64,000 nucleotides of DNA from Fragilariopsis cylindrus CCMP1102. Lineage: Eukaryota; Bacillariophyta; Bacillariophyceae; Bacillariales; Bacillariaceae. Within the stretch, counting starts at the first letter, position 1. Each line of letters begins with the position of its first letter. Shown here piece after piece: positions 1 through 64,000 of the stretch. The stretch lies in NCBI GenBank assembly GCA_900095095.1, contig FMBT01000359.1, forward strand, positions 177,671 through 241,670, given 5' to 3'. The notes below the pieces were generated by a model. It ran no database searches and was not told the DNA's origin. It saw only the letters and a program-made list of their open reading frames with translations. Position numbers and translations under genes: made by a program.

Positions 1-2327
1 TTTGCTGGAATACAATGTTTGTGCATTTGCATGGTGCCAAACCTTGTATGATTTCGAGATGTGTCCCAATCTCTTAGTCTCTGCCAGTGCTGCTTCCTCT
101 GCCTGTCGGGCTTTTCGTGCTGCTTGTTCTTGTTGAAAACTTCTGTTTGCTTCTGGAAATAGACCTCTATATTTTCCTGTATCTCCAGTACCTGTATCTC
201 CTGTACCAATGTCATCCTCACCCATTGTCTCATTGTACGATTTCTCTTCCTCTGTAGTTGGGTCCGTTCCGGTTGTGCTTGGTGTTCTGTTCAAGTTGGT
301 TCGCGTCCAGTCTGTTGCCTTGTCTACGTTGGTATGCATCCATTCTGTCGCGATTCGATCCACTTCTTTTCCAAGATTGTTGGTGATATCTCCTACGTTG
401 GTGTTCATCCACTTCGTCGCGATTCCATCGATTTCTCTCTCAAGTTGGTTTGTGATATGTTCGATGTCTGTTGCTGAGGATGCTACTTCTCTGATATGAT
501 GGTCGATTGTATCATTATCCTTGAAGAAATCTAATGCGAAATCCATCAATGAATCGGACATTTCCTGTGGGAATGTCTTGATGTAGGCTTTGATTTGATC
601 TTGGATTATCTGTCGAAAATCTGGTCCGTCTACCAGAGATGTTATTGCAGCCTTTGATTGATCTTCTATCATTGCTAATGTAATGACCAAGTCATCCGTT
701 GCTTTCTTGGTGAACTCTGCTAGTTCTGTCTTGGTTGCTATGGACTGTGTTCGATTTTCCACGATGATATTTTTCCGGCTTTCCTTATTAATTGACCTTG
801 CCATATCACTCAGTCCTAGAATGGAGCTATCACTTGCTGATTTGATTCGTACTATGGCATCTTTCAGTGCTGTTTTGATTCTCGTTGGATCTAGTTCCTC
901 TGGGGACCATTGGAGATCTTGTGCTAAGGCATCCTTGTGGTTTTGGAGATCTTGTACTAGTGCATCCGTGTGGTCAGTTAACTTCTGTGCTAGTTTCTTT
1001 GCACCCAATCGCATGGCTACTGCTTCTCCTGCCGTTAGTTGTCTGGATGTTGTTATGAGTTGCATGGCTACTTGTGCTGCTTCCAGATGATCTGCAAGAA
1101 CTGATGTGGCCGTGTCCACTTCTGCAATTGTTGTGGTTGCTTCATCGATTCGGTTTGTGACTTCATCTATCTTTGAGGTGAGTTCCAAAAGTTTTGATTC
1201 AGCATCTTGTAACATCATTTTGTTATTCTCATTTGATTACCCGCACTCTCTTCCATTCGCATCATTCGGGTGATGGAATCAAGGTGTTCTTGGGTGTTTC
1301 TTACTTCCATTTCCTTGTATCTCACTTCCATCTTTCTATTCATCATTTCTTCCATCCTCTTATCGATCATATCTTCTAAGTCTATGCTACTACGGGATCC
1401 AAGTCTACTACTATCGTTGTTGCTATCCGTTCCAAGTACACTGGGGGTGTGGTTACTATCATTTAGTACCTCACTTTTGGTCTCCTCTTGTACTTGTAAG
1501 TATTCCTCTTCCTGTTGTTCTAGTCTATCGATTGTATCATCCATTTCTTCCTTTGTATCATCCATTTCTTCCTTTACCGTATCATCATCTAATTCCTCTT
1601 CCTTCTCTACTTCTGATTCTTCTGCTTCCGAATCGAATAGTAATGATATGTTTTGCACTTCTTTTGGCAGTTTCTGTGGTGACTTCGAATTTGCCAGGCG
1701 CTGCTTTGCTTTGTATCGAGAGGTGTTTCTTCCATCTCTTTCTCTTGCTCGCTTGGCTCTCTGCTTGGCTTGCTTCACTGTCCATGCACTTCCGGTGTCA
1801 CTGGAGTCAAGTTCAGTTTCCTCTGCTAATTCCTTCAAAAGTTGTATCTGTGGTGGTGATTCAACGATTCGAGGTGCTTTACCTCTTCTCTCATACTGTG
1901 GCTCCGATTGATGTAGGATAGTATGAAGTGGTTGGGCGTAGTGGTATCTGCTTCTTGGCGTCCATGTCGGTGGGGTCCATGCATGTTGTGTGCTAAACAT
2001 TTGCTTTATCAAGTTTTCGATGGCGATATACTTTTGGTCTACATCCATCTCTTCATCATGTAATGTGACAAGGTGTGCATGGTGATCCGATTCTTCATAC
2101 CTTGTCATTGGCATGAAGGGTTTTATCTTGTATGGGTCATCCTTGTAGGGATTGCTGTCGTTCAGGGGAAAAACTAGCTTTAGTGCTTCGATCTCCTCCT
2201 CTTTGATTCCATCATAGGGGATGAAATCTGTAGGTATTGTCCTACCACCCCTCGGTGGTGACATTGGCATTGTGTCCAATGTACTTGTCTGCATCTTACC
2301 TGACTTTCTTGAGTTCTTCTTCGCCAT
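1..2327 (-). pseudogene. gag-like ORF of copy A, frameshifted
   Basis: It encodes the same protein as the 895-residue gag at 17,773-20,460. The N-terminal 370 residues are open (2327 to 1215). The frame then breaks because the T run in the codons just after residue 365 is one base shorter (about 1216-1222) than in copy B; beyond it the same protein continues in another frame to the window edge. The protein starts MAKKNSRKSGKM and is hydrophilic, with a long acidic and coiled-coil middle. Start chosen at the ATG 2325-2327, shared with copy B. The break may be real decay or a homopolymer error. Confidence 0.85.
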
Positions 2328-2577
2328 GGTACAAGTGTTGTAGAAATTTGTTGTGCTTTTATTTATTATTTAAGCGATTTTTGCAATTTTAATTCAACGC
2401 ACGCGCTGTTTTGTATGCTTTTGGTACAGTTTTACGTGCACGAAACTTGTTTCGTAAGAATCTATCACCGATGTTGCTAATATCGATGTTACGTCGTTGT
2501 TGCTAATAACGAAACCCTGTTTTAACTTTAATTATATTATCTTTTAACAGTGATAAAAGATATATGTTCTCATAACC

Positions 2578-2795
2578 TGTAAATGTATCTAGCTACCTAA
2601 GTTCACTAGACTGAAGACCTTCTATGCTATTAACGTATGTAAATAGTGTTTATTAGAAGAGTGAGCTTAGTAGCTCTCTATGATTGGCTATATCTACTCG
2701 TACGGTGTATGTGTGGTCTGACCCTGGTCGGTCATACCCCTCATATGGTCTGTCCTGGTCGGTCATTCCATAGTGACACTCGCCTTACGCCTACA
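2578..2795 (-). repeat. 5' LTR of retrotransposon copy A
   Basis: 218 bp with TG...CA ends, differing from the two copy-B LTRs (11,433 and 20,712) at about three positions, for example near 2610 and 2748-2755. The minus-strand primer-binding segment GGTTATGAG lies immediately inside it at about 2577-2569. Confidence 0.95.
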
Positions 2796-5457
2796 TTAAG
2801 CGACTTAAATCCTCTGGATAAAACTAAGGATAAAGGTTTACGACGTAGTTCACGACATAAACCCCTTCAAAACTTAAACGTTAAAGGAGTTACCACACTA
2901 TTGACCCAAGTCAATAATACTGATATCAACCATCCCACCAACCCACGGCCGTCTACCGCAACTCGTCAACAAGTCCTCAAGCAACGTGACACATCTATCA
3001 AGGAACAGCTAGATTCATTTGTCTATCTTCGAGAAAATGGGGAGAATGAATATCTTTTGGGAAAAGAATTTGAGTTTCCTCTTAAAGACGAAAATGGCAA
3101 CGCGATACTCGGAGACGACGGCAAACCGTTGGTAGCAATAGCGCCCCCACCAAGTGATCTAGTAGGAAGAGTTTTCCTAACCAAACCCGACGAGAGAGGT
3201 GAAGTTAATAGAGCACGAGTTGTAGAACTTATCAAAGACTTTGAAGGCAAAGTTGAAAAGGATATGAATCTAATCAAGTTCAAGCTAAACTATGATCACA
3301 GTTCCCAAGAAGACATCATGTCGTACAACGAAATTCTGGACTACATCGAAAGAGAACAGAACAATGAAGACGGACATCATTGGAAATTTCGTACTATCTT
3401 AGGACACGTACATACTCCTGTGGGACACAAGGATAGAATGGGGAGTGACTACAACGTCAGAACAGCTTGGGAAACGGGAGCAATTTCGGTCGAACCATTG
3501 GACTTCCTTGCTAAGGACATTCCTGTTGATCTTGCTATCTATGCCAAGAAATTTGACCTACTAGAATTGGAAGGATGGAAACGCTTTAAAAGAATTGCTA
3601 ACCGAGATAAGCATATTCGACGACTTGTGAAACAAGCCAAGCTACGATCCTTCCGTGTTACTCCTAAGTACAAGTATGGATTCTCTATACCGCGTAACTA
3701 CAAGGAAGCCCTTGAGTTTGACGAAAGGAACGGTAATCATAAATGGCAAGAAGCAAATGTATTGGAACATGCACAATTAACGGATTATGCAGTATTCAAG
3801 AACAAGGGAGAATTCCATGATGCAAAGATACCAGAAGGTTATCGCAAGATCAAAGTTCATACTATCTTTGATGTGAAACACGATGGCAGGCATAAAGCTC
3901 GAGTTGTAGCTAATGGTAACCTAACGGATACGCCACTCGAATCTGTTTACTCAGGTGTTGTTTCATTACGCGGATTACGTACATGCATATTCTTAGGAGA
4001 ACTTAACGGCATGACCCCATGGGCTACTGATATTGGAAATGCTTATCTTGAAGCAAAGACCACCGAAAAGGTATGCATCAAAGCAGGGCCAGAATTTGGG
4101 GAGCTACAAGGAAACCTTCTTATCATCGATAAGGCTCTTTACGGATTAAGACTTAGCGGAAAAGCATTCAACATTTTGCTATCTGATTGTCTACGCGACC
4201 TAGGATTCTACCCATCCAAAGCAGAATCAAGTATTTTCATGAGAAAATGTCCTACAAGAGACGTGTACGAATATGTGGCCACATATGTTGATGACCTATG
4301 CATTGTTATGGAGAATCCTAGGGAGTTCCTAAACCAGCTGTCGTCAGCACCGTACAACTTCAAACTGAAAGGTTCAGGAGAAGTTAACTTCCACTTAGGC
4401 TGTGGATTTGAGAGAGACTCTGATGGAGTATTATGTATGGACCCAAGCCGGTACATAGACAAGATGGAAGATGCCTACAAGCAATATTTCAAGGAATTGC
4501 CTAACCAGAAGCACAGATCACCGCTAGTGAAGGGAGACCATCCAGAACTTGATGTAACCGAGTTTCTTGACCAAGACGGTATTGAAATATATCAATCATT
4601 AATAGGAGCTATGCAATGGGCAATCTCTATTGGACGATGGGATATACAATCCCGCAGTAATGAGCTTATCAAGCTTTAGAGCGCAACCACGAAAGGGACA
4701 TCTTGAAAGAATCAAGCGTATCTACGGATTCTTATGCAAGTTCAGGCATTTCAAACTACGGTTTCGAGTTGATGAACCAGACTATTCCGGTATTCCACCA
4801 ATGCCACCCTACGATTGGAGCCATTCTGTATATGGAAACCCAACTGAAGACATCCCTAAAGATGCACCAACTCCACTGGGAAAACGAATCGTTTTGACCC
4901 ATTACTTCGATGCAAATCTAATGCATGACGTACTATCAGGAAAAGCAGTTACAGGTGTAGTTCACTTCTACAACAAGACTCCCGTTGATTGGTATTCCAA
5001 GAAACAATCTACCACGGAAACCGCAACGTACGGATCTGAATTCCTGGCATGTCGAACCTGTTTCGAACAGATCATAGATCACCGACAGTATCTACGATAC
5101 CTTGGAGTACCAGTAGGAGATGAAGACTACGCATGGGGAGACAATGACGCGATGATCAATAGTGCAACCATACCGGACGCAAAGTTACATAAACGACATA
5201 ACATTCTGTCATTTCACTTTGTTAGAAGCTTAATTGCAAGTGGTTTCATTAACCTGCAACATATTAAATCGGAAAGTAATATTGCAGATATACTTACGAA
5301 ACATTGGGGTTATCAAAGTACGTACGAATTGATCCGCCCAATCTTTCATTTTGGAGGTAACACGGCCGCATTATATTTTGATGATACATTAGAAGTCGAT
5401 CGTCACATTACTGAATCAGAGTTAGCAGAAATCGTTACGACCAATGGGGAGTGTTAA
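2796..5457 (+). pseudogene. copia pol fragment: reverse transcriptase and RNase H
   Basis: Reading starts with an RRSSRH-type linker typical of the integrase-RT junction, then the RVT_2 reverse transcriptase: DIGNAYL, ALYGLRLSGKAF and the catalytic YVDD (about 4286-4297). RNase H follows with TYGSEFLA and GDNDAMINSA, ending at GEC and TAA (5457). The open frame that nominally starts at 2646 begins inside the antisense LTR, so real coding starts at 2796. A one-base shift in the CCC run at about 4651-4653 splits RT from RNase H. The fragment lacks gag, protease and integrase, so it cannot be autonomous. Confidence 0.9.
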
Positions 5458-5998
5458 ATTATACATAGTACTCGATGTAGGAGTCATATGTCGTACATAA
5501 GCCCCGCGGAGTAGAAATACAAGCGCGATCAGATTAGTGAGGAGAAATGCACGTGTATGCATTATTGAGATAAAAGAGAACCGAAAGTTAGCTAAAAGCC
5601 AACATCGTACTGTTGGAGTTGAAGTAACCTTGTCGAAGCCGTTGTCGAAGCAATTGGAACCGAGCGCAAATAAGAGAAGTGCTTAGGTATATTTATACAA
5701 ATCGGAACACGATTAAGAAGAGTGTCCGAATACATAGAACACGATTATGAAGAGTGTTATACATATGGAAGTCGAACAGATGTCGATGTCCACCTTTGAA
5801 CCGCTAATGCGATATATATGCATTGAGGCGAAGTGAGTTAGGAACAGAAAGTTGTATGCAGGGTTACTGGAAACCGCAATACTAAAATACGAAGAAAAGA
5901 GCAGAATTACCTCGATTACGAGAAATGAACAATTACTGTCTTTTATTGTTGAGAAATTGTAATAACCATAGACTAAATAAACAAGTGTGTTAATAACA
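5452..5998 (+). repeat. Candidate 3' LTR of the plus-strand copia element
   Basis: Begins TGTTAAATTA directly after the purine tract ATGGGGAG (5444-5451) and ends TGTTAATAACA, giving a 5-bp TGTTA/TAACA inverted terminus. An AATAAA lies close to the right end. The RNase H frame stops two codons into it. No second LTR is in the window, so the borders are inferred. Confidence 0.6.
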
Positions 5999-6767
5999 AC
6001 TTTTGCGTTTGAACATCATCGTTAGTATCGTACGACGTTACTATAGATATATCTACAGAAAGTTACGCCATTCTTCTACGGAAGTTTCGCTGACAAGAAG
6101 GGATTAGATATCCTGGTAGAACAACCGTGAGTAGTCTTTCAATATAAGGGTCAAGAGTATCAACCCTTCCAGCTTTAATAGAATCTTACAAGACCGAAGA
6201 GTAAGACTATTATAATCCTGTTTCACCAATCATCGATTGTCTGTGAAACGTACAACATTGTATGTAGATCATGGAGAAATCATCATCCCCCCTGGCTGAC
6301 CCAAACTTATTCAGGCCAGATCTACCTCACCTTTTTACCCTTCCTGTGTGACAGGCTTCTATCTTTAGCATATTATTAGCTTTACATGTGGCATTCCTGG
6401 GTAATTCTATTCTCAGACTGAATAACTCATCCAGTGCAACATACATTTTCAACTACTTGGTAGGATCCTTCAGGATTGTGTTTGTGTGTGTTTGTGTGTG
6501 TGTGTGTGTTTGTATGTGTGTATGATCTCCTTTTCCCTTTACTCTAGATTGATTGGTCTTCTTAATAGTAATTTAAGTTGTAGACTTCCATGTGGATAGT
6601 CATGCTTGTACAGTTCAATGTGAGAATACTATATCGCATTAAATTGGTCAGCACTAAATATATCTAGTGGTACAGAATACAATAGTGAATCAATAATAAT
6701 AATAATAATAACAATGGTAAAAGCTTAGCTATTCAATCAGGTGCAATAATCACTACCCGTACTTTGG
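5999..6767. other. Intergenic, microsatellites
   Basis: No gene seen. Holds an imperfect (TG)n tract at about 6479-6524 and an (AAT)n tract at about 6692-6712 close to the end of the next gene. Confidence 0.7.
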
Positions 6768-9027
6768 TCAGAAAAAATCAGTCTGATCAAGAGTTGTACT
6801 ATTTACACTCCCACCATCAAACGAAGAAGAGGCACTACGTCTCATATCGCCCACGGGGATTGCAACTTTGGATTTATACTTGAGGTGAGGCAATTCGACC
6901 AGATCGGGATTTCTTAGTAATCGTTCGGGAATCGGCAAGGAATGCTCAAGTGCTACTTCATCTTCTTCGCTCGATGAACTACCTGGATCGGAATTTTTCC
7001 TCCACGTATTAAGACTTCGTAGAGCTCGTCCGTTCTGATTGTGATCTGGAGTACGAAAATTTGCCATCTCTACTTCAAGTGAAGACGAAGGATGCCTCTT
7101 GTGGCCATTTGGCTGTATTGATAGTACTTGTAGCTCGTTTTCGTAATCATTATCGTCATCGTCATCATCGTCGTCGTCACCACCATTTTCAAATAGTGAT
7201 TCATCCACAATGACCTCCTGGAGATTTTCTCCACGACGGGGAGAGTAGGATGATCGTCGACCACCCATACTTATGGGGATGCCGCTCTCACCAAAAAAGA
7301 AATGCGAACCCGATTGAACGCCGGATACTATGTCGCCTTCATAATCATACTTACGAGGATTGAAGAACCAGCGTTGGCATTTGAAAATAGCATCAACCCA
7401 GCGGTTTCCCATCTGTTGACAGACTAATAAAACCATTAGAAGAGCCAGTACAACTAAAGAAAGGGCGAGGGTCCAATCTAAAGCATCCCCACCAGACCCA
7501 AAATCGGACACCATAGTAGCCGCGTTCGGTAGTTGGCGATTCATTTTGACAACATCCAGGTAGGGGCTTGCCAAATCCAACTTGTAGTAAGAAGACGAAT
7601 CTCGAAATAAGTAAAATTCCGTGGTGACAGTCCCATTACTGTCGATGGAGGAGATTCTATACTTCGGGTCGGAAAAGCATTTAGCTACGATTGAGCTCAT
7701 CATAGTTCCGTCACCACTCAACAAACTATCCATCGCTGCTTGGGATACTGCATTGGAAGTTGCATCAGCTGCAGCGAAAGCTGCGTCCGCAGCGGCTTGA
7801 GCAGCATCTGCAGCTTTTGTATCCCCTTCTGTGTGTGCTACAGTCTTTGCTTCATCCGCAGCCTTTTGAGCTTCATTCGCTGCATTTTGGGCCTTTTGTA
7901 CGTTATCGTGTTCACTCTCTGTGGGTTTATAGTTTGATTATCGATCGATGATGGTTGATTGGATGGCGCAGTAGTAGGGACTATCGGTATTATCGTTGAT
8001 GATGTGTCTGATTTGAAACGTCTGCAGAGGATTTAGAGAATGGCGGAGATAAAGATGATTCCTCTTGAGATATACTTGTGATCTCTTCTGATGAGTCGTC
8101 ATTTTCTTCGTCATTGTCGAGTTGTGTAGCTGATTCTCCCTAACATTACTATCAATGCCAGGGGGATTATTTTCCATAAATTCTTCGCCTTTATTATTAG
8201 TCTCGTCCTCAGTTTCTGGCTCTTCTCTTATGTCTTCCACAAGTCTATGCCCATCGTTGTTATCTGGGTCGTCCAATTCGTTTCCTTGATTACCGGTGAA
8301 ATCGTCTGCATCCACAAGCTCCAGATCTTCTTCGTCTATGTTGGAGGATGAGTCATTATCGGATCCGGTATCGGTTGAGCTATCCTCTATTGGTACTGGT
8401 TCTGTAGTAGGCTGTTCTGAAAGTGAAGAATATGATGGAAATGATCCGTAATTATTGGTTCCAATTGATTCCAGACAGGTGTATAGTCTTTGATAGAAAG
8501 TGGCTGCCCGATGAGTAACAGATTGATCGGGGGTAATCTTTGTGACAGATTTCGCATAGATACGCGCCTCGTAGATCGACGGAGGTAGAATGGGCTCGAT
8601 CTCGACCCCTAGTCTGGCCAAATGCGACCATACGAACCAAGTGAAGTCGGAACTAGACGAAGATCGTAATAGCTGACTTCCGTCATCAGAAAACACGGCA
8701 AACGGTTGGTACACTTTCCGTTTTTCTGCATATTCCAAGGCTTCTGTCAGTAGCTTAGAGAGAACGACGCCAGTAATGCTTGCCATGAAATGTGAGCTCA
8801 AGAAATTTCTCCGTGACAATCTTTTGTGTAAAATAAACCTTCCCGGAATTGTCCCAAGCAAGGAAAGAAGAAGATTCCTCTTCTTGCACGATGGGCATGG
8901 CCTCGTCATTCAAAGAGGAACCTACTCGCTGTGGTCCATATTCTAAAGTTAGTTCCATGGGAGTTTTGGTATTGTACGGATTTATAAGGTCTGATCCTTT
9001 CGGTCGAAATCGAATCCCCAGCGCCAT
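6768..9027 (-). CDS. Membrane protein of unknown function, frame-broken
   Basis: Not a family I recognise. Segments in order on the minus strand: 9027-~8780 (starts MALGIRFRPKG, good A-rich context before ATG), ~8775-8150 in another frame (region with FAVFSDDGSQLL, then a very acidic Ser/Asp/Glu stretch), then ~7918-6768. The last part has an Ala-rich coiled coil, one transmembrane helix (WTLALSLVVLALLMVLLV, about 7500-7420), a cytosolic-looking tail with an Asp run, and a Ser-rich C-terminus. A canonical intron GTAATG...CCCACAG (8149-7919) joins the last two segments in phase. However, the intron carries an acidic Ser-rich reading frame, so several single-base shifts are the alternative. The break near 8780-8840 has no fitting splice pair. 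An open but out-of-frame stretch extends upstream to about 9269. It could be a real gene with sequence errors or a recent pseudogene. Confidence 0.6.
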
Positions 9028-11427
9028 TTTTTGAATTTTTATGGTAGAATTGGCGATACCGTGTAAAGGTGCCGTGCGAACTAATGCATAAATTTCGAGG
9101 ACGTCGCTTGCGTCAAGACCATGTGTTAAGGTGGGTATAATGCTCGAGTTAACACCCTAGGAGTCTCCATCGATGGTATGATCAGGTCCTCCGTTACGGT
9201 ATTTGCCGACGATGACTCTCCCTCTTCTTCTTCGATCATATTGCGTCTAATCTCACTCGCACCAGGCATATAGCGTGTATTTCCCTATTCGAAATTACTT
9301 TTGAATTTTTCTTGCCAAAAATTTGGATATTGGATTCCAAACCGTTATTGCATTCTAATCAGTCGGAGTGGATTCGGGGAGTGAGCGAGCGATGGTTTGC
9401 TTTGCTCTCGGATACAATAAGCAGGATGGTTAGCATTCGGTAGCCTAAGATTTTCTTTGTTGTTACTTGAACTGTTGTCTTTGGATACACCTGAAGTCAT
9501 GTCCCCCATTCCGGATATTATGACTACCATACCGTAATATTCATTTATTGTTTTGATAATAACTTGAAACATGGCTTAATAATCATTATTGCGTCCCCTA
9601 GTTTTTCGCGGAAAAAGTATTGTACGTATGTACTACTTGTACGTACTAGGAGTAGTAATATTCCTAATTAGCTAATTAGGCTTCCTAAAGGATTTTCTTT
9701 TGTCATAGCAGTGATATGCAGAGAACCCCAGCTAGCTTGCCCTACACACTGCTAACTCAAACATAACTAACAATCAACCAAACTGCACATCAAATTGCAT
9801 GAACATCATTAGCCAAATATAACAGCTTGTCATAGACACAGGTGTTGGTTGTGTAGTACACTCATCATTACAAATAACACTTCCTTTTTTAATCACTACT
9901 CTTTAAAATAACACTAATATTGACATGACATTTTCACCTGCTTCATTAGCAGTATGTAATATATTCACAAAACACTTTCTGTTGTCAATAAACATGCCAA
10001 CAATTGGTGCACATCAGGCATTTGTTCATACCTGTAGCAGGATCATGTTCTCTCCTTTGTCACAAGTACCAGACCAACCCGTACATTTTGGGTATCTAAC
10101 CAATGACATTGGTGGTAGGTTCTTCGAAACACAACAGTGGTACCTTCTGCACTGTAAGAAATTTGTAAAATTTTCAACTAGTGTGGGTAATTTTCTTACT
10201 ATTAACAACACATAATCTATATATTGTCACATCAACAAATAATTATTTTCCCTTCATGCTGCTTCCTATTAAGGTACAAAAACGTATTTTTTAGATTGTA
10301 CATTGTATAGGAAAGGAAATGTTTATATTTGTAATAGATATATAATAATGTCATATATTCTAGAAAAGACAGTCCGCTCTCGTTCCACTTATTTTTTATT
10401 TACATCAATCCAGCCATAGTCATCTCTTAGATTTCTTTAACTTTACCAGAAGAAACACTTCCTTCGTTCTTACCACCATGAGAGTGTCTCTTAATTAACT
10501 AATACACAGTAGACTTCCTCATTGAGAAATACCAGGTGGTATCAATGTTGATAGTTATATGTTCAAGAAGGATAATCCAACGCCAATCTTCATTCCATGC
10601 CTTGTCTTCGCTACCATAGGATACATTCCTGCTTCAACCTAGTCCAATGGCAGTCCAATGTTGTTGTTGTTATTAGACAACATGATTCAAATTGAAGAGA
10701 TCTAATCTGACTTGGTTTGAAACAAAGGGAGAGTTGAAGATATTGATCGATGGTCTAAATTTATGTAACATGAGAAAATTGAAAGAATCAGAGCAACACA
10801 TTCAGAAGGTATGAGCCAAGCGGTTTTGGCAAACTTATACTGCGCTGCAGCTAAGCTGCAGCTAAGGTGGAGTCCTTGCAGCCAACGGCAAGGCCATTTG
10901 CAGTATTGTATTGACAAGCTAGCTAGTATGAAGCATCATCACAGTAAATGATAAAAGTTTGTGCCAAGAACAAGTATGTATAGTAACGTTAATACTGATA
11001 GCAGTATTAGCAGTTGTAGTTTATGTGCATCCATTGCATTGATATTTTTCCACAAAAATTGAGCAAAACAATAGATTTTCTCTGACCCCCTGATCATCTC
11101 ATTATCATCCATCACATCATACATACATTTTCACATCATATCCTACTACATACATTCACATCATCATCATTATCAATACATTACACAACCGGTTGGTATC
11201 ACTACTGTTACAGTATCAACAATAGATAAAGACATAAGAGTATCCAGACCCATCATCATCCGATAGATACAATACAATATTTTTACTTTAAATGGTAGTT
11301 TGAAAACACCTGCCAACAATAGACAACAACAATGCGATTGATTATAGAATCAAATTATTGGATGATGGATGGATTGCATGATGATGAGTGCCACACATCT
11401 GGTGAAGAAGAAGAATCTGAAGGACCA
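9028..11427. other. Long AT-rich intergenic region
   Basis: I see no convincing gene. Frames of 60-96 codons at 9.3-11.1 kb have no recognisable domain. The minus frame at 10,211-10,026 is Cys-rich and could be a transposase relic, but it is too short to support. A possible upstream exon or start for the membrane-protein gene lies at about 9140-9269. Confidence 0.5.
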
Positions 11428-11432
11428 AATAG
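11428..11432. repeat. Target-site duplication AATAG, left
   Basis: AATAG directly abuts the left LTR; the same five bases abut the right LTR at 20,930-20,934. Five-base duplications are usual for Ty1/copia integrase. Confidence 0.9.
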
Positions 11433-11650
11433 TGTAAATGTATCTAGCTACCTAAGTTCACTAGGCTGAAGACCTTCTATGCTATTAACGTATGTAAATA
11501 GTGTTTATTAGAAGAGTGAGCTTAGTAGCTCTCTATGATTGGCTATATCTACTCGTACGGTGTATGTGTGGTCTGACCCTGGTCGGCCATACCACTCATA
11601 TGGTCTGTCCTGGTCGGTCATTCCATAGTGACACTCGCCTTACGCCTACA
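11433..11650 (-). repeat. 3' LTR of copy B
   Basis: 218 bp, identical by eye to 20,712-20,929. TG...CA termini with TGTA/TACA inverted ends. The RT/RNase H ORF terminates inside it at 11,618. Confidence 0.95.
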
Positions 11651-13678
11651 CTTCCCCACACTTACAGAATCTAGAGCATCTGGATTGTACTGTGATGCAG
11701 ACTGTAATAGTGATATAAGTGGGTTAGATCTGTAAGTGGAGACGGACACATAATTGATTATGTGTGCTTTGTCATTAGAATGATCAATATAGGTAGTATA
11801 TGCCGGTTTGCGTCTTCCCATAAAGACGTCCGTGTGCTCGTAAAATTTTGTTCTCCCTGTTGGCTTGCTCAGAGAATCACTGTAATTTTCATCTGTCGAT
11901 GTATCGACAAAATCAATGAACTTGTCATCTGTCCATTGTAATATAATAAAGTGTTTCATTTCTACATGTCTTGTTCTTCTTGTTGGTTGTTGTGCGTTCG
12001 CTAATCGAACTGCCCCTTGATTATCTGCTAAAATTGGTGTTGGTGCGTCCATAATAATACCAATTTCTTCTAATATCCATCGTAGGTATAAAGCTGCTTT
12101 TCCAGCGTCTGCCATATTCGTGAATTCAGCTTCTGTTGAGCTTTGTGCTATTGTTGGTTGTAGTCTCGTACGATAATAAACTGCTGCTCCTGCTAACATC
12201 ATAATGATACCACCCATCGATCTCCTTTCAGTTCTGTCTGATGCCCATGTGGTGTCGCATGAACCAGTGATTTCTAATGCATTCCATTGTTCATCAAATT
12301 TATGTAGTTGAGATGGTGCTGATATTGGTGATGGATCTGGTCGTATTGGAAGGTCCATTCGCGGTTTTGGTCTCCAGTAGGTAAGTCCATCCATTCTTGT
12401 TGCGTTGAGGTATCCAAATACTTGCTTGACTGCCTCATAATGTATTTGAGCCGGGTGGTGCGAGTGTTGACTTAATGTTATTACTGCTATTGATATATCC
12501 ACACGACATACTGTTAGTGCATAGATTAATTCACCAATTGTTTGTCTGTAACTAAAACCCATGCGTTTTTCTAATTCCTTCTGTTCTTTAATTGATTCCG
12601 GTCCTCTACTCGATTGTATATCTGATTGGTATTTTGAATCACTTTTCATTGGTGTTGGTGGTGATCTAATTTTTAAATTACTCCATCCATGATGTGATAC
12701 AATCTTATCGATATACGTTGCGCAATGGACATGGTTGTAGTATCTTGTTTGTTCCACATTAACTCCATTGAATTTTCTAATTGTACCTAATTGATTTAGT
12801 GGATTAGTCATACGGTCCTGTATTTGTTTTCCTATTCGGTCGCACTCTGATGAATCTTTGTTGGCTACCAGAAAGTCATCGACTTGACGTAGGATGAGTG
12901 TCAAGTTGTCTTGGTCATCTCTTTTGTAGTAGAGGCAGGGTTCATGCACTGTTGCTGTAAAGCCTAACTCGTCAATGATCATCTTGGAGATGTACTTGTC
13001 CCATAGTCGTGGCGATTCCGGGTGTCCTTGTAGTGCTTTTCTTACTGGAATCACATAGCCTTCAGGTATTGGTTCCTTTCCAAGATGTTCCTCCCACCAC
13101 TGTTTAAACTGGGCGTCTGGTCTCATAAAGAATGGGGATGTTGGTGCTGGTGCCTCTGCAAATGCGTTGCCTACATCATATCCCTTACAGATTAGATTCA
13201 TTGCTGCTGATATTGCCCATGTCAATCGGTGGACTGGTTGTTCCACACAAGCTGCATATGTTTCTGCAAGTGTGATTGCTGCTCCATATCGCGGTCCTCC
13301 ATTGCATGTGCCTCTTGATTTCCGTATCGTATCCCCGGTTAGTGGATCTTCCTTGTTAACATACGACCATACCCATGGCAGTACTGTCATCCATTGATCT
13401 GATTTGACTGGCTCTCCAAACATGCCAACCTTTTCGTATCGGTCCAGTTGTTTCCATTCTGATTTAAGGAAATCATCCCATTCTGGTGTAAGCATAAGTT
13501 TATTACGTTTCATTAGGTTTATTCTTACTTTTTCTCTAATTGAATCACCTGAATCGATTTGTTGTGGCCATTTTGTTTTGTCTACCCATATGTCTTCTTC
13601 ATTGTTGATGCTGTTGAGGTGATGCGCGATTACATTTAGTTGATCTGATTGTAACGTTGGTACGCCTTCTCCACTCAT
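11618..13678 (-). CDS. copia reverse transcriptase / RNase H, intact ORF
   Basis: 686 codons without interruption. RVT_2 motifs: YDVGNAFAEA, ALQGHPESPRLW, and the catalytic LRQVDDFLVA (QVDD where many copia elements have YVDD). RNase H follows: CDTTWASD, SSTEAEF, ADNQGAVRLAN and a TRRTRHVEMKH segment. The N-terminal 90 residues have no recognised domain and probably belong to the integrase-RT linker of a polyprotein, so the ATG at 13,678 may not be a true start. The C-terminus runs into the 3' LTR. It would copy element RNA into cDNA inside cytoplasmic particles. Confidence 0.9.
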   Translation of the reverse strand: MSGEGVPTLQSDQLNVIAHHLNSINNEEDIWVDKTKWPQQIDSGDSIREKVRINLMKRNKLMLTPEWDDFLKSEWKQLDRYEKVGMFGEPVKSDQWMTVLPWVWSYVNKEDPLTGDTIRKSRGTCNGGPRYGAAITLAETYAACVEQPVHRLTWAISAAMNLICKGYDVGNAFAEAPAPTSPFFMRPDAQFKQWWEEHLGKEPIPEGYVIPVRKALQGHPESPRLWDKYISKMIIDELGFTATVHEPCLYYKRDDQDNLTLILRQVDDFLVANKDSSECDRIGKQIQDRMTNPLNQLGTIRKFNGVNVEQTRYYNHVHCATYIDKIVSHHGWSNLKIRSPPTPMKSDSKYQSDIQSSRGPESIKEQKELEKRMGFSYRQTIGELIYALTVCRVDISIAVITLSQHSHHPAQIHYEAVKQVFGYLNATRMDGLTYWRPKPRMDLPIRPDPSPISAPSQLHKFDEQWNALEITGSCDTTWASDRTERRSMGGIIMMLAGAAVYYRTRLQPTIAQSSTEAEFTNMADAGKAALYLRWILEEIGIIMDAPTPILADNQGAVRLANAQQPTRRTRHVEMKHFIILQWTDDKFIDFVDTSTDENYSDSLSKPTGRTKFYEHTDVFMGRRKPAYTTYIDHSNDKAHIINYVSVSTYRSNPLISLLQSASQYNPDALDSVSVGKCRRKASVTME
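11651..11660 (-). promoter_or_regulatory. Polypurine tract of copy B
   Basis: On the minus strand TGTGGGGAAG lies directly before the 3' LTR (TGTAGGCG...), the position where plus-strand cDNA priming occurs in LTR elements. Confidence 0.75.
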
Positions 13679-16660
13679 TGCGAAATCCTACTAATGATCC
13701 AAATTCTAATTTGATTGATGATTGATTATCGATTCTTGCTTGATGAATGGCGTTGATGATGTCTTGCTCCGTCCTAATTGGTTGATTATTCACTGTTGAT
13801 ATTATTGTCCTCTTAATCTTCTCTTCCATGATCGAATATGGCGATGGGTTGAGGTTCCAACTTGAAACTCCACTAATTCCATCGCTTGTTTCATATCGGG
13901 TGTGTAGCTACTATCATTCCTAACGTTGGATGATACGATTTTTCATTTAATGGGATCGTATGCGATGTAGTGTGTACATATTTGTTTGTTGATACATCTA
14001 ATGTTGCCAGTTCATGTTTTAAATCACCTATTTCTGGTCGTCTAAATGCTCTTTTTAGTTTGTTTACCTCCTGTCCGTCATCGTTGTTGTTTCCTGTTCA
14101 TTGTTGCTGCTGCTGCTGCCTGTGTATGGTAGTGGTGAATTCAGTAGATTGCTTTCCAATATATCTGTCGTGATGGGGATTGCTTATCTTTTAAGTGTAG
14201 ATCTATCCTTTCAGGGTTGTGGCAGTTGTGTGGTCGGCGCTTCCGGTAATACTCCATTAGATGCTTTGATGCCGGTGATCGATTCGTCGGTCTGTCTCCA
14301 TACTGTATCTCATCCTTTGAATCATGCTTAGCTTGTTTTGATTGTCCTGTATTGATATCCCAATACTTGATGTTGTGCATAGTATTTTGATACCCCAGGA
14401 AGATACCATCGTACGACCATGGGATTCAACGTTGTTGGTCTACTACCCGGTTTCTTTGCTGTTATCTTGGATCCAAAGGTAATTAAGCTGTCAAGTGATG
14501 GTATTTGGCCTGAGAATGCTTGTAGTGGTGTCATTTTGATCTTACTGTGGTATGTACGATTGTACAGCCATGTTGCATGTAATAGTGCGTCAGCCCAAAA
14601 CTCTGTTCCTAGTCTTGCCGAGTACATCATACATCTCATCCGTTCCTTCAATGTCCTGTGTGGTCTTTCCACTATCCCATTTGTGAAGATGCGTCTGCTG
14701 CTGTTGAATTGACTTCATATCCGTGAGAGTTACAGAGCTTTGTGAGCTCATGTGATTTGGATAGTTCACCTCTCCATCCGTAGTGATTGTCGCTCCAACT
14801 TGGTCCGGTAGCAGGTCTCCAAAGAAATCAATGTCATTATCTGTTGGTTTGAATGACATACTGTTGTGCTGTCACTGCTTCGTCGAATGCTCCTTGACTT
14901 GGCTAAATATCCATTTCCACTAGTTGTGATGATTGCTTTCGAAGGATTCGTTGTTCTAATGCCATGACGTTTGAGGAATTTGTTGATGTATTCGATTGGT
15001 GGATCTTTATTCTTGATTGGATGAGTCCATAGCTTTCTTGATGATACATCAATGATAGTAAGGAATCCAATGTATCCGTCTCGACTCTTGGTGATGATTG
15101 GTCTTGCTTCACTATTCTTTCCTGCATCTATTTCTAGATTCGATGGTCCACTTACGAAGGCTAGGTCCATATGGTACGCTTGTCCCGGTATGAAGTTGTC
15201 CTTATCTGTTGTTTTCTTGCCTCCCTTCTTGACCATCTTGCCTCTTTCGAGAATGGACATTTGAAAAATGGTGTATTCGTTGGTAGATCGGGGATTCCTT
15301 CTACACATTTTCTTGTCTCATTCAATGTTCTTGTTGAGCAATGACCCATCCGTTGATGCCATAGTTCCAACTCCTTCATCTTCTGAGTGTATATTTGGTG
15401 TGGTGTATCCATTGTCTTTAGCTTGACGTCGTGAATATTGGGTGTGCTTCTTCCTTCATCTGTTCGAAGTGATGGCTCCAATATCTGTTGCCCATGATCG
15501 TTGATTTGTTGATCAATTAATATTCTATCTTCCTTTGCTTGCATGTTGTCATTTCTCTCCATCTGTAGGTCCCGAATACGATCTGATCTTCGTGTTACTG
15601 CTCTTATGATGTGTTTGTTGTTCAATGAGTGTGGTAGTAGAACCTGGTTGGATGTCAGCCATTCCCCATTGCCAGTGCGTTTCATTTGAATTGATTCTAA
15701 TTCATTCTGATTGTAATCTAAAAATCCAATTTTTCCAGTACTATTAGACGTTCCAAGGTGGTAGAACGCGTAATATTTCAATTTATGAGTGAAGTGATAG
15801 TTATCCGGTGATAATACAGTACACTAGATAATGGGGTATATAGTACGGGCCACTCCATGATAGAGCCTTGATCAGACAAAATTTTAATCACGCCTTCTCC
15901 CAACGCTTGGAGAGTTGTGCTTGTCTCATCGTCGGAGAATACCCAACGTCTTGTGGGAATGCGAATTCGGTATAGTTGTGTTATGATATCAATCGTGTCA
16001 GTTGCAGAGCAGTTAGCTCCAGTATCACCCTGTGCGTTGATTTCCGTGGTATATTGTACTTGTTCTCTCTTACTGAATATTTCATTCCCATCGTCATCGT
16101 TTGTATTGGCTCTCCTATTTAGCTTTTTGATTCTAAATTTTACTCGTACTGATTTTCGATTTGAAGTTGACTGTAATTTAACTGCATTGATATTAAATGA
16201 TTGTCCGTGGTGTTGAACCTAGGCTGTCGGCCGCGTGTACGCGGGAGTGAGGTCTGCTGAAGTGATTGAAAAATTTGATTTTGCTTTAGTCGCGCCGACC
16301 AAACTTTGATATGCCTTGCACGTGTTGTATCGATATTCAATCGCGTTGATTATATAAGCTCCTGTCTCATGCATTGTTCTCCCTCCATATGTATTGTATT
16401 CGCGGATGATGTCCGTGAAGTCTTTTACAGTTCGTGTACTCTTAGTGTTAATTATAAGACGTGTATCAATTTTCTGTTCGTTTCCCGACTCATGATTGTT
16501 AAGTATTTGTTGTGTATTACTGTTCTGTTTGTTTTCTTCCCACGTGCGTTTGTTAAGGAATCTTCGATCGTGTTTGTTGGTTCTTGTCCGCATGGGGGAT
16601 TCTTCAATACTTTACAAACATGTGTCTTCATCTCCGATTTGGAATTTCATTGATTTTTGA
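13679..16660 (-). pseudogene. Protease and integrase region of copy B, frame-broken
   Basis: The aspartic protease signature DTGA lies at 16,026-16,015 within a GDTGANCSAT context. Next come an open frame of about 200 codons (15,781-15,161) with the GAG-pre-integrase zinc motif (WHQRMGHCSTRTL then a Cys pair), and the integrase core (15,308-14,766; YHMDLAFVSG, then KSRDGYIGFLTIIDVSS). The distal integrase (14,672-14,328; MERPHRTLKERM, a position where copia elements read NG-VER) follows in a different frame. At least four frame changes separate these pieces. Domain order is normal, so a single polyprotein is the ancestral state. Confidence 0.8.
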
Positions 16661-17339
16661 TACTTTTTCAATCGTATTCGTTGGAGTTGTCTTAGTTGAT
16701 TCCCGTGATTGCGTCTCCAGATTTTCCACGCTCTGATTTTTCTGTTTTTCCTGTACAATTCTACGTGTCACTGGTAGGATTGTTGGTTCTTTTTCCAGAT
16801 ATTCATTTTTCATTTCCATATTATTGATTTCATTACAAATATTATTTTTCATTACAAATCTTATCTTTACAAACTGATTCAGTTATTAATCGATTGAATT
16901 GATTGACAATGGCTTTCCTTTCGTTATTCAACTGGACAATGGTACTGTTCGCTGCTTGTTGTTCCTGTAGATCCTTTGTATGGGCTTCGACAAAGCAGTA
17001 GTTATGATTGTTTTGGTTGATGTGGTGTGGTACGTCTTTTGATATCGTTTGTTGTTGTTTTTGTTTTGATACTTTGTTGATGATTATATTCCCCATTATT
17101 CTATTATCTGATGTGACGATGGTATATGTGGTGTCTTCTTGCGTACAGGCTGTTCCGATCTCTCGGGACAGCATGTTTGTCACTCTTCCTCTTCGTCGTC
17201 CTTAGTCCATTCCTCACACTCTTCTCTTATTGCCTCGTCTGATGCATAGGTTGGGAGTGATCTCATGACCTGTTGATCATTACTGGACGATTTGATTTGT
17301 AATACTTATCTGCATTGGTATCGTAAGTTTCCTTATTTG

Positions 17340-17795
17340 TTGTTGCGAATTTTGTTGCGTGTGATATTTGAGCTCCGATTCTGCATATCTGATCACCTAT
17401 ACTATGTCCTGCCATCTTACAACATGCACATTGTTTCTTGTTGCGTAGGGAGTATCTTGGGTTCCCTTCCTCGAGTATCCATTCTCTTTTGGTTTGCCAT
17501 CGAATGTGTTGATCGACAAGGTGTTGATCTTGTTATTAGATGTGTTGGGGTAATCTGCAAATAGGTCTGCCAGACCTGTTGTCTTCCAAGTGTTGGGGAG
17601 GGGTTTATTTGGATGTGTGAGGATCCATTGGTTGAAGTCTCCGCTCAATTTCGTCGCAATTGACGTATTGTAAGATTGAAGTGCTTGGTGGAGCATTTCT
17701 TGTGATTGTTGAACTTCCGAGTATTTGGTGTTATGCCTCATTTCATGAGTTGCTACGATGTTTGTAGTTCTACTACATATGCACTTGGGGGTCAT
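17340..17795 (-). pseudogene. gag C-terminal region with variant zinc knuckle, out of frame
   Basis: Continues gag in other frames beyond the stop at 17,773. At 17,430-17,383 a frame reads CACCKMAGHSIGDQIC, spaced CX2CX4HX6C instead of the usual CX2CX4HX4C, as expected for a nucleocapsid-type RNA-binding knuckle. Two frame changes separate it from the long gag ORF (near 17,780 and near 17,435). They could be programmed, decayed or erroneous. Confidence 0.6.
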
Positions 17796-20460
17796 TGTTT
17801 TTGGTCCAAGTTGGTCCCCATCCTTGTGTGGTAGGTTTCATGAACGCACATGTCCTTCTCATGATGGCATATAGTGCTCCGTACCCATTGCGTTCCTCAT
17901 CGAATGGACTGATTATGTCCAGCATCGCCAGGTTTGTAATTGGTATAATGACCTTAAGTCTTCTCATGATTGCATGGCTGATGGTGGAGATGGTATTATC
18001 CGTTTCATTGTGCATTGGTGGTAGGCATGATCCTGTCGGTGATAGGTGCTTTAGTTTGGTGAGTGGGTATGTCTCTATGAGGCAGTCATCATACATCTCG
18101 TTGTACAGTTGTTTTGCTTGATCCATCGTTACTATCGTCTTTGCTGGGATACAATGTTTGTGCATTTGCATGGTGCCAAACCTTGTTATCGATTTTGAGA
18201 TGTGTCCCAATCTCTTAGTCTCTGCCAGCGCTGCTTCCTCTGCCTGTCGGGCTTTTCGTGCTGCTTGATCCTGTTGAAATCTTCTGTTTGCCCCAGGAAA
18301 TAGACCGGTATACGTTCCTGTATCTCCTGTCCCTGTATCACTCTCACTCATTTTTTCGTTGTACGATTTCTCTTCCTCTACTGTTGGGTCCTCCGTGTCG
18401 GTTGTGCTTGGCATTTCCTTTCCTATGTTGGTTTGTGTCCAATCTGTTGCTTTGTCTACGTTGGTATGCATCCACTCCGTCGCGATTCGATCCACTTCTC
18501 TCTCAAGATTGTTGGTGATATCTCCTACATTGGTATTCATCCATTTCGTCGCAATCCCATCGATTTCTCCCTCAAGTTGGCCTGTGATATGTCCTATATC
18601 CGATACTGAGGATGCTACCCCTCTGATATAATGGTCGATTGTATCATTGTCTTTGAAAAAGTCCTTTGTAAATTCCATCAGCGAATCTGACATTTCTTGT
18701 GGGAATGTTTTGATGTAGGCTTTGATTTGGTTCTGGATGATCTGTCGAAAATCGGGTCCGTCGACTAGGGATGTTATTGCTGCCTCCGATTGGTTTTCTA
18801 TCATTGATAATGTAATGACCAAGTCATCCGTTGCTTTCTTGGTGAACTCTGCTAGTTCTGTCTTGGTTGCAATGGACTGTGTTCGATTTTCCACGATGAT
18901 ATTTTTCCGGCTTTCCTTATTAATTGACCTTGCCATATCACTCAGTCCTAGAATGGAGCTATCACTTGCTGATTTGATTCGTACTATGGCATCTTTCAGT
19001 GCTGTTTTGATTCTCGTTGGATCTAGTTCCTCTGGGGACCATTGGAGATCTTGTGCTAAGGCATCCTTGTGGTTTTGGAGATCTTGTACTAGTGCATCCG
19101 TGTGGTCAGTTAACTTCTGTGCTAGTTTCTTTGCACCCAATCGCATGGCTACTGCTTCTCCTGCCGTTAGTTGTCTGGATGTTGTTATGAGTTGCATGGC
19201 TACTTGTGCTGCTTCCAGATGATCTGCAAGAACTGATGTGGCCGTGTCCACTTCTGCAATTGTTGTGGTTGCTTCATCGATTCGGTTTGTGACTTCATCT
19301 ATCTTTGAGGTGAGTTCCAAAAGTTTTGATTCAGCATCTTGTAACATCATTTTTGTTATTCTCATTTGATTACCCGCACTTTCTTCCATTCGCATCATTC
19401 GGGTGATGGAATCAAGGTGTTCTTGGGTGTTTCTTACTTCCATTTCCTTGTATCTCACTTCCATCTTTCTATTCATCATTTCTTCCATCCTCTTATCGAT
19501 CATATCTTCTAAGTCTATGCTACTACGGGATCCAAGTCTACTACTATCGTTGTTACTATCCGTTCCAAGTACACTGGGGGTGTGGTTACTATCATTTAGT
19601 ACCTCACTTTTGGTCTCCTCTTGTACTTGTAAGTATTCCTCTTCCTGTTGTTCTAGTCTATCGATTGTATCATCCATTTCTTCCTTTGTATCATCCATTT
19701 CTTCCTTTACCGTATCATCATCTAATTCCTCTTCCTTCTCTACTTCTGATTCTTCTGCTTCCGAATCGAATAGTGATGATATGTTTTGCACTTCTTTTGG
19801 CAGTTTCTGTGGTGACTTCGAATTTGCCAGGCGCTGCTTTGCTTTGTATCGAGAGGTGTTTCTTCCATCTCTTTCTCTTGCTCGCTTGGCTCTCTGCTTG
19901 GCTTGCTTCACTGTCCATGCACTTCCGGTGTCACTGGAGTCAAGTTCAGTTTCCTCTGCTAATTCCTTCAAAAGTTGTATCTGTGGTGGTGATTCAACGA
20001 TTCGAGGTGCTTTACCTCTTCTCTCATACTGTGGCTCCGATTGATGTAGGATAGTATGAAGTGGTTGGGCGTAGTGGTATCTGCTTCTTGGTGTCCATGT
20101 CGGTGGGGTCCATGCATGTTGTGTGCTAAACATTTGCTTTATCAAGTTTTCGATGGCGATATACTTTTGGTCTACATCCATCTCTTCATCGTGTAATGTG
20201 ACAAGGTGTGCATGGTGATCCGATTCTTCATACCTTGTCATTGGCATGAAGGGTTTTATCTTGTATGGGTCATCCTTGTAAGGATTGCTGTCGTTCAGGG
20301 GAAAAACTAGCTTTAGTGCTTCGATCTCCTCCTCTTTGATTCCATCATAGGGGATGAAATCAGTAGGTATTGTCCTACCACCCCTCGGTGGTGACATTGG
20401 CATTGTGTCCAATGTACTTGTCTGCATCTTACCTGACTTTCTTGAGTTCTTCTTCGCCAT
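17773..20460 (-). CDS. Large gag-like structural protein of copy B
   Basis: 895 residues, starting MAKKNSRKSGKM at the first ATG after the leader; the same start is kept in copy A. Residues ~190-330 are highly charged, with a KEEMDD repeat pair. Residues ~330-560 and ~600-720 are predicted coiled coil (many E, K, Q and I heptads), followed by a Gly/Thr-rich linker and a C-terminal region with several His and Cys. No catalytic domain is visible. Position and charge fit a capsid protein, although it is much longer than a typical copia gag. Confidence 0.8.
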   Translation of the reverse strand: MAKKNSRKSGKMQTSTLDTMPMSPPRGGRTIPTDFIPYDGIKEEEIEALKLVFPLNDSNPYKDDPYKIKPFMPMTRYEESDHHAHLVTLHDEEMDVDQKYIAIENLIKQMFSTQHAWTPPTWTPRSRYHYAQPLHTILHQSEPQYERRGKAPRIVESPPQIQLLKELAEETELDSSDTGSAWTVKQAKQRAKRARERDGRNTSRYKAKQRLANSKSPQKLPKEVQNISSLFDSEAEESEVEKEEELDDDTVKEEMDDTKEEMDDTIDRLEQQEEEYLQVQEETKSEVLNDSNHTPSVLGTDSNNDSSRLGSRSSIDLEDMIDKRMEEMMNRKMEVRYKEMEVRNTQEHLDSITRMMRMEESAGNQMRITKMMLQDAESKLLELTSKIDEVTNRIDEATTTIAEVDTATSVLADHLEAAQVAMQLITTSRQLTAGEAVAMRLGAKKLAQKLTDHTDALVQDLQNHKDALAQDLQWSPEELDPTRIKTALKDAIVRIKSASDSSILGLSDMARSINKESRKNIIVENRTQSIATKTELAEFTKKATDDLVITLSMIENQSEAAITSLVDGPDFRQIIQNQIKAYIKTFPQEMSDSLMEFTKDFFKDNDTIDHYIRGVASSVSDIGHITGQLEGEIDGIATKWMNTNVGDITNNLEREVDRIATEWMHTNVDKATDWTQTNIGKEMPSTTDTEDPTVEEEKSYNEKMSESDTGTGDTGTYTGLFPGANRRFQQDQAARKARQAEEAALAETKRLGHISKSITRFGTMQMHKHCIPAKTIVTMDQAKQLYNEMYDDCLIETYPLTKLKHLSPTGSCLPPMHNETDNTISTISHAIMRRLKVIIPITNLAMLDIISPFDEERNGYGALYAIMRRTCAFMKPTTQGWGPTWTKNNDPQVHM

Positions 20461-20692
20461 GGTACAAGTGTTGTAGAAATTTGTTGTGCTTTTATTTATT
20501 ATTTAAGCGATTTTTGCAATTTTAATTCAACGCACGCGCTGTTTTGTATGCTTTTGGTACAGTTTTTACGTGCACGAAACTTGTTTCGTAAGAATCTATC
20601 ACCGATGTTGCTAATATCGATGTTACGTCGTTGTTGCTAATAACGAAACCCTGTTTTAACTTTAATTATATTATCTTTTAACAGTGATAAAA

Positions 20693-20711
20693 GATATATG
20701 TTCTCATAACC
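20693..20711 (-). promoter_or_regulatory. Primer-binding site, half-tRNA-Met type
   Basis: The minus strand reads GGTTATGAGAACATATATC directly inside the 5' LTR. The first nine bases complement the anticodon loop of a methionine tRNA (CTCATAACC, anticodon CAT), not a tRNA 3' end. Drosophila copia is known to prime from an internal initiator-tRNA-Met fragment; similar use here is inferred. Confidence 0.6.
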
Positions 20712-20929
20712 TGTAAATGTATCTAGCTACCTAAGTTCACTAGGCTGAAGACCTTCTATGCTATTAACGTATGTAAATAGTGTTTATTAGAAGAGTGAGC
20801 TTAGTAGCTCTCTATGATTGGCTATATCTACTCGTACGGTGTATGTGTGGTCTGACCCTGGTCGGCCATACCACTCATATGGTCTGTCCTGGTCGGTCAT
20901 TCCATAGTGACACTCGCCTTACGCCTACA
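20712..20929 (-). repeat. 5' LTR of copy B
   Basis: 218 bp, identical by eye to 11,433-11,650. Carries the element promoter by position; no TATA box assigned. Confidence 0.95.
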
Positions 20930-20934
20930 AATAG
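20930..20934. repeat. Target-site duplication AATAG, right
   Basis: Matches 11,428-11,432 exactly. Confidence 0.9.
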
Positions 20935-21622
20935 CACCAAATAGCATGACCAGGAGATCAACATCTATATCATTCATAGTAAGCAATCAAGGTATTGAAA
21001 ACCCATCTGTCTTTCAACATAGTATATAGGGAGAGAACAAGCATTCATAACTAACCCTTTTTTTCAACAAAGACCAAAATGATCATTTTAGCTATTTTGA
21101 CGTAAATACTAGTAGTAACAACATAAATATTGCCAGTCCATTCCTTGTCAACGAAACCAAGATCAATGATCCAATGGAACAGTCACAGAAAACTTGTCCT
21201 AACCAAAGTAGTATAGATATGTCCCCCAGTGAATACAGACCAGGACTCTCAAACACAAGACAAAACCCATCCACTACCCAAATACTGTCAAGTACATTGG
21301 TGCACAATACATGGGCAAAATTGATACCTTGTGGATAAGAGACCAATGCATGTATCACTGTAACTTACAGCCAGTTCAATTCAATGCTTGAACCACCAAG
21401 TAAATGTAACTAACCTATCTTGAACAACATCAATATCCTACATAACAGTCACCGTACAATTGTTTTTGTAAGTTATCTTGTATTCAACTGCCCAAACAAC
21501 ATTAAACTGGGGAACAATAAAGGCAGAACAAGCAGTCCTATAGCAAAACGCAAATGATCAATATATTACAAATTCCCTGCTATTATTATCATCTTTTGCG
21601 GTTATTGGTGCTGCTATTATTC
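20935..21622. other. Intergenic, no gene seen
   Basis: AT-rich sequence between the retrotransposon and the 3' end of VDE. An 88-codon minus frame (21,358-21,092) has no recognisable domain and is not called. Confidence 0.5.
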
Positions 21623-23170
21623 TTACTTAGTAAAAGATTTTTCAAGCTTTTGAACGTCATCTTCAAAAGATTCTTCAAACTTTTGAACGTCCTTCGATAA
21701 TTTTTCGAATGCTTCTTGGGCTGATTTACTGTCATTTCCAAAGAAAATCTTTTGTGCCTTGATACTATTGGCGGCATTACCTCTAAATTTCGTCGCTTGT
21801 GCCGCCAACGATTGTTCTGTTTGAAGTAAAACTTTACCAGCGAATTTTTCTTTAAGCAATATACTGTCTTGGTTATCAAGACTCTTACATGTGTTGTCTG
21901 TCACTGCAAAGTCCTTGTCGAAATCATAACCTATTTTTTTCGCAGCTTCTCGCATTCGTGGTAGTAATGAATCTGGTAGTTTCGCCTCTCTGGTGTAAAC
22001 AACAACTCCGCCGTATCCATCCCATGCATCATTTGATCCACGATAATAAACAAAAGCAAAAGGTGGTGTATTGGTTGGATTGTTATCAGGCTCGTAATCT
22101 AAAATGTACCAATCATCCTGATAATGTAAATATTCGTTATCATGATTGACCAAATGAGCTGGCTGTTTCGGATCCTGGATAAATTCCTGTACTGCATCTC
22201 TGTTAAAGAATTCACCATCTGGTTCTTCAATTCTCCAGTTTAATTTTCCATAAAATTTACCAGGGGCGGTCTCCGTAAAAAAATGAACCTGACAGGGAAA
22301 GATCTATAAATTCCAAATATGACAAGAAAAGGATAAGAATTAGAGGCAATTATTAACAGCAGATATATAAATCGTATTTTTCATTAAGGCACGTTGCAAC
22401 GTCAACATTCATACGTTCAAACAACCGTACTAAATCAATAACCACGATTTTGAAACAAAGAAAATATATATATATCTATATTTATATATGAAACAACACG
22501 TACATCGAAAAGTGGATTTTGTCCTGCTGTGATTACCATCTTCCATTCCATAAACTCGTATCGAATTTTGGTACCAATATTTCGGGTGCTGGTACTGGGT
22601 ATAAACCTTCATCTTTTTGTTGTGGGACGCAATTCATATCCGAAACTGCACATTTATTGAATTCTCCAGTAACAGGATTGTCAAATAAATCACCACATTT
22701 AATTTGACAACCTATCTCATCTTCTTTACCATTACATGTATTAATACAAGCAACATTCGCTAAGCACAATGGACTCGTAATACATTTCAAAAATGGTGCT
22801 TGACACTTTGTTACTAAACAACCAACAATCGCTTTCGAATCAGACGCAACTGCTGGTAAAGGAGATGTACCTAATGCTCCAACGGTCAATCCCAATGCTA
22901 ATGCAGAAACGGCAGCAGTTTGCTTTAGTGATTGGATAAATTTATTACCAACCAAGCCTCCTCTCGATGAAGTAGTAGTACTGGCACTTTTGTTGTCGTT
23001 CTCATCGTCGTGTTATTGTTGTTGCCACCGCTAACTGCGTATCTACGAGTCTTCTGTTCTTGATGATGCGTAGAACAAATTGGATGTTGATTGAGATGAG
23101 TGGGCGTAAAAGCAGACGATCCCGATGCTAAAAGGATACACCCTAACGTAATAGAAGAAATCTTATTCAT
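21623..23170 (-). CDS. VDE: Violaxanthin (diadinoxanthin) de-epoxidase
   Basis: Lumenal enzyme that reduces epoxy-xanthophylls with ascorbate during high-light photoprotection. The ATG at 23,170 opens a signal peptide ending GSSAF (diatom plastid motif), then a transit region, then a hydrophobic thylakoid-transfer segment ending AVAS. The mature part has the Cys-rich VDE domain (VGCLVTKCQAPFLKC, then about nine more Cys), WNGRW, then ITAGQNPLFD and the lipocalin barrel (FPCQVHFFTETAPGKFYG, YFRG-like loop, WDGYGGVVVYTR), ending in a coiled coil to the stop at 21,623. One intron, 22,503-22,304 (GTACGT...TATAG), is in phase. Two single-base breaks disturb it: in the AAC-rich transit region (about 22,995-23,020) and at TGG|TAA near 22,535, where one more G would restore the conserved frame. 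Divergent from ZEP, sharing its promoter. Confidence 0.93.
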
Positions 23171-23853
23171 GGTACTTGTACGTTTTAAGATAAATCGTCA
23201 GAAAAAGGATTATTGCCACAGCTTTTTTCTTCTTTTGTGACACAAGTAAGTTACAATGATTGTCTTGTTAGATGCTGTTGCGGAAGATCCATTTGTTGTG
23301 CGTGTCTAAAGCAATCCCTGCCGATGAGCAGGAGTTGTTTCTCTAACCAGACGGTACAAGTACGTACACGAATACAGATTTTTGTGATTGGCTTCTTTCT
23401 TCTTTGATGTTGCGCATGTCGCACATGCGCGTTGTGAACGCGCACAACTGGAAAAGATGGCGGCAAAAGGGCATAATTTGTTTTTCGTCAATGCGACATT
23501 GATGACGTGTAGAACATACCTTCTTTGGTACGTTTGACGCATGACGTGTATCGGTTTACACGGTATGTATTTGTTAACGCGAGCAGACTGCCTGGACGGA
23601 GGAACATGCCTTCTTTGGACAATCGGGATTGATTCGATTCTTCAGTGAATTTTTTGATGAGTTTTTCTCATCTACGCATGCATGTTGTTGCCGACACCTC
23701 GTCAACTTCTTCGCTTTCTTTGTCCATCCAGATTGTGAGACACCGAAATCATTCTCGTTGTTCAGTTTGCATTCAGTTTGCATTCAGTTCATCGAACGGA
23801 TTGTATCTATATCATACACATTCCAAAATAACTTTGAAATAACTTATGATAAG
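23171..23853. promoter_or_regulatory. Shared VDE/ZEP divergent promoter region
   Basis: 683 bp between the two start codons. It contains a perfect 8-bp inverted repeat GCGCATGT-CGC-ACATGCGC (23,412-23,430) followed by GTTGTG-AACGCG-CACAAC (23,431-23,448). It also has two TGACGTGTA sites (23,503 and 23,542) and a 17-bp near-identical direct repeat GAACATRCCTTCTTTGG (23,512 and 23,602). TGACGT is the core bound by bZIP factors, including aureochromes and CRE-type regulators described in diatoms; binding here is inferred. Confidence 0.6.
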
Positions 23854-25692
23854 ATGAATTTCTGTCGAGTATGTTTTTCTGCATTGGCTGTTGTTGCAAC
23901 CGCTAGTGCATTTCAGCAACGGTAAGTTCGAACTTTAATCTGAATTTGAATTCGATCATTGTTTAGTTTTATATTTGCTATTTACTATTTAGTATTTCCC
24001 CATTATGTGTCTCTCATACGAATTGTTGATTTTGTATTTAAATGCTTTAACGAACGGCGATGCTTGAAACAACTTAATTAAACAACGCAACAACGAATAG
24101 ATAAAAAAACACACAACAAATTTGAAATTTATATACAGTTCCAGTGTCAATATCCCACCCACGTCGCTGTCGTCGTCTTCAATTACAACACCAGCAGTTG
24201 CTACAGACAAATATGTCGATAAAATTTCAGAACAAAATCCTCTAAGGTATTAATTGCGGGAGCTGGAGTTGGTGGGTTGGCATTGGCTACATCACTTTCA
24301 AAGAATCCTAATATGGATGTGACGGTTTTAGAAAAAACAGATAAATTTAAAAGATTTGGTGGACCTATCCAACTTGCTAGTAACGCATTACGTGTCCTTA
24401 ATGAAATGGACGAAGACGTTTATAATCAAATTATGGAAAAATTTACCTTCACGGGTGATAAAGAAAATGGTATCAAAGATGGTATCCGAACTGAATGGTA
24501 TGCAAAATTTGATTTAGCAAGTCCAGCTGAGGCACGGGGGATGCCATACACGGGTGTCATCGAACGACCCGACCTACAGGAAATTTATCTCAAGCATCTC
24601 CAAAAGATACGGTACGGAACGGTCATGGTATTGATACGTACACTACCGATAGTGAAACCGGTCAAGTAACAGTAGAATTAGATAATGGAGAAAAAGTTAC
24701 CGGAGATGTTCTTATCGGTGCCGATGGGATCTGGTCTTCCGTACGGGCAACAATGCACGACCGACCCGCGAAAGGGGAAGAATCGGGGGCGTCTTATTCG
24801 GGATATACTGTCTTCGCTGGAGAATTGAATTACGATTCTCCCGATGCTGGTCAAGTTGGTTACAAGGTATACATCGGACCTCAACAATACTTTGTTATTA
24901 CCGATATTGGAAATGGTCGGTATCAATGGTATGCCTTCTTGGCTCGAGCACCAGGATCTGTAAGCGATCCAAAACCCGATGGATCATCGAGTTACCTCCA
25001 AGATCTTTTCACTGGATGGTCGCCTGAAATTTTTGCAATCTTAACAGTTACACAAGAAGATGAGATTCAACAACGTGATTTGTATGATCGACCACCTAGT
25101 GTATTCAAACCATGGACGGAGGGTCATGTGGCTTTACTCGGTGATGGAATCCATGCAATGATGCCCAATTTAGGACAGGGGGTGTCAAGCAATTGAAGAT
25201 TCATTTGTTATCGCACAAGAATTATCAAGCGCAACGACACGAAAAGAAGTTACGAAGAAATTAAACAGCTACGCACAACGTAGACAGATCCGATCAGCAG
25301 CCGTCCAAGGTCTATCGCGATTTGCTTCTGATATTATCATACGAGGATTTGATACACCTGCCAAAATAACATGGAAGGATAACAAACCTACATTCGAAAA
25401 TTGCAACTACGCTGGTATTGTTACAAGAATGTTACAACCTATCCTTCCAATCTTCTTTAAGGTTCAGTTCAACTTTTTGTATGATGGATGGGAGAATAAA
25501 TTCGGTATCGATGTAATTTCTGCAATTGGTTTCCTAACGATTGGAGGACTAATACTTCTTCTCAGTGCAGGTGTTGTTGGTGAAGCTGGAATCGTCGGGG
25601 CTTTCGGTTTTGAGGCTTTCCTTGGTACCGAAGGTGTACTGGACTTCGAGGCTATTAACACTTTCATGAGAGAGCTTCTGAATTTTACATAG
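23854..25692 (+). CDS. ZEP: Zeaxanthin epoxidase
   Basis: FAD monooxygenase that re-epoxidises xanthophylls in the plastid, opposing VDE. Exon 1 (23,854-23,921) encodes a signal peptide ending TASAF; the intron is 23,922-24,138 (GTAAGT...TACAG). Exon 2 continues through a transit region to the FAD-binding GAGVGGLALATSL, a DVLIGADGIWSSVR motif and LLGDGIHAMMPNLGQG. A C-terminal hydrophobic segment (about 25,500-25,610) may anchor it. Three single-base losses break the frame: at 24,243-24,248 (before VLIAGAG), at about 24,600 (C run), and in the G run 25,178-25,182. Each is repaired by one more base of the same homopolymer or of the adjacent A/G run, which suggests sequence error. Diatoms have several ZEP paralogues; the VDE neighbour suggests the one called ZEP3, from memory. 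Confidence 0.92.
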
Positions 25693-26315
25693 AAAAAGAA
25701 AATTTATTAAGGACAATCAAAACATGCTTCTTAATTTACGCATCCCTTGGGAACTATACATTTTTTATTTTCAGCTCTAAATAGATGTCTTCTTTATAAA
25801 ATATATAAAACTGTCATATCCACGAAATTAATTTTTTCTTTTTTTCTGATATGTTGCATGCAGCATTTTTATGTGGTTGGATGAATGGATAATAGTGTTT
25901 AGTAGTACGTATATTAGAGGAATTATTTCGACTCGACATCACCTCATAAATTCACATTGTAAAAATGAGAAACAACCGAAATATATATTATCGAGGCTGT
26001 GGGAGGGTTGAACACAATATAGAACATAATATTAACTCTAGCAAATCACTTTTTTGTGGTCGTGAAGTAGCAATGAACGTCGATTTGGTTCTGGCTGATC
26101 AATTAATTGGTCGAACGACTTCAATTTATCTTTTACGTGAAACCTTTACATGAAACTTAGAGCGAACACCGAAGTATATATTTCGGATAAAGTGTATATG
26201 ATGCGTTATATCTTATATATTTTCAGTCACTTTACGCAAAGATATATGACCATGAGAATCCATCGATACATCGACAAGACCCGTTCCAGTCTAGATTCTT
26301 TGTTTTTATGATGCG
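25693..26315. other. Convergent intergenic spacer
   Basis: Lies between the 3' ends of ZEP and the DUF6816-like gene. AT-rich; no gene seen. The 62-codon plus frame at 25,965 is unsupported. Confidence 0.5.
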
Positions 26316-27224
26316 CTATCGCACTAGATAAAGTCTCGACTTTGAGAGGATCGTCGGTGTTATATTTCCCGTTAAGGATGTTGACAATGGGTCACCACCA
26401 GCCATCTCATACACGATTTCGATCCCTTCAAGTGTTGATTCATCCACCTGCTTCCATTTAGAAACTATCCGTCTAGCGGAAATCAATGGTATTCCTCCGC
26501 GCTCTTCTTGTGTTATCCGTTGGAATTCTGACGATGAGACCGTATCTACGGTTCTTTCCGTAGCACGTTTCGTTACCTTGATTTCTTTCTTTGTACCATC
26601 CGATAACACAAGTCTCAAATCATTAGGATTACTCTGTACCCACTCATAGGAAATTTTAGGTGAATTTGTCGATGGAGCGGTTGTTGAGCTACTTTCTTCG
26701 CCGTCTTCCTTTCTTCCTCTTTGGACAGTCCGAACTAATGCGGTTTCTAACTCAGCTTGATTATAACCACGATCTGCGACAACAGCATCGTCTTCAATCG
26801 ATCGTATGAACCGAATAGGATACATCAAACGAAGAACCGACGAGGATGAAGATGAAGAAGGGTTGTTGTTGTTGTTGAACTCCACCTCACGTGTCATTTT
26901 CCAATTCCCTGCAAACAATTCGGGGTAGAAAACATCTTGTTTCCCATACCCTGGTATATTAGCAGCGGATCGTCGAACTGCTTCTCCCGCATCTAATGGC
27001 GCAGCTGCCATTGAAACGCTTGGATTCATGAAACTCAAAACTTCTGCAGCGACTAATGATGTTCCAACAGTCGTTGCGAAAGTTTTTCGTCGTGTCATCA
27101 TTACTGGATCATTAGGATGTAGTGCGCTTCTGCTGGTCCAGGCAAAGATAGTTTCCTTCCTAGAAAAGAAGAAGAGGGAACAAAAGATGCGCAACGCTAA
27201 CAATGACTTCATCACTAATTTCAT
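26316..27224 (-). CDS. DUF6816-like thylakoid lumen protein
   Basis: 302 residues, one exon. The N-terminus looks like a signal peptide (about 1-28) plus plastid transit. A twin-arginine TRRKTF (residues 44-49), a hydrophobic stretch and an AxA-type site near residue 73 (SMAAAP) follow, as in Tat-imported lumen proteins. The core has AGNWKMTREVEF, YPIRFIRSIEDDAVVADRGYNQ, the segment NPNDLRLVLSDG, SSSEFQRITQE, ISARRIVSKW and LEGIEIVYEMAGGDP. This pattern is what I recall for the DUF6816 family of cyanobacteria and plastids. Molecular function unknown. Family assignment is from memory of the motif pattern. Confidence 0.75.
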   Translation of the reverse strand: MKLVMKSLLALRIFCSLFFFSRKETIFAWTSRSALHPNDPVMMTRRKTFATTVGTSLVAAEVLSFMNPSVSMAAAPLDAGEAVRRSAANIPGYGKQDVFYPELFAGNWKMTREVEFNNNNNPSSSSSSSVLRLMYPIRFIRSIEDDAVVADRGYNQAELETALVRTVQRGRKEDGEESSSTTAPSTNSPKISYEWVQSNPNDLRLVLSDGTKKEIKVTKRATERTVDTVSSSEFQRITQEERGGIPLISARRIVSKWKQVDESTLEGIEIVYEMAGGDPLSTSLTGNITPTILSKSRLYLVR

Positions 27225-27464
27225 TACGGTATGCTTTTAAGTAATATATATTATGTTGATGGATTGATTCGTCTCATTCATCACAAAACTTTTGTGATTT
27301 GTGTTTTTCGTGTACTTATTTAAAAGTCGCCAGTCGTGTATTCATTATTTGATATTGGGCGGCGAAATTCTTACTTCGCCGCGATATTGAATATTTGATT
27401 CTTTACTTCAAGTAACTATTCTTGATATTTATCTTTCACTTGTGTGTTTTATGTTTTATGATCC

Positions 27465-29203
27465 ATGCTTCGATGCGAACCGAAGATTAATCACAGGAAA
27501 CAGGAACCACAAGGTGAATGCACCTCACAAGCCACAGGAATCAAGAAGGACCAAGCTACCAAAGCAAAGGAACACCCGGTATCGAGACATATAATGGCGA
27601 TAGAAAAATATCTGGTAGCGTTGACCGTAGTCGGTATCGTTGACGCGATATCGTACATGGTTGTCACACCGTCACTTGTGTTTTACGTTTTAGAAAATGG
27701 TGGTACAAAAGATCAGTACGGTCTAATAATGTCATCATTTAGCTTTGCTTCGTTTTGTACCAAACCCATCATCGGATTCTGTAGTGACCATTTTGGGTTT
27801 CGTGCACCATTTGTGATTTCGCTGTTGATCGCACTATTGGGTGGGGTGGTATACATGTTCGCGTCCGCTTTACCCAGCGGCAACGTCGCCGTCGGTGCTA
27901 TTTTTGCGGCAAGATTATTGGGTGGAGTTGGTGGAGCGAATAGTGCCCTGGGCTACGCGTACACAGCTCGAACTATTCCTCCAGAAAAACAAACATCAGT
28001 AAACTCTCTTTTATCACTTTGTCGTATACTTGGAATGGCTATTGGTCCAGGAGTGAATATTTTTATTGCGAAGGTCGATATTCCTATTGGAAATAAATGG
28101 GGTCTCAACAGTCTTAATTCAGTTGGACTGATACTCGTCATTTGTAACATAATAGCAATTGCTTCGGTTCTACTTCTTCTGGAGGAGCCTCAGAAGAAGG
28201 ATGAAGGTGGTGTTGAGGGAAAGGAGGCAGGAGATGACGAGACACCGAAGCTCGACGACAGCGTTTCATCGTCGTCTCCCTCCAGGGCCTGGAATGACAT
28301 ATTACTTTCCTTTTTTTCTGTTGACATTTTAGTTCCGATGCTTAGCATTTTTTCTTTCAATGCAAGTTTTCAACTCATTGAAACCGGCTTTGCACCAGCT
28401 GCATTCGATGCTTTGGGATGGGGTCCAGTTCAAAGTTCGATGGCTCTTGGGTCGATATCATTTGTTATTGCCTTCAATATGTTCAGTAAGTAATTCATTT
28501 TTCGCACACTCGTGATACTTAATGATTTTTCTCATAGCAAAAGTTGCGGCTGTACTCAAACAAATACATTACTTTTCTCTATTTTTTATTCCAAGATGTT
28601 ATGCAATTGAGCAAACGTGGTGTCTCAGATTCTGACATGATGTGCGGAGGATTAATTTTATCTATAGTGGGCTATTCTTCATTATATCTTATGTGGACAC
28701 AAAATGCCTCCGTATTGCAGTTTTATATTCCTATTCTCCTCGGAGCATCGTGCTTTCCGTTCCTGGCTGCTCCGACGAGGAGTATTTTTACTGTTGCGGT
28801 TAATGCAAAACCGGCTCTAAGCAAATATCACGGTTTGATGCAGTCTATTTTAAGTATGGGTGCATCGGTGGCAGGTTTTGTAACTCCCGGCATTGTAGCA
28901 GCGTTTTGTTTAAGACATCCCGACGTTGTCGCTGCGTCTCGTGATCATCGAGAGCTTTCACCTTTGAGTTTGTTCGCCCCAGGACTTTCTGCGCTGGTGT
29001 TGTTTGGTATGTTGTATTTACGCGTATCCGGTAAAATAAGTAACAAGAAAGATGATGGAGAAGGGACTATGACCGAATCTTCATCTCTACTTCCAGGCCA
29101 TAATGATATTGCTGCTCGACGAGACTCAGCCTTGGAAATGTTAATGGAAAAAGACTACGAAGGATTTAGTGGGATGGTTGACAATATTTCAGTAAGAGAG
29201 TAG
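27465..29203 (+). CDS. Major facilitator superfamily transporter (MFSD8/CLN7-like)
   Basis: Two exons joined by an intron at 28,486-28,595 (GTAAGT...CCAAG), giving about 545 residues. About 12 hydrophobic helices are visible. MFS loop motifs: IIGFCSDHFGFRAPF between helices 2 and 3, and ARLLGGVGGANSALGYAY in helices 4-5. A long charged cytosolic loop (about 28,190-28,290) separates the two six-helix halves. The C-terminal tail carries SSSLLPG-type dileucine residues, which fits sorting to an endomembrane. Substrate unknown; the MFSD8-like label is by general resemblance. The first ATG (27,465) gives a basic 43-residue extension; MAIEKYLVAL at about 27,594 is an alternative start. Confidence 0.8.
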
Positions 29204-29411
29204 CGGAAACTATGATTCCATAAGCCAACGAAACGAGTTATTAATATTAATGTAATTATCTTCAGTCATGTAATAATTTGGCTAGCTTTAGCTTGTAGAC
29301 TTAATGTGAAAGAGAAGAAATTCAAAAGTATCAAATAACATACTATAGCGTATTATTGGTATCCTATATATATCAGAACATGATGGATGCTGCCCGATCT
29401 TTCTCAATGGA

Positions 29412-29516
29412 CGTTTTTTTTTTAATTTAGAAAAAAAACGAGTCCTATTCCAAAATGCTGAATGGGAAGGGAGGTGCTCCCTTTCTGAAGAGACGTGGGA
29501 GTCCCACTCCACGTCT
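29412..29516. repeat. Cluster of three inverted repeats between convergent genes
   Basis: CGTTTTTTTT/AAAAAAAACG (29,412-29,440), AAGGGAG-GTG-CTCCCTT (29,467-29,483) and AGACGTGG/CCACGTCT (29,491-29,516). They lie between the stop of the MFS gene and the stop of the subtilase, and could shape 3' ends of both transcripts. Confidence 0.6.
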
Positions 29517-29540
29517 TGGAAAATAACAGCAGCATGTTAT

Positions 29541-31534
29541 CTAACAATTACCAATCGCTTTGATGCCACCGATACCGAAATCGCCTCCAGAGTATACTAC
29601 GACTCCTCCGTACTTTATCTCAACGCCCTCTCCACTAATTCCATCTCCAAATGAATCTCGGACGTTGTATGTCGTACATACAGTCGGATCCACACAATTC
29701 GTTTCTCTGTATGTTTCAAAGCTATCAAAATCGTTCTGATAGAACAGATATACTGCTCCTGATTGGAGCCAGTGAGATGAGTCAGAGGCGTATCTATCGG
29801 TACGGAGAGTTATAACAAGCTCAACACAATCTGAATCACTGACAGTGCCCCCATTACCAGCGTTGTCATTGATATCGCTCTCGATGTTATTATCGACTTT
29901 AATAGGAGTATCGTTGCTATCGGTGTCACTTGATATAGCCTTGACAGCAGCAAGAGCATTGATAACACCGTAACCAATATCACTGTCTGATCCAGTTGTA
30001 CTAGGATTTTCAGAGGAAGATGTTAGAGCACTGTATATCTGCGCAGGTGTTGCGGAAGGATTAGCACTAAGCATGAGTGCAACCACACCTGACACATGCG
30101 GGCAAGCCATGGATGTTCCGCTGACAGTGGCGTAACTTCCATTTTCCCACGTACTAAGCTGTGAAGAAAGAACAATCACAATGTCAGATTATCATTACCA
30201 AAGGAACACGTTGAGTTTTATCTCTCACAATAATAATCATTGGCATCATGATAATAAAGTATATCTTTGTATTATAATAACTTACAATACTTTCACCTGG
30301 GGCAGCTACGTCCACTTTGGAGTTTCTCGTCGAGAACGAGGAACGATTTCCGTACCAGTTAACGGAAGCGACACTGATGACATGTTCGTAAGCAGCGGGA
30401 TAAAGAAAGTCGGATCCTCCAGTATTACCACTTGCTGCCACCGTAATGATATTGAATTTCTCGTACAGATCTTTATATGCCTGTTGTTCATATGAAACTG
30501 AAAATGGTCCACCAAGACTCATCGAAATAACTTGAGCACCACCATCTTTGCATACCTGAAGAGCTGTAATGATATTCGAGCTATAGAATTGGCCGTTGGT
30601 ACTGAAGACACGGGCAGTAAATATTTCTGCTTCGGGAGCGACTCCAACAACCCCCTGATTATTATCGCTCGCTGCAATTGTACCAGAAACCTTTAACAGA
30701 AGAAAGAAAATTCGTGTTATGAAATGGTCAGAACTCGATATATCTCCTAAATTTTTCAATTAAAGACGGATGATGGAAGAAGGATCAGCTCTTTATTTCT
30801 GAATCTGAACTTACGTGTGTACCATGGCCATCAATATCACGCCACCAAGGCTGAACTAATTCGTTACCATCGTATCCATATAGTTGATCAAGGTCAGGAT
30901 GATCTCTATTCACTCCAGTATCCATTACACAAACACGAACATTCTCTCCCTTTGTGTTATATTGTTCCCAAGCTTCTTTTGCTTTCACCAATGCAATACC
31001 ATACGGAGTTGACTGTCCCGTGGATTGTAAATTTCTATGTACTTGAATCGATTCTTTGATGTGCAGAGTCTCACGGGGACGATCCATCATAACACCATCT
31101 AATCCATCAAGATCGGACATATCTTTGACTTCCGCAGCCCATGCATTGGGCAATTCCAGATAATTTGTAAGACGGACAACACTATCGTCAGGAACAGAAT
31201 CAAATATTCTTGCCTTACACGCCAGATCATCTTCATTTTCACTACAATCAATCATCACGTGAATAGTCGCGTCATTTGTTAGCCCATGACCGAGTTTTGA
31301 TAAGTTTATCATTTCCTCTATTTTGTCTGATGGAGGCATCATGTTGGATGGAATATACGATTTTTTCCTTCCTCCACCGAATCTACCACCACGAAGAAGT
31401 CCGTGCGTTTCATCGTTCTGGTCTTGTCCTAATACCTGTTGTGTAATAATACCACCAATTGCAACAACATCGGTGTAGTGTGATGCAAGAAAAGCGGCTA
31501 AGAAATATGAATAATATTTAGTCGGAGCAAGCAT
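29541..31534 (-). CDS. Secreted subtilisin-like serine protease (S8)
   Basis: Three exons (31,534-30,815; 30,690-30,286; 30,158-29,541) with canonical in-phase introns of 124 and 127 bp, giving 580 residues. Signal peptide or anchor at residues ~7-27. Propeptide to about residue 170, ending near RNLQSTGQ. The catalytic triad is complete: Asp205 in VMDTGVNRDHPD, His237 in DGHGTH, oxyanion Asn329 in AASGNTGG, and Ser391 in GTSMACPHVSG. After the catalytic domain come an acidic linker and a Cys-containing C-terminal domain (about 90 residues, with YNVRDSFGDGISGEG), which may be a beta-rich binding module. It is expected to cleave proteins in the secretory pathway or outside the cell. Confidence 0.93.
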
Positions 31535-31729
31535 TGTTTGCTGTTTAGCTATTTTTCGTTAACTTAAGTAGTCTGTAAAAGGTAGACAGAATCAAAATCA
31601 AAATTATGAGATAGGAAAGTTATCGAAAATATTATGTTGTCTATTGCTTAGAGAAGTAGATGAATGGTTACAATGGCAAGATGTGATGCGATGAATCGTC
31701 ACGCCCGAAGAATATGGATGGCTTTTGTA

Positions 31730-31995
31730 TGTGTGTCGCTTTTCACACGATCATTGCATCACCAAGTAATATCTGAAGTCGCGAGTGTTATGCTGTAGAT
31801 AGATAATTATCCTTTGGCCTTTGGATAGAAAACACATCATTCGGAAGAAAGGACATTCCCATTTCTTGCATGTGTCTTGCTTTTCACATGATCATTGCAT
31901 CACCAAGTAATATCTGAAGTCACGAGTGTTATGCCGTAGATGGATAATTATCCTTTGGACAGAAAACACATCATTCGGAAGAAAGGACATTCCCA
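31730..31995. repeat. Tandem duplication, two ~130-bp units
   Basis: Unit 1 is about 31,730-31,861 and unit 2 about 31,871-31,995. They share long near-identical stretches (for example TCACCAAGTAATATCTGAAG and CATCATTCGGAAGAAAGG) with a few substitutions. Unit 1 has an extra CCTTTGG-type 7-bp slip. Upstream of the subtilase gene; no coding role seen. Confidence 0.85.
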
Positions 31996-32542
31996 CAGCT
32001 TTGATGTTAAATGTATTACTTGGGCCTCTTTAGCGAAGCTAGCTACGACTCAATTATAATTTTCTGAATAGACTACTAGGACCTACTCATGTGCATAAAT
32101 CGTACCGAAGCACAACGTCAATGCGCCGAGAAGGAGAGCGGATAGAACCGATTATGCAAACAATCGTGCAAAATGTGTCGAACCTTTATAATTTAAAAAA
32201 ATCTGAGTCACAGTTTATTGATTTTGGTCGCGCACGCAAAAAAAGAATAGAAGAAGAAGGAAGCGTGCGGACAGATAATTCAAAAATAGATACTTGTAAT
32301 TCAAAAAGATGATCAAATTGTTTGATGTTGTTGTTTGATTTATAATTTCCTCGCGAATTTGTATGATGTACGTCATGTGTGCAGTAAGTACGTATTAAAC
32401 GTAATATGATATGAAAATCTAAATAATCTCCGATCGAGAACATTGGGCCTCTTTAGATTACGACCCAATCTTTTAAAATACAAAACAATACACACAACAA
32501 CGACGACAGAATGGTACTACAATTTCTCCAAAAATTACGAGA

Positions 32543-34627
32543 ATGGGATCAATAATGGAAAGAACAACGAATACGAAGATGACAATTATCAAGATGAGAA
32601 CCAGACAACAACGGGTGCAAAATGCGTCGCATAGTCCTATGCGCAGAGTCCTGATTCTGTCTTTTGGAATCATCGTATTGTTCTGTGTGTTTATCATTTG
32701 GACAATGTCGTTAGATTTGAAAATGATCTCTCGTAGCAATGAATCATCCACACCAACTGCAAAAGAGATTGCCAACCAAAACATCTCTCACAGCATGGAA
32801 CCATCAATGAAGAAGAATAACAGCAACAGCAACAACAAAAAGCCAGTAGCTGCTGCCTCAACCGACACTCCCGAGGAGGCTATACCCGCTGACACCACCA
32901 TTGCCCCAGAGGAACCCGAAGTTGAGGCTTCTTTCAAAAACGCTCCCGAGGTTGCTCCTGATGCAACGAACGAAGAGTCTCCCGAGTCCGATCCTGTTCC
33001 TGTTCGTGTTGACGAGGACGACAAGAAGAAAGCAGAGGAAGAAGCTGCCGCTGCCATTTTGAAGGTGCAGGAAGGGGCGAAAACCAGAGCAGAGAAAGAA
33101 GCAAAGGCCGAAGCGGAGAAAAAGGAAGAGGAAGCTGCCAAAGCCAAGACCGAGGCCGAAGCCGAAGCAAAGAAAAATGTAGAAGAAGAGGAAGCTGACA
33201 AAGCCGAGGCAGCAGCCGAAGCCGAGGCAAAGAACAAGGCACAAGAAGAGGAAGCTGCCAAAGCCAAAGCAGCGGCTGAAGCCGAGGCCAAGAAGAAATC
33301 AGACAAAGAGGCAGCTGCTATAGCCAAGGCGGAGGTCGAAGCAAAGGCAGCAGCTGAAGCCGAGGCCAAGAAGAAAGCGGATGAAGAGGCGGCCAAGGCG
33401 GAGGCCAAAGCAAAGGCAGCAGCTGAAACAGAGGCCAAGATTGAAGCCGAGGTGTCCAAGGATATAGAACAAAACGATATTACAGCTGGAGAGGAGGCCT
33501 CCAACCAAAAGAGTCTCACTGTACATGTTTATGGTGGAAGTATCACCAAGGGAAGAGGGTTGTTGATTGATGGGCATCCATTTAGCAGCCTTCTTCAAAG
33601 CATGATGCAAGAGTACTACCATAATATGAATGTGGTTGTTTCAAACTTTGGAATTCCAGCATCTGGTCCCCAGTATTGGATTGAATGTGGCATTGGATTT
33701 GCGGATATTATAATATCTGAATTTTGGATTAATGAATGGTCAACTCAAAGGCTAAAAAGTTGGTACGAGTTAGCGCAAAGCCAGTCAAAACATTTAGTGG
33801 TCCTTGACTTGTGGAGTTGGCTCACACCACCGAGTAATTCAACAGGCAAGCCAACTATAATTGCCCTTCCTACTATAGTTAATACGAGTTTTGTGTCTCT
33901 CGACAAAACAGAACAGGATACGTGGCGAGATCTTATTCCAAGCTACTTCAATTATTCAGAGTCCCTGGGGTATGGCAAGGTTGGGGAATATATTCCTCAA
34001 GAATGCTATGACTCTAGATATATGAGATCCGAAAACGAAACTTGGCAAATGGGAATATGTCGCGGAAAGTTCGCTAACGCTATGCAGCATGGAACGCAAG
34101 TTTATCATGACCAAGTTGCCAAAACGCTTTACAATCACCTCGTCCCTAGTGTGATTACAAGTATTCTTAAAGATGATGGTGATCATATTGATAGTACTTC
34201 AAGTGCCTTGTGTATTGGAAAGTGGAATTTAAAGAAGGATGTTGATTACGGCAAAGTGGGTTCTTGGAACACGACGATTGTTTATAATGAAGGCTTTTCA
34301 GTCAATTATGCATATGAGCCCTCTCGCAAAGATGCCTCCAAAATTACTTTGAATACAAATACAACATCTTCTCAACTTCAACTGAACTGTCCTCCTCTCT
34401 ACAATACAGCCAAGATCGGATACATGGCTCATAGCGATGAGAATGAAAGTGGCATCATCGTAATAAACGGTGCACAAATATCAACACAACTGGAGGGCGA
34501 GAATCGACCTCACATTTGTATTCGCCAATATTCTTCTTCGTTGACCTTACCAATTAAGGTGTCGATTAAAGAGCTTCCAATAGGCCAATACATCGAATTC
34601 ACAGGATTAGTGTGTTCAAAAAAATAA
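32543..34627 (+). CDS. Type II membrane protein with Ala/Glu/Lys stalk and SGNH-like domain
   Basis: 694 residues, one exon. Short basic N-terminus, a transmembrane helix at about 34-54, then a Ser/Thr/Pro-rich stretch. A TolA-like stalk follows at about 155-315, built from EAEAKKKADEEAAKA-type repeats, predicted as a long helix or coiled coil. The C-terminal domain begins VHVYGGSITKGRG, resembling block I of SGNH/GDSL hydrolases (GGS in place of GDS), then VSNFGIPASG (like the Asn block) and ADIIISEFWINEW. A clear terminal DxxH is not seen, so catalysis is uncertain. Orientation and stalk fit a Golgi or cell-surface glycan-modifying protein. No frameshift despite the repeats. Confidence 0.7.
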   Translation: MGSIMERTTNTKMTIIKMRTRQQRVQNASHSPMRRVLILSFGIIVLFCVFIIWTMSLDLKMISRSNESSTPTAKEIANQNISHSMEPSMKKNNSNSNNKKPVAAASTDTPEEAIPADTTIAPEEPEVEASFKNAPEVAPDATNEESPESDPVPVRVDEDDKKKAEEEAAAAILKVQEGAKTRAEKEAKAEAEKKEEEAAKAKTEAEAEAKKNVEEEEADKAEAAAEAEAKNKAQEEEAAKAKAAAEAEAKKKSDKEAAAIAKAEVEAKAAAEAEAKKKADEEAAKAEAKAKAAAETEAKIEAEVSKDIEQNDITAGEEASNQKSLTVHVYGGSITKGRGLLIDGHPFSSLLQSMMQEYYHNMNVVVSNFGIPASGPQYWIECGIGFADIIISEFWINEWSTQRLKSWYELAQSQSKHLVVLDLWSWLTPPSNSTGKPTIIALPTIVNTSFVSLDKTEQDTWRDLIPSYFNYSESLGYGKVGEYIPQECYDSRYMRSENETWQMGICRGKFANAMQHGTQVYHDQVAKTLYNHLVPSVITSILKDDGDHIDSTSSALCIGKWNLKKDVDYGKVGSWNTTIVYNEGFSVNYAYEPSRKDASKITLNTNTTSSQLQLNCPPLYNTAKIGYMAHSDENESGIIVINGAQISTQLEGENRPHICIRQYSSSLTLPIKVSIKELPIGQYIEFTGLVCSKK

Positions 34628-34719
34628 TTCAGGCTTTTTAAAAGTTTATCCAATCGTGTTGCTACTCAATGTATCAGAAAGACTCCATTGATGTTTGAGC
34701 GGAATTGTGACCGGTGACA

Positions 34720-34911
34720 AAAAGTGTACCCATTATCCCATCACGACAACTTACCGATCCCCTCCAGCTTCATGCCTTCACATATACTGGAGGAGCTATT
34801 GTCTACAGATCCAAAGCTCAATCTATCGTGGCACTAAGTTCTACCGAAGCCGAGCTCATTGAAGCAGTTACTGCAGCCAACACGTCCATTCAAGACATTC
34901 CCGATATATGA
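34720..34911 (+). pseudogene. copia RNase H relic
   Basis: A 65-codon piece containing FTYTGGAIVYRSKAQSIVALSSTEAEL, written here as two overlapping motifs, FTYTGGAIVYRS and QSIVALSSTEAEL, which are hallmark copia RNase H residues. No RT upstream and no LTR found. It lies directly behind the SGNH-like gene. Confidence 0.8.
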
Positions 34912-36119
34912 TGGGGCATTTTAATTACATCAAGCGAGTCAACTCGAATCCACTAGGAAAATGATACCATACAATTTCGATCTACCAGAGTTGACTATTA
35001 CTATATACGCGTCCGATCTGTGATACTTTCACTTCCAGTATTCCCTCAAGCATCAGGGGGCACAAAAAAAGAATAGAAGATACTCCGTCTGAACTACCGC
35101 ACGCTTGGAAATTTTAGTACCTAACGCGTGTACCAAAATTTATTACACGGATTTTGTCGAAGAACTCGATTTAAAAAAAATCGGAAAATGTAAACGCATG
35201 GAAGCGTGCGGACAATAACAATAACAATTAGCACCAATTTGTAATTATCCTTCAGTATTTCTATTTTTTAAATTAGACACTCAAATTAGCTTCAACATTG
35301 CATTACCATCTATAATTCAACACCGAGGATCAATTTGTAATTATTAACCTTCTATTTTTTTTTTTTAAATTATCACTTATCAAGAAATAAATGATTCACT
35401 TCTAAATAAACTCTCGTACCAACAATAATTAACCTTCAGTAATCAACAAAGATTGACTTACTGCATAGAAGATAGATCAAAATAAATTTTAAAAGGCGAA
35501 TGTTTAACAGTCAAAAACCGTTCTTAAGCTTCTACGATAGCGATGGGTTCTGCGGGGCACAGAAAAGGTAACTGTGAATGGATATGAACCAATCGGAAAG
35601 GGATATCTCGTATGGTTTTGCAGCAGAAATATTATTTAGATAATGATAAAGGAGACAATTAATGAGCTGCAATACTGCACAGAAAAATACATAGCAAATA
35701 AATTCAGTTCCAAATCCGGGAGGACGAGGAAAACTCCCGTAGAACATGTTGTCATGTATATGTAAATAAAAGAGAACATAACAGCAATTCTGCCGTAGAA
35801 ACGTAAAATACGGTAATGCATAGCAAAGAAAATCACTTCGAATGTGGCATAGACCCGACTTTTGGGAGGGAGGAGGAGAACTCCAAAAGAACACTTCTCT
35901 ACAAGCTAGAAAACTCAAGGCAGACGATGAACATGAAGTATTAAACATTAGTGTACGAAACATCTGCTCAAGCAGCCTGCTCAAGCAGTATGAAAGTAAG
36001 TGTTTCAAAGTGGCGGCTAATCAGTTGTATTGTATTCCCTGAGAGAGAAAATGCATTGTCTCTCACAAAATACTAAAACCAACTCAACAGAAGATAAATT
36101 GGAAATAAATAAGTAAATA
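34912..36119. other. AT-rich intergenic region
   Basis: No supported gene. A CACAAAAAAAGAATAGAAGA stretch near 35,050 resembles one near 32,233, so both flanks of the SGNH-like gene carry a related short sequence. A 158-codon minus frame (36,008-35,532) has no domain and unlikely composition and is not called. Confidence 0.5.
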
Positions 36120-37139
36120 ATGTCTACTACTACAAGTCAATCTTCTCGTAACGACAAATCCTTGAAGCCCACTATGGAGGTGCCCGCTATGGATGGTGCA
36201 ATGAAGTCTATGATAGAGGACATGGTGAAGAAACTTGTCGTAGAAATGATGAGCGGCAAAGCAGCCTCATCTGAGGAAGAATTACCCCCAGTGAAGCCCA
36301 CATTAAGAAAGATCCCGAACGGGTTGAATGTCGTCAAGGAAGAAGGACGCGTGAGCATCGTCGATCATGGACGTATATCTGCAATATCAGAATTGACCAT
36401 CAGCGATCCAACAGATATCATGGATGAAAAGATATCAGGATCGATTACTTCCAAACCAGGTACTGACACGTTTTATCAGGATATGACAACAAGACTACGC
36501 CCTCATCGCAAAGGTCTTTGCATCAATCATGAATCCAAAAAAGCACTGTACAAATATGATGATAGTGAAGGTGGCCGTCGTGCGTCTATAGCTGTGTGCC
36601 AAGTCCCCGACTTTATAGCAGCTTTTGAACCGGACGATATGCGTTGTCTTGCTCTTGTTTCCCATAATGAAATGAAAGCTACAATGAAGGACTTTGTTAT
36701 CAAATACAAAAATGTCCTATCGAAGTTTCGATTAACTGGAACCGCAAGTACTATGAAGATGCTGGGACAGGTTTTTGAGGGAGATGATAGTGTCATATTC
36801 GGTCCTGCCTGTTCCTCTGGACCTCTTGGAGGAGATGCAGAACTTGTTGCTATGATGTCAACTGGAAAACTAGGTGGTATCTTATTCTTCCAAGATCCTA
36901 TGACATCTCACCCTCATCAGTGTGATATTGATTGCTTGGTCCGTCAGGCATTGGTCCATAATACTATCATGGCATCTACACCCACAACGGCAATGGCAAT
37001 CATGGAGGTATTCAAGATGGCATTGGTGGAGGAAGGAAGACCCGAAATTATTCCTTCCTTTTTTTTCACTCTTCAGAGTCCAACCGTTGCGGCTTACAAG
37101 AACAACCAAAATCAAGCCATTGAAAGTCATCGAACATAA
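36120..37139 (+). CDS. Methylglyoxal synthase with N-terminal extension
   Basis: Converts dihydroxyacetone phosphate to methylglyoxal and phosphate. 339 residues; the catalytic domain is about residues 175-320. Compared with the bacterial enzyme from memory it keeps the following: LVSHNE (His182, like LVAHD), LTGTAST (phosphate loop), GPLGGD with catalytic Asp239, FFQDP, and His266-x2-Asp269 in HPHQCD. The bacterial protein is about 150 residues, so the 170-residue N-terminal region is extra; it is rich in charged residues and shows no clear targeting peptide. Single exon, ATG at 36,120. The enzyme is mainly bacterial, so ancient transfer is likely. Confidence 0.88.
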   Translation: MSTTTSQSSRNDKSLKPTMEVPAMDGAMKSMIEDMVKKLVVEMMSGKAASSEEELPPVKPTLRKIPNGLNVVKEEGRVSIVDHGRISAISELTISDPTDIMDEKISGSITSKPGTDTFYQDMTTRLRPHRKGLCINHESKKALYKYDDSEGGRRASIAVCQVPDFIAAFEPDDMRCLALVSHNEMKATMKDFVIKYKNVLSKFRLTGTASTMKMLGQVFEGDDSVIFGPACSSGPLGGDAELVAMMSTGKLGGILFFQDPMTSHPHQCDIDCLVRQALVHNTIMASTPTTAMAIMEVFKMALVEEGRPEIIPSFFFTLQSPTVAAYKNNQNQAIESHRT

Positions 37140-38260
37140 ATGCATGGCATCTAGAGACCATCTACTGTCTACAAAAGTAAAGAGACGTCACAAACCATTC
37201 TAGTGCATAAAGTAAACTTAAAATGGAACAATTCATGATATATCATTCTTAGTGTTTTCTTTTAACTTATGTATGTATGTATGGGTATGTATGTATTGGA
37301 CCAAACTTATGGGTTCGAAAAAGTGAAAACCCATTGTGTACTACTGTATGCAATCAATATTGTATCGGTAGAGAAAATTTCGTTCCTTCATGATAAATTG
37401 AAAGAAATCTTCGTGTCATGTCATACATTTAAGTACTACTTTCTCAATGATCGAACGATAACGCATGCGTTGATGGCCGTTTGTTCTTCTGAAATTGAAT
37501 AGAAGTACATTAAATAATAAACGTCTTTTGAAATGATATTTTCGATTTAAAAATGCAAAAAAAAGAACAATTTTTTTTTTTGGATTTTTTACAAACTAGG
37601 TTTCTGATTGCGGTTAGGACCCACATTTTCAAAATGAAATGTAGGCCCTTTTGGCTATTCTACGGCCCAAAATAAGGTATTTTCATTGTGAAAGGCAATA
37701 AATAATTTAAGTTATCTGTTGTCAAGTCATTAAGTATTGACACTTAAGCTTAATACTCTATAAAGTACTAGCTAGCTAATAGCTTTTACTGTCGAAGTTA
37801 GTAATAGAATTAGCACTAAGTTACTCAAACTGTTTAAATAAAATAAATAATAGAAGTAGTAATACTGTATTCGATGTTGTTCTCTTCAAAATTCAAAAGA
37901 TAGTAGCGGTCAAGTTCATGCAATCTTCAGTCAAGCTCAACAGCTGCAAGATATAAGCTCTCGCCTACCAAATCTACGATGACACGAAACCAAAGATTTT
38001 TTACCGACCATTCCTTAAAATTGAGAGTCGATTTGCGATCCGAAGAAAAAATATGTGCAATTAATTGTAAACTCAATATATTTGGACCAAATCATTGATA
38101 GCACATGTTTCTATCATTAATTTAATCTTCAACATCTTCAGAGTAAAATATTTGGGTCAAATCATTGACTGAAGAAATGTTTATTGAGATAAAATTACTA
38201 ATTTAAATTGCAACATCTAGGAAATCTCTCTCTCTCTCTCTCTCTCAAAAGTTAAAGACC
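37140..38260. other. Intergenic and 5' region of the five-domain gene
   Basis: No gene seen. It holds A/T homopolymers near 37,555-37,590 and a (TC)n tract at about 38,225-38,246, only about 15 bases before the next ATG, probably in its 5' UTR. Confidence 0.5.
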
Positions 38261-41200
38261 ATGAGCGATCCTATCAACGGAAACCAAAACCGTAGGACCT
38301 GCGTTATCCTTTTGGATCTACAAAACGAGTTTGCAAAACCAGGAGGGAAACTGCATGACACCGTTGCCGATAGCATACAACAAAATGGAATGTTAGAAAA
38401 AGTCCCTAAGCTGGTCGAGATCGCTCGAGCGAAAGGCTCTCTCATTATTCACTCTCCCGGTAAGATAATAATAAAAAAAAGAAATAGTATATCAGTTTTT
38501 ACAGTTGTCGTATTTTTATGTATATGTACTGTAATTGTGTACATTGGAGTGAAAATAATGTGAGTTGTATGACAGTCACATGAAATGGTATCGAAGTGGT
38601 TCGTTCGATCAAAGCAAAAGTATCAGATTATCAATCTTTTTCCTTCTTATTTATATTTTTTTTTTCATGTCATCTTATCAAACATATGTACTTAGTGATC
38701 ATGAAGACTGATGCCCGCTTCATGGAAAACGATTTCGATCCTCATGCATATTCGTCAATGGACGGTCTTTTCGTTGAAGACACTTGGAACGCCCAATTTA
38801 TTGACGAAATCCAACCATTGACTGGGGATGAAATCTTGCGTGGACGAAACGACTTCTGTGCCTTTCAAGGGACCGAACTCCTTACCATACTAATGCGAAA
38901 CAAGATCGATACAGTCGTCATGTGTGGTTTCCTATCAAATGTTTGTATTGAGGAAACGGCAAGTGCCGCTCTGAAGAAGATTCCTCAACTCAAGGTCGTT
39001 GTATGTTCCGACGGATGCGCAGCGAAGACGAAGGAAGATCATGATAACGCTATGACGATGTCACTTCCTGTACACGGCTGCGAGATCATGACATGCTCCG
39101 ATGCGGGTGAGTTGATCAGTATCGAACAACAACCAATCAAAAAGATATCTCGCCAAGAAAGTTCTCGACACCGCCCTCGCATCCTAGCAATGCACGGCGC
39201 TCGGTCCAATGACGATGTCACCAAACTACAGTTGGAGAACTTGGGGATCACTGACGATGAATACGACATTGTTTATCTAACAGGAGGAGTCGAGGTCAAG
39301 GAAGGCGATCCAGAAATTGCTGACCTCATTCGTGGGCCATACTATTCATGGTTTGAAGATAAAGAGGGTACAGATCTTTGTCGTAGCATCATCTCTGGTG
39401 TTCGTGACATTCTCGAGAGAACTGAGTCCCTTGGTCCATTTGATGGTGTCTACGGCTTCTCGAGTGGTGCAGCAATGGCTGCGTTATCAGCTTGCATCAA
39501 TGTCGATCCCCAACTCCAAGCTGCGATTAAATTATTAGATACAGAGATCGGTACGGAAGGACGCCTCGGTTCAAGTCTATTTCGATCTATGTCTATGGTA
39601 GGAAGGACAAAGTCTTCGAAGAAACGAAAACCCAAAGCGTACTTCGTACATTCTCTCCAAGACTGTTTCTAAGAGCCTTGGTTCGATTGAGACCGGAGAC
39701 ATTGTATTACCTCCCTTCAAATTTGCTATCCTTGCGTGTACGGCAACACCATTCGACGGTGTAGCCGAGCTTCGTCGCCTTGCCGGTCTACCGAAGACGA
39801 GCCTTCCTGAGCACAATGCTTTTTCCGTACCATCCTTCCATATCATCGGTATTGAGGATCAATTTAAAATCCAGTCAGAAGAATTTGCGTCTCTTTTTGC
39901 GAATCGCAAGGTTATGTATATCCCTGGTGGTCATGGTACGTACTAATACGCTATTCGAATGAATAAGATATTGATATGATATTGGTATACATAATGTACA
40001 TTTTTGTTATGAATTATATTGAAACAAGTTCTTTCTCACTTGAAATCTATCTATTGGTTTACTTGTTTCCTCTCAATCTGCACTCTTAGGCATTGGCCGC
40101 GAACAGCGCAAGGACGAGGACCTTAAAAATGAGCTCAAGACTTTTGCCAGGTCCCTTGGATACCCCGCTTCGAAGGTACCCGAGGCAAACTTCAAGCCTA
40201 TGTCTGAAGTATCGAATGTTGCTCTGCTTCCTCATGCCCAGGTCGCGCTTGTGAAGCTCGACAACGCAAAGCTTCCCTATGGCAAAGGAGATGGCTCCAC
40301 CATTGTTTCTATGCTAGCTACATGGCCAGCCGACCGACCTTTCCTCCGCAATAGTCGGATGAAGACGCTAACAATTACACCTCATATGGAGACGCATTAA
40401 ATTCATCCGAGGAGGAAAGGGAGACCTCCGTCGTTTAGGTGTGAAGCATGGCGATGTCGTAGCGTATGGAGCACCCGGTGGGGTGGAGCCGTTCCAGCTC
40501 TAGCCTTTTTATCCATTGGTGCTCAGACTGCGGCTGCACCTTTGGCACCAGGAACCACCGAGCCTGATGCTTTGGATGCGCTCGACCAATTTCAGGCCAC
40601 TCATCTGATTCTTTTCGATGGAGTGAATTGTCCTGGTGTTGAGGCTGCATTTAAACAGTACGCTGAGGCAGGCAAAGGAAAGCTCCATAGGGCAAAATTC
40701 AGTGACAGTGATAAGCCTGGTATCTTCGAATTTGTAAGTGACAATGGACTGGATGGAAAGGAACTCACAAATCCAGAGAAAGGCGTCTGCCTCCTGCTTC
40801 GTACTTCAGGTACTACGGCGCGTCCGAAGGGCGTCCCACTGAATCAGGACGCTCTTGTTAACAACGGTGCTATCCTTGCCGCGAGTATGCAGCTGAGTGA
40901 TACAGATGTCTGCTACAGTGTAATGCCCCTCTTCCATATCGGTGGGATCTCTGCTTCAATTCTTTGTACTCTTGCATCTGGTGGGTCCGTTTGCTGTGAT
41001 GGTGAGTCGTATGATCCTTCTCGTATGATTGACGCCCTTGCCCTATCCCGACCCCAGCCAACCTGGTACAGTTCAGTCCCTACCATTCATAATGCCACCG
41101 TTTCTTTTATTAAGGACTATTCATCGTCTGATCCCAAGTATAAGTCTTATGGTATCGATGCTAATGGCATATGGAAGACAGGGCACTCTCTTCGAATGAT

Positions 41201-44065
41201 CAGATCAGGTGCCGCAGCTTTGCTTGGCCCTGACGGCACCGCCCTTGCTGCGACATACGGAGGAGTGCCTATATACCCGACCTATTCCATGTCCGAACAA
41301 ATGCCCATATCTCAGCCACCGGCAGGTAAAGGAGATACTTTGACTGACAAGCCGGGTTCAGTAGGTGTTCCGGTTGCGGCATCTACAGCAATTGTAAGCC
41401 GAAGCACTCTTAGACCGGTCAAACACGGAGCTGAAGGAGAGATTGCGATCTCTGGTCCTACAGTTCTAACAAATTATCTGAAGAACCCAGACGCCGATAG
41501 AAAGTCATACTTCGACTTGACGCTCGATATAGGCAGTGGCATCATGGGTGACATTACCAAAGGTGGGCGTTACTTCCTAACCGGGGACGTTGGTATGATT
41601 GATAGTGATGGATTCTTGAGCCTCAAGGGTCGTGCTAAGGAGCTGGTAAGTGGAACTGTTTGTCTTCTATACAATTTGTGATCCGTTAAGCTTTTTCAAT
41701 TCTATCGGCATCAGTAAATAAACTACGAAACTACTGTGTATCATGTATCATACTACTAAGAAGTCTTGTAACTACTTATAACTGACACCCATTTGGTCAC
41801 ATTATCACTTATTTCCTCCATTATGACAAAAAAATAGATCAAAAAAGGAGGAGAGCAAGTTTCGCCATTTGAGGTAGAAGAACCTCTTCTGGAGCATCCT
41901 TGGGTGAAGCTCCCTGTCTGCTTTTCTGTTCCATCAAATCTTTACGGTGAGGAAGTAGGTTGCGCTTTAGTCCTCTCATCACAAGTCCCCGCTGGTACAG
42001 GCCAACGGGAGATTGTTTCGGCCATGAGAGCGTGGCTAAAGGAAGCCAAACTGGCCCCTGTCAAGTGGCCTACCAAATGGATTATTGTTAACGACGAAGA
42101 CTTGCCAAAGACAAAGACCAAGAAGTATATTCGTGTCGGCTTAAGCACGGTACTTGGCCTCGATCCCGTGGAAGAAACATCCACCAAGCTCACCTCAAAG
42201 GAATCGACCAAGGCAAAAATTGACTGGGCCTGCCTCGGCGGCTTCCGTTTTATTCTTGCGTGTTATGTCATGTTCATGCACATCGGATCCACTGTGTCCT
42301 GGGGTAGGATGAGCAATCTCAGAGAAATGCCTTGGCACGTCCATGTCTTCTTCTCTCTGGGAGGCTACTCGATGGCATCGCCTATGAATCCTGTTATCAA
42401 GAAAAAGTTCGGGTACTTCAAGGTATGTATGAACGGGTGTCTTAGTGAAAAATCAGAAGATCACGTTCAATTTGTCTGTGAAATAGAAGCATTATCCATG
42501 TCCCATGCATTTTCTCTGAATCTATCCTCAATTTTGTTTACTGGCATACGAGGCATAAACGTTATTTTCCTTAAATTTTCCACGAAATTCGCAGTTCACT
42601 CATCTTTTCCTTCTTTTTCCCGTTATGTTATATCCAGGCGAGAATTATGGCAATGTACCCTATGTATGCCATTGCACTCATTGCTGGCTTGATCAACCTT
42701 CTCGTTGTCTGTAGACCGAGCACGTTTGATCCAAACTTTACCTACAACTCTCAACCGGATGACCTTGACAGAGGCTTCTTCTGCGAGGGTACACCCGCTA
42801 CACCGACATCCTATTGGGGCAGTCTAGTCCTCACCATTATCACGTATATCTTCGGATTGGCTATTACGCCAACATTTTTAGTCTCGTGGTGGTTAGGATA
42901 CTACCTCTGGTTTAGTAGTATGTATTACCACTGCCTCGCAATCTTCCCCAGTGCGTACAATTTATTCTTCAACAGGATGCGGAAGAAGACTCGTCCGTTA
43001 ATCATGGTAATCATTTCTCTTTTGCTTCTTAATGTTGCCATTCTTTTGGCTGGGTGGTTTATCATGAAGGATGCTCCGCCATACGAGGACGGAGATTATG
43101 AAACTTCCAAGGATTGGAATATCGGTATTCTTAGCTTTTACTTGTTTTCGCCTTTCTGGGCTTTATATTTTGTTATTGGCACCGCCACGGCGTTCCTCTA
43201 TGATGCCTATCGCCCAGCAGAACGTCACAATGCCTGGATTTGGGGTATAGTAGCTGACAGTTGTACCCTCGTTATGATTGCTTTCAGCATTGCCATCCTT
43301 CTACAGGGCAACAGATACCACGGGGTCAATGACAAAGTTGAGTTCTATCTGCGTCCGGATGAAGCCAATCAGCTGACTGATACAGCTTCGGTCAATAGGC
43401 TTTGGAGTGCAATCTATGCACGCATGTTCTGCCCTCTTACTACGCTATGGGTGTTTGCAATTAGTTCCGGGCGTGGCGTAACATGTATGATTTTAAGAAC
43501 AAAAATTCTATCGGAAACTCTGTCTCCCCATGCATATAACTGTTTCCTTTTCCACCAGATGGTCGCACAGTGGTACTTTGCCGCCACGAGGCCTGGTTCT
43601 TTCTGGAATTGGTGGCAGTACAGAAAGGATTTGTATTGGTTTTCTCCTGAACCGTGTCCGGTAGAATGGTACGAATATTTCCTCGTTGTTGGTTTAGTTG
43701 TTGCTTTTTCGAATCTCTGTTTTACTCTCGAGCCACTTGTGGGTAAGGTCATCGATGGGTTCGTCAGTCTAGGGAAATCAGGAAACAAAGATATCGAGGA
43801 GGAAGAAGAGGAAACTACCAAGGTGCTGAAGGACATCATCGAAGGGATGACAGGTATCGAAGCAGAATCAGACTATTCCCTAGAGGAATGTGGCCTCGCA
43901 TCGATAGGAGTGCCAGCTCTAGTCATTATGCTGAACAAGAACTTTTCCAAAGGCAAGCGCCAGGTGACAATTGTTGCTGCAGATCTTGTTGCGGCCGAAA
44001 CAATAGGCGACATGGCCGTAATTATTGATGCAGCAAAGGATCTTGCAGAGCATCAAGGAATCTAG
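38261..44065 (+). CDS. Five-domain hydrolase / adenylation / acyltransferase-3 / carrier protein
   Basis: About 1,670 residues in five exons: 38,261-38,459; 38,696-39,935; 40,090-41,645; 41,838-42,422; 42,638-44,065. All introns are GT-AG and in phase. Domains: (1) isochorismatase-like hydrolase, LLDLQNEF (Asp19) and nucleophile Cys150 in CGFLSNVCIEETA, but GRND where a Lys is usual; (2) FSH1-type serine hydrolase, RILAMHGARSND, GFSSGAA, PGGHG; (3) AMP-forming adenylation domain, TSGTTARPKGV, YSMSEQ, TGDVGMIDSDGF, GRAKEL-IKKGGE and Lys in PKTKTKKYIR; (4) acyltransferase-3 (OafA-like), GFRFILACYVMFMHIG then about nine helices; (5) carrier domain with GLASIG as pantetheine site. Four single-base breaks (near 39,635; 40,350; 40,395; 40,480, the last in a G run) interrupt exons 2-3, but every domain continues. 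Splitting into separate genes is unlikely: introns bridge domains 3-4 and the catalytic loop of domain 2. Confidence 0.82.
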
Positions 44066-44149
44066 AGGGATTTGCGTCGAAGACCCCAGGTTAGTAAAAA
44101 GTAGATGTAAGAATTAAAAGTTAAATCAATACCATTTTGCACTACAAAT

Positions 44150-44524
44150 ACGCTCTACCATCGACCAGGATACGATGGCAGAGACAAGTCAAGTTTTACT
44201 CCTACTCTTGCTGTACCTAGCTCTGTTCCTAATCTTGATCCGAGTGACGCACCAAGTTCTGTTCTTAGTTTCAAACCGAGTTTGTTGCCCAATTCCATCC
44301 CAGGTCTCGGTCAAAGTCTTCCACCTAGTTCAGCGCTAAGTCTTTCGCCGAGCGCTGTACCTAGCTTTGTTCCTAATCTTGATCCGAGTGATGCACCGAG
44401 TTTGGTACCGAGTTTGTCGTCCAGTGCTGTACCAAGTGTCGTGCCCAATTCCATTCCAAATCTTGATCCAAGTCTTCATACCAAGTCTTTTACCTGGCTC
44501 AGTTACATGATTTTAGACGGTTGA
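44150..44524 (+). pseudogene. PSxxPS-repeat relic
   Basis: An open frame of repeated PS-x-x-P units (for example VPSSVPNLDPSDAPSSV, LSPSAVPSFVPNLDPSDAPS) with no ATG or signal peptide. Such repeats are common as linkers in secreted diatom proteins. Probably a fragment left from a longer gene. Confidence 0.55.
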
Positions 44525-44673
44525 TGTATCTAGCCCTATCTCTACTAGTCTTTTAGAATAGATAGTCGCGATCGATGTTTTTGTCATCGTCATTGTTATT
44601 TTCGTCATTGTTATCATCATCATTGTCATCATTATCATCGTCGCCATCGTCGTCGTTTACACTAATGTAGCAT

Positions 44674-44759
44674 CGATTCGATTTGATTTGATTTGATTTG
44701 ATTTGATTTGATTCGATTCGATTCGATTTGATTTGATTTGATTTGATTTGATTTGATTC
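44674..44759. repeat. (GATTT)n / (GATTC)n microsatellite
   Basis: Pentanucleotide array of about 17 units with a central GATTC variant block. It is preceded at 44,583-44,655 by an ATC/ATT-rich trinucleotide tract. Confidence 0.9.
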
Positions 44760-45014
44760 ATGGCCATTGTCAATGAGTCGTGGTGTCATAACGTCGTACT
44801 TGTACTAGCTAGGCGTAGTCTACAGTATTCAACAATATTATTATTGTTAATGCCACCGGTCCCTGTGCATAACATCTCTGGTTCAGAGTTGACGACAATA
44901 AAGACCTTGATTAGAAAAATCATTTGATATTGCTGTGAATATAATATCTCACAAAATCATAACGATCAAAATCAAAACAACTACGAAAATAATAATCAAA
45001 GAATAAAGACAAAA

Positions 45015-45332
45015 ATGAAGCCTTTTTTGAGTACCCTTTACCATTCCTTATCTCTGCTGTTTCTTGCAACGGCAGCTCTCGATTATCGTCCAAGTCCATA
45101 TCCCGACCATATTGAAAATTGTGATATATATTATATGGGCAATGACAATGATACTTGCAGTGCTAGTAACGCGACAGACGTAGGATATTTCAAATACGTT
45201 GATGTTACTAAACATGATGCAATGGAGCAATTAACAAAAATATTTACACCACCAACTAGAAATGAAACAGCAATGGCTGTACCATTTCCAAGGATGTTAC
45301 AAACTGCTGTAGCAGCTCCAAGGGTGGATGAA

Positions 45333-45364
<32 letters not shown>

Positions 45365-45556
45365 CCATCAACGGCACTGGAACGACTGCAAAACAGATTA
45401 GCAACTAAATCAGTACGAGACAGTGAACGGTCCGGTGGAATAAGAAATAAATCAGTGTGATTTCAACCAAATAGTGAAGGGCCCAGTGCATTAAGGACTA
45501 AATTATCGCAAATAGCTGAAGAAATTTTACCATATACCACAGGTACTAAAATTTGA
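45015..45556 (+). pseudogene. Truncated secreted-protein gene
   Basis: The ATG at 45,015 opens a signal peptide (LSTLYHSLSLLFLATAAL), then a segment with two Cys (NCDIYYMGNDNDTC) and an Asn run. The frame stops at 45,401, but the other frame after the AAC repeat reads on plausibly (RPSTALERLQNRLATKSV, later SQIAEEILPYTTGT) to about 45,556. There the sequence gives way to copia-related DNA. I do not recognise the family. Best read as the N-terminal part of a host gene, shifted in its AAC repeat and cut off by an insertion or rearrangement. Confidence 0.5.
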
Positions 45557-45753
45557 AAAGCTTTCAAAAAGAATCATAAAACCAAAAACAAACATCTAAA
45601 TGGTATAATTTCGTCATATAACAAGGATCGCGAGTACTACATGAGAGAGTATGAAGATGGCGATTCAAAGAAACAAAGAAGATAGAGTAGAAGGCACGGA
45701 CACAATGCACTTAATCCACAAGAAAGACATCCCCAAGAACAAGAAGATCACCT

Positions 45754-47047
45754 ATGCCTGATTTGTCAGTGAAATCCGGACTACAGAAAGCAGAAATTCA
45801 TCGTACAAGAATGACAGCTGGAGGAGATAGACTCGATGACTATGAAGGCAAGACAAGCACTGATACAGCAGAACTAGAAACGATCAAGATCCATATCAAC
45901 AGTACCATCTCAAGAGTAAGACAAGGAGCAGAATACTTATGTATTGACATTGGAAATATGTACTTGAACACGAAGTTACCATCACCAGAGTACATGCGAA
46001 TCCACATAGATCTTATTCCAGACGAAATACGACAAGAATACAACACTGATGCCTACACAGATGATAATGGGTACGTCTACATGAAGATAACAGGAGCAAT
46101 ATATAGTCTATCACAGTCAGGATACCTTGCCAACCAAGACCTAATCAAGAACCTAGCGCCATTCGGATACCATCCAGTAGAAAGAACACTAGGGTTATGG
46201 AAGCACAAAACAAGAAAAACTACATTCACACTGGTGGTCGATGACTTTGAAGTACAATACTTCAGCAAAGGAAGATGCAGACCACTTAATCAACGCAATC
46301 AAAGCCAATTATCCAGTAAAAGTTGATTGGACAGGATCCAAGTACATTGGAATTGATTTAGCATGGAATTATGACAAGGGAGAAGTAATATTATCGATGG
46401 AAGGGTATGTAATCAAAGCACTGAAAGATTTCTATACACAAGCAGAGCAATAGATGCACCACACACTCAACGAATTATGTATTGCAGCAACGAAAGGAAC
46501 CCAAGAAACACAAGATGCACTAGAATACTTCCTAAACTACTGTGCGACCCATCTGGAGGCAGAAATCATCTACAGGGCAAGCAATATGATCCTATCAGTT
46601 GACAGTGATGCAGCCTATCAAGTGGCATCAAAATCAAGAAGCAGAGCATCTGGCTACCACTACCTAGGCAACATGGATGGATTACTATTCAATGGAGCAA
46701 TTTTCATCTTAGCAAAGGTAATCAAAGCAGTGATGCAGTCAGCAGCTGAAGCAGAATGTGGCGCCTTGTACATGAATGCAAATGAAGCAGTACCAATGCG
46801 AACAACGTTAGAAGAATTAGGACACCCACAACCTGCAACACCAATGAGAACGGATAATAGCACAGCCGCCGATGGAATAATGAACAGAACAGTAAAGCAA
46901 AAAGCAACCAAGTCAATGGACATGAGATTTTACTGGTTACAGGACAGAGTTGAACAGAAGCAATTCAAAGTATTTTGGGCACCAGGGAACATAAATTTAG
47001 CAGCCAACAAGTGTACACAGGGCACTCCGGCCAATTTACCTATATGA
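45754..47047 (+). pseudogene. Decayed copia pol (RT and RNase H)
   Basis: RT pieces: EYLCIDIGNMYLNTKL, GAIYSLSQSGYLANQDL and VVDDF at the YxDD position (45,754-46,270), then a second frame with KYIGIDLAWNYDKGEV. RNase H (46,454-47,047) has DSDAAYQVASKSRSRASGY, AAEAECGALYMNANEA, and SMDMRFYWLQDRV. A stop at 46,451 and a frame change near 46,240 disable it. The sequence type differs from the two copia families at the left of the window. Confidence 0.85.
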
Positions 47048-47134
47048 AGAAGGCAAAAGCCCAAAAACTACACTGCAAGGGTGTGATGAGATACTCAAGT
47101 CACTAGCGCGCGGGACCAAAACCGTTACTCCGTC

Positions 47135-47350
47135 ATTAGTAAGTAAGCATTCAAATACAACAGCCCAGCCAGCCAGTTACCACTGGGTGAGCTATATCCA
47201 TTCAAACATACCCCATTTGAACCACTCGCTAGCACGGATTGCTAATCAAGTGAGTTAGCCAGTTGCAATAGGAAATAGCAACCCAGTTAGCTAAGATAGA
47301 TAGCTCATGATAACTTTACACATTAGTTGATAACCAAAGTACATACATTC
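47135..47350 (+). repeat. Diverged ~215-bp repeat, unit 1
   Basis: Aligns by eye with 47,385-47,460 plus 48,048-48,180, for example CACGGATTGCTAA / GACGGATTGCTAA and CAATAGGAAATAGCAACC / TAATAGGAAATAGCAACC. Uninterrupted copy. It may be LTR-derived since copia relics lie on both sides. Confidence 0.7.
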
Positions 47351-47384
47351 TATTGTAGCTCAACAGTTAGTCCGATTAGTCCGT

Positions 47385-48180
47385 TACCAGCCAGTACATT
47401 AAAGACCACAGCCCAGCATGACAGTTGCAACCAGGCGAGCCATACCCATTCACACATTAACAGGATTCAGGTTATGGCTCGGGGTGCCGAGCCACTTTTT
47501 GGGGTCAATTTTTTGTGGGGGTGTATTTCCCTCAAAAAATGGACCTATACCCCCCTATTGAGACACAGCGTGTCTCCGTTCAACAACGTGTGCTTTCTTA
47601 TTCAGTGAAAATACACGAAAAGTTCTTTGTATGGTCCGCACCTACAGCGTAATATCGGGCAATAATAATAAATCGGAAGAGCCCTCTGGGAAAATTCGCG
47701 AAGAGGTGCAGGAATTGAACCCGGCACGTGTAAAAGCGTGTGGAATATTCTAAGTGGTTTTCTGCACGATTTTTTTAAAATTTAAATACTCAAAATATTT
47801 GTATAGTCATACGAATCAACGTAACTACTGTTGTGGTCGAGTTGGCATTGCCCCACCGCGGTCGAATATATGGACGTTGGTTCGATTCTTGAATGCGTCA
47901 AATTTGCACGATTTTGCACTAGTATTTTTATCATTATCAGCTTCCAAAGATTTTCATCTTATTTTTGAAAATTTCTTCTTCAAATTAACGCGTGTTATTA
48001 ACACGCGTAAAATATTGCAAAATTCCTTATAACCTGAATCCTGTTAACCACTTGCTAGGACGGATTGCTAACCCAATGGGTTAAACAGGTGTAATAGGAA
48101 ATAGCAACCAAGATAAGATAGCTCACAGTAACTTTAGACATTAGTTTAATATCAAAGTATACTGTATCGTAGCTCAACAC
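47385..48180 (+). repeat. Diverged ~215-bp repeat, unit 2, split by an insertion
   Basis: Second copy of the 47,135-47,350 repeat. Its middle is interrupted by the 583-bp TIR element at 47,461-48,043, so unit 1 acts as a related empty site. Confidence 0.7.
47461..48043. mobile_element. 583-bp non-autonomous TIR element with TTAA duplication (piggyBac-like MITE)
   Basis: Perfect 15-bp terminal inverted repeats: CAGGATTCAGGTTAT at 47,461-47,475 and its complement at 48,029-48,043. TTAA flanks both ends (47,457-47,460 and 48,044-48,047), the duplication typical of piggyBac transposases. No transposase frame inside. Just inside the left end is a hairpin GGCTCGG-GGTG-CCGAGCC, and near the right end a palindrome ACGCGTGTT-ATT-AACACGCGT. 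It interrupts one copy of a local repeat, which confirms insertion. Confidence 0.88.
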
Positions 48181-48189
48181 AGCACAGAT

Positions 48190-48380
48190 GCTTACCGATT
48201 TCTTCACCAAGCCTTTACAAGGTGCCATTTCCTGAAAATTCAGGGCTGTGTTGCTTGGACACAAACACATGTGAACACCCCTTCCAATGTCCTTACAGAA
48301 CATTCGGCTCCATCTAAGGAGCGTGTCGGACAAGATATACCAAGAAGAGTTGTGAATGGAGCAGACGGACACACATATAT
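48190..48380 (+). pseudogene. copia RNase H C-terminal relic
   Basis: Reads MLTDFFTKPLQGA at about 48,187-48,227, the near-invariant end of copia RNase H, then a degraded tail with SKERVGQDIPRR in another frame (about 48,315-48,350). Confidence 0.75.
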
Positions 48381-49136
48381 TCAAAATTTAGTTTTCGGAA
48401 GATTTAGTGAAAAAAATTGTCGACTCAATCGACTAAACTCTTATTCCACCTGCGAAGGAATTTTTTTTCTAACGTTATTTTACGTCATTCCGTCGTCCGC
48501 ATGATAGATGTATCTGTACGCGCGCCTCTGAATTTTTTTTAAAATCTGCATTTTGTATAATTGGTTTCTTGATTCACATTTGAAAGAATTATAATATCCA
48601 GCCTTTTACGAGCAGTGATGATTACGATTGAAACGGATTGATGAATGAGAGCCTACATTTATTTAGACGACACATTGATATGCCCTCAGGGTTCATACGA
48701 GAATGACTGGCGATTTAATTAGCTTGAGCAGTAGTCGGAGTGCATAAGTACTTCAATATATATAGCTCGGGTCGATGGAATCGAATACGATTGAAGTAGC
48801 TTGAGAAGTATACATCGTAAAGTACTCCATAGCTCAGGCCTGTGAGTACATATTTTCAAAACAAAGTATTGGTTCTGATGAACAAAAATAGATTCTTCAC
48901 ATACCGCCTACCGTAGCCAATACCGCAAAAGCAAACTCCTGGTAATTTTGCGCGTTGAAAAAAAATTTAGTCTATGTTAGTCCAATTAGTTTACATCCCT
49001 GTAAAGTGTCAGGAACATCGACTGCAACCATTCGTAGAGCGACACCCTCAGCAATTGCGGTCTTTCCCACTGTTATAACGGGTCTTTATCCCATCGTAAC
49101 AAGAGACTAAAGGTTTACAGTGTGTATGGATATTAA
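48381..49136. other. Intergenic, no gene seen
   Basis: AT-rich; no reading frame with recognisable content. Confidence 0.5.
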
Positions 49137-50786
49137 TTGGAATCAACACCAGTAACAAAACGAAAAATGAGACCTAAAGAAAAAACTCCTGTGGCGACCC
49201 CCTTCTCACATAAAGCCCTCACTAAACGATACTTTCTGTGCATTGTTGTGCTTGCTGCACACGCTTTCAAAGCATCTATGCTGTTCAATCTAAGCATGCA
49301 AAGTTCCTTGTCCCCGCCAAATGATGAGCCAAACGTGCAAAAAAGATCAGCCCTCGGATCAGTCCTCAAACCAGTCCAGCAATCAGCTCACGGACCAGCC
49401 AACAGATCAGCCGTTGGACCATTACACCAATCAGCCAGCGAATCAGCCAACAGATCAGCCCTCGGATCAGTCCTCAAACCAGTCCATCGATCAGCCAACG
49501 GATCAGAGCCATGTGCTCTTCTTTTTTTTGGCCTTGCTAAAGAATTCAAATCTACCATCCTGCCATCAATTCAGAAACAAATTATTCAACATAACCAACA
49601 CTGTGATATCTTTCTCCATACATACAACACCACTGAAGTACCCTTAAATGTTCGAAATGGTGAAACAGGTTCGTCTCGCATGAATGTCGCAGAAGCATAC
49701 CTCCTCGTAACAAACAACAATGCCATTGATGTTGATGTTGATGATCATATCATCATTGAGTCTATAGATTCGTTTTACAACAAGAGAGAGCAAGATCTTA
49801 ACCGCACAAGAAAGAATTTCCATAAAATATTTTGGGGAGAATGTTGTGTGTCACACGATAATATGATAAAACAGTGGCATTCAATCGAAGGTGCATGGGA
49901 TCTAATGAGAGCCCATGAGAAGAAGATGCTCTTGCCATTGCATGATAATGCCACCAGCGGCAGTATACATACCAATGCTACATATTACAAACATGTGGGC
50001 ATTTTCCGGTCAGATGTCTTCTATATTACACCCATCAAAGTAAATGATGCAGTTGCTGTCATCCCAAGCTTTCATTCTAATTTTGGTTATTGCGATCGGC
50101 TATTCATTGGAGAATACAAATATGCAAGAATATGGGCATCAAAACGATTTGACTTCATACCAATTTTTGAGAATCAATACATGGATATTAAGAACGGTTA
50201 CCATTCGGAGACACTTTTGAAGAACATGCTAAATCATTATAAGGTACCTGTTGTAAAAGAGCAAATATGTTTCATGAGGGTCAGGGCTGGTCCAAGAATT
50301 ATGAAAGGAGATTGTGGCGAATATCCAGAGTTTAAAACTTTGGAGCAAAGAAACAAGATCCTTTCACAACATGTGGATAGTGCTTCTTCTACTATCACTA
50401 TAAAAGATATAAGCACTATTACAACGTCAACGACAAAGTCAAAAACGGCGACGACGACAATAAATGATTCTTCGTCGTTGAGTAGTGAGGACGATGTTGA
50501 TGATGATAATGATGATGCACCTTGTGTGGATAAAACTGGTACATTTAAAGTGAAGGGTATATCAGGTAATAAACTTACCTGTAAGAAAGTTAAGAAGAAA
50601 AATAAATGCAATGAAAAAGGAAAAAATGGTAAAAAATTATCAGAATTATGTCCAATCAGATGTAAAACATTTTGTGATGATGATGACAATGACAACGATA
50701 ATACTGCTCTCGGTGATAATACTGCGTCCGAGGAGTCGAATAACAATGTTGCTACTATTAACAGTCGCGAGCGGCTTTTGGTCTAA
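49137..50786 (+). CDS. Type II membrane protein, DUF7796-like glycosyltransferase candidate
   Basis: 549 residues, one exon. Basic N-terminus, signal-anchor at about 31-55, then a linker containing two copies of RSALGSVLKPV with neighbouring SA-rich units (12-nt DNA repeat). The globular domain runs from CALLFFGLAKEFKSTILPS (about 127) through HCDIFLHTYNTTE, QWHSIEGAWDLM, VGIFRSDVFYITPI and LFIGEYKYARIWASKRF to about residue 415. This pattern is what I recall for DUF7796-type proteins of diatoms and plants, thought to be glycosyltransferase-like. After an acidic Ser/Thr stretch comes a small Cys domain with six Cys (SGNKLTCKKVKKKNKC, CPIRCKTFC), ShK-like in spacing. Golgi localisation is inferred. 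Confidence 0.7.
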   Translation: MESTPVTKRKMRPKEKTPVATPFSHKALTKRYFLCIVVLAAHAFKASMLFNLSMQSSLSPPNDEPNVQKRSALGSVLKPVQQSAHGPANRSAVGPLHQSASESANRSALGSVLKPVHRSANGSEPCALLFFGLAKEFKSTILPSIQKQIIQHNQHCDIFLHTYNTTEVPLNVRNGETGSSRMNVAEAYLLVTNNNAIDVDVDDHIIIESIDSFYNKREQDLNRTRKNFHKIFWGECCVSHDNMIKQWHSIEGAWDLMRAHEKKMLLPLHDNATSGSIHTNATYYKHVGIFRSDVFYITPIKVNDAVAVIPSFHSNFGYCDRLFIGEYKYARIWASKRFDFIPIFENQYMDIKNGYHSETLLKNMLNHYKVPVVKEQICFMRVRAGPRIMKGDCGEYPEFKTLEQRNKILSQHVDSASSTITIKDISTITTSTTKSKTATTTINDSSSLSSEDDVDDDNDDAPCVDKTGTFKVKGISGNKLTCKKVKKKNKCNEKGKNGKKLSELCPIRCKTFCDDDDNDNDNTALGDNTASEESNNNVATINSRERLLV

Positions 50787-51986
50787 GACGCGGATGGTCC
50801 CCAGAAGATTCCCAGTCCAAAGGGAAGCAGGGATGAAAATACAGCAATCCATTCTGTATACTGTATATTACATACTATGATAGTATAATTACAGTATGTA
50901 CAGAGAACAAGAATTATAATGATGCCGGGGATGCAGTGTCAGGGATGCAGTGTCAACACCGGTGTCAATACCGGTGTCAAGACCGGTGTCACTAGATAGA
51001 ATACAGTAGTGTAGGAACCAAGATAGCACCAATCTAGTGAACTGGATCTTGTACTAGATAATACTGTATGAAGGAGAAGAGAAAAAAGGATCGCGAATTA
51101 CAGTCCTGCTAGATAATGCTAGTAGTGATGTAATTCGGACCAAAACCACACTTGTTCTCACAGTCTAGAAATACCAGAGATTGCATAAGGATATGGAATA
51201 GAACTTAAGCTAAACATAATAAGAAAGTTAATAAGACACAGACGTACACTTGTATTCATTTCGAAGCTAGTAAGAATAGACACTGTCCAACAACCTGGAA
51301 GAAAATCAACTAGTAGGGACCTACTATCAGTATTAGCCCATCATATTATATGCACAGCACAAAGATATAATAGCTAGTCATTTATAGATTAAAGTAGGAT
51401 ATAATATTCTCTCCTACTGTTTGTATAGTTTTCTCTATAGAAAACAAAGAAGAGGGATATTCCAACGTAGTTAAATGCATTGAATATTTATTATTTCTAA
51501 TACACAAAAGAGACGACGATAATAATACGTCGTATGCTGATGGATAATCGAATTCTCTCTTCACGGCTGTGTTGGTATAATGGACAATAAGTGGACAGGT
51601 ATAGTAATTATGGTTTCCTTTGCAACGCTCATTTATAGTAGTTTGTATCCGATCCGACTGATCGTTTATGCCATCAGTGAAACTGCTTCCGACGCTTTCT
51701 TTTTCAGATTCCTGAGCAATAGATCACGGGACTGGATATTTTTCAATCCTGTGAATTATACACGACTGAAAATGCTTAGCTTCTGTCCGTGATTAAGAAG
51801 TCTTGATATGTGTTTCCTTCCCGGATCACACAATTACTGTGAATACTGAATACACAAACAACATAATCCCTGGAACTAACTCAGTAGACTCACCCTCAGT
51901 AATAACAAGGCAGCGGTTGAACTGATAGTCTACCTTACAAGGAACAAGCAAGTACCGTCCTATTTCCTATAACGATAGTAGCAGCA
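50787..51986. other. Intergenic with short repeats
   Basis: Contains a small array of CCGGTGTCAA-type units at about 50,932-50,990. No supported gene; the 70-codon frame at 51,580 is not called. Confidence 0.55.
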
Positions 51987-53201
51987 ATGATTCTATCCCC
52001 GTTATCCTCTCTATCCTCGTTATCATCTGTGGGAGGTAGATTTTTTACAGCAACAACATTTCGAATGGGAAGTGTTAGAGGAACAACAAGGATGTGTTCC
52101 TTAGTTATCACGAATCATAACATACGACATATATCGTCGGCAACAACAGCAACAGCAACAACAACAACAACGACGACGACGACGACCAGCAACACCAACA
52201 CCACCACCGATGGAAAAAGACTGATTCGCCTTTCGAAACGTATGTCAGAATTGGATATGTTCAGTCGGAGGGAGGCTGATCGACTGATTGGTGATGGTCG
52301 TGTCTTCGTAGATGGAACGGCCGCAAAATTAGGTGAAAAAATATCGGGAGACTTGCAAGCTGATCGTATCGAAATCATCGATAATAATAATAATAATGAT
52401 AGTGCCAATATTAACAGTACGATTATAACGGCAGTGGTCTTGAACAAACCTGTGGATTATGTTTCGGCACAAGCCGAACACGGTCATCCTCCAGCGATAC
52501 GACTATTAACATCAGCGAATAGAATAAAACGAGGAAAAGAGGACGATGATGACGAACTAGAACAAGAACGTAAATATGAAAATGATCATCACAAGCGTTG
52601 GATGGGATTTGCACCCGCTGGTCGCCTCGATATTGATTCTACTGGGTTATTAGTATTCACTAAAAATGGAGTATTGGCAAAGAAACTGATCGGATCGTCG
52701 TCATGCGTTGAGAAAGAATACATTGTTGATGTAGAGAAAGCCATACAAGCAACAAAGCGTGAATACGCTATGGATCCGAACTTTTCTCTACCCTCTTTCG
52801 AACGGCGTTTTGATTTAACACATATCTTGCGTGGAGGCGAAACCTTGTTGGGGGATATTCGTCCATTAAAGCCGTGTCCACATATTAAATGGATCGTGAG
52901 GGGGAAAAGACTACGGATTACCCTAACGGAAGGTAGAAAACATCAAATCCGTCGTATGTGTCGAGAATTATTAGGATGGCAAGTTACTGGACTACAACGA
53001 GTACGAATCGGACCCATCAAATTGCCGTCGTCTTCTTCGTCGACGTTGTCAGATGAGAACTCTACCAACGAACACAACGCAAAGAAAAACAAAAGCAAAA
53101 GCAAAAGCAACAACTGGAGAAATAATATGATACCGGAAGGTTGCTGGAGACCATTAAGACAACAAGAAATAGAATCGCTACTGGCTAATTCTAATGAATA
53201 A
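51987..53201 (+). CDS. RluF/RsuA-family rRNA pseudouridine synthase
   Basis: 404 residues. N-terminal organelle-type presequence with a Thr run (about 52-67). An S4 RNA-binding domain follows at about 79-132 (RLSKRMSELDMFSRREADRL). The catalytic domain has GRLDIDSTGLLVFTKNG with catalytic Asp215, VEKEYIVDV and EGRKHQIRRM. The C-terminus reads GCWRPLRQQEIESL, as in bacterial RluB/RluF/RsuA enzymes. An internal low-complexity Asn/Asp segment and a Lys/Ser-rich tail are extra. It should isomerise a uridine in plastid or mitochondrial large-subunit rRNA; which one is unknown. Single exon, no frameshift. Tail to tail with the exonuclease gene. Confidence 0.9.
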   Translation: MILSPLSSLSSLSSVGGRFFTATTFRMGSVRGTTRMCSLVITNHNIRHISSATTATATTTTTTTTTTSNTNTTTDGKRLIRLSKRMSELDMFSRREADRLIGDGRVFVDGTAAKLGEKISGDLQADRIEIIDNNNNNDSANINSTIITAVVLNKPVDYVSAQAEHGHPPAIRLLTSANRIKRGKEDDDDELEQERKYENDHHKRWMGFAPAGRLDIDSTGLLVFTKNGVLAKKLIGSSSCVEKEYIVDVEKAIQATKREYAMDPNFSLPSFERRFDLTHILRGGETLLGDIRPLKPCPHIKWIVRGKRLRITLTEGRKHQIRRMCRELLGWQVTGLQRVRIGPIKLPSSSSSTLSDENSTNEHNAKKNKSKSKSNNWRNNMIPEGCWRPLRQQEIESLLANSNE

Positions 53202-53379
53202 TATGCTATACTTTGCTTATGTTTACATTCTATAGAAAATTAGTGTAATAAAATCAAACTCAGTTCTTATTTTTTCAGCATTTTTTATATAAAGGTTTTT
53301 TTCATGTTGGATTTTCTCATTGTCATTTGGTATATATTCATCTTACAGCGACACATATTACTCTACTGCGTTCAGATAA

Positions 53380-56226
53380 TTAAATATTTTCGTTTAATGA
53401 TGGACCTTCAAGCTCAAGCTTGACATTCAAGGGAGCCCTGTCTGTACATCCACAACTAACCCACACTCGAACAAAGTTCTTGATCAAAAGTTCATTCCAT
53501 TGTTCGCCCTTATGTCGCTGTGTGCGTTTCAAATTGATCCTCCTTCCCATATTAGGAACCTCGAAGGCTTTGTATTCAATCCAGTCTTTGTGTTCATCGA
53601 GAAAAACTACAGCAGAAATTCCCATTGCTGGTAGAAATAGTGTAAAAGCTGTATTCCCAACAGACATGACAATTCCGAGTTGTTTCTTTTTGGGAAATCG
53701 TCTCAAGTATAGCGCAAGAAATACGGCATCGCTTCGTTCTTGTGCTTTTCGGGACCCATCTTTCTTTTCATTACACGTATTACAAATTGCGCCAATTTCT
53801 TTCACTTCCATTGGAAAGTCCTCGACAGCCTCACTGCCTTCAATGCTGGCCTGCAATAGACGATGGACAATAACATCTGCATATCGTCGGATGGGACTGG
53901 TAAAGTGCGTGTAGTAAGGGATATGTAATGCAAAGTGCGCCCATCCTTCATCGGAGATTTCGCCAGCTGCAATGTAATTCGCTGGTTTCATCGGAGTTTT
54001 TAATAATTCTGTAATACATTGCAATAGAATCGGATCTTGGCATTCTCTGCCAAGACGATTCAGCGATCGTTGAAGGGATTCAGAACTTTCAATGTCGATA
54101 TTAAAACCTATTGCTTCCATGGCCAAATCGGCAGCCTGTTGAAGACCCTCAGGGTTAGGTGGTTCGTGGTTGCGTAAGCAAGCTCGAGGACCGGTGTGTG
54201 TAATCAGCCTCTGGGCGACTAAGTAATTAGCCAAAAGCATGTATTCTTCGACGAGTTTATTCGAGTCTCGAATCGGGTATGGTTCGCATAAGAGGGGCGT
54301 CTCGCGATCGTCATCCAATTTGAAAGTAAGCTTGACGGCACTGAGTGCAATCGCTCCATTCTGGAACCGCAATTTACGTCGAGCTTGTGCAATTTCGTTC
54401 ATGAATTTTACATCATTTGCAACCTGACTGGTTGTATGTCCTCCGGTTGGTCTACGACTAATCGGCCAAAGCTTTTCGTCGATTTCGTTCTCCCCAGGAT
54501 ATGCTACTTTATTCTCGATAATATTTTGAGCTGTAGAATAGTCCAATCGAGCACATGATTTGATAACAGTACGTCCGTACCATACCTCTTGGTCTTTGAC
54601 GAGACTTCCATCACGATTCATCTTCCACACACAAGAAAAGGCTAAACGCTCTACGTTTTCATTGAGACTACATGCAACTTCACAAAGAGGTCTTGGTAAC
54701 ATCGGGACCGTTCGATCAACTAGGTATACGGTTGTGCACCGTCTTTGTGCCTCTATGTCAATCTCACAATCAGGTGGTATAAAGAAAGAAACGTCTGCAA
54801 TATGAACTCCGATTTCAACTTGCCCATTTCCAAGATCTGTGACGTGAAGAGCATCATCCAAATCCTTAGCGGTTGTAGGATCGATGGTGAATATTCGTTG
54901 ATTTCGATAATCTTTTCGTCCCCTGTACATATCACTTGTAGGTTTCCAACCCGATTCGGTTCCGACAGAGTATTGTCCCGAGGCGACAACCTTTTGACTT
55001 TCTTCAAGGACGTGCGTGGTAAATTCTCCGTGGTCGACTCCAAACTCCATCAACAGTGCCTGTGTCTCATCTTCAATGTTTCCTGTGAGACCAAATTGTT
55101 CGACGTGAGTACAGGGAGGCCATTTAAAATGTTCCGACCAAGATCCGTAAGTGTACTTGGCTGAAAAGATAGAACCTTCGGGAGCGTCCTTGTACTTTTC
55201 GGCGACATCATTCGAGAGACGAAATTGTTGCATACACTTGTTGTTCGAGGATGTCAATAGGGCGGTTCCGCTATACAACCGTTTGATGGTTCCAACAACC
55301 CGCTTGGTGGGCATGGTATTCTTGGGATCTTGTGCCTCGTTGGGACGAATCTCATTTGGGCATTGTTTGGGAAAAACAACTAGAACAACTCGTCCATGTC
55401 GTTGATCTTTATCAATTGCAGACGAGGATGATGATTCCGTCTTGGGGATATGCCTTTGACGGGTTAAAGGCACAACCGGATCCCATAGATTGACCTGATC
55501 AAGATCGTCCTGCCACCAAACATCTTCATTTTCGTCACCTTCAGTTGAATCCTCAGCTTGTTTTTGTTCTAGAACATCATCATTATTCTTTATTTTGTTT
55601 GCCACAACCTCCTCCTTGTTTTCATGTTTACATTTTTTTTCATCATCATCACATTCCTCCTTCTTTTCTTCCTCACAAGGCGGTAAGAGTTCTACAAATA
55701 CTACATCTCCATCTAATGCTCTATTTCGTTCCATCGGTCCATCCAAAACAACGTCTTTAATTTGTGATCCACGATCGCAAGTACAAAAAGCAGCTGCGTC
55801 ACGCGATGGCAAACCTCGTAAGGTTCCCCGGATAATGTTTGGATCTTTGGCATTGTATCTTGTTAAACACTCTTCCATCGTAAGATAGCGAGGATAAACG
55901 GTGGATATAGGAGCGGAACCATTGGAAGAATTGGAAGAACGATAGTTCGTCGGCCTTGTGTTACTAGACGACGACGACGACGACTGTTTCTCACCTCTTC
56001 CTCTCCGTCCTCCTCTACCGCCACCTTTATTATAGTTTCCCCTCCCACCATTTCCTCGTCGACCACCACCACGACCGCATCCTCCACTACCTTTATTTTC
56101 TGTCCTAGAGGACTCATTACTTTTATTTGCCTCCATTTTGGTGCCTTCGATTCGATTCTCTTGATAGTCTTGCTTTCTAAAAATATACCCTATGCGATAA
56201 TTCTCACTTTCCCTATCTGCGTTCAA
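53380..56226 (-). CDS. DIS3L2-like 3'-5' exoribonuclease (RNB family)
   Basis: 948 residues, one uninterrupted exon. No PIN domain, which separates DIS3L2 from DIS3. An RGG/GGR-rich segment (about 48-78), cold-shock domain 1 (about 128-180), an acidic insert, and cold-shock domain 2 (about 305-375). The RNB catalytic domain runs from about 440 to 790, with Asp449, 455, 457 and 458 in TIDPTTAKDLDDALHV and HFTSPIRRYADVIVHR near its end. An S1-type domain (about 860-930) completes it. Expected to degrade uridylated cytoplasmic RNA. ATG at 56,226 chosen; MEANKSNESS at 56,136 is an alternative. Confidence 0.93.
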   Translation of the reverse strand: MNADRESENYRIGYIFRKQDYQENRIEGTKMEANKSNESSRTENKGSGGCGRGGGRRGNGGRGNYNKGGGRGGRRGRGEKQSSSSSSSNTRPTNYRSSNSSNGSAPISTVYPRYLTMEECLTRYNAKDPNIIRGTLRGLPSRDAAAFCTCDRGSQIKDVVLDGPMERNRALDGDVVFVELLPPCEEEKKEECDDDEKKCKHENKEEVVANKIKNNDDVLEQKQAEDSTEGDENEDVWWQDDLDQVNLWDPVVPLTRQRHIPKTESSSSSAIDKDQRHGRVVLVVFPKQCPNEIRPNEAQDPKNTMPTKRVVGTIKRLYSGTALLTSSNNKCMQQFRLSNDVAEKYKDAPEGSIFSAKYTYGSWSEHFKWPPCTHVEQFGLTGNIEDETQALLMEFGVDHGEFTTHVLEESQKVVASGQYSVGTESGWKPTSDMYRGRKDYRNQRIFTIDPTTAKDLDDALHVTDLGNGQVEIGVHIADVSFFIPPDCEIDIEAQRRCTTVYLVDRTVPMLPRPLCEVACSLNENVERLAFSCVWKMNRDGSLVKDQEVWYGRTVIKSCARLDYSTAQNIIENKVAYPGENEIDEKLWPISRRPTGGHTTSQVANDVKFMNEIAQARRKLRFQNGAIALSAVKLTFKLDDDRETPLLCEPYPIRDSNKLVEEYMLLANYLVAQRLITHTGPRACLRNHEPPNPEGLQQAADLAMEAIGFNIDIESSESLQRSLNRLGRECQDPILLQCITELLKTPMKPANYIAAGEISDEGWAHFALHIPYYTHFTSPIRRYADVIVHRLLQASIEGSEAVEDFPMEVKEIGAICNTCNEKKDGSRKAQERSDAVFLALYLRRFPKKKQLGIVMSVGNTAFTLFLPAMGISAVVFLDEHKDWIEYKAFEVPNMGRRINLKRTQRHKGEQWNELLIKNFVRVWVSCGCTDRAPLNVKLELEGPSLNENI

Positions 56227-56730
56227 GTCTTAACATACAGTTTCTGACTGACTATTGAGAAGTAATGCAAGAGTTTTAACCCCAATATAGTAAAATATAG
56301 AGATGAACTTCCTCACAAGTGTGATGATCGAAACCCATGTCACATGCAACAGCTTTCCTCACATCGCTCGATCCTTCGAATCGAATCATCATCTTCCATC
56401 ATCTACAATTTTTTTTTGAATTTCGTCATGATTGATTCCTTACTTAAACTTGACTAGTTCGATTAAAAACTAACTTAGCCGAATTCATTCACTTTTCCTA
56501 TTCACGAAGGCAAACGAAATAAATTGCGGACACAGTACGTACGGCATACTGTACACGCCAATCGAATCTAATTCAAAATCTCAAGTTTTTGTAGAAAAAT
56601 CCATGATAAACCGTAGTGAAGTAAGTAGCACTACATGTTGACCTGAGTGTTGTTCAGGTATATCTCTCTCATAGCGTTTCTATTGATACCATTACTATTT
56701 GTACCATTTTCATATAGAGATTCATTCATT

Positions 56731-57813
56731 ATGGCACCAACGCAAGCACAAAACAAGGCTGCTAGAGCGAAGGTCCTAGCTGGTGGCAAACCAGCGAAGG
56801 CTCGAACGCAACGCTATCTGAAGTCGATCGCACCTCAACTCAGAGAGAATTCCAAAAGCACGTTGTTGTTGAAAGGAATAAAATGTAGTCAGGCTATGGG
56901 TAATCTTTTAAAGGACATGAGAGCTATGCAGGCACCCAATGCAAAGTTACTTTCAAAGAAAAATCAAATTGTAGCCTTCGATGATGTCCAAGGACAACAA
57001 TCGCTAGAATTCTTAACAACCAAGAACGATTGTGCTCTTTTTGCATTAGCTAGTACTAATAAGAAAAGACCAAATAACTTCGTTATGGGAAGAACATTCG
57101 ATCATCAAATTCTAGATATGGTAGAGCTTGGAGTGCTTCGTTATAAGAGTATTCAAGATTACGGTGGGTCCGTCCCAAAGAAACGTGTTGGGTCGAAACC
57201 TCTTATGTTATTTTTAGGTGATATTTGGCAAAATGATTCTAACTGTCAGAAACTACAAAACTTATTGATTGATTTTTATCGAGGAGATGTCGTGGACAAA
57301 TTAGTTGTATCGGGAATTGATCATCTACTCGTATTTGTTGCAACTCAGCCACAAGATACGTCCGATTCGTTAAATCCAAATCTCGACAACACAGCAAAAT
57401 TAATAATCCACCAAAATACGTACTTTTGTAAATTGAAGAAGGACCCGAATGATCCATCCTCTAAGGTTCCCGTACCATATCTTGTACCCTGTGGACCTGA
57501 TACGACGATGCAGATCCGTCGTACACAATTCGCTGAACCAGATTTGTGGAAAGCATCCTTGAAACAACCGACCAGTCTTAAGAAGAAGAAAGTTAAGAAT
57601 CATACTACTAATCTATTCGGAGAGGTTATTGGGCGTTTACATATTGAACAGCAAGATGTTCTCAAGATGGGTGGTCGTAAGGTTAAGGCTCTTAAGAGAG
57701 CAGAGAAGACTGCCGCACAAGAAGAAAAGGATGCAGTAGAGGCAGAGCTTAACAAAGAAAAAGGAGAATTAAATGAAGAATTTAAACAGACCTATGGCTT
57801 TGAAGACGAATAG
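56731..57813 (+). CDS. RPF2: Ribosome production factor 2 (Brix domain)
   Basis: Nucleolar assembly factor that with RRS1 recruits the 5S RNP to pre-60S particles. The ATG at 56,731 (MAPTQAQNKAARAK) gives 360 residues; the open frame extends upstream only through a non-ATG codon into a hydrophobic stretch, so it is not used. Brix-domain features: an N-terminal basic segment (RTQRYLKSIAPQLRENSK), KKNQIVAFDD, CALFALASTNKKRPNN, GRTFDHQILDMVELG, a central LGDIW and QNTYFCKLKK, then a GPDTTMQIRRTQFAEPDLWKAS-type end. C-terminal Lys/Glu tail. Divergent from the DIS3L2-like gene (about 500 bp apart). Confidence 0.95.
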   Translation: MAPTQAQNKAARAKVLAGGKPAKARTQRYLKSIAPQLRENSKSTLLLKGIKCSQAMGNLLKDMRAMQAPNAKLLSKKNQIVAFDDVQGQQSLEFLTTKNDCALFALASTNKKRPNNFVMGRTFDHQILDMVELGVLRYKSIQDYGGSVPKKRVGSKPLMLFLGDIWQNDSNCQKLQNLLIDFYRGDVVDKLVVSGIDHLLVFVATQPQDTSDSLNPNLDNTAKLIIHQNTYFCKLKKDPNDPSSKVPVPYLVPCGPDTTMQIRRTQFAEPDLWKASLKQPTSLKKKKVKNHTTNLFGEVIGRLHIEQQDVLKMGGRKVKALKRAEKTAAQEEKDAVEAELNKEKGELNEEFKQTYGFEDE

Positions 57814-58677
57814 AAAATATTTATATAAATACACTTCTGAATCAATTTATCTTTTGTTTTATTATAATATAATATTTTATTATAATATAATAACTGTACT
57901 TTGAATGAAATAAATAAGATTATTATAAATGGTATTATGTGACTATTATACGTGTCGTATCTATAAATTAACCTCTAAATCAATTTATCTTTTATTACAA
58001 TAATTGTACTTATAATTCCGCGCTAAAGATAGAATAATTTTACAAAGCACAAACAAAGATGATAGATTATTTAGACGAGTGTTCGGAAACAGGAGGAAGA
58101 TAATGGTAATATACATCTCGACTCTGACACCTTCATCATGTTGATATCGTCATCTTCGGCTACTATACCGAATTGGAGACTCTAGTCCGAAAGTTGATAT
58201 GTTCTTCATTGTCGATACTTAAGATAAAACGAATACAGTAGTATGAACACAAAAATAAAGACTTACGTTATAATACAACTACGTTGATTTGTTTGCTCTT
58301 TTCTTTTACCAATAAAAGTAACCCAATCCTAACTAATCAAGAAAAGAACGAAAAAATAATGAGATATTCAGTGAGTAATGATCCAAACTTTGTCAGTGCA
58401 AATAACAAAATAAATAAGGAAATATTATAGGATATTGCTCAGAGAGTATGGTCGCATTTCAAATTCATCAATGTATTTAGGGTTACCCCATGTATACGAA
58501 CCAACGAGCTCAGTTGCAGAACAACCCGGCTCAAGAAGATTCGTTGGTGCAACAAGATTATTCATAATCATCGCAATATCAAAAAATAAAGTAAAATAAA
58601 CACGAAGTCCGATGGTTTATCAAGTAGTACGTATCTAGAACGAGAGACTTACATTATCATATCATTCTCGAAGATGA
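57814..58677. other. AT-rich convergent spacer
   Basis: TTATAATATAATA-type direct repeats at about 57,860-57,890, just behind RPF2. No gene seen. Confidence 0.55.
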
Positions 58678-60282
58678 TCATAGTTGTGGTGAAACATGTT
58701 CAATAACATTGGACAGGTCTTCAGTACGAATGAATTCTTTATCCAAAACTTCATCCGGGACTATCCGTAGGGCCGAAATAAGGACAAATGCTGGACCACA
58801 GTTACGGATTCTCTTATCCGCAATCAACTCTTCGCATTTTCGACGGAATGCTTTACTTGTAGACAAACCAAAAAAGAGTCCTAGAATAGGTCTTATACTT
58901 CGTTGCATAACATGTGATGTTATTTTTACCTTCACTTTCCCGCCATTATTATCGATTTTATTGCTATCAAAGTTGCTGGTGATGAGACAATTATTCTTTC
59001 GCCAGTCGGAACAAACCTCACAATAATCCTTTGTTTTTCTAACAGATGGTGACGGTATACGATTTGTTTGAATGTTATCTTGATCATCACAACATCTACG
59101 GGGATATACTCTTTCCAGGTACTTTATGTACTGAGTAAGTACCTCTCTTCGTGTTCGACAGGGATTGCTGTCATCTCCATAAAAATAAACATCACAATCC
59201 CAAAGCAAAGACGGATTGTCCATCACAGCTCGTCCAAGCATACATCCACGTAAGTTGGAAGGTACATTCACTTTTGATAGTGGTACGATGCAGGATCCGT
59301 TCGGATAGTTACATATCGTACAGGGAACCGAATGGTGATTGTTCTTGATATTGGAATCCTTATCCTCTCCCTTCTCTTCACCATCATAGCCGTATGCGAG
59401 ACGTTTCGCCGCTCTTAATCCTGATATGCCTCCATTGATATAGAATTCGATTTTTGGAAAGTCTTCACATAACCGATAAACGATGGGATAATTAAGAGGA
59501 GGAACAATACGATTTTGTATGGGAGATAATCCCTTTAACAAAACCTTCCTTGCATGCATATAGAATTTGTTACAACCAGCTTTGTGTAGACGTTGAATGA
59601 GCTGATGAATGAATTCATAATTTTCGTCATCGTCGATACCAATTCGGCATTTGACTGATATCGTAACGTTATTACTGTTCTTCTTCATACTTTGTATGAT
59701 CTCACATGCTCTATTCACTTTATCATCCTTCATTAGGATAGCACCGAATTCTTTTCCCTGAACTCTATCGCTAGGACAATCCATATTTAAATTGATTTCG
59801 TCGTAGCCGTATTCATCAACGACGATCCTGCTAGTGTAGGCAGTGTGTTCAGGATCGATACCACCGATCTGACAAACAATAGGATGTTCCGTCGAGCGAT
59901 CATAGTCTAAATGGACGTCGACCTTTTCTCGATTGAAAGTACTTGTAGGAGCATCATCAGTAGAAGTACTTGGTGGTGATTTTGACTTTGATTTCGAGCA
60001 GTAGAAAATAGTTTCATCTACAACCATTTCCGTCCACAAGACACATCGCTTAGACAATATTCTCATTAATTGACGAAATTCTCGATTCGTAACTCGAATC
60101 ATGGGTGCGATATGAAGAGACTTTTTGGCGTGCTTTTGCTGGGTGTGCTCTGCTTGCCGCAGTTGCGGTGAACTGTCACCATCGCCGATGATTTCATCGT
60201 CATCGTCAACGTCAACATCCTCACCATGATTGTTCAATTTGTTTCTTTTGGGAGAAGCTGGCCCGTTTCTAACAGTGACCAT
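58678..60282 (-). CDS. tRNA-dihydrouridine(20/20a) synthase, DusA type
   Basis: FMN enzyme that reduces uridine 20/20a in the tRNA D-loop. 534 residues. The core starts LHIAPMIRVTNREFRQLMRI (about 56). Catalytic Cys169 sits in NLNMDCPSDRVQGKEFGAIL, then SVKCRIGIDD, FYMHARKVLLKGLSPIQNR (DusA-specific loop) and EFYINGGISG, ending with GRAVMDNP in the barrel. Bacterial DusA is about 330 residues; the extra length comes from an acidic N-terminus and inserted Ser/Asp/Cys-rich loops (for example CTICNYPNGSC, CEVCSDWRKNNC). The DusA group is typical of bacteria and plastid lineages, so plastid origin is plausible, but no transit peptide is obvious. Single exon. Confidence 0.92.
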   Translation of the reverse strand: MVTVRNGPASPKRNKLNNHGEDVDVDDDDEIIGDGDSSPQLRQAEHTQQKHAKKSLHIAPMIRVTNREFRQLMRILSKRCVLWTEMVVDETIFYCSKSKSKSPPSTSTDDAPTSTFNREKVDVHLDYDRSTEHPIVCQIGGIDPEHTAYTSRIVVDEYGYDEINLNMDCPSDRVQGKEFGAILMKDDKVNRACEIIQSMKKNSNNVTISVKCRIGIDDDENYEFIHQLIQRLHKAGCNKFYMHARKVLLKGLSPIQNRIVPPLNYPIVYRLCEDFPKIEFYINGGISGLRAAKRLAYGYDGEEKGEDKDSNIKNNHHSVPCTICNYPNGSCIVPLSKVNVPSNLRGCMLGRAVMDNPSLLWDCDVYFYGDDSNPCRTRREVLTQYIKYLERVYPRRCCDDQDNIQTNRIPSPSVRKTKDYCEVCSDWRKNNCLITSNFDSNKIDNNGGKVKVKITSHVMQRSIRPILGLFFGLSTSKAFRRKCEELIADKRIRNCGPAFVLISALRIVPDEVLDKEFIRTEDLSNVIEHVSPQL

Positions 60283-62364
60283 CTATCTCGAGAATTTATC
60301 CTTCCTTTCATGAAAGCTTGTTTGCTAAGCTTTTAATTTGTTACGGGGTAGTCGTTTCTTCACGGTATGAAGCATCAAACGCACTGCATCAAAAGAAGAA
60401 GTAATGGAGTAAGTTACATGATGGTTTGTCTAAATGTGTGGTGGCGAGACTATTTAGTCATGCGGGAGTAAAATAGGATCTTAACGGTATGTTAGAACGT
60501 TTGAATGTAAAGAAATTAGATATCTTTGGTCACAAAGGAAGATGCTTCCCCACAGCCACTTCTTTTACATATGGGTACAGATGGCTCAACTCATACAAGC
60601 GGCTCATGTGGTTATAATAGAAAATAACCACAAAGTTTGTTCTTCAGCAGTTAAACATACATGTTATTATTTTGTTAGTTTTTTAACAAGGTGGTTCGCT
60701 GAATTTTTTATAGTAAGTATCACCAGTACAGCTTGCAGAAACAAACTACATCGGGCTCATTGATCCGCTAACCAACAAATCATTTGAAATGCTATTAATC
60801 AAGGAGTTTTGATTGGTGTATGTGGTGTAGCCAGTAACAAGCTCTCCACTCCACCAAATCACTCTTGAATCAAAAAGGAAATAATGAAACACCACACACC
60901 TATCGGTACGAAGAGACATTTTTGTCTTTTTTTCATGCACCATTTGAACCTCATCATCATAACAATTGGTCTATAATGCTAGCAGAAGCAGAGGACCAAA
61001 CAAGGAATTGAACTGCCACTCACCACACCTCTCCTCTCTTCTGATTTGCAGCTGTTATTTAAATGATTGAATTTTAATATATATAAACTTGATTTCTTGA
61101 AAAAAACATGTCCAGCATACCCATTGATAATGGATCCTATTTCAAGGTTCTAATAATACAACTGACTGGACAATTAATTAATATAACAATGATGATAGAC
61201 ATTTCCACTTCTGTATTACTAATTTATCTATTTGTCTATTATTCAATTTGTAATCTTCCTCTCATATGCACCCCTTGTGGCGACTCTAAAATAGGACAAT
61301 AAAAAGCCAACCTGGAGCATGATTCCTCAATATACTGATCTAGTCATGAGAAGCAGAGGAATGAGTTAATGGACCTCAGAGACAAAAACTTTTGGAAAGG
61401 CACAAACAACAAAGCTCAATGCCTCATCTCTTTTTCAAGATTATCCAGGAGCAGATTGATAAAGGTATCCTGGGAAAGTTTGACCACAGAAATAACTACA
61501 AGATAATCCTGCAATTGCTCTGTCACATTAAATTCTTCAAGCTATTGAAAATAATGTTAACATCTATATGCAGTTCAAGCAAAGTAACTGGCATGGCAGT
61601 GCTTAGGTAGGGAATGTACCAGAAAGTCTTTCACTTTCACACTGTTACACATCACCACCTGCAAAAGCCCCCAAACCAAGGAGTTCCCCTATGCTATGAC
61701 AACCAACAACATTAGAATTAAAAAAAATCACCAAATGCCCAAAGACAAGTTATACTATCTATCTACAGTACAGTAATTGACAATGGATTGTTATTTTTCT
61801 TAAAAAAAAAGCCAATGTTGTTCAAAAATTTAACGAAAAAGTTGACGTTTTCTTACAACACCCCTTTTGAAGTGTGATGGTTTTCTTGCTTGGGGATTTA
61901 ACACGAGTGCGAACTAGAAAAAGGGAGATAATCGGCGAATATATCGCTATGTAAAACCAAACCATGAAAACCACAAGGTACTTTCTCGTGGTGTTTTGGT
62001 TTTGGCACAACGTTTAAGATGTATTTATTTGACGGGGGGTCATTTTCAATTCCTACATTTATCGTCCCTTCCGAAATACGATTTAACTCATCATCATTTT
62101 TAACAACAACAACATTCTCATCTTTTATAATATCATATTATATTTTGTCATAAAGCAAACAAACAAACAAACAAACAAACAAAGAACGTCACCTACTGTA
62201 TCTACTCTTTCGATAGGCCCTCATTTTGTTTTGTCTCGTTTAACTACTACTACTTCTGCGCTTCTTTCAATAGCTATTCATTGAATACAGATCAAAGTTG
62301 CCCTCCAATCCCGGCACCACTTCAGCAACAAACAATAGAGAAAAAGAAAAGAAAGAAAGAAAAT
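60283..62364. other. Long intergenic region
   Basis: AT-rich, with an (AAAC)n tract at about 62,157-62,183 upstream of the next gene. Several 60-73-codon frames show no recognisable content. Confidence 0.5.
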
Positions 62365-63997
62365 ATGAATTATCTCGGTTCTGATTTTAATAGTTCTGGT
62401 TCGGTGATGGCGAAGAGTGATTTAACTGCAGCTCGAACAAAACGTGGTGAATGTATCACCTGTGGACGGAAATGTTATAAGAAAAAATTGTTTAAAATGA
62501 TACCAATTGATGAACCAGGCAAGGTTCTCAATGGCCGATGTTTAAATTGTAAACCATTAAAAACGACGAGGAAGATGAATAATCCTCCTCGTCGTTCCAA
62601 CAGTCACAGCAGTAAAAACAGTCATCAGTCACATCACTCGTATGTATCACATTCAAGCAAGCATCATCATCATCATCATCACAAGAAACAACATCAACAT
62701 CAACAACAACATCAACAACAAAAGCTCCAAAAATCAACAAGCAGTCAAGGAGTTGGTATTAATGCAGCAGTAGCAACAGCAGCAGCAACAGCAGCGGAAT
62801 GTAAACCGGCAACGTCACAAGAAATTGAAGCATTCAACGCATTACGACGAACTCGATCTACTCCTCCATCGAATTACTATCATCATCATAATAATAGTAA
62901 TAGTAATAGTAATAGTAATGGTAATAAAAACGGTGGTAGTCACACTGGTGGTGGTGGTGGTAGTAGTAGTAGTAGCGCACATAGTAGAGCAACGGCAAAT
63001 ACTGAAGCTCTTACTACACGACCAAGTATTGCAACAACGGCAACAACGAATACGAATAATTCAAGCAATATTATTAATAACAGTAACAATAATCGTAATA
63101 ATAATAATAACAATAACAATGCTAATGATACTAGTGATAATATGTCGACTCGGTCCACTCGGTCAAGTGGGAATACTTCTACTGCGGCATCATTATCCTC
63201 AAGGAAGACAACGTCATCGTCTGCTGTTGCTGCCACAACAACGCGTCCTCGTCTCTCTAACAACAACAACAACAACAACAGACGACGACGACGATGGTAG
63301 AAGCAGAAGTACAAGTACAAGCAGTCGTAGTCTTGGGGGTAATGGGAGTATCACCAGTATTACCAGTCTTGGTAGTAGCAACCATAGCGGTAAACACCAC
63401 AGACAAGGACAAGGACAAGGACGACGATCACCGACTACTACTACTAATATAATACTAATACTAATAAGAAGGACAATAACGGTTCTCAAGAAATTGCATG
63501 GATTCCTCCACCTTCTCATTCCAAATTCGGTGGTAGTAGTGGTGGAGGAAGAAGCGATAACGTCGGTGGTGGTTTTATTCGTCCTCCATCTCGTATTAAT
63601 AGTTACAATTCAGTAACAACAAGAGAAGGAACTGAACAAGCTGCTCTACATTAATGGCAGCACAAGATCCTAATATCAATCGAATCCCATCGAATGATAG
63701 CTCTCGCAGTAGTAATTCTACTCAAAGTGGAGGAGGAGGAGTAGTAGTAGTAGAAGAAATGAAGAAGAAGCATCTGCCACCGATGATTATGATCATCATG
63801 ACAATGATCGTCGTCAGGCTACTGTTGCTGCTGCTGCTGCTGCTGCTGATGCAATGGTACCAATAATGTCTCCACGTCAACAACAGTATACACGTCAACA
63901 GGGGGGTGTATTAAATCGAGGTGGTACATTTTCTGGTACACGATATGGACAAGTTGGTGTTGGAACACATGTTTTACGGAAAGTTCTCGAACATTAA
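62365..63997 (+). CDS. Low-complexity protein with N-terminal Cys cluster, frame-broken
   Basis: The ATG at 62,365 (MNYLGSDFNSS) is preferred over the non-ATG opening at 62,281. Residues ~24-70 carry the segments RTKRGECITCGRKCYKKKLF and KVLNGRCLNCKP, i.e. CxxCxxxC then CxxC, a probable small zinc-binding motif I recall in many diatom proteins. The rest is low complexity: His, Gln, Asn, Ser/Gly and Ala runs. The frame stops at 63,300, but sensible sequence goes on in other frames: RSRSTSTSSRSLGG, then IAWIPPPSHSKFGGSS, MAAQDPNINRIPSND, and finally GGTFSGTRYGQVGVG to a stop at about 63,997. At least three single-base shifts in trinucleotide repeats are needed. Nuclear or regulatory roles cannot be judged. 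Confidence 0.6.
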
Positions 63998-64000
63998 GTT

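Follow-up and report, generated by a model that had tools for sequence, protein, structure and literature searches.

The gene at 38261..44065 on the forward strand of the window (the whole 64-kb stretch of diatom DNA that was analysed) is, judging by its sequence, a eukaryotic member of a rare bacterial protein family that carries an extra isochorismatase-like domain at its N-terminal end. The family joins an FSH1 hydrolase domain, an AMP-forming ligase, an acyltransferase-3 (AT3) domain and a carrier. We give a little less than an even chance to the reading that these proteins, which occur here and there among bacteria and, with a cysteine-hydrolase head added, in a eukaryote, are AT3-fold acyltransferases whose donor is a thioester on their own carrier and not acyl-CoA.

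Gene structure and domain content of the window copy

The five domains were found on one strand and in the order originally predicted. The features of the gene are the following:

38261..44065, forward strand: whole gene, with ATG at 38261 and TAG at 44063-44065
38261..38459, forward strand: exon 1, which opens the gene and covers the first third of the isochorismatase-like domain, with DLQNEF and the donor GTAAGA
38696..39935, forward strand: exon 2, remaining isochorismatase-like domain and most of FSH1, holding one frame change
39551..39698, forward strand: stretch where the frame of exon 2 changes, either a candidate fifth intron or an indel
40090..41645, forward strand: exon 3, end of FSH1 and N-terminal domain of the AMP-forming ligase, with TSGTTARPKG, YSMSEQMPISQPP and TGD
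40377..40487, forward strand: part of exon 3 with three single-base frame breaks, at about 40377-40385, 40399-40403 and 40477-40487
41838..42422, forward strand: exon 4, AMP-binding_C and TMH1-TMH2 of AT3
42219..43770, forward strand: AT3 domain (approximate limits), with intron 4 inside
42638..44065, forward strand: exon 5, AT3 from TMH3 on and C-terminal carrier, with the TAG stop
43795..44056, forward strand: carrier domain (approximate limits), placed by alignment to bacterial relatives
43901..43903, forward strand: predicted phosphopantetheine Ser codon (TCG) in ECGLASIG, the Ser being invariant in 8/8 members
38460-38695, 39936-40089, 41646-41837 and 42423-42637, forward strand: four GT-AG introns, placed by splice signals and alignments

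Exon 2 also holds the Cys in SNVCIEET, the FSH1 nucleophile in GFSSG and the His in GGH, while exon 4 holds IKKGGEQVSP and the Lys in LPKTKTKKYIR for the ligase, and R-X10-H and FFSLGGYS for AT3. Introns 2-4 agree with the alignment to the bacterial relatives, and intron 1 with the continuity across it of the alignment to the solved isochorismatase 3kl2. Introns had been said to bridge the domain borders, but every border between the five domains falls within an exon; intron 3 separates the two Pfam subdomains of the ligase itself. Since no intron stands between any two of the five domains, a single gene can be argued more strongly than before. In the 67.9-Mb assembly of the source organism, the exon-5 part matched only itself, and the ligase and hydrolase pieces each gave five much weaker matches elsewhere.

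For the Pfam search, we used the spliced read-through with X at the frame breaks, and matches were listed to 0.1. Of the domain search proposed earlier, Isochorismatase (2e-29), FSH1 (9.7e-23) and AMP-binding (1.4e-40, with AMP-binding_C at 6e-6) were borne out. Acyl_transf_3 (PF01757) reached 21 bits on the exon-4 piece, under its 31-bit cut-off, and gave no match on exon 5 alone nor, at 0.1, on the full spliced read-through, where PP-binding was not matched at 0.1 either; both domains were secured by alignment to the bacterial relatives. Run against the whole genome of the diatom, the AT3 model matched five other places, the window gene not being among them.

The isochorismatase-like domain was over the Pfam cut-off. 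Cysteine hydrolases of this type have an Asp-Lys-Cys triad. When aligned to 3kl2, the closest solved chain of the isochorismatase family, the window copy showed the Asp and the Cys, and an Arg at the Lys site of 3kl2, which we take to be catalytic; in 3kl2, the Asp site is occupied by Glu. The best solved-structure match of the ligase was oxalyl-CoA synthetase, with an E value of 4e-30 for the window copy and 2.5e-56 for the bacterial relative L019, a protein of Pseudomonas sp. AOB-7, and malonyl-CoA synthetases ranked further down. That the nearest match is a CoA ligase speaks against an own-carrier donor. The literature on pocket codes gave nothing usable for the ligase substrate.

Frame breaks

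The gene had been described without mention of frame breaks, but its frame as assembled is not open. The exon-3 breaks fall within about 110 bp, in a stretch conserved in bacteria. As to exon 2, 14 GT-AG pairs of at least 50 bp would restore the frame, and the pair 39551-39698 both restores it and gives almost the bacterial length, so that a fifth intron could explain this change. A zeaxanthin-epoxidase-like neighbour gene (24223-25692) is frame-broken too, with one break at a G run, and assembly errors therefore seem likelier than decay. We consider it improbable that the protein family is real and the window copy a decaying pseudogene: three single-base breaks close together and one further frame change are what such a copy has in its favour, but the motifs are intact over the rest of about 1670 codons, the neighbour points to the assembly, and an intron can account for the exon-2 change. 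The broken frame, together with the Pfam misses for the carrier (window copy and the relative L015) and for the window-copy AT3, also counts against an own-carrier donor.

Bacterial relatives and their distribution

The FSH1-ligase-AT3-carrier order was detected in seven bacterial genomes (L014-L020). In six it forms one open frame, and in L018 it is split over two overlapping frames; the domains are thus not always separate genes in the homologues, and the prediction of one protein is supported. The domain order is not without parallel, as had been thought: four of the five domains make up the bacterial family, and what sets the window copy apart is the isochorismatase head alone. The bacterial proteins, of about 1430 residues, have neither this head nor introns, whereas the window copy has both and carries all four family domains on one chain in the same order, with frame breaks. 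No isochorismatase domain was found by Pfam in the five bacterial relatives scanned and no matching stretch in all seven, so that, among these eight members, the head was seen only in the window copy.

Identity between the window copy and the bacteria was 42-52% for the ligase, 46-52% for AT3, 28-36% for FSH1 and 26-39% for the carrier; in a second alignment, AT3 and carrier together gave 43-50%. The FSH1 (Ser, Asp, His), ligase and carrier Ser motifs are kept in 8/8 members (L018 taken as two pieces), and ECGLAS, GFSxG and YSMSEQMPI are invariant between window copy and bacteria. Among the five relatives scanned with Pfam, AT3 was over the cut-off in all and PP-binding in three, the carrier of L015 having no match. 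With NCBIfam on three relatives, none of the best 25 of 99-103 matches reached its cut-off.

Viral contigs yielded no relative, and no plasmid record covered 80% of the query at a single place. The best plasmid match (H1) is a ligase that stands alone, next to an ABC transporter. We also searched four genome draws, of 398 (phylum of G006), 386 (phylum of G002), 298 (genus of G006) and 397 genomes (order of G003), with E limits of 1e-100 or 1e-80 and no more than two scored candidates for each genome among the matches listed; the genomes with a match numbered 1, 1, 1 and 2, all of them seeds, and no further member was found in these draws. No description of the family was found in the open-licence papers searched, nor is the architecture reported in the passages available from PMC554113. 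In a tree of the A-domain, the eight members stood apart from three outgroups with a support of only 86/89, the inside of the group being unresolved and the outgroup branches very long; in the full-length tree, the placement of the window copy was weak (61/75). A transfer of the gene between domains of life, in either direction, is suggested by its presence in scattered bacteria and, with introns, in a eukaryote.

A PEBP gene adjoins the family gene at 6/7 bacterial loci. By eye, the N-terminus of its product resembles a secretion signal, and such a neighbour would suit a family product located beyond the cytosol. An AraC-type regulator gene lies nearby at five of the seven loci, and a phosphopantetheinyl transferase gene adjoins the family gene in L020, which counts for a carrier donor. 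Neither PEBP nor AraC-type neighbours had a match within the window, and PEBP had none in the source diatom in a search run without positive control.

Donor-site residues and topology of the AT3 part

We compared the AT3 part of the eight members with 20 stand-alone AT3s; the eight are one family, so their residue counts are not independent. The R-X10-H motif of TMH1 is present in the window copy and 6/7 bacteria (His in 8/8 members, Arg in 7/8, L015 having Gln). In the RxxR motif of TMH3, whose conservation among AT3s is high without being absolute, the first Arg is kept in 8/8 members, while the second is found in none of them versus 18/20 stand-alone AT3s, being Ala in the window copy. Likewise, the Ser and Tyr of TMH9 are absent from all members (17/20 and 19/20 in stand-alone AT3s), with Phe at the Tyr site in the window copy. 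The TMH1-Asp also occurs in 0/8 members, versus 8/20, a difference that is not significant. Given the pattern in RxxR, the AT3 part would be AT3-derived by homology and a donor-site variant. The retained TMH1-Arg (7/8), TMH1-His (8/8) and first RxxR Arg (8/8) are CoA-site residues, and as such they stand against an own-carrier donor.

In simulations of OafB, R74, the second Arg of RxxR, contacts the 3'-phosphate of CoA (PMC9833829). No secure alignment was obtained for the counterparts of OafB K279 and R338. A carrier arm has no 3'-phosphate, so the loss of the second Arg counts for a carrier donor. In the passage of PMC12423673 drawn on here, the first RxxR Arg is the only one described as conserved in the majority of the wider TmAT superfamily, whose donor is acyl-CoA, and the TMH9-Ser is described as non-critical in OatA; the loss of the second Arg alone does not, therefore, exclude a CoA donor.

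Hydropathy and loop charges agree with an N-in/C-in topology only if one segment is re-entrant, a feature also described for OafB. AF2 modelled exon 5 alone with a mean pLDDT of 41.6, and AT3 plus carrier of L019, from an 8-row alignment, with 49.6; as the AT3 fold was too poorly modelled, only the carrier part was used. In this weak model, the C-terminal segment of L019 (block pLDDT about 53-82) matched a PCP in Foldseek with a probability of 1.00 and a whole-query E value of 0.78, and DltC with probabilities of 0.60 and 0.38. The FSH1 part of L019 had no direct PDB sequence match at E 0.01.

Proposed mechanism and alternatives

The logic first proposed, in which an acid is activated, held on the protein's own carrier and handed to the membrane domain, is supported at the level of sequence comparison. 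We see about an even chance that the ligase loads the C-terminal carrier and that the arm of this carrier feeds AT3 from the cytosol, making the protein a one-chain Dlt analogue with AT3 replacing MBOAT. The ligase, whose motifs are present, would adenylate a small carboxylic acid, which would then be held in thioester linkage by the phosphopantetheine of the carrier, where ECGLAS is invariant. From the topology and the changed CoA-contact residues, ligase and carrier would be cytosolic and the carrier arm, instead of acyl-CoA, would enter the channel of AT3, which would then move the acyl group across the membrane onto an acceptor. The FSH1 domain might clear stalled or mis-loaded thioesters, and the acid may be supplied through amide hydrolysis by the isochorismatase-like domain, unless this domain is a degenerate accessory.

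A rather unlikely alternative is that the ligase makes acyl-CoA for AT3, the carrier being a buffer, regulator or acceptor. It agrees with the oxalyl-CoA and, further down, malonyl-CoA synthetases as nearest solved ligases, with the CoA-site residues kept in TMH1 and RxxR, and with a review which, in the passages used, favours acyl-CoA over ACP as the physiological donor of AT3s (PMC9558356). Yet the carrier Ser motif is invariant and fused in 8/8 members, in all of which the CoA 3'-phosphate contact and the TMH9 Ser/Tyr are changed. As that review favours acyl-CoA, the family offers a direct test of the donor rule: with its own ligase and carrier and a CoA-contact Arg lost, it is a natural one.

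The thioester built by ligase and carrier could also be used by AT3 at the cytosolic face on a lipid or small molecule, the protein being a secondary-metabolite or membrane-lipid synthase and not an exporter. Small molecules are substrates of some AT3s, Asm19 among them (same review, in part), and the patchy distribution and nearby AraC regulator resemble a specialised-metabolite locus; nevertheless, the signal-like N-terminus of the PEBP neighbour and the AT3 His, which in the OafB model lies towards the far side, make us regard this release at the cytosolic face as unlikely. Far less probable is an EntB/EntE-like aryl-acid unit for a siderophore, with isochorismatase, aryl-adenylating enzyme and carrier. 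The three activities are identical by name, and the L019 ligase is weakly matched by the DHB-AMP ligase model (89.7 bits) and by solved DHB ligases (E about 1e-21). However, that model is far under its cut-off of 723.55, the ligase is nearer oxalyl-CoA synthetase, in the isochorismatase family the closest solved chain is 3kl2, whose Lys is replaced by Arg in the window copy, and the bacterial relatives have no such head by Pfam (five) or by matching stretch (seven).

Comparison with known systems

Oxalyl-CoA synthetase (AAE3/Pcs60) is a stand-alone CoA ligase, and its pocket motif is YAMTEA, versus YSMSEQMPI in the family ligase. With AT3/TmAT proteins (OafB, OatA), the family has in common R-X10-H in TMH1, the first RxxR Arg and Phe...Gly in TMH2; it differs by the fused ligase and carrier and by the loss of the second RxxR Arg and of the TMH9 Ser/Tyr. 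The fusions named for other AT3/TmAT proteins, in the passages covered, are SGNH, racemase and NRF. Finally, the family shares with Dlt D-alanylation (DltA, DltC, DltB) a ligase, a carrier and a multi-pass membrane transferase. The Dlt system is made of separate proteins and is not known to have an FSH1 domain, whereas the family is one chain. In Dlt, the carrier arm is described as entering the membrane protein (PMC9338922, in part), and DltB belongs to the MBOATs, whose fold differs from that of AT3/TmAT (PMC12423673, in part). The transferase is AT3 and not MBOAT in 5/5 relatives scanned, and the family is likened to Dlt without being Dlt itself. If the own-carrier mechanism is true, the Dlt logic would have been built a second time in nature, on a different membrane fold, and the family would provide a one-chain system to study acyl transfer across membranes.

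Bacterial relatives of the megaenzyme

We used the ligase of the window megaenzyme as a query in a scan of prokaryote genomes and found seven loci (L014-L020), with 43-52% identity in the best segment, six of which consist of a single open frame of 1410-1435 aa. The locus of Aeromonas popoffii (L018) is made of two overlapping frames. This copy (L018:6897-11328) is split near the ligase A8 motif, with sequencing error and decay as candidate causes. Five of the seven relatives were submitted to Pfam: FSH1, AMP-binding, AMP-binding_C and acyltransferase-3 (AT3) were over the cut-off in all five and PP-binding in three, the carrier scoring 19.4 bits against a cut-off of 20.8 in L020 and giving no match in the cyanobacterial MAG locus L015. 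The isochorismatase domain was absent from these five lists, and only 12-57 residues of this region could be aligned with the bacteria, at 7-25% identity. The original prediction of a domain order without any parallel must be abandoned, since the bacterial family shares FSH1-ligase-AT3-carrier.

Identity between the window copy and the bacteria was 28-36% for FSH1, 42-52% for the ligase, 46-52% for AT3 and 26-39% for the carrier, overlaps of 1-4 residues with one L018 piece being excluded; in a second alignment, AT3 plus carrier gave 43-50%. With L018 taken as two pieces, all eight family members, including the window copy, keep the FSH1 motifs (GFSxG, HxIGxxD and a His preceded by GG, AG or GA), the ligase motifs, with the family-specific YSMSEQMPI and a Lys at the A10 site, and the carrier motif ECGLAS. 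The family is rare. Each of the seven genomes harbors one copy (in two pieces in A. popoffii), and their other matches, among those listed, covered the ligase part only. Further draws, comprising 398, 386, 298 and 397 genomes, yielded no match outside the seed genomes, and no plasmid record reached 80% query coverage.

Structure of the window gene

That one gene encodes five domains was supported in part. Pfam detected Isochorismatase, FSH1, AMP-binding and AMP-binding_C over the cut-off in the spliced read-through, as predicted, while the expected Acyl_transf_3 and PP-binding failed at this level: AT3 reached 21 bits against a cut-off of 31 on the exon-4 piece and was missing from the full read-through (E 0.1), and PP-binding had no match in the spliced protein. 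Likewise, an AT3 scan of the diatom's own genome matched five other places and not this gene. At the sequence level, AT3 and carrier are established by homology to the bacterial relatives. Isochorismatase-type enzymes use an Asp-Lys-Cys catalytic triad; when aligned to the solved structure 3kl2, the head keeps Asp and Cys but has Arg at the usual Lys site, so its activity is doubtful.

The gene (38261-44065) has five exons joined by four GT-AG introns. Introns 2, 3 and 4 sit where the spliced protein aligns without gaps to the bacteria (for instance KEL/IKKGGEQ, the slash marking the join, against KELIKRGGEQ), and at intron 1 it aligns continuously with 3kl2. All borders from one domain to the next fall inside exons, intron 3 lying between the two ligase subdomains. 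The reading frame is broken: it changes once in exon 2, and exon 3 has three single-base breaks inside ~110 bp. The exon-2 change, located in a segment longer than its bacterial counterpart, may be a fifth intron, since the frame is recovered with any of 14 GT-AG pairs no shorter than 50 bp, one of which (39551-39698) results in near-bacterial length. We do not think that an intron removes the exon-3 breaks, because their stretch is conserved in bacteria. Other features of the window were as follows.

1215-2369 and 17773-20502, both - strand: long repeat with ORFs, two copies ~18 kb apart
24223-25692, + strand: FAD monooxygenase gene (FAD_binding_3), presumably zeaxanthin-epoxidase-like, in three overlapping frames
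26316-27236, - strand: DUF6816 protein gene (PF20670, 2.6e-31)
27462-28490: MFS transporter gene
44111-44524, + strand: ORF of repeated PSxxPS/VPS units, directly downstream of the megaenzyme gene

The FAD monooxygenase gene has frame breaks too, one of them at a G run inside a conserved motif, which suggests that indel errors are present in the assembly. We therefore consider assembly errors likelier than decay as the cause of the megaenzyme breaks. In the 67.9-Mb assembly, the exon-5 part matched only itself, and the ligase and hydrolase pieces had five weaker matches each elsewhere. The repeat ORFs share their first 90 residues (MAKKNSRKSGKMQTS...), one copy being open for 909 aa and the other for 384 aa; the repeat is perhaps a mobile element. 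The DUF6816 gene lies between the monooxygenase and transporter genes, and GATTT tandem repeats follow the PSxxPS/VPS ORF near 44680.

Neighborhood of the bacterial genes

A PEBP gene (PF01161) accompanies the megaenzyme in 6/7 loci, directly upstream in L014, L016, L018, L019 and L020 and divergent in L017; its N-terminus is hydrophobic and, judged by eye, resembles a secretion signal. An AraC-type gene is nearby in 5/7 (L014, L016, L018, L019 and, with a lower similarity of 27%, L017), the L020 sequence on that side being <700 bp. PEBP and the AraC-type regulator thus form a conserved module beside the megaenzyme. Near the exception, L015, neither had a match. Further neighbors were as follows.

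L015:1541-3449, + strand: TPP-enzyme-like and carboxymuconolactone-decarboxylase-like genes, upstream of the megaenzyme
L020:11282-11890, - strand: phosphopantetheinyl transferase gene adjoining the megaenzyme, truncated at the sequence end

Within the window, PEBP, AraC-type and phosphopantetheinyl transferase neighbors had no match, and a search of the diatom genome, run without a positive control, gave no PEBP relative.

Topology and donor site of AT3

Over the eight rows, hydropathy and loop charges fit cytosolic N- and C-termini if segment 145-165 of the Pseudomonas AT3 (L019) is re-entrant, as is a loop of OafB; otherwise, one loop violates the positive-inside rule. A structure model was poor apart from its carrier end, which matched PCP in Foldseek (probability 1.00, E 0.78) and, weakly, DltC.

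The eight family AT3s were aligned with 20 stand-alone AT3s, 17 of them from 22 non-family matches (one without locus sequence and four under the cut-off were excluded) and three from five in the diatom genome (two with internal stops were excluded). TMH1-His is present throughout (8/8 and 20/20), TMH1-Arg (Arg or Lys) in 7/8 against 20/20, with Gln in L015, and the first Arg of the RxxR pair in 8/8 against 19/20. The second Arg is lost from the family (0/8 against 18/20, the remaining two being Lys and His), as are TMH9-Ser (0/8 against 17/20) and TMH9-Tyr (0/8, all Phe, against 19/20); the difference at TMH1-Asp (0/8 against 8/20) is not significant. Fisher values for this comparison are too small, since relatives were treated as independent.

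A carrier arm bears no 3'-phosphate. In the OafB simulations described in PMC9833829, the CoA 3'-phosphate is held by the second Arg (R74) in concert with R14, K279 and R338. On the other hand, as PMC12423673 describes the acyl-CoA-using TmAT superfamily, only the first RxxR Arg is conserved in most members and TMH9-Ser is non-critical in OatA, and both points count against reading the residue losses as the mark of a carrier donor. The original prediction was that the protein loads and transfers an acyl group as a self-contained system; we give roughly even chances to the AT3 donor being the acyl group on the tethered carrier.

Comparison with known systems

The nearest solved ligases include enzymes for oxalate, malonate and 4-coumarate, and FSH1 would act as an editing thioesterase. 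Our literature search, among open-licence papers, found no description of the FSH1-ligase-AT3-carrier family. A bacterial family in place of an unprecedented order is about as interesting and lends itself better to testing. A review of AT3 proteins, in its discussion of the donor, argues for acyl-CoA and against ACP (PMC9558356), and the bacterial family may break this rule. The D-alanylation (Dlt) pathway has the same parts as the megaenzyme, and there, as PMC9338922 reports, the arm of the carrier reaches into the membrane transferase.
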